NCBI RefSeq assembly: GCF_900104055.1
Contig: NZ_FNJQ01000033.1
Span: 1 to 34,695, forward strand
Reading direction: 5' to 3'
Source of the DNA: Pseudoselenomonas ruminantium
GTDB lineage: Bacteria; Bacillota; Negativicutes; Selenomonadales; Selenomonadaceae
Length of the DNA: 34,695 nt
In this document: positions 1 through 34,695 of the stretch, one piece after another
How positions within the stretch are numbered: the first letter of the stretch is position 1
Layout of the letters: each line of letters begins with the position of its first letter
The notes under the pieces: generated by a model
Databases searched by the model: none
Seen by the model: only the letters and a program-made list of their open reading frames with translations
What the model was told of the DNA's origin: nothing
Made by a program: the position numbers and the translations under genes

Positions 1-345
1 GCAATCGGCACGAACCGTTGCTCCCGTAACAAGAACATCGATGTGTTTGCAGCTTACAGCCGAGACTTAGCTATTTTGACACAGATATACCTTTGGGTGG
101 AGGCGGGGATGCTTATTCGCCGACGGAACGACTGCCTGAACGAAGTGAAGGCTGGCCCGCAAACAAACGTTGCTGGAATCTGAGCTGAACATACGCGCCG
201 CCGGCCTGCCCGGCGCAGGTAACTAAAACAGTAGGCACTATTGCTGGCGGGTCATTTAGTGAAGCGGCGAAGAAGTATCCCCGCCTCCGCCCCACAAATC
301 TGTAACCAATTACGTTTAAGCATGCACTCACAAACTGCAATTTAT
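1..345 (-). repeat. Interspersed repeat element, left copy (non-coding)
   Basis: The inner 104 bases (242-345) match the last 104 bases of the window (34592-34695) as an inverted copy, with 98 of 104 identical and no gaps; all six differences are transitions. Bases 1-241 probably continue the element, but the right copy is cut off before this part, so its outer limit is unknown. The block contains a 26-bp inverted repeat (96-121 with 266-291) and a GC-rich hairpin near 203-224. A 93-codon open frame crosses it but resembles no protein. No transposase is visible. With the hairpin at 348-383 it accounts for the first 428 bases, where no gene was found. Confidence 0.75.
96..291. repeat. 26-bp inverted repeat inside the left repeat element
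   Basis: The arm at 96-121 pairs with the arm at 266-291 with 23 of 26 positions complementary, enclosing 144 bases. The arm core reads AGGCGGGGAT on the plus strand on the left. The right-end copy of the element carries the second arm at 34646-34671. The arms could be ends of a small non-autonomous mobile element or the closing stem of a structured RNA; nothing here decides between them. Confidence 0.6.
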
Positions 346-347
346 AC

Positions 348-383
348 GAAACGTCCGTTGACGTTTTTGTCAACGGACGTTTC
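348..383. terminator. 15-bp perfect hairpin downstream of pfp
   Basis: GAAACGTCCGTTGAC at 348-362 and its exact complement at 369-383 enclose a 6-base loop. It lies 45 bases after the pfp stop on the minus strand and next to the boundary of the left repeat. Its position suits a terminator, but on the minus strand the stem is not followed by a clear T-run, so intrinsic termination is uncertain; it may instead be a 3' stabilising stem. Confidence 0.5.
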
Positions 384-428
384 ATACTATGCAAGGGATT
401 TTTCGCATCCCCTATAATTTTCTGCTCG

Positions 429-1703
429 TCAGGCTTCTGCCGTTACATCCGGTTCTTCCGGGAACAGGTAGCTGTATCTCTGCTTGAATTCAGCCGGTTC
501 CATGCGGTAGGCATTGGCCAGGCCTGGATCGTCAAGGTCGCCTTTTTCGAGGCGCATCATAAGGCCTCTTGCAATCTGATAATGCACAGAGTTGATATTG
601 ACCTTGCGTACCATGGTCTTGCCGGTAGCCGGATCTTTGATATCCTCAAAACGCATCGGCACGGCCTTGTTGTCCTGAATGGAAATCAGGGCGCCGCTGT
701 CGCCGGACATCAAGAACTGTACAGCGGAGTAACCGAGCTGGCGGGCATAGTCGATATCGTAAGCAATCGGCGCCGTGCAACGCAGCTCGTAGCCGATTTC
801 CTTATCGATGACGGTGATCTTGATGCCCAGCTTCTTGACTTCGGCCAGCACCGCCTGTTTGAGGATTTCACCGAAGTCCAGTTCGCTGTAGCGGATATGG
901 CCGTGTTCATCGGTGACCACCGTGCCCAGCTGTTTGAAGTCTTCCGGGGCGATCTTCTCGATCACGCCTTCGGCGATTACAGCCACGCCATAGTTCTTGC
1001 CGGTCAGGTAGCGCTTCACGATAGCACCCGTGATGATATCCACCACCTGCTGCAGGGGAATCTTATCTTCCGGGAATTCTTCTGGGATGATGGTCAGCGC
1101 GGCACCGGCGCTGCGCCCCATGCCCAGCGCCAGATGGCCTGCGGTACGCCCCATGGCAATCGTGAAATACCAGCGGTTATTGGTCGTACGGGCATCTTCC
1201 ATGAGGTTTTCGACTTCCTGGGTGCCAAAGGCACGAGCGGTTTCAAAGCCGAATGTCGGAATCCCCTCCGGCAGCGGCAGGTCATTATCGATGGTCTTCG
1301 GCACATGTACCACATTGATGGTCCGCCCCATCTTGCGGGCATAGTCGGAAACAGCTGCAGAACTGTAAGCCGTATCATCGCCGCCGATGGTGACGAGGTG
1401 CGTAACGCCGAGTTCTGTCAGCGTTTCCACTACCGTACGCAAATCGGACTCCTTTTTCGTCGGATTGAAGCGGGACATCTTGAGGATGCAGCCGCCGGTC
1501 AGATGGATGCGACTGATATTTTTCGGTTCGAGCCGGATGTAATTCTTTTCACCACGGGCCAGCCGGGAAAAACCATCATACATGCCGAGTACATCCCAGC
1601 CCTGCCGGGTTGCTTCATTGACCACACCAGAGATAACACTGTTGATGCCGGGAGCCGGTCCCCCACCGCAAACCACGGCAATCACATTTTTGATACCAAT
1701 CAT
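429..1703 (-). CDS. pfp: Pyrophosphate-type 6-phosphofructokinase
   Basis: Phosphorylates fructose 6-phosphate to fructose 1,6-bisphosphate in cytoplasmic glycolysis. The 424-residue protein has the N-terminal glycine-rich nucleotide or PPi loop (GGGPAPGIN, about 13-21), GGDDT at 107-111 and PKTIDND at 135-141. Known family rule: ATP enzymes have GGDG and PGTIDND, whereas Asp in GGDD and Lys in PKTIDND mark the PPi-dependent type, which would also run in reverse. The start is ATG at 1703 with the purine-rich AGGGGGAT just upstream. That ribosome-binding site sits inside an inverted repeat (see 1707-1762). It is monocistronic, with the helicase gene upstream on the same strand. PPi use is inferred from these residues; donor specificity could still be mixed. 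Confidence 0.9.
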   Translation of the reverse strand: MIGIKNVIAVVCGGGPAPGINSVISGVVNEATRQGWDVLGMYDGFSRLARGEKNYIRLEPKNISRIHLTGGCILKMSRFNPTKKESDLRTVVETLTELGVTHLVTIGGDDTAYSSAAVSDYARKMGRTINVVHVPKTIDNDLPLPEGIPTFGFETARAFGTQEVENLMEDARTTNNRWYFTIAMGRTAGHLALGMGRSAGAALTIIPEEFPEDKIPLQQVVDIITGAIVKRYLTGKNYGVAVIAEGVIEKIAPEDFKQLGTVVTDEHGHIRYSELDFGEILKQAVLAEVKKLGIKITVIDKEIGYELRCTAPIAYDIDYARQLGYSAVQFLMSGDSGALISIQDNKAVPMRFEDIKDPATGKTMVRKVNINSVHYQIARGLMMRLEKGDLDDPGLANAYRMEPAEFKQRYSYLFPEEPDVTAEA

Positions 1704-1706
1704 GAC

Positions 1707-1762
1707 AAATCCCCCTTTTATCTAGTCTACATTGGTACAAATTCGACTAAAAAGGGGGATTT
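1707..1762 (-). promoter_or_regulatory. Leader hairpin covering the pfp ribosome-binding site
   Basis: A perfect 13-bp inverted repeat, 1707-1719 with 1750-1762, encloses 30 bases. In the minus-strand transcript the 3' arm contains AGGGGGAT, the only plausible Shine-Dalgarno sequence, a few bases before the pfp ATG. If transcription starts upstream of 1762 the fold would mask the site and lower translation. No clear promoter could be placed, so whether the 5' arm is transcribed is not known. Confidence 0.45.
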
Positions 1763-1797
1763 CCTGCTACAAATTTGAAATTTTAACCACCTCATCC

Positions 1798-1836
1798 GTC
1801 AGCCGTGTGGCTGACACCTTCCCCTCAAGGGGAAGG
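1798..1836 (-). terminator. Double hairpin after the helicase gene (REP-like unit)
   Basis: Two adjacent hairpins: GTCAGCC/GGCTGAC at 1798-1815 with a 4-base loop, and CCTTCCCC/GGGGAAGG at 1817-1836 with loop TCAA. They begin 1 base after the helicase stop on the minus strand and end before the pfp leader. The composition resembles short GC-rich hairpin units that recur between genes in many Firmicutes (recalled, not searched). Likely a transcript-end or RNA-stabilising structure. Confidence 0.55.
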
Positions 1837-1837
1837 C

Positions 1838-3151
1838 TTAGTGCTTGCCCATATGGGAGCGCTTGGTGGCGTTGGATCTGTTCCTGACCTTTGCCCGGCG
1901 GCTGCGGTCATTACGGCCTTTGTGGGCTGCGCCCTTGCGATTGGCGTATTTGGATAACGGCTTAGCCTTGGACTTCTTCTCCTGGCGTTCCTTCTTGATT
2001 TCCTGCATGATCTGGGCCTGTTTTTCCAAGCGCTTATGATGACGCTCGGAGTGTTCCTTGCGGATGCGGCTCTTGATGCCGGCTTCAATGCGGCGCAGCA
2101 GGTCATACTGGCGCGCATTGACGAAGGTCACGGCCTTGCCTTCCTGTCCTGCACGCCCCGTGCGGCCAATGCGATGGATATAGCTTTCCGTATCATGCGG
2201 AATATCGTAGTTGAACACATGAGTCACGCCTTCGATATCGAGCCCGCGGGCCGCAATATCCGTGGCACAGAGAATCTGCAGTTCCGCCTTGCGGAAGCGC
2301 TTCAGGACGAGCGCACGCTGTACCTGTGACAGGTCACCATGCAGCTCATCCACCAGATAGCCACGGGCCGCCAAGGCCATCGTGACCATATGCGCCCGCT
2401 GCTTGGTATGACAGAATACCATGGCCAAATACGGATTGTCGCTGTTGATGCACTCGCAGAGACGGTCGATCTTATTCTCTTCTGTCGTGTCCAGGATTAC
2501 CTGCTCGATAGCATCGAGCGTGATATGCTCGCTCTTGATCTGGATGTTTTCCGGCGCCTTCATATACTGCGCGGCCAAAGCCTTGACTCTGGCCGGCATA
2601 GTGGCCGAGAACAGCATGAACTGCCGGTCGTTGGCCGAAGCCTTCAGCAGTACCTCGACATCTTCGATAAAGCCCAGCTTCATCATCTCATCCGCTTCAT
2701 CGAGGACCACTTTGTTCACATGGCTCAGGTTGATGGTCTGGCGGCGCAGATGGTCCAAGAGACGCCCCGGCGTGCCGATGATCAGCTGCGGATGACGGCG
2801 CAGTTTCTGTTTCTGCCGTTCGATATCCTGTCCGCCATAGATGACGAGCGAGGAAATGCCTGCAGCTTCCCCGACGATGGACGCCACCTTAGCCACCTGA
2901 ATGGCCAGTTCGCGGGTTGGTGCCACGATCAAAGCCTGCGCCACATCCACCTGCGGCTTGATCTTTTCGAGGATTGGCAATAAGAAGGCCAGTGTCTTGC
3001 CCGTACCGGTCTGGGCCTGCACGATCAGATCCCTGCCCGCCCGCGCCAAGGGGATGGCCTTTTCCTGCACTGGCGTAGCCTCGCGGATGCCGCGTCTTGC
3101 GAGCAGCTCGCAAATATCCTGGGAAATTCCCAATTCCTTAAACTTAGTCAT
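1838..3151 (-). CDS. DEAD-box ATP-dependent RNA helicase (CshA-like)
   Basis: ATP-driven unwinding of RNA duplexes, in ribosome assembly, cold adaptation or mRNA decay. In the 437-residue protein the Q motif spans about 3-33, AQTGTGKT (Walker A) 46-53, PTREL 79-82, GTPGR 126-130, DEAD 151-154 and SAT 182-184, followed by the second RecA domain with ARGLD and HRIGRTGR. The tail from about 370 is very rich in Lys and Arg, as in RNA-binding tails of this family. The start chosen is ATG at 3151, which overlaps the methionine aminopeptidase stop (TAATG) and has GGAGG 10 bases upstream; a longer frame to 3205 has no family similarity. This indicates translational coupling with the upstream gene. 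The exact paralogue (CshA, CshB or DeaD) is not resolved. Confidence 0.93.
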   Translation of the reverse strand: MTKFKELGISQDICELLARRGIREATPVQEKAIPLARAGRDLIVQAQTGTGKTLAFLLPILEKIKPQVDVAQALIVAPTRELAIQVAKVASIVGEAAGISSLVIYGGQDIERQKQKLRRHPQLIIGTPGRLLDHLRRQTINLSHVNKVVLDEADEMMKLGFIEDVEVLLKASANDRQFMLFSATMPARVKALAAQYMKAPENIQIKSEHITLDAIEQVILDTTEENKIDRLCECINSDNPYLAMVFCHTKQRAHMVTMALAARGYLVDELHGDLSQVQRALVLKRFRKAELQILCATDIAARGLDIEGVTHVFNYDIPHDTESYIHRIGRTGRAGQEGKAVTFVNARQYDLLRRIEAGIKSRIRKEHSERHHKRLEKQAQIMQEIKKERQEKKSKAKPLSKYANRKGAAHKGRNDRSRRAKVRNRSNATKRSHMGKH

Positions 3152-4023
3152 TACGACGAAAGTACCTCCGTGCCCGTTTCCGTAATCAAAATCGTCTTCT
3201 CCCACTGTGCGGAGAGCTTCTTGTCCTTCGTGCGCACCGTCCAGTTGTCCTTGCTGTCAATCACTACGGTCTTCTTGCCCTGATTGATCATGGGTTCCAC
3301 CGTAAGCACCATGCCTGGCACCAGCAGCATGCCCGTACCAGCCTCGCCCTCATGAGCAACGAAAGGTTCCAGGTGGAAGTCCTTGCCGACACCATGACCG
3401 CCCAGATCCGTCACGACCGAATAGCCGTTGGCATGGGCATAATCACCGCAGGCCGCACTGATATCGCCGAGGAAATGCCAGGGTTTGGCGGCGGCAATGC
3501 CGCGCTCCATGCATTCCTTGGTGACACGCACGAGACGTTCGGCCTCTGCCGATACTTCGCCAACCATGAACATCCGGGAAGCATCTGCATAATAACCATT
3601 CAATGTGGTCGTGATATCCACATTGACGATATCGCCCTCCTTGAGGATGGTCTTCTGGGAGGGTATGCCATGGCAGACCACATCATTGATGGAGATGCAG
3701 CAGCTTTTTGGGAACCCCTCATAATGCAGGCAGGAAGGATAGCCGCCCTTGGATTCGATGAATTCGCGCACGGCATCATCGATTGAAGCGGTATCTATGC
3801 CCGGTTTGATCAGGGAAGCTGCCACATCCAAAGCGCCGTCATTGACGACACCAGCCGCCCGAATCATCTCGATATCATGCTTGTTGTTGATGATCTTCTT
3901 GGGCGGTCTTACCTGCCCCTTGAACGCATTGTACTTGATCTCGCTGATCCGTTCATCAAAATCTACGTGGCATTTCTTGTATTTCTTGCCGCTGCCACAC
4001 CAGCAAAGTTCATTTCTCTGCAT
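3151..4023 (-). CDS. map: Methionine aminopeptidase with N-terminal SEC-C zinc motif
   Basis: Removes the initiator methionine from nascent proteins. The N-terminus carries a SEC-C motif (CWCGSGKKYKKCH, about residues 7-19), a small zinc-binding module that in longer MetAPs is thought to aid ribosome or partner binding. The catalytic pita-bread domain follows, with the expected metal ligands: Asp in NVDITT, Asp in YYADASR, His in GHGVGKDFH, Glu in TVEPM and Glu in QWEKT. The start chosen is ATG at 4023 with AAGGAG upstream, though its spacing is long (about 12); an in-frame ATG at 4065 with a weaker TAGGAT is possible and would add 14 residues. It overlaps the downstream helicase by one base. 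Confidence 0.92.
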   Translation of the reverse strand: MQRNELCWCGSGKKYKKCHVDFDERISEIKYNAFKGQVRPPKKIINNKHDIEMIRAAGVVNDGALDVAASLIKPGIDTASIDDAVREFIESKGGYPSCLHYEGFPKSCCISINDVVCHGIPSQKTILKEGDIVNVDITTTLNGYYADASRMFMVGEVSAEAERLVRVTKECMERGIAAAKPWHFLGDISAACGDYAHANGYSVVTDLGGHGVGKDFHLEPFVAHEGEAGTGMLLVPGMVLTVEPMINQGKKTVVIDSKDNWTVRTKDKKLSAQWEKTILITETGTEVLSS

Positions 4024-4096
4024 AAGATGCACAATCTCCTTTAGATTTCTTACTATACTATTCATAACGATATCCTAAGTAAATACACAATATGTT

Positions 4097-4125
4097 ATTA
4101 TAACGCCATTGTGCAGATTTTACCA
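4097..4125 (-). promoter_or_regulatory. Possible promoter for the map-helicase pair
   Basis: On the minus strand a perfect TATAAT (4097-4102) is preceded at 17 bases by TGGTAA (4120-4125), a weak -35. It would start transcription near 4090, upstream of both candidate map start codons. Confidence 0.4.
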
Positions 4126-4136
4126 TATAAATTTTA

Positions 4137-4168
4137 AAAGCCTCTCCGCTGGAAAGCGAAAAGGCTTT
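4137..4168 (-). terminator. Rho-independent terminator after flgD
   Basis: A 14-bp imperfect stem (4137-4150 with 4155-4168) and GGAA-type loop; on the minus strand it ends in GGCTTTTAAAATTT, giving a T-rich tail. It lies 15 bases past the flgD stop and closes the fliK-flgD unit. Confidence 0.75.
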
Positions 4169-4182
4169 GACTGACAGTAAGA

Positions 4183-4704
4183 TCAGCTATTCTTCATCCC
4201 ATCACCAATACGGCTGATATTGGCAATGGCCACCTGATAGGACTTGCCGCCGGATTCAGCAATAACCGTCGGCGAACCATCGGAGATGCTGACACCGGTA
4301 ACCTTACCCTCAAACGTTTCTTTGTTGATGACCGTCTTGCCATTCTCATCCGTGGAAGACGTCTCCTTCACCCATTGCACATCCTTGCCAATCATATTGC
4401 TGAGCTGACCGACGAGCACCGATGTATCGATATTGCCCACCAATTTAGACACGTTGCTCAGGCCTTCCGATACATTGGTCATCTGCTCCAACGCGGAGAA
4501 CTGGGCTAACTGGGCCAGATACTCGCCATTATCCTGTGGATCCAGCGGATCCTGATACTTCATCTGCGTGACCAGAAGCTGCAAGAAGGCGTCCTTGCCT
4601 AATGTGCTGTTATCCCCACTGGCAGCCTGCGATTTGGCCGCCTGATAACTTTCCAAAGATTGTGTTACGCCATCAACTGTAATGGTATTCAATGTATTTG
4701 CCAC
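4183..4704 (-). CDS. flgD: Flagellar hook-cap protein FlgD
   Basis: Scaffold that caps the growing hook and guides FlgE polymerisation outside the cell. The N-terminal FlgD signature is clear (GKDAFLQLLVTQMKYQDPLDP, then QLAQFSALEQM). The C-terminal part is short, only about 60 residues after the conserved region, so this is a compact FlgD of about 173 residues compared with 220-230 in enterics. No ATG start exists; GTG at 4704 has GAAGGTG six bases upstream and is preferred over GTG at 4713, which overlaps that site. It follows fliK after 17 bases, the usual FliK-FlgD order. Confidence 0.9.
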   Translation of the reverse strand: MANTLNTITVDGVTQSLESYQAAKSQAASGDNSTLGKDAFLQLLVTQMKYQDPLDPQDNGEYLAQLAQFSALEQMTNVSEGLSNVSKLVGNIDTSVLVGQLSNMIGKDVQWVKETSSTDENGKTVINKETFEGKVTGVSISDGSPTVIAESGGKSYQVAIANISRIGDGMKNS

Positions 4705-4721
4705 ATTCTTCACCTTCTATG

Positions 4722-6824
4722 CTATACTCGATAATCAACGCCGTCCGCAGCAGCACTCTCACTCTGCTGCATGGCAGCCACAGCCTCGGCATCTTCGCCA
4801 TAATCTTCTCCATTGCCCATGAAACTGCCTGCTCTGCTGCTATTATGGCTCTGGTTCTGCTGCCAGGCCTGCTGGCCTTCCCCTTGAGGCAGGCTGCCAT
4901 CACCAAGTCCGGCATAAACATCAACATTATCTACTTTCAGTCCCTGATTATTCAGTTCCTGTTTGAGCTGCACCAAAGAATTTTCAATAATCGTGCGTAC
5001 CTGAGCATTGTCACTATGGAAGGACGCATTCACGGCCCCATTAGCCGATACGGAAACCTTTAAGGTCAGTTCCCCTAAATGGTCAGGATGGAGCTTGATA
5101 ACCATTTCCGTATTTTCGCCCCGCCGTATCAGGCGGGCCTGTTCAACGATCTGTCTTGCTACCTGGAAATCATCCTGTACATCCCTGTTTGACGGCACCT
5201 CCGCCTGACGCTCCGTTCCGCGGATGCTGTCGGCCAGATCCTGCTGGAATACGCTTACCGGACCACTTGGCGCGCCCTGCACATTCGTCACCGGTGCTTT
5301 ATCCCCTGCAGCCTCTTCTGCAAGCTGCTGTATAGCCTGCCCATCCTTAGCTGCTACGGTTTCCGTTGATGGCTGTTGCGGTGTTTGCTGGCGGAAATCC
5401 TGCTCCTGGCGATTTCCCATTTGCCGGGCGTCAGGATGCAACGGCTTCACCGTAATCTCTGAACCATCTTCCACCATCTCATTTGCCAATGACGTCTGTA
5501 TCTTGTCCGAGGCATCCTGCCGCTGCTCTGGCTGGCGCAATACCGCTCCCTGCTCCGGAACGGTAAATGCTTCGCCACCTGTCCGGGCAGGAATTTCCAT
5601 AGCTGCATTCTGCCTATTGCTCTGCGTATTGTTTTGTATATTACCTCGAAGATTTGTTGGCATAATTGCATCATTTGGCTGCGGGAGTGGCATTTCCTCG
5701 GCGTTTTCCACCTTTATCTGCGCCTTGCCGAACCAAGCATCAACAGACAAATTATTTTCTTTAACGGCCGCCTGAACCATTTGCGGCGGTACTACAGGTC
5801 TCTTATCTCCTGCCTGCTGCAAATCAGCCTGACTCATCACTTCCCCAACAGCTCTGGACGGCATCGTCTCTTCACTCTGCTGGAAAAGCGCCATTCCTTT
5901 GGCATTAAGTACTGTATCCCTGCCATAGTCAGCCTCACCTGCCGACAGATTCGGTGTCATCACCTTAAAAGGTACCGCATTATCTTCCTCGAGTTCCGGA
6001 TTCGCATTAGTCAGGACGTTCTTATCTGCCATCTCTGCCTGTACCTGCAGGTTCAATGCCTGACTGGCCAGCTGCTGATTTCCCAATTGTGCTTCCAACA
6101 ATGTATTGGCTTTGACTGCTGCTCCATCCTTGACCGGTTCCATCCCCATCTGTTTGAAAAGCAGGTTCGCGTTAAACGGTTCTCCCTGCTGATTTTTTCC
6201 CGCTGGCAAGCCCTCTGTTCCAACGGTTTTATCCAGAACCACGATCTTTCCTTCTTCATCCGCTGCTCTTGACGTTTTGATCTGCTGCCCTGAAAGCATC
6301 GCGAGGAAATTCTTGTTCTTTTGCGCTTCCTCCGAAGATTGCGGCAGCAGGCTCTGCAGATTCTGTGCACTTTGAGCAGGTTCCGGCGCAGCCTCCATGC
6401 TGAGCTGTGCATTCCCCTCCATGGTAAATGCCATCACGGCCGCCGGTGCTATCCGTGCCTCCAAAGGATCGCTTTTCTTTTCCGCTGCTCCATCTGCCTC
6501 CCTGAGCTTCTGGGGCTTGCTATCCTGTGGCGTTCCTTCGCCCCGTTTCCCTACATCCTTAGAAAGAACCTCCGTCCCTTCCGTTTCTGACATATCTTCA
6601 TTTATCTTCGCATCCCTGGCTTCTCCAGCACTTCCCTGTGCCTCAGCTGGCGATTTTGCCATAGCATTTTTTACATCTTCTCCAGCTTTTCCCAGTATAT
6701 CACCGAATGTTTCCTTACCCGTCCCTGCGGAACTTGCGTCCGTTTTTCCAACCATCCTTGGTGTTTGGCTTTTGACTGCGGCTCCTGCTTGCGGAGAAAT
6801 CGTCATCAAACTTGCTGTGTTCAC
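4722..6824 (-). CDS. fliK: Flagellar hook-length control protein FliK
   Basis: Exported molecular ruler that sets hook length and switches export specificity. The protein has about 700 residues. Some 550 residues are low-complexity, Gln/Ala/Glu-rich sequence with little conservation, as expected for the ruler region. The C-terminal Flg_hook domain (about 565-645) is recognisable from MVIKLHPDHLGELTLKV and the following IIENSLVQLKQELNNQG. The start is GTG at 6824, six bases after GGGAGGTGAT; the adjacent in-frame TTG at 6827 is too close to that site. A sigma-28-like promoter lies just upstream (6849-6875). The gene is separated from any other flagellar genes except flgD, which it precedes by 17 bases. 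Confidence 0.88.
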   Translation of the reverse strand: MNTASLMTISPQAGAAVKSQTPRMVGKTDASSAGTGKETFGDILGKAGEDVKNAMAKSPAEAQGSAGEARDAKINEDMSETEGTEVLSKDVGKRGEGTPQDSKPQKLREADGAAEKKSDPLEARIAPAAVMAFTMEGNAQLSMEAAPEPAQSAQNLQSLLPQSSEEAQKNKNFLAMLSGQQIKTSRAADEEGKIVVLDKTVGTEGLPAGKNQQGEPFNANLLFKQMGMEPVKDGAAVKANTLLEAQLGNQQLASQALNLQVQAEMADKNVLTNANPELEEDNAVPFKVMTPNLSAGEADYGRDTVLNAKGMALFQQSEETMPSRAVGEVMSQADLQQAGDKRPVVPPQMVQAAVKENNLSVDAWFGKAQIKVENAEEMPLPQPNDAIMPTNLRGNIQNNTQSNRQNAAMEIPARTGGEAFTVPEQGAVLRQPEQRQDASDKIQTSLANEMVEDGSEITVKPLHPDARQMGNRQEQDFRQQTPQQPSTETVAAKDGQAIQQLAEEAAGDKAPVTNVQGAPSGPVSVFQQDLADSIRGTERQAEVPSNRDVQDDFQVARQIVEQARLIRRGENTEMVIKLHPDHLGELTLKVSVSANGAVNASFHSDNAQVRTIIENSLVQLKQELNNQGLKVDNVDVYAGLGDGSLPQGEGQQAWQQNQSHNSSRAGSFMGNGEDYGEDAEAVAAMQQSESAAADGVDYRV

Positions 6825-6848
6825 CAAATCACCTCCCTTTCATGTAGT

Positions 6849-6875
6849 TTATCGGCCAAAACTGCCATATCCTTA
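6849..6875 (-). promoter_or_regulatory. Sigma-28 (FliA/SigD)-type promoter of fliK-flgD
   Basis: On the minus strand TAAG (6872-6875) is followed after exactly 15 bases by GCCGATAA (6849-6856). The known motility sigma consensus is TAAA-N15-GCCGATAA, so the -10 element is perfect and the -35 core is 3 of 4. It ends about 25 bases before the fliK start, giving a short leader with GGGAGGTGAT. Confidence 0.75.
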
Positions 6876-6886
6876 AATTTTTCTGC

Positions 6887-6919
6887 AAAAAAAATGAAGA
6901 GACCGGCAAAGTCTCTTCA
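6887..6919 (-). terminator. Rho-independent terminator after the phosphoethanolamine-transferase-like gene
   Basis: TGAAGAGAC (6895-6903) pairs with GTCTCTTCA (6911-6919) around a 7-base loop. On the minus strand the stem runs straight into eight T (6887-6894). It begins 8 bases after the stop at 6927 and insulates that gene from the fliK promoter. Confidence 0.9.
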
Positions 6920-6926
6920 AAAAAAT

Positions 6927-8771
6927 TTATTCCGTTACTTCTTCCGGCCCGCCATCTGCATCTTCGGTCAGCTTATGCTGCCCGAGCATGGTGGTCAGGT
7001 CATTGCGGGAGAAGCTGTAAGTAAAGCTGGCAAAATCCTGCTCCGGGCTATAGCGGCTGGACGGTGCATTGAGCAGGCCGCAGATCGTATCATAGAGCAT
7101 ATCGTTGGTGAAATACCGGTTACGATGATCATACAGTGCCTGCGTATGCCCCGGCATGGCCTCATGATAGGCCGGTGACAGATACATCCACAAAGGAATC
7201 CGTACCATATCGAAGGTAAATACATCTGGGTTATGCGATATTTCCAGATTCTCGCCATGGTCGGAGAAATAAACCATCGCCTGCAGGTTCAGATGCTTCT
7301 GCGCATAGTCAAAGACCTGGCTGACCACATAGTCCGTATAGAGGATGCTATTGGCATAGGAAGGTGCCGACAACATGCTGGTCTCGCCCTCCGCCGTCTT
7401 GAACTTGTCAAACGCTGCAGGATAACGGTTGTTATAGTAGATATGGCTGCCCATGATATGGAGCACGATGAAATTGTTCTTCGACGGGTCAATCTGCGTC
7501 AGATATGGCAGGAGCGCCTCATCATATTTATCCGTGAAATTATAGGAATCATCGGTCCAGCTGGCATGGTCAGCAGTCTTGGCGACGAGCGTGATGGCAC
7601 TGTCATACTGGCCATAGCGCCCCTGATTGCTGAACCACCAGGTCTCATAGCCCGCTTTTTTCGCCACATCCAGGATGGACGCCGACTCAAAGAACTCCTT
7701 GCCATTGTACTGGCTCTGTTCCGTAAGCGCCCGCTGCAGTACCGGTACCGTCTGGGACCAGGAGGCATAAGCATTGGCAAACTTCAGGAATCCCGGTTCA
7801 CCACTCGCCAGCTTCTCACTGAGCCAGGGCGTGTTCTCGAAGGGGAAGTCCGGCGTATAAGCTTTCATATAATTGCGGGACGCCGATTCACCAATGATGA
7901 GAATCACCGTGCCGGGCGCTTTGGCAGCCAAGGATTCACTGGCGTCAATCATCAGGCTGTCATAACGCTCATCATGGCCAGAACTATATTCCTGCGTCTG
8001 GCTCACATAGGTAGTCACATCGTTCCAAAGCTCTGCCCAAGATGTCTGGGGCAAATAAAAACTCTGCGCCCAAAGCGTCAGCGCCACCAGCAGGGCCAGC
8101 ACACCGAACTGAGAAGCCTCATTATCCTCAGCTTCCGTAAAGCGGGCAAAGCGCAGATGCTGCCGATAGCAGGCATAGATGAACAGGGCAAAACCCGCTA
8201 CAATCGCCGCCGTAGGCAAAAGTCCCAGATTGGACTGGATAAAGTCGATGCTCTCCCGATAGTTGGTCAGATAAAGGGCCATAAGCGAAGCCGGTGACAA
8301 ACAATGCCAGAACAGACAGTAATAAACCCACTGCACAAACGGTATCGCCAGACAGGCAAAATTCAGGAGCGCCATCAAAAAGGACGTGATCTTCACATGG
8401 CCCAGCCGCACCAGCACACTTTCCAGACACATGAGCAGGATAAAACCTGCCGTCCCCACGACGAAATCAAAACAGATTTTCGAGGGGTACCAGCCCGTCG
8501 TAAAGGTCCAGGAATAAAGCAATGGAAACGTCATGGCCCAGGCCAGTCCCGTGAAGAGATTCGGCAGGGCCGCCATACTGAATATCCTGACCTTGGTCGC
8601 CCATTCCATCAATACCAGCCCCAGGATCACAGGAACCAGGATTGGCATAAAATACTTTGCCCCCATATCCTGACCGATATCGATATAAAAGGCAATCAAA
8701 CAGCAAAAATAGACACTCGCCGCCGCCAGGTGACGGATCAAAGCATCCTGCTGCTTTGCAGTCATCAACAT
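6927..8771 (-). CDS. Membrane sulfatase-fold phosphoethanolamine transferase (EptA/CptA-like)
   Basis: Probably transfers phosphoethanolamine from phosphatidylethanolamine to lipid A, core sugars or another surface glycan on the outer face of the inner membrane. The protein has about 614 residues. Several membrane segments fill roughly residues 15-215, and a periplasmic sulfatase-fold domain follows from about 290. Visible motifs are VILIIGESASRNYM (metal-binding Glu), the WSQTVPVLQ region that supplies the Thr nucleophile, LHIMGSH and YFSDHGEN (metal-binding Asp-His). The start is ATG at 8771, seven bases after AGGAAG; ATG at 8777 lies too close to it. It has its own promoter and terminator, and is divergent from ohrR. 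The acceptor is not known; a phosphoglycerol transferase is the alternative. Confidence 0.82.
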   Translation of the reverse strand: MLMTAKQQDALIRHLAAASVYFCCLIAFYIDIGQDMGAKYFMPILVPVILGLVLMEWATKVRIFSMAALPNLFTGLAWAMTFPLLYSWTFTTGWYPSKICFDFVVGTAGFILLMCLESVLVRLGHVKITSFLMALLNFACLAIPFVQWVYYCLFWHCLSPASLMALYLTNYRESIDFIQSNLGLLPTAAIVAGFALFIYACYRQHLRFARFTEAEDNEASQFGVLALLVALTLWAQSFYLPQTSWAELWNDVTTYVSQTQEYSSGHDERYDSLMIDASESLAAKAPGTVILIIGESASRNYMKAYTPDFPFENTPWLSEKLASGEPGFLKFANAYASWSQTVPVLQRALTEQSQYNGKEFFESASILDVAKKAGYETWWFSNQGRYGQYDSAITLVAKTADHASWTDDSYNFTDKYDEALLPYLTQIDPSKNNFIVLHIMGSHIYYNNRYPAAFDKFKTAEGETSMLSAPSYANSILYTDYVVSQVFDYAQKHLNLQAMVYFSDHGENLEISHNPDVFTFDMVRIPLWMYLSPAYHEAMPGHTQALYDHRNRYFTNDMLYDTICGLLNAPSSRYSPEQDFASFTYSFSRNDLTTMLGQHKLTEDADGGPEEVTE

Positions 8772-8810
8772 AAGCATTCTTCCTTCTAGTCGTATTGAAA
8801 TCCATGGTCA

Positions 8811-8839
8811 ATTCTACACGAAAATAATTCCTGCGTCAA
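8811..8839 (-). promoter_or_regulatory. Promoter of the phosphoethanolamine-transferase-like gene
   Basis: On the minus strand TTGACG (8834-8839), 17 bases, TAGAAT (8811-8816). This is a good housekeeping-type promoter 40 bases before the start codon, inside the 188-base divergent region shared with ohrR. Confidence 0.7.
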
Positions 8840-8894
8840 TTTATCTCTGATTTACACAAATTCAAAGTATTTTTTTAGCCAATTAGTTTTGTGC

Positions 8895-8923
8895 TTGACT
8901 TTTTTTATTTCAGATAATAACAT
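8895..8923 (+). promoter_or_regulatory. Promoter of the ohrR-like gene
   Basis: TTGACT (8895-8900), 17 bases, TAACAT (8918-8923). The hexamer CACAAATT at 8855-8862 and its inverse AATTTGTG at 8937-8944 flank this promoter and could be operator half-sites, but their 74-base separation is unusual for a MarR dimer. Confidence 0.6.
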
Positions 8924-8959
8924 AGTAAGTGTAAGAAATTTGTGAAATGAGGGAGATTT

Positions 8960-9433
8960 ATGGACAAGAAAGATTCATTACGCTTGGAAAATCAACTTTG
9001 TTTCCCCCTGTACGCGTGCGCCAGAGAAGTGGTCAAGGCTTACCGCCCCCATCTTGAGGCGCTGGGACTCACGTACACCCAGTACATTTCCATGATGGTT
9101 CTTTGGGAAGAGGGCCAGGTCAGTGTACGGGACTTAGGGAAGAAACTGCATCTCGATTCCGGCACGCTCACGCCGCTATTGAAGAAGCTCGAGAGCAAGG
9201 GATATCTGAAACGCTCTCGTTCCACCACCGATGAACGCGTGGTTATCGCCTGCATCACTGAGGAAGGCCGCAAGCTGAAACGTGCTGCCAGCAAGATCCC
9301 TCAGGCCATGACACAGGAAATGTCAGATTTCCCCATGGAAGATGCCAAAGAGCTCTATGCACTTCTTTACAAACTGCTCGGCATGCTGGAAGTAAGCAAC
9401 GAGAAACAGGATCTCAGCAAGAAAAACAAATAA
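8960..9433 (+). CDS. ohrR: MarR-family peroxide-sensing regulator (OhrR-like)
   Basis: Winged-helix repressor that in the OhrR group is inactivated when a single N-terminal cysteine is oxidised by organic hydroperoxide. Here the 157-residue protein has LENQLCFPLY with Cys14 in the place of the sensing cysteine of OhrR, followed by the DNA-binding helices (VSVRDLGKKLHLDSGTLTPL, about 65-84) and the wing (SRSTTDERVV). The start is ATG at 8960 with GAGGGAG upstream. No ohr peroxidase gene is adjacent; the divergent neighbour is the phosphoethanolamine-transferase-like gene. Family membership is firm; the peroxide role is inferred from Cys14. Confidence 0.82.
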   Translation: MDKKDSLRLENQLCFPLYACAREVVKAYRPHLEALGLTYTQYISMMVLWEEGQVSVRDLGKKLHLDSGTLTPLLKKLESKGYLKRSRSTTDERVVIACITEEGRKLKRAASKIPQAMTQEMSDFPMEDAKELYALLYKLLGMLEVSNEKQDLSKKNK

Positions 9434-9441
9434 TGCGTACA

Positions 9442-9473
9442 AAAACAGACTCGCTCCCTAGCGAGTCTGTTTT
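9442..9473. terminator. Bidirectional terminator between ohrR and mtaB
   Basis: AAAACAGACTCGCT (9442-9455) pairs with AGCGAGTCTGTTTT (9460-9473), flanked by A-rich and T-rich runs on the two sides. It lies between two converging genes and can end both transcripts. Confidence 0.9.
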
Positions 9474-9480
9474 CTTGTAT

Positions 9481-10779
9481 TTATCTGTTTTCGACCGTGC
9501 CCCAGACACCGTCCTGATAGAGACGCTCGAGCTTCACCTGATAGATTTCACCACAGTTCACCGGGCTGTCCGTATACACGCGGATATAATTATCCGTCAA
9601 GCCATCGGTCACACCATCATTGTTGGTTTCAAAGAGCACCTGCTTGGTCTGCCCCAGGAAATGCTGATGGAATTCCTCCGTCTTACGATTAGCCAGTTCC
9701 TGCATGCGCTTGGCGCGGTCTTTCTTGACCGGATCGGGGATCTGGTCCTTGCGTTCAGCCGCCGGCGTGCCGCTGCGCTTGGAATAAGGGAACACATGCA
9801 TGCGCGAGAAGTTCATCTTCGCCACGAACTTCAGGCTGTCCGCAAACTGCTCTTCCGTTTCCCCCGGGAAGCCCACGATGATATCCGTGGATACGGCCAC
9901 ACCGGGCACTTCGCGCTCCACCTGCTCGATCAGGCGGCCGAACTCAGCCGTATCATAATGACGGTTCATATCCTTGAGCACCGCATCCGAACCGGCCTGC
10001 AGCGGCAGATGGAGATGGGCACAGAAGCGTTCATCCTCACGGATCAGTGCAAAGAGATCCGGCGAAAGCTCAATGGATTCCAACGACCCCAGGCGCAGGC
10101 GCTTGAGTCCCTCCACCTTCAGCACTTCGCGGCAAGCATCCGCTAACGTTACCTCTCCGCCTAAATCCTTGCCATAGGCACCCAGATGAATACCGGTCAG
10201 CACAATTTCCTTGAAACCGGCATCCACCAGCTTCTTCGCCTCGCTGTGAATCTTGTCCAGATGCCGGGATTTCACAGGGCCACGGGCATAGGGAATGATG
10301 CAGTATGAGCAGAAATTCTGGCAGCCGTCCTCAATTTTGAGGAACGCGCGCGTGCGCTGAGGCATGTCGTAGATGGGGATATCCTCGAACTCATGGGACT
10401 CCATGATATTGCCCACTTCATCCAGGATGCCGTCTTCGCGGGCGGCCTGCTCCACATATTCCACGATCTTGCTGCGCTCTTTCGTGCCCAACACCACCCG
10501 CACGCCTTCAATGGCCTTGATCTCCTCCGGGTGTACCTGCGAATAGCAGCCGCAGACCGCAATGATGGCCTTGTCATTCGTACGCTGTGCTCGGCGGATG
10601 ATCTGCCGGGATTTCCGATCGCCGAGGCTCGTCACCGAGCAGGTATTGATCACATAGAAGTCCGCCTTTTCCTCAAAGGGTACGATATCGTAGCCGCTTT
10701 TCTTAAACAGGCCTTCCATGGTTTCCGTTTCAAACTGATTGACCTTGCAGCCCAAGGTCGTAAGTGCCACCTTTGGCAA
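9481..10779 (-). CDS. mtaB: tRNA t6A37 methylthiotransferase MtaB
   Basis: Radical SAM enzyme that adds a methylthio group to N6-threonylcarbamoyladenosine at position 37 of tRNAs reading ANN codons. The 432-residue protein has the N-terminal UPF0004 domain with cluster cysteines C11, C47 and the CGC at 76-78, then the radical SAM triad C153-x3-C157-x2-C160 (DGCQNFCSYC), and a C-terminal TRAM-like RNA-binding tail. The start is TTG at 10779 with GGAAG seven bases upstream; no ATG is suitable. It is the last gene of the prmA-rsmE-mtaB operon and follows rsmE after 21 bases. Confidence 0.93.
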   Translation of the reverse strand: MPKVALTTLGCKVNQFETETMEGLFKKSGYDIVPFEEKADFYVINTCSVTSLGDRKSRQIIRRAQRTNDKAIIAVCGCYSQVHPEEIKAIEGVRVVLGTKERSKIVEYVEQAAREDGILDEVGNIMESHEFEDIPIYDMPQRTRAFLKIEDGCQNFCSYCIIPYARGPVKSRHLDKIHSEAKKLVDAGFKEIVLTGIHLGAYGKDLGGEVTLADACREVLKVEGLKRLRLGSLESIELSPDLFALIREDERFCAHLHLPLQAGSDAVLKDMNRHYDTAEFGRLIEQVEREVPGVAVSTDIIVGFPGETEEQFADSLKFVAKMNFSRMHVFPYSKRSGTPAAERKDQIPDPVKKDRAKRMQELANRKTEEFHQHFLGQTKQVLFETNNDGVTDGLTDNYIRVYTDSPVNCGEIYQVKLERLYQDGVWGTVENR

Positions 10780-10800
10780 AATAATTCTTCCTTTCTATCT

Positions 10801-11541
10801 TTACGCGCCTAAATCACCGTTCTCATACTGCGCTACGGTAATGGCCGCCACCGCTGCCGTTTCCGCCCGCAGGATGCGGGGGCCGAGGGTTACGGCCTTA
10901 CCGCCCGCTGACTGCACATTTTCGGCCTCATCCAGGGTAAAGCCCCCTTCCGGGCCGACCAGCAGGATAAGCCGCTTGCCACGAGCTGCCTGCAAACATG
11001 ATTTTACCGTAGTTTCGTCCTCATTTTCGTAACAAAAGACAATTTCCGTCTGTTCATCCTTGGCACTGGCCTGCAATAATGCAGATAGATCCGTGATTGG
11101 CGCCACTTCCGTAAGTGCCGTGCGGCCGCATTGCTTGGCGGCTTCTTCGGCAATCTTCTGCCAGCGGGACTGGCGGGCGGCTGCTTTTTTCGCATCATAG
11201 CGCACGACGCAGTTATGGCTTTTCACCGGCACGATTTCCGTCACGCCGAGTTCCACAGCCTTCTGCACCACATAGTCCATCTTGTCTGCCTTCAACAGGC
11301 ACTGTGCGAGCACCAGTTCCAGCGGAGATTCCGTATCCGCTGCCAGCCTTTCCTTTAGCTGCATGGTCACGGCATCTTCCCGGAAGGCCGTCATTTCCAT
11401 ACGCCCAACCTGGCCGGAGTCATCCACCACGATGACTTCCTGCCCGGCCTTGGCGCGCATCACATGCATCAGATGATGCGCATCGCTGCCAGTGATTTCG
11501 ATGGTGTCGGCCAGCAAGCCTTTATAAAACAACCTTCTCAT
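10801..11541 (-). CDS. rsmE: 16S rRNA m3U1498 methyltransferase RsmE
   Basis: SPOUT-fold methyltransferase that methylates N3 of U1498 in 16S rRNA. The 246-residue protein has the usual N-terminal PUA-like segment (MRRLFYKG to about residue 70) and the C-terminal knot with LVGPEGGFTLDEAE and LGPRILRAETAA, which form the AdoMet pocket. Length and both signatures fit the family. The ATG overlaps the prmA stop in an ATGA junction, which implies translational coupling. Confidence 0.95.
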   Translation of the reverse strand: MRRLFYKGLLADTIEITGSDAHHLMHVMRAKAGQEVIVVDDSGQVGRMEMTAFREDAVTMQLKERLAADTESPLELVLAQCLLKADKMDYVVQKAVELGVTEIVPVKSHNCVVRYDAKKAAARQSRWQKIAEEAAKQCGRTALTEVAPITDLSALLQASAKDEQTEIVFCYENEDETTVKSCLQAARGKRLILLVGPEGGFTLDEAENVQSAGGKAVTLGPRILRAETAAVAAITVAQYENGDLGA

Positions 11542-12488
11542 TTCGCTTCACCACGGCTGATGGTCATGGCTACCCAGCCTTTTTCTTCTGTAACCTTGTC
11601 CACGACAAAACCATGCGCCAGGCAGGCCTCCGTCACATCGGCCAGCCGCTCGGCGATGATGCCCGAAGCCAGCAGATGACCGCCCTCGGCCAGATGCTCA
11701 TCGAGCTCGTCGAACAGCATGATGATGATATCGGCGATAATATTGGCCACAATCAGATCTGCCTTGCCGTCAAAGGACTTCAGAATGTCACTGACACCAG
11801 TCTTGACGATATCTTCCACGCCATTCTGACGGATATTCTCTTCTGCCACCTCTACGGCTACCTTATCATAGTCCATAGCCGTGACATCCGTGGCACCAAG
11901 TTTTGCCGCCGCAATGGAAAGCACGCCGGAACCCGTGCCCACATCAAAGACGCGCATGCCGCCCCGGACCAGCGTCTCCAACTCGCGGATGCACATGGAC
12001 GTAGTCGGATGCGTACCCGTACCAAAGGCAGAACCGGGATCTAATTCGATCACGATATCATCGGGGCTGGCTTCGTAATCTTCCCAGGTCGGTTTGATGA
12101 CAATCATGCCGCCGATCTTTTCCGGATGGAAATAGGCCTTCCAATTGTCAGCCCAATCCTCGTCCCGCACGGTATTCCAGGAAATCGTGCAGGGGCCTTT
12201 TTCCATATCGTCATCAGCCAAAGCCTTAAACGCCTGAATGCGCTGCTCAAAAGTCCGCAGCTTGTCGTCTAGATCCTCGTTCACCGGCAAATAAGCCTTG
12301 ACCGTGACAATGCTGGTATCAGCCGCCCGCTCAATATCCGAAAAATCCCACTGCCCGGCATCAATATAGTTATTGAGCATCTCCGGGTCTTCAATCACCA
12401 CGCCCGAAGCTCCTAAATCATGATAAATCTCCGCCACCACATCCGTAGCCTCATGGGTGGTCTGAATACTGACTTCCGCCCACTGCAT
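11538..12488 (-). CDS. prmA: Ribosomal protein L11 methyltransferase PrmA
   Basis: Trimethylates ribosomal protein L11. The N-terminal substrate-recognition domain (WAEVSIQTTHEA) is followed by the class I AdoMet-binding domain, with PGSAFGTGTHPTT at about 175, the glycine motif DVGTGSGVLSIAAA and the catalytic-region motif NIIADII. The start is taken as ATG at 12488, eight bases after GGAG; the ATG at 12494 is only two bases from that site. First gene of the prmA-rsmE-mtaB operon; dnaJ, which often precedes prmA in Firmicutes, is absent here. Confidence 0.95.
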   Translation of the reverse strand: MQWAEVSIQTTHEATDVVAEIYHDLGASGVVIEDPEMLNNYIDAGQWDFSDIERAADTSIVTVKAYLPVNEDLDDKLRTFEQRIQAFKALADDDMEKGPCTISWNTVRDEDWADNWKAYFHPEKIGGMIVIKPTWEDYEASPDDIVIELDPGSAFGTGTHPTTSMCIRELETLVRGGMRVFDVGTGSGVLSIAAAKLGATDVTAMDYDKVAVEVAEENIRQNGVEDIVKTGVSDILKSFDGKADLIVANIIADIIIMLFDELDEHLAEGGHLLASGIIAERLADVTEACLAHGFVVDKVTEEKGWVAMTISRGEAK

Positions 12489-12520
12489 ATCCATCGCTCC
12501 TCTTTTATAGTAGTTTCTTC

Positions 12521-12549
12521 ATTATATAAGCTTATCCCATCGCCGTCAA
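12521..12549 (-). promoter_or_regulatory. Promoter of the prmA-rsmE-mtaB operon
   Basis: On the minus strand TTGACG (12544-12549), 17 bases, then a perfect TATAAT (12521-12526), 27 bases from the preferred prmA start region. It is one of the strongest sigma-70-type promoters in the window. Confidence 0.82.
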
Positions 12550-12600
12550 TCTTAATCCTTGTTTGATACCTTGAATTCTTCTATGCTCTATTACCAACCA

Positions 12601-13296
12601 TCAGCCTGCAGGCAACCGCAAATTATTCAGCCGCGCCTTGACTTCCTGCCAATCTGGCATAAACTTCTCCACAAAGCCATAAAACCTGGCATTATGATGC
12701 TTCTCCCAAAGATGTGTCAGCTCGTGGAGGATCACATACTCCAGGCATATGGGCGGCTTCTGTGCTAACTGCACATTGAGCCAGATGCGCTTCGCCACGA
12801 TATTGCAGGTCCCCCAGCGAGTCTTCATATACTTGGTACGCCACTCGTTAGACTTCAGACCCGTAATCGCTTCCCATTTCGGCAACAGCACCTCTGTTTT
12901 CCTAACTAGTTCTGCCCGGTAGACCTCCCGCATAAACTTCTCCCGCCAATCCACGCTGGATTTTTTCGGCAGGTACAGCAGGATCTTGTCTCCCATGATC
13001 TTATAAGCAGGTTTCTGAGACTCGATAACTACGATACGATAAGGCTCGCCCCACAGGTAAATCGTCTCCCCTGACACATATTGCCGCTTAGCTGCGCGGG
13101 GCTGCTCCTTAAATCTCTTTATCTGCCTGCGCACCCAGGGAAGATTTGTACGGACAAAGAGTTCGATCGCCTTATTGGGCACACGCAAAGGCGCAGAAAT
13201 AACCACCCTACCGCAGGGTGGTTTGACATATAGGTGCATATTCTTGATTTTCTTCTTCTGTACTTCAATGGCCACTTCCGCCACCTGCATCTGCAT
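12601..13296 (-). CDS. YgjP-like zinc metallopeptidase (DUF45)
   Basis: Predicted cytoplasmic metalloprotease of the SprT/YgjP type. The protein has about 231 residues, and the zinc motif HELTH lies near 190 followed by a downstream conserved stretch (KHHNARFYGFVEKFMPDW) as in this family. The WRTKYMKTRWGTCN segment ahead of it is another family hallmark. The start is taken at ATG 13296, after GAGG with 8-base spacing; an adjacent GTG at 13299 is possible. It lies 10 bases after the MNT-HEPN gene and is probably cotranscribed with it. Family members often sit beside restriction-modification genes. The substrate is unknown. Confidence 0.8.
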   Translation of the reverse strand: MQMQVAEVAIEVQKKKIKNMHLYVKPPCGRVVISAPLRVPNKAIELFVRTNLPWVRRQIKRFKEQPRAAKRQYVSGETIYLWGEPYRIVVIESQKPAYKIMGDKILLYLPKKSSVDWREKFMREVYRAELVRKTEVLLPKWEAITGLKSNEWRTKYMKTRWGTCNIVAKRIWLNVQLAQKPPICLEYVILHELTHLWEKHHNARFYGFVEKFMPDWQEVKARLNNLRLPAG

Positions 13297-13306
13297 CACA
13301 AAAACC

Positions 13307-14005
13307 TCACTCAGCAGCTGTCAGGCGGCGTCTCAATTCTTCGCGCAAATCCTGCAATGCCACGATATAAGCAGAAAAAACCATCTCCATGACAGTCAGC
13401 GCTCGTTCTTCATCATAAACATGAATGGCCACATTACGCTTCTTCAACATATCCAACCAGATTTTCTCATCTTTCAGCCAGCCCAACTTATATGCAGCTT
13501 TGAAAATCTCCCGCGGCGAACCCGTAGCAGCTTCAGCCACGCCATACAGTTCCAGCGTTTCCTTCAAAGCCTTCCACGCCAATTCAAAAGTCAGGTTGAA
13601 CTGGCCGATTATCCCCATACGATAGATCTCATTTTTAGCTGCCAATTCTCTGTCCGCCTGCTCAAGCACCCCTAAACAGCTGGCAAATGATTCATATTTT
13701 TTCATTTCCGCTACTCCCAAAGCATATAAATCTATACCATCGCGGTCAATCTCACTTCGCAAAACTTCGGATATTTGCTCATCCAAATCTACAACATCAA
13801 ATGACAACAATGTATTTGTCTTTTCTTCCACAGACAACGAGAAGCCCAGGACATCTCCACCTGCCACAGCCAAATCGATATCACTATAGGCGTGGTTATC
13901 TCCCCGTGACCGGGAACCGAACAACAGCAGCTTTTTTATTCCATACGCCTTAGCTATAGAAACAATCTCTATTATAACTTCCTTATCCAGATCATAATGA
14001 CTCAT
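13307..14005 (-). CDS. Fused MNT nucleotidyltransferase-HEPN protein (MntA-HepT-like)
   Basis: A single 232-residue chain carries both halves of a type VII toxin-antitoxin pair. Residues 1-95 form a minimal nucleotidyltransferase with GS-x10-DID (G30, S31, D42, D44) and a third acidic site near D70/D73. Residues 101-232 form a HEPN domain of the HI0074 family with R190-x4-H195-x-Y197, the RX4HXY motif of HepT RNases. In known pairs MntA adds AMP to the HepT tyrosine and silences it. Inside the gene, GGGAG (13714-13718) stands 8 bases before an in-frame ATG at 13705, so the HEPN half could be made alone. The full-length start is ATG 14005 with AAGG upstream. By eye the region is more AT-rich than its neighbours. 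Confidence 0.85.
   Translation of the reverse strand: MSHYDLDKEVIIEIVSIAKAYGIKKLLLFGSRSRGDNHAYSDIDLAVAGGDVLGFSLSVEEKTNTLLSFDVVDLDEQISEVLRSEIDRDGIDLYALGVAEMKKYESFASCLGVLEQADRELAAKNEIYRMGIIGQFNLTFELAWKALKETLELYGVAEAATGSPREIFKAAYKLGWLKDEKIWLDMLKKRNVAIHVYDEERALTVMEMVFSAYIVALQDLREELRRRLTAAE
13705..13718 (-). promoter_or_regulatory. Internal ribosome-binding site and start for the HEPN domain
   Basis: GGGAG at 13714-13718 is eight bases upstream of ATG 13705 (codon 101 of the fusion), exactly at the boundary between the nucleotidyltransferase and HEPN domains. It could be a relic of two separate overlapping genes or a functional second start giving a 132-residue HEPN protein. Confidence 0.45.
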
Positions 14006-14039
14006 CTTGTTTTCCTTCTACATCTATCATCTTTCCTAC

Positions 14040-14068
14040 ATTATAAAGGGTATATATCCAAAAAACAA
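14040..14068 (-). promoter_or_regulatory. Promoter of the MNT-HEPN/metallopeptidase unit
   Basis: On the minus strand TTGTTT (14063-14068), 17 bases, perfect TATAAT (14040-14045), 35 bases before the start codon. It makes the two-gene cassette independent of the radical SAM gene upstream. Confidence 0.7.
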
Positions 14069-14072
14069 GGAA

Positions 14073-14978
14073 TCATCTTGGCTGCTGCACACCTGTCCCG
14101 TTGAAGTCGGGCACGTATTCTTCGGAGGCACTGCGGCGTTCCTGTACATAGGCATTTTCCAGTCCCAGGCTCAAGGCATAATCCACCACCGACTCATACT
14201 CGAAGGTGGTCAGGCGGCGATTGATTTTCTTATGCTCACTCGCTTTGTACATGGGGGTGTACTGGCTCATCAAGCTTACCTGAATATTTTTGCCAAAATT
14301 TTCCCAAAGCCACTTCACCAAAGCCATGCTTTCATGTCGGTGGCCCGGCAGGACCATATGACGCACCAAAACGCCCTTCTTCATCTGCCCATTATCTGCA
14401 AACTGCACCGGCCCGGTGATTTCCACCATCTTTTTTATCGCTTCGCTGGCACAGGCAAAATAATCTGCCGCCGCGGAATACTCACTGCCGCTGGCTTCTT
14501 CCCTGTACTTCAGATCCGGCAGGAAAATATCCACATAGCCACGCAGGGCCTCAATCGTCTCTACCGTTTCATAGCCGCTGGAATTATAAACCACAGGCAG
14601 AGCAAAGCCTTTACTCTTCGCTCGATCCAAGGCCTCAATGATCTGCGGCACATAGTGAGTGGGCGTGACCAAATCCAATGTCGCCGCGCCCCGCGCCTGC
14701 TGCTCAAGAAAAATCTCCGCCAGCCGTTCCACGGTGACTTCCTGCCCCTTGCCGCCATGACTGATCTCATGGTTCTGACAGTAAACACAGCGCAGGCTGC
14801 AGTAGGAGAAAAAGACCGTTCCGGCACCTTTCTCGCCTACCAGGCAAGGTTCTTCCCACTGATGCAGGGATACCAGTGCAATGCGCACCTTATCCCCTGC
14901 ACCGCAAAAGCCCGCCCGCTGGGTGCGGTTGACACCACAGCGGCGCGGGCAGAGATTACAATGCGTAATATCTAACAT
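14073..14978 (-). CDS. Radical SAM protein, PflA-like (PflX/YgkA type)
   Basis: Putative activating-enzyme-like radical SAM protein of 301 residues. The N-terminus has a cysteine-rich segment (CNLCPRRCG, then GFCG) that could bind a second metal or cluster. The radical SAM triad is CSLRCVYC at about 58-65, with the conserved NHEIS following. The rest resembles glycyl-radical-enzyme activases described as PflX, for which no partner is established. No glycyl radical enzyme is in the window. It starts 8 bases after the LtaS-like sulfatase gene with only a weak upstream ribosome-binding site, so translation may depend on the upstream gene. Confidence 0.8.
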   Translation of the reverse strand: MLDITHCNLCPRRCGVNRTQRAGFCGAGDKVRIALVSLHQWEEPCLVGEKGAGTVFFSYCSLRCVYCQNHEISHGGKGQEVTVERLAEIFLEQQARGAATLDLVTPTHYVPQIIEALDRAKSKGFALPVVYNSSGYETVETIEALRGYVDIFLPDLKYREEASGSEYSAAADYFACASEAIKKMVEITGPVQFADNGQMKKGVLVRHMVLPGHRHESMALVKWLWENFGKNIQVSLMSQYTPMYKASEHKKINRRLTTFEYESVVDYALSLGLENAYVQERRSASEEYVPDFNGTGVQQPR

Positions 14979-14986
14979 CTTTTGCG

Positions 14987-17005
14987 TTATCTTCCTTTTT
15001 CATCCAAAATCTTTTGGTCGAGTATTGGTCCATACTTTGGCCGCCACCAGGAGATGGCGCGCACGGCATTGATATAATCCTGCATGGCCTGGTCGTCAAT
15101 TGCAGGTGCTTCGTCGCCTGCAATGGCTTCGGGCACCAGAGGCACGGTATCAGCCTTGCCGATAGCCCTGCGCGTGATCCAAAAGCCGTAGTTGACGCCC
15201 TTCGTACTCGTGGTGGTCAGGCTCTGCCCCAAGGCCATATAGCTGGTGCCCCTTGGCGCCACAAGTTCCATCAGGGTTGGGAACATATCAATCTGACTGC
15301 CCGCACTATCAGGCAGCAATGTTCCTTTATGGATATGCTGACCGGTCAGGATAAAGGGAATGCCATAACGGGCATACATATCCGGCTGTTTTTCGAGGTT
15401 ATAGCGGTCACCATGGTCGCCCACAATCAGAATCAGACTGTCCGGGTATTTCTCTTTGACCGCCTTGACGAATTTCGTGAGTTCCCGCTGGGCATACCAA
15501 TAGTGGCCCAGTTCCCGCAGGAGTTCTTCGTCCTGCTGATATTCTGCCGGCAAAGCTGCCCGTACTTTTTTTTTGTCAAAGCCCTTGGCCTCCACATCGA
15601 CATCATAGGGCGAGTGGTTCGAGGCATTGAGCAGGACATTGAAGCTCGGCACATCCGTCAGACGCTCCAGCACATTCGCGTAGAAATATTCATCCTCACA
15701 GCCCCAGACACTGCCCGGCACATCGCCGAAGTCGCCCCGGCTGTAGAAATGCCGGAAACCCTGCGCCTGCGTGAAAGCACCAATCCTCTCCCAGGTAGCC
15801 GGCCCGGCGTAGAAGAAATTCGTCTCATAACCGAGCTTTTCCATCTGTGGCGCCGAAGCCGTAGGATAGGGCGCCGCAAAGGATTCCGGCATCGTGGTCA
15901 GATAGAGATTAGCATCAGCCCAGCCCGTGACCATGCCCGTCACGGCAGAAACCGTGCTGGCACCATTGGGCAGGAAAGTCGGACAGTAATCCGTATCCGC
16001 CTCGGCCACCAACGCCCGTAAATCCTCGGCAATGGGAATATCCTTGTATTTGTCCAATAACGGCCAGTTGGCCAGGCTCTCGGACAGAATGACAAAAACA
16101 TGACGGGGCGAATTATCCGTGCCCTGCTGGACATTTTTTTGCAGATAAACATCAAGATTATCCGTATCGGCAGGCTTGCCACTCAGATTGGCCGCCAGCT
16201 GGCGGATATCTTCCATGGTGAAATCCAGCCCATTGCAGGCCAGCATGCGGCTGTTGAGATTATAGGCCCGGTAGATGGCCTGTGGATTGTCCAGGATGGC
16301 TTCATTCAGGAATTCATCCTTGGTCACGCCGGCATTTTCCCAGTCCACCGCCGTCTGCCAGCCCAGACTGCCGCCGAAGATGCCCAGCAGCACGGCAATA
16401 TAGACCAGACCAACGAAACCAGTACGGACGATAAGTCTGCCCCATAAAGGCCAATGCGCAATGGGCAGCAGGGGTATCTGCCATTTCAACAGCCTGCGCA
16501 GTAAATACCAAAGTGAGAAAGCCAGCACGATAGCGCCTGTAAAACGAGCAGGCAATGCGTACTGGTCCACCATCGTCCAAAACAGGGCTGACCAATCCTC
16601 ATTCATACCTGTGAAAATCATCTGATTGAAATTCATGCGGTAGATGCGGTAATAGGGGAAACTGGCCATATAGAGCACGGACAGGGCAAACAGAATGATG
16701 CCGTTCAAGCCGAGCCAAAGATACTGCTCGATTTTGGGCAGCAGATAGTGTGCGACAAAGGCCGGCAAAAAGCTCATGAGCGTCAAGGCCCCCGCCGTCT
16801 GCATGCTCAGGCGGCTGCCCCGCCAAAGGGCCAGTAATATATCTGCATGAGCGGTATTCGGCCCCCAATAATCGTGGAGCCAAAGGATAAAAAAGAGCCG
16901 GAAAAGGGAAAGGACTGCCAGGTAAAACGCATATACCTTCAGTCCTTCGATAATAACCCTATGAAAATTTTCCCAGCTCAGACGCGATGGGAAATTCATA
17001 CTCAT
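14987..17005 (-). CDS. LtaS/MdoB-like membrane sulfatase (phosphoglycerol transferase family)
   Basis: A 672-residue membrane protein with several transmembrane segments in residues 25-240 and an extracytoplasmic sulfatase-fold domain from about 305. Visible motifs are HVFVILSES (metal-binding Glu), PNGASTVSAVTG (region of the Thr/Ser nucleophile) and LILIVGDHGDR (metal-binding Asp-His). Homologues transfer phosphoglycerol from phosphatidylglycerol to lipoteichoic acid or periplasmic glucans. In a two-membrane cell without classical teichoic acid the acceptor is unclear. The start is ATG 17005, overlapping the DeoR stop by four bases (ATGA), with a second ATG at 16999. It is followed by the radical SAM gene after 8 bases. 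Confidence 0.82.
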   Translation of the reverse strand: MSMNFPSRLSWENFHRVIIEGLKVYAFYLAVLSLFRLFFILWLHDYWGPNTAHADILLALWRGSRLSMQTAGALTLMSFLPAFVAHYLLPKIEQYLWLGLNGIILFALSVLYMASFPYYRIYRMNFNQMIFTGMNEDWSALFWTMVDQYALPARFTGAIVLAFSLWYLLRRLLKWQIPLLPIAHWPLWGRLIVRTGFVGLVYIAVLLGIFGGSLGWQTAVDWENAGVTKDEFLNEAILDNPQAIYRAYNLNSRMLACNGLDFTMEDIRQLAANLSGKPADTDNLDVYLQKNVQQGTDNSPRHVFVILSESLANWPLLDKYKDIPIAEDLRALVAEADTDYCPTFLPNGASTVSAVTGMVTGWADANLYLTTMPESFAAPYPTASAPQMEKLGYETNFFYAGPATWERIGAFTQAQGFRHFYSRGDFGDVPGSVWGCEDEYFYANVLERLTDVPSFNVLLNASNHSPYDVDVEAKGFDKKKVRAALPAEYQQDEELLRELGHYWYAQRELTKFVKAVKEKYPDSLILIVGDHGDRYNLEKQPDMYARYGIPFILTGQHIHKGTLLPDSAGSQIDMFPTLMELVAPRGTSYMALGQSLTTTSTKGVNYGFWITRRAIGKADTVPLVPEAIAGDEAPAIDDQAMQDYINAVRAISWWRPKYGPILDQKILDEKGR

Positions 17006-17769
17006 GGCAGAATGATTTCCACCCCGTAAGAATCAGCCGCTTCCTGGATATCCTGCGCCGGCAGCGTGTCAGTGATCAGGCCGGACAGGGTATCGAGCGT
17101 CGTATAGTTGTAGTTGCCATCCGTGCTGAGCTTGCGGGCTTCAGCTACGACATAAGCCTTCTTGCTATGACGGATGATAGCAGCCTTGTTGATACCGTCA
17201 TCGATATCGTAAGTGGAAACGCTGTTTTCCTTGACATCAACGCCTACGGCACCGACGAAAGCGATATCCGGTTTCAGACGGGAGATGAAGTCCAGCGTCA
17301 TGCCGCCCCAGAAGCCATCGCGGCTCTTGTTAATCTTGCCGCCGGCGAAGACCACGCGGATTTTCGGATTGCGGGCAAGTACCACGAGAATGTCAATCAT
17401 GTTCGTGACCACCGTGATATCCTGGTCCATCTTAACCAGCAGTTCGGCGATAGCCAGATTGCTCGTGGAGATATCCAGGAACACCATATCGCGTTCATGG
17501 ATGAGCTTTACAGCCGCCTGCGCAATGCGCTGCTTGGCCTCGACATCGGTGTTGCGATGCTTGCTGACTTCCAGCATATGGCTGTTTTCACGGATGCGCA
17601 CAGCACCGCCGTAAGTGCGTTTGAGCTTGCCCTTCTTTTCCAGAGCGCCCAAGTCCTTGCGGATGCAGTCCTCGGTGACCTTGAACTTCTCGCTGAGCTC
17701 GCGTACGCGAACCTTGCCATCACGGGCTAACATGTTCAGAATGATTTCCTGGCGTTCTTCCAAAAACAT
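17002..17769 (-). CDS. DeoR-family transcriptional regulator
   Basis: A 255-residue repressor-type protein. The N-terminal DeoR helix-turn-helix is clear (RQEIILNMLARDGKVRVRE, then the TEDCIRKDLGALEKKG recognition region and TYGGAV). The C-terminal ISOCOT-like domain (FLDISTSNLAIAE, VVTNMIDILV, FAGGKINKSRDGFWG) normally binds a phosphorylated sugar. It is translationally coupled to the LtaS-like sulfatase rather than to a sugar kinase or transporter, which is odd. The start is ATG 17769; the nearest purine run GGGAG is about 12 bases away. Confidence 0.9.
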   Translation of the reverse strand: MFLEERQEIILNMLARDGKVRVRELSEKFKVTEDCIRKDLGALEKKGKLKRTYGGAVRIRENSHMLEVSKHRNTDVEAKQRIAQAAVKLIHERDMVFLDISTSNLAIAELLVKMDQDITVVTNMIDILVVLARNPKIRVVFAGGKINKSRDGFWGGMTLDFISRLKPDIAFVGAVGVDVKENSVSTYDIDDGINKAAIIRHSKKAYVVAEARKLSTDGNYNYTTLDTLSGLITDTLPAQDIQEAADSYGVEIILP

Positions 17770-17900
17770 AGTTCGTTCACACTCCCATAAATTTTTCCTT
17801 ACATCTTGGGGAAAAGGTAAGGTATTGTTTGCTATTATTGTCTGAAACCTATCTTATCATATTTACTAGGAAAAATCTATCCCTAAATAATAGAAAATAA

Positions 17901-19217
17901 TTATTTCGAATATTTTTGCAATCCCAGTGGGAGCCAATAAGCTTCCGTACCGGCAATCTGCTCCGGCGAGAAGCGGGCATAGAGGGCACTGGGGTTCTTG
18001 CCCAGCATAAAGCAGCTCAATGTCTCATAGCCTTTCAGCCGCCCGCTGTCCGTATCGGCTTCACATTCCTGCTGGTCCACGAAGAGCTGATACATATCGT
18101 CCTTGCTGTCCCGGCGCACGATATCTTCCGCATCCACATCCTTTACGAGCTTCACCCCCTGTCTGTCCAGCACCTCGATACCGGCACCTTCCCGCCCCCA
18201 GATGGGCTTCTTGATCCAATCCGAACCAGGGGGCATTTTATCCGGGGTAAAGTCCCGGGCAAAATAGGAGGGCAGCATATAGCGGCTGATAATATCCGTT
18301 TCCTCAGCGGTAAACACCCGCTTGGCACCGGACTGCTGATTCAAGGCCCAGACCAATGCCTGGAACGCCTTGGACTGCATGATGATCGCCTCAGGCGGAT
18401 TGAACATGATGAAGCGGTCATGGAGATAACCATCCATGAAATCCTTGCCCAAGGTATCGCCTTCCGGCGTCGTTTCCTCAATCAGGATCTCCAGCGGATG
18501 CAAGCGATAGATGGCATTGGCCGTACGCCCATCCGGCAGCAGGATACTGCCATCATTCCGCAGCGCCAGATCGTAGAACGACGTGAAGCAGATGGCATCA
18601 TCGGCCTCCACCGCCATGGTATTCTGCCGCATGGCATTCATCAGGAATCTTGTCGTAGCCAGATCCTCATCATAATCATGGAAACAGGCAAACAGAAAGG
18701 GATGCTTGCGATGAAACCGCCCCGTGCTGATGCTGACGCCGGGATGAGAAGCCAGGAAAATCTCATTGAGCCATTGGCACAAGCGGTCGTATTCTCCCTC
18801 ATTGGGATTTTCCTGCTCGAAATGGGTGCAGGCCACCGTATTGCCATAATAAGCCTCCACCACGGCGCAGGGGGTGTCGGCATTGATTTCCACCATATGG
18901 AGATTGCCCTGCTTGTCCAATACATAATCGAACCGGGAAAGCCAGGTGGACAGATGCAAGGGATTCTCCTTGGTCAGATACGGAATCAGCTGGGGCGGAA
19001 TCTCCAGATCCACCAGGAAATTCTCCCCGCACCGTTGGCATACGCTGACCGCCCGCTGAAAGGCTCCATAGAGAACGCCGCTGACATAGCGCAATTCCTC
19101 AGCCCGTTCACGGCTGATCAGCGCGATATTTTTCGTGGGATATTTGTCCTCATATCCTTCATACTCCACAAAAGGGAAAATATTGCGGTTCAGTAAATCC
19201 CGCCAATCATCACACAT
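17901..19217 (-). CDS. Glutathionylspermidine-synthase-like ATP-grasp protein (YgiC/YjfC family)
   Basis: A 438-residue ATP-grasp ligase of the GSP_synth family. Family members form amide bonds with ATP, but only the full-length bifunctional Gsp makes glutathionylspermidine; the YgiC/YjfC substrates are not established. Visible features are the WLSRFDYVLD segment, the acidic VEINADTPCAVVEA stretch that contributes substrate and metal binding, and near the C-terminus SDWIKKPIWGREGAGIEV, the ATP-grasp lysine and glycine loop. The start is ATG 19217 with AAGGAG at 7-base spacing. It sits 19 bases after a Ser-rich exported protein gene, recalling the ygiB-ygiC arrangement of enterics. No separate gene for the amidase function is present. 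Confidence 0.83.
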   Translation of the reverse strand: MCDDWRDLLNRNIFPFVEYEGYEDKYPTKNIALISRERAEELRYVSGVLYGAFQRAVSVCQRCGENFLVDLEIPPQLIPYLTKENPLHLSTWLSRFDYVLDKQGNLHMVEINADTPCAVVEAYYGNTVACTHFEQENPNEGEYDRLCQWLNEIFLASHPGVSISTGRFHRKHPFLFACFHDYDEDLATTRFLMNAMRQNTMAVEADDAICFTSFYDLALRNDGSILLPDGRTANAIYRLHPLEILIEETTPEGDTLGKDFMDGYLHDRFIMFNPPEAIIMQSKAFQALVWALNQQSGAKRVFTAEETDIISRYMLPSYFARDFTPDKMPPGSDWIKKPIWGREGAGIEVLDRQGVKLVKDVDAEDIVRRDSKDDMYQLFVDQQECEADTDSGRLKGYETLSCFMLGKNPSALYARFSPEQIAGTEAYWLPLGLQKYSK

Positions 19218-19236
19218 ATCCTATCTCCTTCACTTC

Positions 19237-19803
19237 TTACGAGGATGAACTTCTTGAGCCGGCAGAACCGAAGCCACTCTTGGAACCGGTCGAACTACTC
19301 TTGGCCGTACTCTTCGTACTGCTCGTACTGCTCTTGCTCGTGGAAGCACTGGTAGTCTTACGGCTGGAAGAACTGCTGCGACTGCCGCTGGAACTGGAAG
19401 ACTGATCCTCTTTGTCCTTGACCGGCTGCACCGGATCGAAGGTGGTATAACGATGCGTCTTGGCATTGTAGTAACCGCCGCGGCCATTGCTGAGCCCATG
19501 AAACAGATAATACCCGGCCGCCAAGCCTGCCAGCAGGGAAGCTGAACCGCTCAGGATGCTCAGATTGCCATCGTCCTCCCGCTTGAAGGTAACCGTCCGT
19601 CCGTCATCATAGGTGGCAGTTTCCGAGCCATCATCATTCTGGGTTAAGGTGTACTCATTCCCCTCGCTATCCGTCAAAACATTCTCATTTGCCGCCTGGC
19701 CTGCGGGGACTTCCCCGTCCTCGCTCATCCAATTGGCAAAAGCTGCTGTAGTCGCCACCGCTGTGAATATGGCCAATGCCCTTGTGGTTGTATTGCTTAA
19801 CAA
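19237..19803 (-). CDS. Exported or membrane protein with Ser-rich tail (YgiB/UPF0441-like?)
   Basis: Not firmly recognised. The N-terminus looks like a signal or membrane anchor (ALAIFTAVATTAAFA). A short polar domain with NEYTLTQNDDGSETATYDDGRTVTF follows, then a small hydrophobic segment (SASLLAGLAAGYYLF). The last 55 residues are mostly Ser, Thr, Lys and Arg, ending SGFGSAGSRSSSS. E. coli YgiB, whose gene precedes the YgiC ATP-grasp gene, also has a Ser/Gly tail with a GFGS-like motif, so this may be its counterpart. TTG 19803 is chosen because AGAAGG precedes it at 7 bases and the promoter at 19836-19864 would leave almost no leader for ATG 19821. Confidence 0.65.
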   Translation of the reverse strand: MLSNTTTRALAIFTAVATTAAFANWMSEDGEVPAGQAANENVLTDSEGNEYTLTQNDDGSETATYDDGRTVTFKREDDGNLSILSGSASLLAGLAAGYYLFHGLSNGRGGYYNAKTHRYTTFDPVQPVKDKEDQSSSSSGSRSSSSSRKTTSASTSKSSTSSTKSTAKSSSTGSKSGFGSAGSRSSSS

Positions 19804-19835
19804 TTTTTTCCCTTCTTTCATCCTCTTTCTTTTTT

Positions 19836-19864
19836 ATCATATGGCATACTTTCCAGCTTGTCAA
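19836..19864 (-). promoter_or_regulatory. Promoter of the Ser-rich protein/ATP-grasp operon
   Basis: On the minus strand a perfect TTGACA (19859-19864), 17 bases, TATGAT (19836-19841). The predicted start point near 19829 favours the TTG 19803 start codon. Confidence 0.8.
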
Positions 19865-19927
19865 ATGTCTATATCTATAAGTCAATCATTGCAATTTCAT
19901 AGCGATTAATTTCTAATCTTGCTTTAA

Positions 19928-19956
19928 TTGTAATTGTTTGCAAATAATGCTATGAT
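19928..19956 (+). promoter_or_regulatory. Promoter of the DUF2939-like gene
   Basis: TTGTAA (19928-19933), 17 bases, TATGAT (19951-19956), 34 bases before the start codon at 19991. Confidence 0.65.
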
Positions 19957-19990
19957 GTCTCTGTATGTAAAATGAGGAGATGATGTTTAA

Positions 19991-20668
19991 ATGGAAGAAA
20001 TGGAAAACAAAGAAACGGGTAAATGCTGGAATAAGAAATTGGTTGCCTTAGTCGTGGCAGTCGTCCTGATTGCCTGCGGTGTAGGCGGCTATATGTATTA
20101 CAAACGCACCCCTGCTTATTCCCTGCAATTGATTCAGGATTCCGTCAAAGAACACAACTGGGAAAAGTTCAGCCGTCATGTGGATACCAAGAGTCTGGCC
20201 GACTCAGCCTTTGACGATATCATTGAAATATCCCTGGAGGAAGATACGACCATGGACGCCCAGACCAAAGCCTTGGCCGCCAACTTTGCCAAGCTGCTGA
20301 AGCCGACGCTGACGAGCCTGATTGAATCCTCCGTCAAAGAATATGTGGAAACCGGCGAATTCAAAGATCTCGATGATAAAAAGGATGGCGGAAAAAAATC
20401 CAAACGCCAAAAAGAGAATCCGGCAGAAAATCTGTTAAAGGAAACCAATGCCGATAAGCTGAAATTCACCGGCGTGAAATCCACAGAAAAAGATGGTACC
20501 GGCACAGTAGTTGCTATGGGGCTTCATGATGAATCCCTCAATGCCGATTATGAATTGAAAATCCGTATGATCCAGCTGGAAGATGGCACCTGGAAAATGA
20601 ATAAAATCGAGAATCTCAAGGATTTCTATAATGCCACCAAAGAGGCCGAGAAGAATAAAAAAGCTTGA
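19991..20668 (+). CDS. Membrane-anchored protein, DUF2939-like
   Basis: A 225-residue protein of unknown function. One transmembrane helix near residues 16-36 (LVALVVAVVLIACGVGGYMYY) would leave the rest outside the cytoplasm. The region after it (TPAYSLQLIQDSVKEHNWEKFSRHVD) matches the opening of DUF2939 proteins, and the C-terminal WKMNKIENL is the kind of strand that ends NTF2-like or DUF4878-type folds. A charged Lys-rich loop lies near 125-145. The start is ATG 19991 with GAGGAG upstream. It has its own promoter and terminator and converges on ctpA. The family name is from memory; the topology is seen directly. Confidence 0.65.
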   Translation: MEEMENKETGKCWNKKLVALVVAVVLIACGVGGYMYYKRTPAYSLQLIQDSVKEHNWEKFSRHVDTKSLADSAFDDIIEISLEEDTTMDAQTKALAANFAKLLKPTLTSLIESSVKEYVETGEFKDLDDKKDGGKKSKRQKENPAENLLKETNADKLKFTGVKSTEKDGTGTVVAMGLHDESLNADYELKIRMIQLEDGTWKMNKIENLKDFYNATKEAEKNKKA

Positions 20669-20672
20669 GCCA

Positions 20673-20717
20673 AAACACAAAAAACGCTTGCTGCTGCGCA
20701 AGCGTTTTTTTGTGTTT
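20673..20717. terminator. Bidirectional terminator between the DUF2939-like gene and ctpA
   Basis: AACGCTTGC and GCAAGCGTT around a 6-base loop, extended by A-run/T-run pairing (about AAACACAAAAAA with TTTTTTTGTGTTT). It is symmetrical, with long T-runs in both directions, between two converging genes. Confidence 0.95.
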
Positions 20718-20724
20718 ATCACAT

Positions 20725-21867
20725 TTATAATTTTTGCTGCAAAATTTCCTTGGCCATATTGAGCTGTTTGTCTTCCGTATCCTCTTCACTGAGATTTACC
20801 GTAACATCCGGCTCAATGCCGATACCGTCAATGCATTTGCCACTGGGCGTATAATATTTGGCAATGGTCAGCTTCAGTCCATCATCATGGAACAGGGGTA
20901 CGACCACCTGCACCGAGCCCTTGCCATAGGACTTTGTCCCTACGATAGTCGCCGCCTCTGTATCCTGCAGAGCACCGGCGAGAATCTCTGAAGCGCTGGC
21001 GCTGTTGCCGTCAATCAGGACCACCACAGGGTATTTGACGGCTTCCAGATCCGAATCGTATTCTTCCCGGCTGCCATCCTTCTGCACGACCGAAACGATG
21101 TTGCCCTTGGGAACCAGCATCTTCGCCACATCGACACAGCTCGTGATCAGGCCACCGGGATTCTGACGCAGGTCAATGATCATTCCCTGCATGCCTTCTT
21201 CTGCCAGCCGGTTATATTCTTCCCGGAACTCTTCTGCCGTATTCTCGCCAAAGGAAGCAATCCGGATATAGCCCATCTTCGTATCATCGAGCATCTTGCC
21301 CTTGGCCGAACGGACTTTGATCATATCCCGCTCGATGGCATATTCCCGATCTTCTTCATCTGCGCGATGGATCATCAGCTTGACTTCCGTGCCGGCTTCG
21401 CCGCGGATATGCATGGCCACTTCCTCGGGCTGAAATTCCGACACCGGTGTGCCATCCACGGACATGATCTCATCCCCGACCTTGAGGCCGACCTTTTCTC
21501 CGGGAGTGCCTTCCAAGACCGACATGATCGTGACCTTGTCGTCCTTGAAGCCCATCGTCACACCAATGCCACCAAAAGCACCAGCCGTATGTTCCTTGAG
21601 GGATTTATATAAAGAAGACTTCATATAGATGGAATGCGGATCGCCCAAAGACTTCACCATGCCGTCAATGGCCCCGTCCATCAGCTTGCTGCTGTCCACA
21701 TCACTGACATAGCGCATTTCAATCATGCGCTTGACACCGAAGAACCGCAAGAGATCCGTGGTCTTATCCCCGCCCAGTCCCAGAAGCTTCATCAGCCCCA
21801 TAACGGTCAGGACACTGGACACCAAAGCCGTTGCCAGGACAATCAGCGCGATTTTCTTCTTACTCAA
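20725..21867 (-). CDS. ctpA: C-terminal processing protease, S41 family (CtpA)
   Basis: Periplasmic serine protease that trims or degrades cell-envelope proteins, often those controlling peptidoglycan hydrolases. The 380-residue protein has an N-terminal signal anchor (IALIVLATALVSSVLTVMGL), the family motif GAFGGIGVTM, a PDZ domain (about 100-175), LRQNPGGL, the catalytic Ser in GNSASASEI and the Lys in GTKSYGKGSVQ, which form the Ser/Lys dyad. The start is TTG 21867 with AAGGTGA upstream. It is the last gene of the ftsE-ftsX-envC-ctpA unit, 32 bases after the M23 gene. Confidence 0.93.
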   Translation of the reverse strand: MSKKKIALIVLATALVSSVLTVMGLMKLLGLGGDKTTDLLRFFGVKRMIEMRYVSDVDSSKLMDGAIDGMVKSLGDPHSIYMKSSLYKSLKEHTAGAFGGIGVTMGFKDDKVTIMSVLEGTPGEKVGLKVGDEIMSVDGTPVSEFQPEEVAMHIRGEAGTEVKLMIHRADEEDREYAIERDMIKVRSAKGKMLDDTKMGYIRIASFGENTAEEFREEYNRLAEEGMQGMIIDLRQNPGGLITSCVDVAKMLVPKGNIVSVVQKDGSREEYDSDLEAVKYPVVVLIDGNSASASEILAGALQDTEAATIVGTKSYGKGSVQVVVPLFHDDGLKLTIAKYYTPSGKCIDGIGIEPDVTVNLSEEDTEDKQLNMAKEILQQKL

Positions 21868-21899
21868 TAATTTTCACCTTCTATCGAAATGATTCAAGA

Positions 21900-23021
21900 T
21901 CAAAGATAGCCATAGGGGCTGACCGGCGAACCATTCTGCCGCACCTCGAAATGACAGTGCGGGCCAGTGGAATTACCGGTAGAACCACAATATGCGATGG
22001 TCTGCCCCTGGCTCACGCCCTGCCCTACAGAAACCGCCAGCGACTGATTATGCCCATAGAGAGTGGTGATGCCACCGCCGTGATTGATGATGACCGTATT
22101 GCCATAACCGGAAATCCAGCCTGCATATTCAACCGTGCCGGAAGATGCCGCTGCAATCGGCGTGCCATAGTCGGCACCGATATCGATACCGCTGTGGTAT
22201 TTCCGCGTGCCTGTGATGGGATGCGTGCGCCAGCCATATTCCGAAGTGATCGTGCCGCCCACCGGCCAGATCATCGAGCCATTGCCGCCGCCACCGCCGG
22301 CAGGTGCCGGCATGTTGGCCATACTGCTGCGGCGCAGCATATCCTCTATCTGTTTGGACGCAGCCATCATTTCGTCATACTGCCGGTCAATAGTGGCCTT
22401 GTCGCTCTTCATCTGATCGATGATGGACTTGCGTTTGCGGACCTTCTCCTCCATGATCTCTCTGGCCTGCCGGGCCTTGAGTTCCTGCTCGGCCCGGGCC
22501 TTGCGGTCTTTTTCCAGGCTCTGCTGGGTTGTTTCAATCTCGGCTTTTTCATCGAGCACCAGATGCACAAGATCATAATCCTGCTTGATGACCTTCTTCA
22601 AAAGATCCATGCGTGTCATCAGATCAGAAAAATCCTTGGCCCCGAAGAGCACATCGATATAAGATATCTGGCCGTTCACATAGATATCCCGCACCCGTTT
22701 GCCGAGCTTCGCGCTCTTCCTATCATAGTCGGCCTCCACTTCCTTGAGGCGGCTTTCGTTCTTTTCCATGCGTTCCAGCGTTTCATCCAGCGCCGCCTTC
22801 AGTTCCTTGTGCTCGGCGATGGCCGCATCGGCTTCTTCATCGATCAGCCGCTTTTCCTCGGACAGGGATTCAATCTTAGACTGCAATGCCGCACTCTTTC
22901 CCTTTAGTTCCTCGGCTTTCTTCTCATAACCAGCTTTGTCATCTTCGAGCGAAGCATAGGCCGTAGAAGTCATCAGCGCCACTAAAAGTGCGGTTGCCGT
23001 TATCTTTTGCCAATTCTTCAT
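21900..23021 (-). CDS. EnvC-like murein hydrolase activator, coiled coil plus M23 domain
   Basis: Periplasmic factor of about 373 residues that either cuts peptidoglycan cross-bridges or activates amidases under FtsEX control. A signal peptide (ATALLVALMTSTAYA) is followed by a long charged coiled coil (about 25-240) with an embedded helical segment, VNGQISYIDVLFGAKDFSDLMTRM, seen in FtsX-binding partners. The C-terminal M23/LytM domain (about 255-373) has HSGIDIG and HCHFEV, so the zinc ligands look intact and it may be an active endopeptidase, unlike EnvC of E. coli. The start is ATG 23021, 7 bases after GAGG and 3 bases after the ftsX stop. Confidence 0.9.
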   Translation of the reverse strand: MKNWQKITATALLVALMTSTAYASLEDDKAGYEKKAEELKGKSAALQSKIESLSEEKRLIDEEADAAIAEHKELKAALDETLERMEKNESRLKEVEADYDRKSAKLGKRVRDIYVNGQISYIDVLFGAKDFSDLMTRMDLLKKVIKQDYDLVHLVLDEKAEIETTQQSLEKDRKARAEQELKARQAREIMEEKVRKRKSIIDQMKSDKATIDRQYDEMMAASKQIEDMLRRSSMANMPAPAGGGGGNGSMIWPVGGTITSEYGWRTHPITGTRKYHSGIDIGADYGTPIAAASSGTVEYAGWISGYGNTVIINHGGGITTLYGHNQSLAVSVGQGVSQGQTIAYCGSTGNSTGPHCHFEVRQNGSPVSPYGYL

Positions 23022-23023
23022 AA

Positions 23024-23911
23024 TCAAACCTCAAGGAACCGCTTCAGGGAGAAGGCCGAACCGATAGCCCCAATCACCATGCCGGAAAGGACAATCGCTA
23101 CGGTCACATAGTTCATGAAAGGATACTGCGGCATCAGCGGGAAAAACGCCAATGTACTATATATCTTCGCCGCCATTGCCGCATAGAAGCTGCGCAAGGC
23201 TATCGCCGACAAGATGCCGCCGATGCAGCCCAGTACAATCCCCTCCATCAGGAACGGCCAGCGGATAAACCAGTCCGTCGCGCCAACATATTTCATGATG
23301 GCGATTTCCTTACGCCGGGCAAAAACCGTCAACCGGATGGTATTGGAAATGATAAAGATGGTCGCACCAGCCAGCAGCAGCATCAGCACCAGGCCAAAGA
23401 TGCGCATCAGCCGGGTGATGTCAAAGAGATGTTCCACGACGTCCTGCCCATATTTAGCCGATTCCACGCCATCCATGCGCTCGATGGCCTTGGCCGCGGT
23501 TTCCACCATTTCCGGTGTCTTGACCGTCACCTCGAAGGCATCCGGCAAGGGATTCTTGTCCCCGAGAGCATCGAGCAGGTATTTCTGATCACCCAGCCGC
23601 TCGGAAAGGCGTTCCTTGGCTTCATCCTTATCGACATATTTCACGGTATCAATGCCCTGCATCTTTTCGATATCGCTTTGCAGGTCAATGCGTGCCTGTT
23701 TCTTCAAATCATCCTGCAGATAGACACTGATCTGCACCTGCGATTCCAGCGTGGAGGCCATGCGGTTCATGTTCAGCACGAGAATCAGGAACACGCCCAG
23801 CACGAACAAGGACACCGCAACCGTACCGATGGAGGCAAAGGACATCCAGTTGTTGCGCCGCAGGGAGCGGAAGACTTCCTGAATGAAATATTCACCAGTC
23901 CTAACCTTCAT
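23024..23911 (-). CDS. ftsX: Cell division protein FtsX
   Basis: Inner-membrane partner of FtsE that relays ATP hydrolysis to the extracellular peptidoglycan hydrolase module. The protein has 295 residues, with a first helix at about residues 25-48 (SIGTVAVSLFVLGVFLILVL) and an extracytoplasmic domain (about 50-165, VQISVYLQDD). Three C-terminal helices form the FtsX/MacB permease core, including the region ARRKEIAIMKYVGATDWFIRWPF. The start is ATG 23911, eight bases after GGAGG and overlapping ftsE by 11 bases; longer frames to 23965 run inside ftsE and are not supported. Confidence 0.95.
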   Translation of the reverse strand: MKVRTGEYFIQEVFRSLRRNNWMSFASIGTVAVSLFVLGVFLILVLNMNRMASTLESQVQISVYLQDDLKKQARIDLQSDIEKMQGIDTVKYVDKDEAKERLSERLGDQKYLLDALGDKNPLPDAFEVTVKTPEMVETAAKAIERMDGVESAKYGQDVVEHLFDITRLMRIFGLVLMLLLAGATIFIISNTIRLTVFARRKEIAIMKYVGATDWFIRWPFLMEGIVLGCIGGILSAIALRSFYAAMAAKIYSTLAFFPLMPQYPFMNYVTVAIVLSGMVIGAIGSAFSLKRFLEV

Positions 23912-24587
23912 AGCCATAACCTCCCCGCTGCTGGTCGCGCACGATGCGACCGTCTTCAATGGCAATAACCCGCTTTTTCATGGTATCCACGATATTGCGG
24001 TCATGCGTAGCCATGACGATGGTCGTGCCCGCCTTGTTGATGCGCCGGAAGATATCCATGATATCCCAGCTGGTTTCCGGGTCCAGATTTCCCGTCGGCT
24101 CGTCGGCAATCACAATAGACGGATTGTTGACGATGGCCCGCGCAATAGCCACGCGCTGCTGCTCACCGCCCGAGAGCTGGGAGGGGAAACTGCGGTACTT
24201 ATCCCTGAGGCCTACCACGTCCAGCACGGAATTGACACTGCGCTGCATCGTGCGGCGCGGCGCCTCGATAACCTGCATGGCAAAGGCCACATTCTCAAAC
24301 ACCGTCTTATCCGGCAGCAAACGGTAATCCTGAAAGATTACCCCGAGCTCACGGCGCAAATAGGGAACCTCGGAACGCTCCATCGCCACCACATCATGGC
24401 CATTCACGAGCAGCTTCCCCTCTGTGGGCAATTCTTCCCGAAACAGCATCTTGATGAAGGTGGACTTGCCCGCACCGCTGGGCCCCACCACGAAGACAAA
24501 TTCGCCCTTCTTGATATCCACATTGACGTGGTTCAGGGCCACCACGCCCGTATCATAGGTCTTGCTGACCTCCCGCATCTGTATCAT
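23901..24587 (-). CDS. ftsE: Cell division ATP-binding protein FtsE
   Basis: Cytoplasmic ATPase of the FtsEX complex. The 228-residue ABC protein has all motifs: Walker A GPSGAGKST (about 35-43), Q-loop FQDYRLL, signature LSGGEQQR, Walker B IVIADEP followed by the D-loop TGNLD, and the switch His in ATHDRN. The FtsE hallmark Y-x-R-LLPDKTV region is present. The start is ATG 24587 with GAGG upstream. First gene of the ftsE-ftsX-envC-ctpA unit. Confidence 0.97.
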   Translation of the reverse strand: MIQMREVSKTYDTGVVALNHVNVDIKKGEFVFVVGPSGAGKSTFIKMLFREELPTEGKLLVNGHDVVAMERSEVPYLRRELGVIFQDYRLLPDKTVFENVAFAMQVIEAPRRTMQRSVNSVLDVVGLRDKYRSFPSQLSGGEQQRVAIARAIVNNPSIVIADEPTGNLDPETSWDIMDIFRRINKAGTTIVMATHDRNIVDTMKKRVIAIEDGRIVRDQQRGGYGYEG

Positions 24588-24636
24588 CAGGAATTTCCTC
24601 CAAATAAAATAAGCTAACTTTTATTTTATCATAAAA

Positions 24637-24666
24637 TGACCGGTCAAAGCAAAATTTGACCGGTCA
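24637..24666 (-). terminator. Inverted repeat / terminator after the GGDEF gene
   Basis: TGACCGGTCAAA (24637-24648) pairs with TTTGACCGGTCA (24655-24666) around GCAAAA; on the minus strand it runs into ATTTTATG, a short T-rich tail. Each arm also holds the self-complementary decamer TGACCGGTCA, and the two copies are exactly 20 bases apart, as operator sites often are. A terminator of the cyclase gene is the simpler reading; regulation of ftsE is the alternative. Confidence 0.6.
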
Positions 24667-24689
24667 GAAATGAAATATTTGCCTATCGA

Positions 24690-25919
24690 TCATGAATCAT
24701 CCGCCACTTGGGAGGAATGCGCTTTCAGCGCATGCTTTCTCTCATACATCCGTACATCCGCCCGCTCAAAGACCTGCCTGTAACCATCATCCTGATGAGG
24801 TTTATATTCTGCCATTCCCACAGCGACAATCACGGATTTTTTCTGTCTGTTTTCTTCCACCGCCTGATTGAACTGCTCCAGGAGCATCATCCTGTTTTGA
24901 TAATCCTCCCGTTCCAGGATGGCCACGAATTCATCGCCGCCCACACGGTACACAGGACTCTTCTTGAATATGCTGCAAATCAGCCCGCAGGCCTCCTTGA
25001 TAAATTTATCGCCAACTTCGTGGCCTAAGTTGTCGTTCACCCATTTCAGGTCATTGACATCAAAGACAGCTATGGCCAGTTCAGCAATATGCCCTTGTTC
25101 CATCTGCTTCATAAGCAGGTCCACCTTTTCGGCATAAGCCAGTTTGCTCTTCACGCCGGTAAGCGCATCCGTATAGGCAAGGCTCCAAGCCGTCTTCAGC
25201 TCCAAAAACTGTTCTTTCTCCCGCTCCAGCGCGATTTCCAGATTCAGACGGTATTCCTCCCGCTCATTCTCAATAACGAAAGTCCGCAACAGGCAGCTGC
25301 CCAGCATATAGCTGATGGCATAGAGCGGATAGGTGGGGAAAAACACCTGCACCGCGATGAATACCATCATGATCAGTCCTGACAGGCCGATTGCCAGATG
25401 ACGCTTGCGTTGCTTTTCCGTACTCGTGGACACGATGAACAGCGCATAGATGGAAATCACCAGCAGCATGACGACCTGATAAACGAAGATTACATCACGG
25501 GCAATCCCCGCATGGTAAACTCCCGCCGCATCCAGATAGAACATCACGGGCCACCAGCGGTTCACCAGCGTACTGATGACTACCAGGATGAACAAGATCA
25601 GTCCCGTATAAGTCAGGAAGCTCCTGAACTTTCCCTTGATTCCCAGATAGATCACAACATAGTAGAGCCAGAACAACACCCCGGCCGCCATAACGACAAA
25701 ATACACTTCTGTGTCTACATATAACCAATCCAGCTCCGAAATATCATATAACCAGGCCCAAAGCAAATCTGTAATATAGTAGAGGATGACCGTATATAAA
25801 AAATGACGGTAATTCCGCTGCGCGCCTTCCTTCTCTGCCTCACGCTGGGCAAACAGCACATCATGATTGGTTATGAGCAGTATCAGCAGAGCCAAAAAAT
25901 CAATCAGGCAATAATACAT
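24690..25919 (-). CDS. Membrane-bound GGDEF diguanylate cyclase
   Basis: Predicted to make cyclic di-GMP from two GTP. About seven or eight hydrophobic segments fill the first 210 residues, followed by a charged linker helix and a GGDEF domain. The catalytic motif RVGGDEF (about 325-331) is intact, as are DALTGVKSK and the DVNDLKWVNDNLGH substrate and metal region. The RxxD inhibitory site that should lie just before GGDEF is absent, so product inhibition may be lost. ATG 25919 follows a GGAGGAGGGGG run; TTG 25973 with GAGAGGGAT about 9 bases upstream is an equally possible start that adds 18 residues. Confidence 0.88.
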   Translation of the reverse strand: MYYCLIDFLALLILLITNHDVLFAQREAEKEGAQRNYRHFLYTVILYYITDLLWAWLYDISELDWLYVDTEVYFVVMAAGVLFWLYYVVIYLGIKGKFRSFLTYTGLILFILVVISTLVNRWWPVMFYLDAAGVYHAGIARDVIFVYQVVMLLVISIYALFIVSTSTEKQRKRHLAIGLSGLIMMVFIAVQVFFPTYPLYAISYMLGSCLLRTFVIENEREEYRLNLEIALEREKEQFLELKTAWSLAYTDALTGVKSKLAYAEKVDLLMKQMEQGHIAELAIAVFDVNDLKWVNDNLGHEVGDKFIKEACGLICSIFKKSPVYRVGGDEFVAILEREDYQNRMMLLEQFNQAVEENRQKKSVIVAVGMAEYKPHQDDGYRQVFERADVRMYERKHALKAHSSQVADDS

Positions 25920-25981
25920 ATATGCACTGCCCCCTCCTCCATCTTTTAGCAGCGAGCGCCGCCGAATTTTCAAGCAATAAT

Positions 25982-26085
25982 ATCCCTCTCTTCAGTAATA
26001 ATATTTTCCACAGACAGCGGCAATTCCTGCATTGAAAAAGGAAAATTCCTCATTTATGCCGAATACTGATACTGAAGCGAGGGAT
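25982..26085. promoter_or_regulatory. Inverted leader repeat between the cyclase and the ATPase-like gene
   Basis: Arms at 25982-25997 and 26070-26085 match in inverse orientation at 15 of 16 positions (ACTGAAG-n-GAGGGAT). Each arm supplies a purine-rich ribosome-binding sequence pointing toward one of the divergent genes: 5 bases before ATG 26090 on the right, and about 9 bases before TTG 25973 on the left. A weak plus-strand promoter, TTGAAA-N17-TATGCC, lies at 26032-26060. Confidence 0.5.
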
Positions 26086-26089
26086 TATC

Positions 26090-27313
26090 ATGAAAAAACA
26101 TATGACAGATTTTTACTTATTCATGCTAGCACTTATCCTGGCTGGCGGCATTGGCTATTATTGGCACAGCCAGGGACTTGCTGACCTGCTGGTCATCAAT
26201 GCGGCAGCTGCTACGCTCATAGGGGCCTTACCCCTAGCCTACATGCTGGGGAAGATCCTGCCCTTCAGCCGTGGCGCCCGGCAGGCGAAGAAAAATGATA
26301 TCATCCTGCAAAGCAGCAGCCAACTGGCCGATATCGGCAATATCGATACGCTGATTATCGGCCGTCATGGCATCGTGACCGAAGGCCATCCCTATGTGGC
26401 CAGCCTCTATCCCGCAGGCGTCAGCCAGAACACCCTGCTGGCACTGGCAGCTTCTGCCGAGAAAGATGCCACTCATCCCTTGGGCAGGGCCATCTATGAA
26501 ACAGCCAGCCAACGGGGCGTACAGCTGCTCGAAGCCAGCACCTTCACCGAAATCCCCGGCTGTGGCGTGGAAGCCATTGTCGGACGCAATTCCCTGCGCG
26601 TAGGCAGCATTTTCTGGCTCAAAAAGGAAGGCATCGACATCAGCGCCGACCTCATAACCAAGAACGACCAGCTGGCCCAGCGCGGCCATAGCACGGTCTT
26701 TGTCGCCAATGGCAAATACTGCCGCGGCATCATCGCCATTGATGATGCGCTCGACAATGATACCCTGACCGCTATCCGCAAGCTTCAGCGCCAGCATATA
26801 CACACCGTGATGCTCACACGGGAAAACAAGCGCACAGCGGAAACGATTGGCAAGCAGGCCGGTCTGGATTCCGTACACGGCCAGCTGACACTCGAAGGTA
26901 AGCTGCGAGAGATACAACTCCTCAAAGCCCGCGGCACCGGTGTAGCCATCGTAGAGCGTGGCAATGTCCCCGATGAACTCATAAAGGCCGTGGACGCCGT
27001 TATCGAGCTTGCCCCGGCCAGACATCCGCTGGATAAGGAAGCCGGTCTGCCACCTGCCCCGCAGGAAAATCCCCAGGCCATCTTCCTGCAAAGCGGCCTC
27101 TTGTGGGATTTCGCCAGGCTGCAGGAAATCGGCAAAGCCACTCTGAGCCGGATCAAACTGAACAAGCTGATTGCCCTGATCGCATTTGCCGTGATCCTGC
27201 CCCTCTCCGCCGGCGCCCTCTATCCCTTCGGCATTCCGTTTCTCCCCGCATGGGGTGCACTGGCTGGGCAGGGGCTGGCCCTGTTGCTCGTCACCATAAA
27301 TTCCCTGCGTTAA
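26090..27313 (+). CDS. Degenerate P1B-type ATPase-like membrane protein (half length)
   Basis: The 407-residue protein aligns by eye with the second half of heavy-metal P-type ATPases, from membrane helix 6 to the C-terminus, but nearly every catalytic residue is replaced. The CPC ion-site region reads AAAA (38-41). The DKTGTLTEG phosphorylation loop reads GRHGIVTEG (91-99), so the phospho-Asp is Gly. MLTGDN reads MLTREN (241-246), and the GDGINDAP region reads ERGNVPDE (289-296). The nucleotide-domain His-Pro (129-130) and PGCGV (156-160) remain. Helices are predicted near 8-25, 33-57, 357-379 and 384-404. The actuator domain and helices 1-5 are missing. The frame is open with a good ribosome-binding site. 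Catalysis is not expected; the role is unknown. Confidence 0.8.
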   Translation: MKKHMTDFYLFMLALILAGGIGYYWHSQGLADLLVINAAAATLIGALPLAYMLGKILPFSRGARQAKKNDIILQSSSQLADIGNIDTLIIGRHGIVTEGHPYVASLYPAGVSQNTLLALAASAEKDATHPLGRAIYETASQRGVQLLEASTFTEIPGCGVEAIVGRNSLRVGSIFWLKKEGIDISADLITKNDQLAQRGHSTVFVANGKYCRGIIAIDDALDNDTLTAIRKLQRQHIHTVMLTRENKRTAETIGKQAGLDSVHGQLTLEGKLREIQLLKARGTGVAIVERGNVPDELIKAVDAVIELAPARHPLDKEAGLPPAPQENPQAIFLQSGLLWDFARLQEIGKATLSRIKLNKLIALIAFAVILPLSAGALYPFGIPFLPAWGALAGQGLALLLVTINSLR

Positions 27314-27340
27314 TAGCTCAATCAATAAAGTACGCAAAAA

Positions 27341-27420
27341 GCCCGGTGGCTGGTGATGTTTTTCCGCAGCTTTTGACAAGCTTGTCTATGGCGAAGGAAA
27401 AATATTACCAGCCACCGGGC
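27341..27420 (-). terminator. 80-bp palindromic terminator-like repeat, copy 1
   Basis: Perfect 14-bp outer arms (27341-27354 with 27407-27420), inner arms TTTTTCC/GGAAAAA, and the central palindrome GACAAGCTTGTC (27375-27386). On the minus strand it reads ...CCACCGGGCTTTTT, a terminator tail, 29 bases after the P-loop/Asp23 gene stop. It also separates that gene from the converging ATPase-like gene. A second copy is at 33045-33123. Confidence 0.8.
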
Positions 27421-27448
27421 GTCTTAACACCACGATGTAAAAAAGCAA

Positions 27449-28282
27449 CTATGCTTTCACATATAAAGTTTTCACCTGAATATTGACTTCATGCACAATC
27501 ATGCCCGTCATATACTCCACCGCATCCCGCACATCCTGCTGAGCCTGTCCCAGCAGGGTGGGAATATGGTTGCCATAGGTGAGCACCACACCACAGACGA
27601 TCTTCAGTCCTAGATCTTCATTACCGCGCATAAGATGCTTGACCTGCAGGCCATCCACCTTCGTGATGGCCTCGATTTTTTTCAGTACCACCTGCACGAT
27701 AGACTTGACGGCCGAATCATCGATGCTGAGCTTGCCATAATAACTGAAAACCGGCCGCACGATGGACTTCTCGCCCAGACGGCGCCGCTTGGTCGAAGAA
27801 CGCTTGAAAAGCGTCTGCAGCGGGTCCACCAGATAACCGGAAAAATGCGGCTTCAACTCAATCGTCGGCACCGGAATGATATGCTTGCCTTCCTTCAGGC
27901 GATGATACTGTGCCGCCTCCATTTCCTGTTTGGTCGCCACATCCTCAATGTGGATGATCTTGGCGATCTGCGGCAGGCGCAGGGCTTTGGCAATCTTGAA
28001 CACCATGTTCTCGGAAGTGCCCAAAATCAGAATACGGTGCGGTTTGGCCTCCTTAATAGCCGCTTGCACCTCTTCCGCATGGCCCGGCAGGACAAAGATT
28101 GCCCTGCGCACGGCCATGATCTTACTCGGTTCTTTCTTGGCAGAATGACCGCCCACTATCTTGCCGTCCTTAATCAGGATTCCGTCATCGATAATGGCGT
28201 CCGCCTTATGCTTATGCGCCACAATCAGCGCGTGGTGACTTTTGCCGGTGCCACTGGGCCCGACCAAAGCAATCACATCCAT
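27449..28282 (-). CDS. P-loop protein fused to an Asp23/Gls24 domain
   Basis: A 277-residue two-domain protein. Walker A GPSGTGKS is at 8-15 in a P-loop domain that continues to about 150 (ILILGTSENMVFKIAKALRL resembles a Walker B/Rossmann-like strand-helix). From about 165 to 275 the sequence matches Asp23/Gls24 (YloU-like) proteins, with VKHLMRGNEDLGLKIVCGVVLTYG and VRDAVEYMTGMIVHEVNIQV. Asp23 proteins are linked to envelope stress and membrane-associated scaffolds. The start is ATG 28282 with GGAG upstream. It follows the PHP phosphoesterase gene after 30 bases and ends at the palindromic terminator. Both domains are seen; the combined function is unknown. Confidence 0.75.
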   Translation of the reverse strand: MDVIALVGPSGTGKSHHALIVAHKHKADAIIDDGILIKDGKIVGGHSAKKEPSKIMAVRRAIFVLPGHAEEVQAAIKEAKPHRILILGTSENMVFKIAKALRLPQIAKIIHIEDVATKQEMEAAQYHRLKEGKHIIPVPTIELKPHFSGYLVDPLQTLFKRSSTKRRRLGEKSIVRPVFSYYGKLSIDDSAVKSIVQVVLKKIEAITKVDGLQVKHLMRGNEDLGLKIVCGVVLTYGNHIPTLLGQAQQDVRDAVEYMTGMIVHEVNIQVKTLYVKA

Positions 28283-28312
28283 ATACTGCTCTCCTGACTA
28301 ACGAATCAAACT

Positions 28313-29146
28313 TCAACTAAATTTTTCCAAAGGGCGATAAAAAGCCTCCGCCCACTTGTCCTCAATGGTAAAGACACCCACCTCAGAAGGATAGCGCGTG
28401 GGATATCCATGGAAATCCGAGCCGCCCGCCGGCAGGAGGTCAAACTCCCTGGCCATCATATAATAACGGGCCGTGTCATCAGCATCATGCCGGGGATAGA
28501 ACACTTCAATCCCCTCCACACCACGCTGACAGATATCCCGTACCAGTTCATCATCGCCGACGAGTTTAGGATGCGCGAGCACCGGTGTACCGCCAGCGGC
28601 TTTGATCAGCTCGATGATTTCTTCCACTTCCAGATGATAGTGGGGCACATAGGCAGGCTTTCCCTTTTCGAGGACCGCACTGAAACAGTCCCGCACGGAG
28701 GTAAAACAGCCTTTCTTCACCAACACCCGGGCGATATGGGAGCGGCTGATGGAACGGCTGCCCCCGGCCAAGGTGAGCACCTCTCCCTCGGAAATGGGGT
28801 AACCAAGCTCCTGCAATTTCGCCACCATATCACTGAAACGTGTCCAACGGGCCTCTGTCACATCATTCAGTTTGTCAATCAGGTCAGGATAGTAAATATC
28901 CACGTTGAACCCCAGGATATGGATCTCATGCACCGGATGATGGGCGCTGAACTCAATCCCAGGGATTATCTTGATCCCCTTGGCGGGGAAAATTCCGCTC
29001 TCGTACAGATGGCAGACGCCATCCACTGTATCATGGTCGGTAATGGCCATGTATTTGAGACCGGCAGATTTTGCCGCTGCCACAAGCTCCTCCGGCGTGA
29101 GTTTCCCATCGGAGAAGGTCGTGTGCATGTGCAAATCACTTGCCAT
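28313..29146 (-). CDS. PHP-domain phosphoesterase
   Basis: Metal-dependent phosphoesterase of about 277 residues. Its motifs are [10 protein letters not shown] (first metal-binding His pair), [15 protein letters not shown], a later HPKL and the C-terminal GSDFHG. This arrangement is that of the YciV/RNase AM group, which removes 3' phosphates from 3',5'-bisphosphate nucleosides or degrades short RNAs 5' to 3'. The start is ATG 29146, eight bases after TAGGAG; an in-frame GTG at 29155 is less likely. It lies 31 bases after spoVS. Its company with RNase Y and YmdB suggests RNA or nucleotide turnover, which is inference. Confidence 0.87.
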
Positions 29147-29177
29147 TATTGTCACTCCTATGCCGAATCAGCACATC

Positions 29178-29438
29178 TCAGCGCGGTTCAACGATGAGCT
29201 TGATAGCAGTGCGCTCTTCACCTTCGATATTGATATCGGTAAAAGCAGGAATGCAGATGAGATCAATGCCATGCGGTGCCACAAAGCCCCGGGCGATGGC
29301 TACCGCCTTGACCGCCTGATTAAGGGCGCCGGCACCAATGGCCTGCATCTCCGCACTGGAATGCTCCCTGAGTACACCAGCCAGAGCCCCTGCCACTGAA
29401 TTCGGATTAGATTTCGCAGATACCTTCAAGATTTCCAT
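29178..29438 (-). CDS. spoVS: Stage V sporulation protein S (SpoVS)
   Basis: A small Alba-fold-like protein of 86 residues, the family's exact usual size, beginning MEILKVSAKSNPNSVAGALAGVLRE. In Bacillus it influences septum formation and coat assembly in sporulation; many non-spore-formers keep it. The start is ATG 29438; the codons to 29465 upstream are not conserved. It lies 153 bases after ymdB, in the rny-ymdB-spoVS order known from Bacillus, but has its own possible sigma-H promoter. Function in this organism is unknown. Confidence 0.93.
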   Translation of the reverse strand: MEILKVSAKSNPNSVAGALAGVLREHSSAEMQAIGAGALNQAVKAVAIARGFVAPHGIDLICIPAFTDINIEGEERTAIKLIVEPR

Positions 29439-29509
29439 GACTTTACACGTCCTCTCTTGCAACAAAACTGCAACAATGTTCTAGATTTTTCCTATGACAT
29501 ATCTAACTG

Positions 29510-29524
29510 ATACTAAATTAGTAT
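29510..29524. promoter_or_regulatory. 15-base palindrome at the spoVS start region
   Basis: ATACTAA-A-TTAGTAT is a 7+1+7 palindrome that overlaps the -10 end of the sigma-H-like site and would lie around the transcription start. It is a candidate operator; nothing else supports it. Confidence 0.3.
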
Positions 29525-29550
29525 TCTGCACAGGCAGGAAAAATCCTGCC
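29523..29550 (-). promoter_or_regulatory. Possible sigma-H promoter of spoVS
   Basis: On the minus strand GGCAGGATTT (29541-29550), 11 bases, GCAGAAT (29523-29529). The Bacillus sigma-H consensus is RnAGGAwWW-N11-12-RnnGAAT, and every defined position is met. It is 85 bases upstream of the spoVS start. Its -35 region overlaps the arm of a hairpin (29532-29551), so part of the match may come from that structure. Confidence 0.4.
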
Positions 29551-29551
29551 T
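29532..29551 (-). terminator. Hairpin after ymdB
   Basis: AGGCAGGA (29532-29539) pairs with TCCTGCCT (29544-29551) around four A. On the minus strand no T-run follows, so it may be a weak terminator, a processing stem or a part of the spoVS promoter region. Confidence 0.4.
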
Positions 29552-29591
29552 TGAGGAAAATTCTTCTGAAAATCTTTTAGGCATCAGCCTG

Positions 29592-30371
29592 TTATTCTTT
29601 GATCAGGATGCGCTCGACACTGACTGTCTTATTCGTGGCATCATCGATATCCACGATCAGTGCCGAATACACCATCGGCCCGCTTTCTTCCAGATCGAAC
29701 CGGCAGGGCAGGCAGGTCGTGAACTTCTGCAGGATGATTTCCGTCTTCACGCCCAGGATGGAATTCCAAGGGCCGACCATCCCCAGGTCCGTGATATAAG
29801 CCGTTCCTTCCGGCAGGATGCGGTCATCGGCCGTCTGAATATGGGTATGGGTGCCAACTACAGCATTGACACGGCCATCCAGGTACCAGCCCATGGCCAT
29901 CTTCTCCGAAGTGGTTTCCGCATGGAAGTCCAGGAAGATGATATCACATTCCCGCTGGAGCTCACGCAGGATTTCCTCGATTTTCTGGAACGGGCAGTCC
30001 ATATCCGGCATAAAAGCCCGGCCCGATAAATTGACCACGCCGATGTTCTTTGCCTTGAAGGGATAGACGCAATAGCCCTTGCCCGGTGCGCCCTCCGGAT
30101 AATTGGCCGGCCGGATCAGGAAGGGTTCCTGATCGATGAATTCCAACACGTCCTTCTTATCCCAGACATGATTCCCAGAGGTGATTATATCGGCACCGCC
30201 ATGGTAAAGTCCATCCAGCGACTTGCGGGTGTATCCCTTGCCGCCGGCAGAGTTTTCTCCGTTGACAATCACCACATCGATATTTTTCTCGGCTTTAAGC
30301 TGGGGGGTGTATTTCTGAAACGCCTTGCGTCCCGGCTTGCCCACCACATCGCCAACCAGCATTACACGCAT
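29592..30371 (-). CDS. ymdB: YmdB-family metallophosphoesterase
   Basis: Calcineurin-like phosphodiesterase of 259 residues, related to B. subtilis YmdB, which hydrolyses cyclic nucleotides (including 2',3'-cNMP) and affects motility, biofilm and RNase Y-linked gene expression. Visible metal motifs are MLVGDVVGKPGR, VNGENSAGGKG, SGNHVWDK, FLDFHAETTSEK and VVGTHTHIQTAD. The start is ATG 30371 with GAGGAG upstream. It lies between the unknown 179-residue gene and spoVS, downstream of rny. Confidence 0.93.
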   Translation of the reverse strand: MRVMLVGDVVGKPGRKAFQKYTPQLKAEKNIDVVIVNGENSAGGKGYTRKSLDGLYHGGADIITSGNHVWDKKDVLEFIDQEPFLIRPANYPEGAPGKGYCVYPFKAKNIGVVNLSGRAFMPDMDCPFQKIEEILRELQRECDIIFLDFHAETTSEKMAMGWYLDGRVNAVVGTHTHIQTADDRILPEGTAYITDLGMVGPWNSILGVKTEIILQKFTTCLPCRFDLEESGPMVYSALIVDIDDATNKTVSVERILIKE

Positions 30372-30383
30372 AATTTACTCCTC

Positions 30384-30923
30384 TCAACGGTTGTAGACTA
30401 CAACCCTATCCTTATCCCGCATGCCAATCATGCGCTCCTTGATGCGGCTGGCCTGCGCCATATCAAACATCTGATCCAGGAGATTGCTCTGCATCGTGGA
30501 AAATTCCGGCTCCAAGGCATCCAATGTATGCACATCGATCTGCAGGCTTTCACCGAACTTTTCATGGAACAACTCCGTCAGAAGATCCAGCTCGCCTCGC
30601 AGCATGGTCGCCAGCTGCCGCCGCACATGTACGGTCATGAGCTTGCCATTCACATCAGCATCAATGCCCAGCCATACCGGTCCGCTGCCATGCAGATCAT
30701 GATAGGTCTGCATGCTCTTATCCACCAGATCAGCAAATTCTTCCATCTCGTTCCGGGATGTCTTTGCCTGTACCACAAAATCCAAGGTAATCTCCGTTTC
30801 CTTCGGATCATAGGTCACGGCATAGAGTTCCGGATAACATACCAGCATGGAAGCCAACAACTGCACGCCGGTACTCATTTCCTTACGGCTGTCATTCCTG
30901 CCGTTCAGGTTAAATCCAAACAT
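30384..30923 (-). CDS. Unknown protein between rny and ymdB
   Basis: Not recognised; 179 residues, soluble, no signal peptide or helix bundle obvious. The sequence is mixed alpha/beta, with VTYDPKETEITLDFVV near 36-51, a central GSGPVWLGIDADVNGKLMTVHVRRQL strand pair and a basic C-terminus (RIKERMIGMRDKDRVVVY). The start is ATG 30923 with GAGG eight bases upstream. It is 12 bases before ymdB and 83 bases after rny, so it probably works in the same RNA-turnover context. Whether it is conserved in relatives could not be tested. Confidence 0.75.
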   Translation of the reverse strand: MFGFNLNGRNDSRKEMSTGVQLLASMLVCYPELYAVTYDPKETEITLDFVVQAKTSRNEMEEFADLVDKSMQTYHDLHGSGPVWLGIDADVNGKLMTVHVRRQLATMLRGELDLLTELFHEKFGESLQIDVHTLDALEPEFSTMQSNLLDQMFDMAQASRIKERMIGMRDKDRVVVYNR

Positions 30924-30937
30924 ATCTCGATCCTCTC

Positions 30938-30990
30938 CATAAGTGTAAGAAAGGGCGCAAGGCTCACAGCCTGCACCCTCCTCACTTATG
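30938..30990 (-). terminator. Nested hairpin between rny and the unknown gene
   Basis: Outer arms CATAAGTG/CACTTATG (30938-30945 with 30983-30990) enclose a second stem, AGGGCGCAAGGCT with AGCCTGCACCCT (30952-30964, 30968-30979). On the minus strand the inner stem is followed by TTTCTT, so it could partly end the rny transcript and set the level of the downstream genes, or protect the processed rny 3' end. Confidence 0.55.
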
Positions 30991-31006
30991 TGCTTATTCG
31001 CACGCC

Positions 31007-32551
31007 TTATTTTGCATAATCCACAACGCGGGTTTCCCGGATGACCGTGGCCTTGATCTGGCCAGGATACTCCAGTTCCTCCTCGATTTTTTTCACGATG
31101 TTATGAGCCAGCGCTACAGCTTCCGTGTCATCTACCTTATCCGGTTTTACCATGACGCGGATTTCGCGGCCAGCCTGAATAGCAAAGCAACGCTCAACGC
31201 CTTCATAGGATTCAGCGATCTCTTCCAGACTCTTCAAGCGCTTCAGATATGATTCCAGGCTCTCACGACGAGCACCCGGACGAGCTGCCGATACAGCATC
31301 GGCGGCAGCTACCAGTACAGCTTCTACACTGGTGGCTTCTACATCACCATGATGGGCGGCAATGCAGTTGATAACATCCTTGGACTCCCGGAACTTCCGG
31401 GCAATGTCAGCACCGATCGTGGTGTGACTGCCTTCCACTTCGTGGTCGATGGCCTTGCCGATATCATGCAGCAGGCCACCACGCTTAGCCAGCGTTACAT
31501 CACAGCCCAATTCCGAAGCCATGACGCCAGCCAGATGAGAAACCTCGATGGAATGGTTCAGCACGTTCTGGCCGTAACTCGTGCGATAGCGCAGACGGCC
31601 CAGGAGCTTGATAAGCTCCGGATGGATACCATGGACACCGGTATCAAAGGTTGCCTGCTCACCGGCTTCCTTGATGCGCATATCCACTTCCCGCTTGGCT
31701 TTTTCCACCATCTCTTCGATGCGGGCAGGATGGATGCGGCCATCCTGGATCAGCTTCTCGAGTGCGATGCGGGCCGTTTCCCGGCGTACCGGATCGAAGC
31801 CCGACAGGATAACGGCTTCCGGCGTATCGTCGATGATGAGGTCAATGCCCGTCAGCGTTTCGAGCGTACGGATATTGCGGCCCTCGCGGCCGATGATACG
31901 GCCTTTCATCTCATCGTTGGGCAGGGCCACCACGGATACCGTGGTTTCTGCCACATGGTCAGCAGCACAGCGCTGGATGGCCTGGCTCAGGATATCCCGG
32001 GCCTTCTTGTCGGACTCATCCTTGATCTGCTGCTCATACTCCTTGATTTTCATGGCTTTTTCATGCTTCAGCTCTTCTTCGGCCTCAGCCATGAGCATTA
32101 CCCTTGCCTCTTCAGCGGTCAGGCTGGAAATGCGTTCCAGTTCCGCCTTCTGCTGTTCGTGCATCTCATCAATCGCCTGCTGGGTTTTGTCGATGCGGGC
32201 TTCCTTGCGGGAAAGTCCCTCTTCCTTCTTCTCCAGTGAATCCAGCTTGCGGTCAAGATTCTCTTCTTTCTGTACTACGCGGCGTTCCTGACGCTGAAGT
32301 TCGCTGCGACGCTCTTTCGTCTCACGATCGAGTTCCTGACGCTGACGATGGATTTCCTCCTTCGCCTCGAGCAGGGCTTCCTTCTTCTTCGTCTCGCCTT
32401 TCTCTTCTGCATCCGCTACAATGCGTTTTGCTTCTTCTTCAGCGGAACCGATCTGGGCTTCGGCGGTACGCTTGCGCGCCGTATACCCCAATCCGGCACC
32501 GATGATTGCTGCGATTATTACCGCTACTACTTCGATAACGATAATACTCAC
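31007..32551 (-). CDS. rny: Ribonuclease Y
   Basis: Membrane-anchored endoribonuclease that starts mRNA decay in Firmicutes. The 514-residue protein has an N-terminal membrane helix ([16 protein letters not shown], about 8-23), a long charged coiled coil (about 28-190), a KH RNA-binding domain (about 205-270, [15 protein letters not shown]) and an HD nuclease domain with [12 protein letters not shown] and CIAAHHGD. Length and order match the family. The start is GTG 32551; the purine-rich AAGAAGGGG runs almost into it, so spacing is short and translation may be modest. First gene of a cluster that includes ymdB and spoVS. Confidence 0.96.
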
Positions 32552-32619
32552 CCCCTTCTTGCTTATTTGCGTTCATGCATTATTTATTTGTTTTGATAGT
32601 TCATTAACTATACCCTACT

Positions 32620-32648
32620 ATTTTAATGTTTTTCCCCATAAGTGTCAA
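32620..32648 (-). promoter_or_regulatory. Promoter of rny
   Basis: On the minus strand a perfect TTGACA (32643-32648), 17 bases, TAAAAT (32620-32625). Just downstream, at the expected start point, is the small inverted repeat ATAGTT-CATT-AACTAT (32596-32611), which could be an operator or 5' hairpin. Confidence 0.8.
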
Positions 32649-32656
32649 GAAATCTA

Positions 32657-32685
32657 TAGTCAAATCGGCAGAAATGAAGTAAAAT
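32657..32685 (+). promoter_or_regulatory. Possible promoter of the zinc-ribbon gene
   Basis: TAGTCA (32657-32662), 17 bases, TAAAAT (32680-32685). The -10 is good and the -35 is weak. It lies back to back with the rny promoter. Confidence 0.4.
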
Positions 32686-32726
32686 AGAAAGGTATTTGTC
32701 TTTAAGCGAATTTTGGGGGTAATCAT

Positions 32727-33017
32727 ATGTTAAAATGCTCAGAGTGCAGCCGGGATCTGCCGGAAAAAGAAGCACTTGTCAATAAAAATGAGGCGGGCGA
32801 GCAGCGCATCATCTGTCCGGAATGCTTCCAGAAGCTCACCGGAGTAGATTACAAGACCTTTGCCTTCCGCAAGGAAAACGCCAAGCAGACCTTCTGGGCG
32901 GTGCTGTTCTGCCTGGCCGCCACCATCTATGCCTTCGTGGAAAAAGGCGTGGAATGGGGTATCGGCGGCATCGTGCTGACCATCCTTGTGTACCTGTTCT
33001 CCAGCAAGGTAAAATAA
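32727..33017 (+). CDS. Small zinc-ribbon membrane protein
   Basis: A 96-residue protein of unknown function. C4-x2-C7 and C30-x2-C33 form a zinc ribbon in the first 35 residues; two hydrophobic helices follow (about 55-71 and 77-92), so the ribbon faces the cytoplasm or is tethered to the membrane. The start is ATG 32727 with GGGGG upstream. It is divergent from rny and is followed by the palindromic terminator. The gene has no relatives that I recognise. Confidence 0.75.
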   Translation: MLKCSECSRDLPEKEALVNKNEAGEQRIICPECFQKLTGVDYKTFAFRKENAKQTFWAVLFCLAATIYAFVEKGVEWGIGGIVLTILVYLFSSKVK

Positions 33018-33044
33018 TTACAGCTTACATCGTGGCACTAAGAC

Positions 33045-33123
33045 GCCCGGTGGCTGGGGATATCTTTCCTTCACTTAGACAAGCTTGTCAAACGTTACGG
33101 AAAGGTATCCCCAGCCGCCGGGC
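33045..33123 (+). terminator. 79-bp palindromic terminator-like repeat, copy 2
   Basis: Same design as 27341-27420: outer arms GCCCGGTGGCTGGGGATA with TATCCCCAGCCGCCGGGC (one mismatch), inner TTTCC/GGAAA and the centre GACAAGCTTGTC (33078-33089). On the plus strand it ends in GGGCTTTGTT, 27 bases after the zinc-ribbon gene. Copy 1 in inverse orientation matches it including the flanking AAGAC on the left and CTTT on the right. Confidence 0.8.
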
Positions 33124-33172
33124 TTTGTTCTATATCTTATTTTCTATTGCTATTCTACAACCAGATGATATG

Positions 33173-34195
33173 CTATTTGATGATTTCTTTGAATTCCTCA
33201 GCAGTAACCTGGAAAGTGTCCAATATTGCCTTGCTGCTCATAGTGCCGCTTTCGTACAGTTTCCTGAGGATGGTCTTTCTGGCCGCTTCCATGCCCTGCA
33301 CATAACCTTCGTCATAAAGAGGCGGCTTCATGCCCTGTTCGATATGACGGTTGTTGAGTCCGCCCAGCAAGGAATTATTTAGCTGCACGTCAGGCTTCTT
33401 CCAAAGAGCTTCCCTGTCCACCATGCGGGTGGGAACGATTTTCCCCTTCAGCTGATAGTCGCCATCCGTCAGCATCTGCCAGGTTTCATCAGCAGGCCAG
33501 GATTTCTTGAGGCAGCGCTCCACATTGAGCTTATCGCTTTTCTGATAGAACTTCTTCGCCGCTTCCATCGTGCTGCCGCCCGCCATCTTGCGGCGGATCA
33601 GCCGTTCTTTCAAGTCCTGCGGCTCTGCGCTGATAAACAGGCTGTAATCGGCAAAAGAACGCACGTTCAGCCAGTGATTCTCTCCTAAGAGCAGCCAGTT
33701 GCCTTCCAAGATGACAATCGGTCTCTTGACCGTGACCATGTCTTCGAGCACATCATGGATCGTGCGGTCATAGACCGGCCAGCGCACATTACTCTTGCGC
33801 ACATCGGTGAGCTTGCCGATCAGTTTATCCACCGCAAAGGTTTCCGGACTGCCCTTGATGGAACTCAGCGGAATCAGCCGGCCTTCCCGCTCCACGCTGT
33901 GCGTGGTCAAATATTTATTGGGATAATGGAAGCCATCCAGTCCCAAGGCCTGCACGGGCACCAATTCCTCATCTGTATTGGACAGCCGTTCCAGGAACAG
34001 CGCCAATGTAGACTTCCCCACGCCCGGCGGCGCTGCGAGAAAAACGATCATACGCCGCCCCAATTTCTGCTGCATCTTGCTCATACGCCGCAGGAAGGGC
34101 AGGAACAGATTGTCAATCGTCGCCTGATTATACTGCACCTTATGCGCCAGCCCGTTGATCATCAACAAGCAGGTGCGCCATTCTTTTTCATTCAT
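33173..34195 (-). CDS. P-loop nucleoside/sugar-kinase-like protein with extra C-terminal tail
   Basis: A 340-residue protein. The N-terminal 210 residues resemble the PRK/uridine-kinase/FrcK group: Walker A AAPPGVGKST (about 54-63), a LGLDGFHYPN substrate-lid motif, VYDRTIHDV and the Walker B-like IVILEGNWLLL. These enzymes phosphorylate nucleosides, pantothenate or sugars; the substrate cannot be told. The last 55 residues (YDEGYVQGMEAARKTILRKL, then a short helix pair ending EEFKEIIK) look like the C-terminal tail of Rpn/PD-(D/E)XK transposase-like proteins, not of kinases. The start is ATG 34195, seven bases after GGAGG. It is divergent from the NapD-like gene. Confidence 0.75.
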   Translation of the reverse strand: MNEKEWRTCLLMINGLAHKVQYNQATIDNLFLPFLRRMSKMQQKLGRRMIVFLAAPPGVGKSTLALFLERLSNTDEELVPVQALGLDGFHYPNKYLTTHSVEREGRLIPLSSIKGSPETFAVDKLIGKLTDVRKSNVRWPVYDRTIHDVLEDMVTVKRPIVILEGNWLLLGENHWLNVRSFADYSLFISAEPQDLKERLIRRKMAGGSTMEAAKKFYQKSDKLNVERCLKKSWPADETWQMLTDGDYQLKGKIVPTRMVDREALWKKPDVQLNNSLLGGLNNRHIEQGMKPPLYDEGYVQGMEAARKTILRKLYESGTMSSKAILDTFQVTAEEFKEIIK

Positions 34196-34295
34196 CTTCC
34201 TACCTCCCTGTAATTTTTCATAGCAATACTTCCTTGTTATGACAATTCCCATTAATATTATCGTCTATTCTGACCAAAAGTTAAGCCCTTTCCGA

Positions 34296-34325
34296 TTGAC
34301 ACGCCTGTACTCCCTATACTATGAT
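34296..34325 (+). promoter_or_regulatory. Promoter of the NapD-like gene
   Basis: A perfect TTGACA (34296-34301), 18 bases, TATGAT (34320-34325), 33 bases before the start codon. Confidence 0.75.
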
Positions 34326-34358
34326 AGGATAAAACAAGCACGAAGGAGAGAAAATAAT

Positions 34359-34595
34359 ATGTCCATCACCGCCGCCAGCGTCATCCTGAAATTCAAACAG
34401 GAAGAAGAAGAAAATATCCGTCAGGCCCTGCAAGATTTCCAGCAAGTCAGCATCGAAGAACAAGCCCCTTCCGGAGATCTGATCCTCTATGTGGAAGAGA
34501 ATGACTACCAAAGCCTGCATAAAACCTGCAGCGAACTTGAAAAGATCCCGGGCACTCTTGGAGTCTATCCCTGCTATGTCGGCGAAGCAGAATAA
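34359..34595 (+). CDS. NapD-like Tat-signal chaperone (orphan)
   Basis: A 78-residue protein, the usual size of NapD, which binds the twin-arginine signal of the periplasmic nitrate reductase NapA and holds it for cofactor loading. The pattern fits: SITAASVILKF opening strand, a middle LILYVEEND strand and the closing IPGTLGVYPCYV. The start is ATG 34359 with AAGGAG upstream; the in-frame extension to 34239 crosses the promoter. No nap gene is seen here, and the right repeat begins at its stop codon, so any partner must be elsewhere. Other ferredoxin-like small chaperones remain possible. Confidence 0.65.
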   Translation: MSITAASVILKFKQEEEENIRQALQDFQQVSIEEQAPSGDLILYVEENDYQSLHKTCSELEKIPGTLGVYPCYVGEAE

Positions 34596-34695
34596 ATTGC
34601 AGTTTGTGGGTACGTGCTTAAACGCAATTGGTTACAGATTTGTGGGGCAGAGGCGGGGATACTTCTTCGCCACTTCACTAAATGACCCGCCAGCA
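34592..34695 (+). repeat. Interspersed repeat element, right copy (truncated by the window end)
   Basis: Inverted copy of 242-345, 98 of 104 bases identical and without gaps. It begins at or within the stop codon of the NapD-like gene and runs off the window. It contains one arm (34646-34671) of the element's internal inverted repeat. Confidence 0.85.

Follow-up and report, generated by a model that had tools for sequence, protein, structure and literature searches.

Why should a bacterium keep half of a heavy-metal P-type ATPase from which the residues for pumping are gone? The question is raised by a gene in the window, the whole 34,695-nucleotide stretch of Pseudoselenomonas ruminantium DNA that was analysed. 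It reads on the forward strand as a single open frame of 407 codons, with an ATG start and GAGGG just 5′ of it; the frame before it points away from it, its start lying at a distance of 116 nt. The earlier note had regarded the gene as maintained on account of its open frame and good ribosome-binding site. Both are present, and alone they are insufficient. The parts of the gene and its product are listed in Table 1.

Table 1. Features of the pseudo-pump gene, with positions in the window and residue numbers in the 407-aa product
Feature	Position	Strand	Basis
GAGGG, Shine-Dalgarno-like	26079-26083	+	read from sequence
Pseudo-P1B-ATPase CDS, 407 aa	26090-27313	+	frame, profile matches, homologues
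First membrane helix, M3 / TM5 of CopA, residues 2-27	26093-26170	+	model and CopA alignment
Second membrane helix, M4 / TM6, residues 32-68, broken near Pro48	26183-26293	+	model
CPC copper-binding site, here LPL, residues 47-49	26228-26236	+	CopA alignment
DKTGT site, here GRHGI, residues 91-95; Gly91 replaces the phospho-Asp	26360-26374	+	alignment
N (nucleotide-binding) domain, residues 98-215	26381-26734	+	conservation; fold match to 2voy_J, 1.2 Å over 118 residues
Putative pocket residues Glu124, His129 (AfCopA E457, H462)	26459-26476	+	alignment; ATP-binding role taken from CopA structures
Putative pocket residues Gly157, Gly159, Gly172 (AfCopA G490, G492, G501)	26558-26605	+	alignment; roles taken from CopA
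TGD site of the P domain, here TRE, residues 243-245	26816-26824	+	alignment
P-domain Lys271, retained; kept in 74 of 90 copies	26900-26902	+	alignment
GDGxND site, here ERGNVP, residues 289-294	26954-26971	+	alignment
M5 (residues 339-374) and M6 (residues 387-406), the two C-terminal membrane helices; Tyr-Asn and Met..Ser ligands absent	27104-27307	+	alignment and model

By descent and fold the product is a P-type ATPase, with significant sequence and structural matches. Its closest known counterparts are the P1B-1 copper exporters of Archaeoglobus fulgidus and Legionella pneumophila: it matches LpCopA (3rfu) over residues 371-730 (E 4.4e-34) and A. fulgidus CopA across query residues 10-405, and the match to copper ATPase structures runs from TM5 (M3) to the last residue. 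Homology had been placed from helix 6 to the C-terminus; the C-terminal extent was right, and the start lies slightly earlier. The product shares with CopA the fold of the P and N domains, the His-Pro, the GxG and Gly501, and retains four membrane helices, whereas the A domain, the first four membrane helices and the metal-binding domains are missing. Against the NCBIfam model TIGR01525 it obtains E 2.3e-44 but only 152.2 bits, below the cut-off of 346.25 that is passed by the CopA-1 of the same genome and by two intact pumps of the CopA-2 lineage described below. The only Pfam match is to the HAD hydrolases (PF00702, 44.7 bits for a curated cut-off of 26.4, which it passes), with Gly91 standing where the nucleophilic Asp of HAD motif I should be. 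Annotations deserve some caution here: genes of this kind may carry the name of a heavy-metal ATPase or a HAD hydrolase, and the window gene lacks the pumping residues.

A working P1B pump has a phospho-Asp, an A domain with TGE, CPC together with the TM7 and TM8 ligands, TGDN and GDGxND, and none of these is found in the window protein. As first described, the phospho-Asp of DKTGT is a glycine, TGDN has become TREN and GDGxND is lost; in the CopA alignment the copper ligands Tyr-Asn of TM7 and Met..Ser of TM8 are gone as well. The reading of CPC as AAAA was a misalignment. The alignment with CopA puts ACPCA on ALPLA, so that CPC corresponds to LPL with its proline kept, and the four consecutive alanines, residues 38-41, come some two helix turns before it. 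What the protein does have of a P1B pump is an N domain with His129-Pro130 and a PGxGV motif at residues 156-160 (Gly157-Cys158-Gly159), whose survival had also been noticed correctly. To judge by these residues, the pseudo-pump cannot pump by the known mechanism.

The start of the frame lies where a split pump would leave its C-terminal half, which invites the idea that another gene completes it. However, the window genome has three A-domain genes (PF00122 hits), each within a full-length pump, no detached A domain was found there, and the phospho-Asp is missing anyway. We reject the split pump for this genome and find it barely credible at all. Three ordinary full-length relatives occur in the genome, with 26-30% identity to the pseudo-pump, and no intact copy lies next door.

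The same truncated start and the same losses recur in the genus, and losses of the same kind recur in the family, which speaks against sequencing error. Within the genus, 20 of 22 genomes have a stand-alone match (40-100% identity); the other two (G005 and G016) are both incomplete, at 86 and 83%. GAGG at a similar spacing can be read in the sequence of 19 of the 20, G008 being the exception. The named relatives are Selenomonas species, mostly S. ruminantium (12 loci), and the highest identity of a relative is 90%. A profile of 14 stand-alone members detects a pseudo copy in 166 of 189 Selenomonadaceae genomes and 23 of 30 genera, a hand tally that combines 143 genomes from a first profile search with 23 of the 40 low-scoring genomes that were searched again. 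In six genomes from four genera an intact pump of this lineage stands in its place; 17 genomes, several of them incomplete, in three genera have neither. No short copy from outside the family appears among the matches listed for a sample of 300 class genomes (family members included, E 1e-55), where the out-of-family frames listed are all full-length pumps with at least 743 aa. In-frame stops are present in the pseudo copies of five draft genomes (G014, G062, G070, G072 and G169). The gene is dispensable in some lineages.

We measured selection by the method of Nei and Gojobori. Of 30 pairs, two had saturated dS, and the remaining 28 gave dN/dS between 0.034 and 0.231; the window gene compared with its two nearest relatives gave 0.077 and 0.081, and the N domain gave 0.03-0.10 in four pairs of the window's clade. 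Control genes from the same genomes span 0.025-0.21 overall, with cydA at 0.05-0.10 and cydB at 0.025-0.08 (five genomes) and cydC at about 0.20 (three genomes). The pseudo gene is thus under purifying selection, in the same range as cydA, cydB and cydC. A slowly decaying pseudogene might also show the rapid drift of the membrane and P domains and the stops in five drafts, but all 28 unsaturated pairs have dN/dS values like those of functional cyd genes, long frames persist across 23 genera, and conservation of the N domain comes close to that in intact pumps. Barring a systematic error in dS, the selection values and the breadth of conservation rule out decay, to which we attach very little probability. 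The open frame is a real gene that is not decaying, as the earlier note had proposed: dN/dS is not neutral, and catalytic residues are lost across one clade that selection maintains, as in a pseudoenzyme.

The family has a single origin. In an IQ-TREE phylogeny of 66 rows over the shared region, a further selection from which most fragments and near-duplicates were left out, all 54 pseudo rows fall into one clade with support 100/99. The sister group is formed by intact pumps of G204 and G036 (union 98/86), and the whole is nested among further intact pumps. We call this intact lineage, which is ancestral to the pseudo family, CopA-2; the pseudo family is monophyletic and descends from this copper pump. 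CopA-2 is represented by G204, G036, G030, G168 and G101, and by G102 on score and frame only. These pumps are full length with all motifs (that of G204 is cut by the contig end). Two of them, from G101 and G030, were run against the copper-ATPase model TIGR01511, and both pass. In G101 and G036 the intact pump occupies the same slot beside ispE as the pseudo gene does elsewhere, and in G101 it also lies beside cydABDC.

The losses are graded, and most copies have shed the A domain and the first four membrane helices as well. The motifs were scored in 91 pseudo rows, taken from 90 chosen genomes rather than from all 166; 69 rows have 370-490 aa, 16 are longer (532-756 aa) and six shorter. Fragmentary or broken copies (G014, G021, G062, G158, G169, G202), among them the short rows, leave gaps in some columns. 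In most of the 16 longer rows an N-terminal half survives in degenerate form, as in G026, with TGK for TGE, LLH for CPC and GKTGI for DKTGT. The phospho-Asp is kept in one of 89 readable copies, that of G203 (DRSGT), which lost CPC and GDGxND. The first Cys of CPC is kept in 12 of 89 copies and the second in four, and the Glu of TGE in two of the 13 copies that align there. The tree favours two truncations, one in genus g39 and one in the main group, as none of 200 bootstrap trees contains a single one; the AU test does not reject a single truncation (p 0.116), so the case for two independent events is only suggestive.

The most striking feature of the family is where conservation has been kept. 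In 17 intact pumps (ten CopA-2 or outgroup rows and seven CopA-1 rows) no domain is less conserved than the N domain, whereas in the 91 pseudo rows none is more conserved: the order is inverted. The mean information per column in pseudo and intact rows is 2.53 and 2.68 bits for the N domain, 2.03 and 3.27 for the late P domain, 2.10 and 3.59 around DKTGT, 1.65 and 3.70 for TM5-6, and 1.79 and 3.56 for the last helices; with only 17 intact rows for 91 pseudo rows, the ranking of the domains inside each set should be compared and not the absolute bits. The N domain also contains 42 of the 66 columns with at least 70% conservation, and all six invariant columns of the 56 stand-alone rows. Meanwhile the membrane part diverges fast, and overall identity falls as low as 25%.

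The conservation extends to the putative nucleotide pocket. We take E457, H462, G490, G492 and G501 of AfCopA, with numbers counted off on the A. fulgidus CopA sequence, to be the residues that hold the nucleotide. Their equivalents are kept in 84 of 90, 78 of 90, 74 of 89, 90 of 90 and 90 of 90 copies respectively, i.e., in 83-100%. Two other pocket residues are mostly lost, E461 being kept in nine of 90 copies and N502 in eight, and 14 of the 90 rows have no equivalent of E457 or of H462, four of these lacking both. With part of the pocket changed, it is not certain that every member binds nucleotide.

An AlphaFold2 model built from 56 rows, which replaced an earlier one from 14 rows (pLDDT 78), has pLDDT 89.8 and pTM 0.79. 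In the comparison with known structures this model best fits the P and N domains of CopA with AMPPCP or ADP (Z 28.9-29.2, 2.0 Å over 267-273 residues; for 3a1c/3a1e Z 29.2 and 2.0 Å, with 273 residues in 3a1c). The CopA ATP-binding domain 2b8e comes next (Z 27.2, 2.5 Å), and 7r0g matches with Z 25.1 and 3.0 Å over 389 residues. The closed fit is no proof of a bound state because nucleotide-free-style CopA entries such as 2b8e match well too.

The kept pocket and the inverted conservation favour one of the two functions that the earlier note had suggested, nucleotide sensing, as far as sequence can indicate it; the other, a chaperone-like role, is not supported. Several conserved positions make up a face of the N domain, namely Pro108, Gly110, Glu161, Arg170, Thr190, Asp193 and Gln194. 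These residues are common to the intact CopA-2 of G204, G036, G030 and G168 and mostly not to CopA-1. The face seems older than the loss of catalysis because the close intact CopA-2 pumps have it too, and the sharing may be simple shared ancestry.

These results suggest that the pump acquired a different use, perhaps that of sensing the energy state of the cell. Specifically, we propose at roughly even confidence that it may have been turned into a membrane-anchored nucleotide-binding regulator while pumping moved to CopA-1. CopA-1 would have taken over copper export, freeing CopA-2 from pumping, and CopA-2 would have kept a second job of its N domain (sub-functionalisation). The product would then consist of a four-helix membrane anchor and a P+N module that binds adenine nucleotide and closes like the E1-ATP state of CopA, and that could neither transfer phosphate nor run the pump cycle. 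Its nucleotide state (ATP, ADP or occupancy) would be signalled to a membrane partner through the conserved face of the N domain, the first candidates being CopA-1 and the cytochrome bd / CydDC machinery. Of the possible uses, signalling to a membrane partner that depends on nucleotide is probably the likeliest, with about an even chance, and a nucleotide-independent binding surface comes next.

If the N domain were kept purely as a surface for protein interaction, the same seven residues would form that surface and the pocket residues would merely stabilize the fold. Several of the most conserved columns do lie outside the classical pocket list, the equivalents of E461 and N502 are mostly lost, and that of His462 is lost in 12 of 90 rows. 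However, Glu457, His462, Gly490, Gly492 and Gly501 persist in 83-100% of copies while the phospho-Asp, CPC and GDGxND are gone, and the model best matches nucleotide-bound CopA domains. We consider such a surface unlikely, though worth serious attention.

The occurrence of CopA-1 fits its having taken over copper export from CopA-2. CopA-1 and CopA-2 were told apart by identity (50-100% as opposed to 47-49%) and by place, rather than by a tree of all copies. CopA-1 is present in all 12 near-complete pseudo-bearing genomes tested, although only as contig fragments in G032 and G195 and with one TGA in the matched stretch in G083, whereas none of the six family genomes with an intact CopA-2 shows a CopA-1 (one of them being 83% complete). 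One test set for CopA-1 comprised 14 genomes, ten with a single match in the family profile search and four others. CopA-1 was not seen in four pseudo-bearing drafts that are 69-85% complete (G117, G122, G164 and G186). In the window genome a CsoR-like gene, as read from its sequence, lies 5′ of CopA-1.

The same co-occurrence, 12 of 12 with CopA-1 for the pseudo copies and six of six without it for intact CopA-2, would also be expected if the pseudo-pump formed a hetero-complex with CopA-1 and tuned the active copper pump. Several observations speak against such a complex: two genera (G028/G094 and G031/G095/G096) have a full-length CopA without any pseudo copy, the two genes lie on different contigs in the window genome (C61 and C20), and no P1B pump is known to need a regulatory pseudo-pump subunit. 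We therefore regard this form of partnership as rather improbable.

The neighbourhood of the gene points to another candidate. For 69 pseudo loci the downstream neighbour could be read: cydA follows on the same strand in 22 of them, its first possible start lying 24-458 nt beyond the pseudo gene. Upstream, likewise read for 69 loci, the immediate neighbour is the divergent ispE cluster in 27. The pseudo-pump could then be the first gene of a pseudo-cydA-cydB-cydD-cydC operon and serve as an accessory or assembly factor of cytochrome bd. An intact CopA-2 in the same slot, within the csoR-copA-copZ locus (PF02583, PF00403) between ispE and cydABDC in G101 (L082 3209-7494), adds to this association; the ispE-like gene there is a GHMP kinase, and the names ispE, glmU and prs were read from sequence. 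However, the two genes are not co-dependent. By hand tally, the pseudo gene is present in 140 of the 156 genomes that have cydA and in 26 of the 33 that lack it; 20 of the 33 were named outright as lacking cydA and 13 were taken as those absent from the match table. The gene and cydA also lie apart in the window's clade, where the pseudo gene sits beside an Asp23-family gene and a PHP-domain gene with cydABDC elsewhere, and cydA persists without the pseudo gene in two genera. Because the pseudo gene's occurrence does not track that of cydA, the locus looks inherited rather than functionally required. Co-occurrence gives no support to an obligate partner of cytochrome bd, and an accessory role of this kind seems a distinctly remote prospect.

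Some observations on these loci can be added. Copper export and cytochrome bd genes share a common slot in several of them (L082, L044, L061, L068, L072 and others), often near ispE, a GntR-type regulator, glmU and prs; the pseudo-copA-cydABDC arrangement occurs in many lineages and csoR-copA-copZ beside cydABDC in one. In the two genera without a pseudo-pump (G028/G094 and G031/G095/G096), the sequence of G031 (L199) reads as a ferredoxin-like gene between ispE and cydA. In genus g6 (L084, L085, L096 and L103, i.e., G100, G097, G026 and G098), the place after the pseudo-pump is taken not by cydA but by the gene for a conserved protein that is apparently exported (217 aa in G097). The gene that adjoins the pseudo-pump in the window's clade, at window 27449-28282 on the reverse strand, encodes a 277-aa protein with a P-loop-like start, GPSGTGKS, as read from the sequence, and a C-terminal Asp23 domain (PF03780).

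DKTGT is regarded as the defining mark of P-type ATPases, and here is a dead branch kept by selection in 23 genera. Among the best-ranked titles of a literature search, with most subscription journals outside its scope, no title was found on a bacterial pseudo-P-type ATPase family, on the window gene in Selenomonas or on its place beside cydA. As given in the relevant part of one survey, DKTGT is present in 99.77% of 9,634 P-type ATPase sequences and no new class was seen; the 22 variants each have a single substitution, and the survey considers that they may be errors, or else pumps that do not function or are highly specialised (PMC3896382). The pseudo-pumps resemble those variants in being P-type ATPases without an intact DKTGT, and differ in forming a lineage-wide family, which the same part of the survey does not describe. 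The words 'inactive' and 'degenerate' are absent from the main text, as far as it was available, of a 2023 review of P-type ATPases (PMC10654040). A parallel is offered by apicomplexan guanylate cyclases fused to a P4-ATPase-like domain. For TgATPaseP-GC a regulatory role of the ATPase domain has been proposed, and in PfGC-beta the ATPase motifs are degenerate, while the GC-beta cyclase worked without the ATPase domain, according to the sections that deal with them (PMC6592433). The likeness is a P-type ATPase domain in a signalling protein, whereas those proteins are eukaryotic, of P4 type and fused to a cyclase, and are related to the pseudo-pump only at the superfamily level.

More tentatively than the regulator itself, we suggest that the family may represent a bacterial 'pseudopump' class: a P-type ATPase turned once, in Selenomonadaceae, into a membrane-anchored adenine-nucleotide sensor, with the pump parts shed stepwise, perhaps by two independent truncations to the same N+P+four-helix core, and with the N domain now the most conserved part. 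The pseudo family, the extant intact relatives of its ancestor and the graded intermediates together form a natural experiment on the role of the N domain apart from pumping. They make it testable whether the nucleotide-binding domain of a pump can become a stand-alone sensor.

Finally, we looked for other elements around the gene. Beyond the ribosome-binding site there is no upstream regulatory block common to the whole genus. By eye, a promoter-like stretch (TTGCAC or TTGACA, 17-18 nt, GATAAT) can be seen 5′ of the gene in seven cyd-linked or ispE-linked relatives, which are close to one another. A consensus promoter scan of the window gave two promoter-like sites for 1.4 expected, neither of them just 5′ of the gene on its strand. 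The window also contains a near-perfect palindrome of about 90 bp, at 27339-27427 and again at 33025-33126, with an RNA fold of –58.5 kcal/mol (z –9.5). It matches 16 further places in the genome with 73-93% identity, some of them partially and with opposite-strand self-matches left out, and looks like a REP- or MITE-like repeat.
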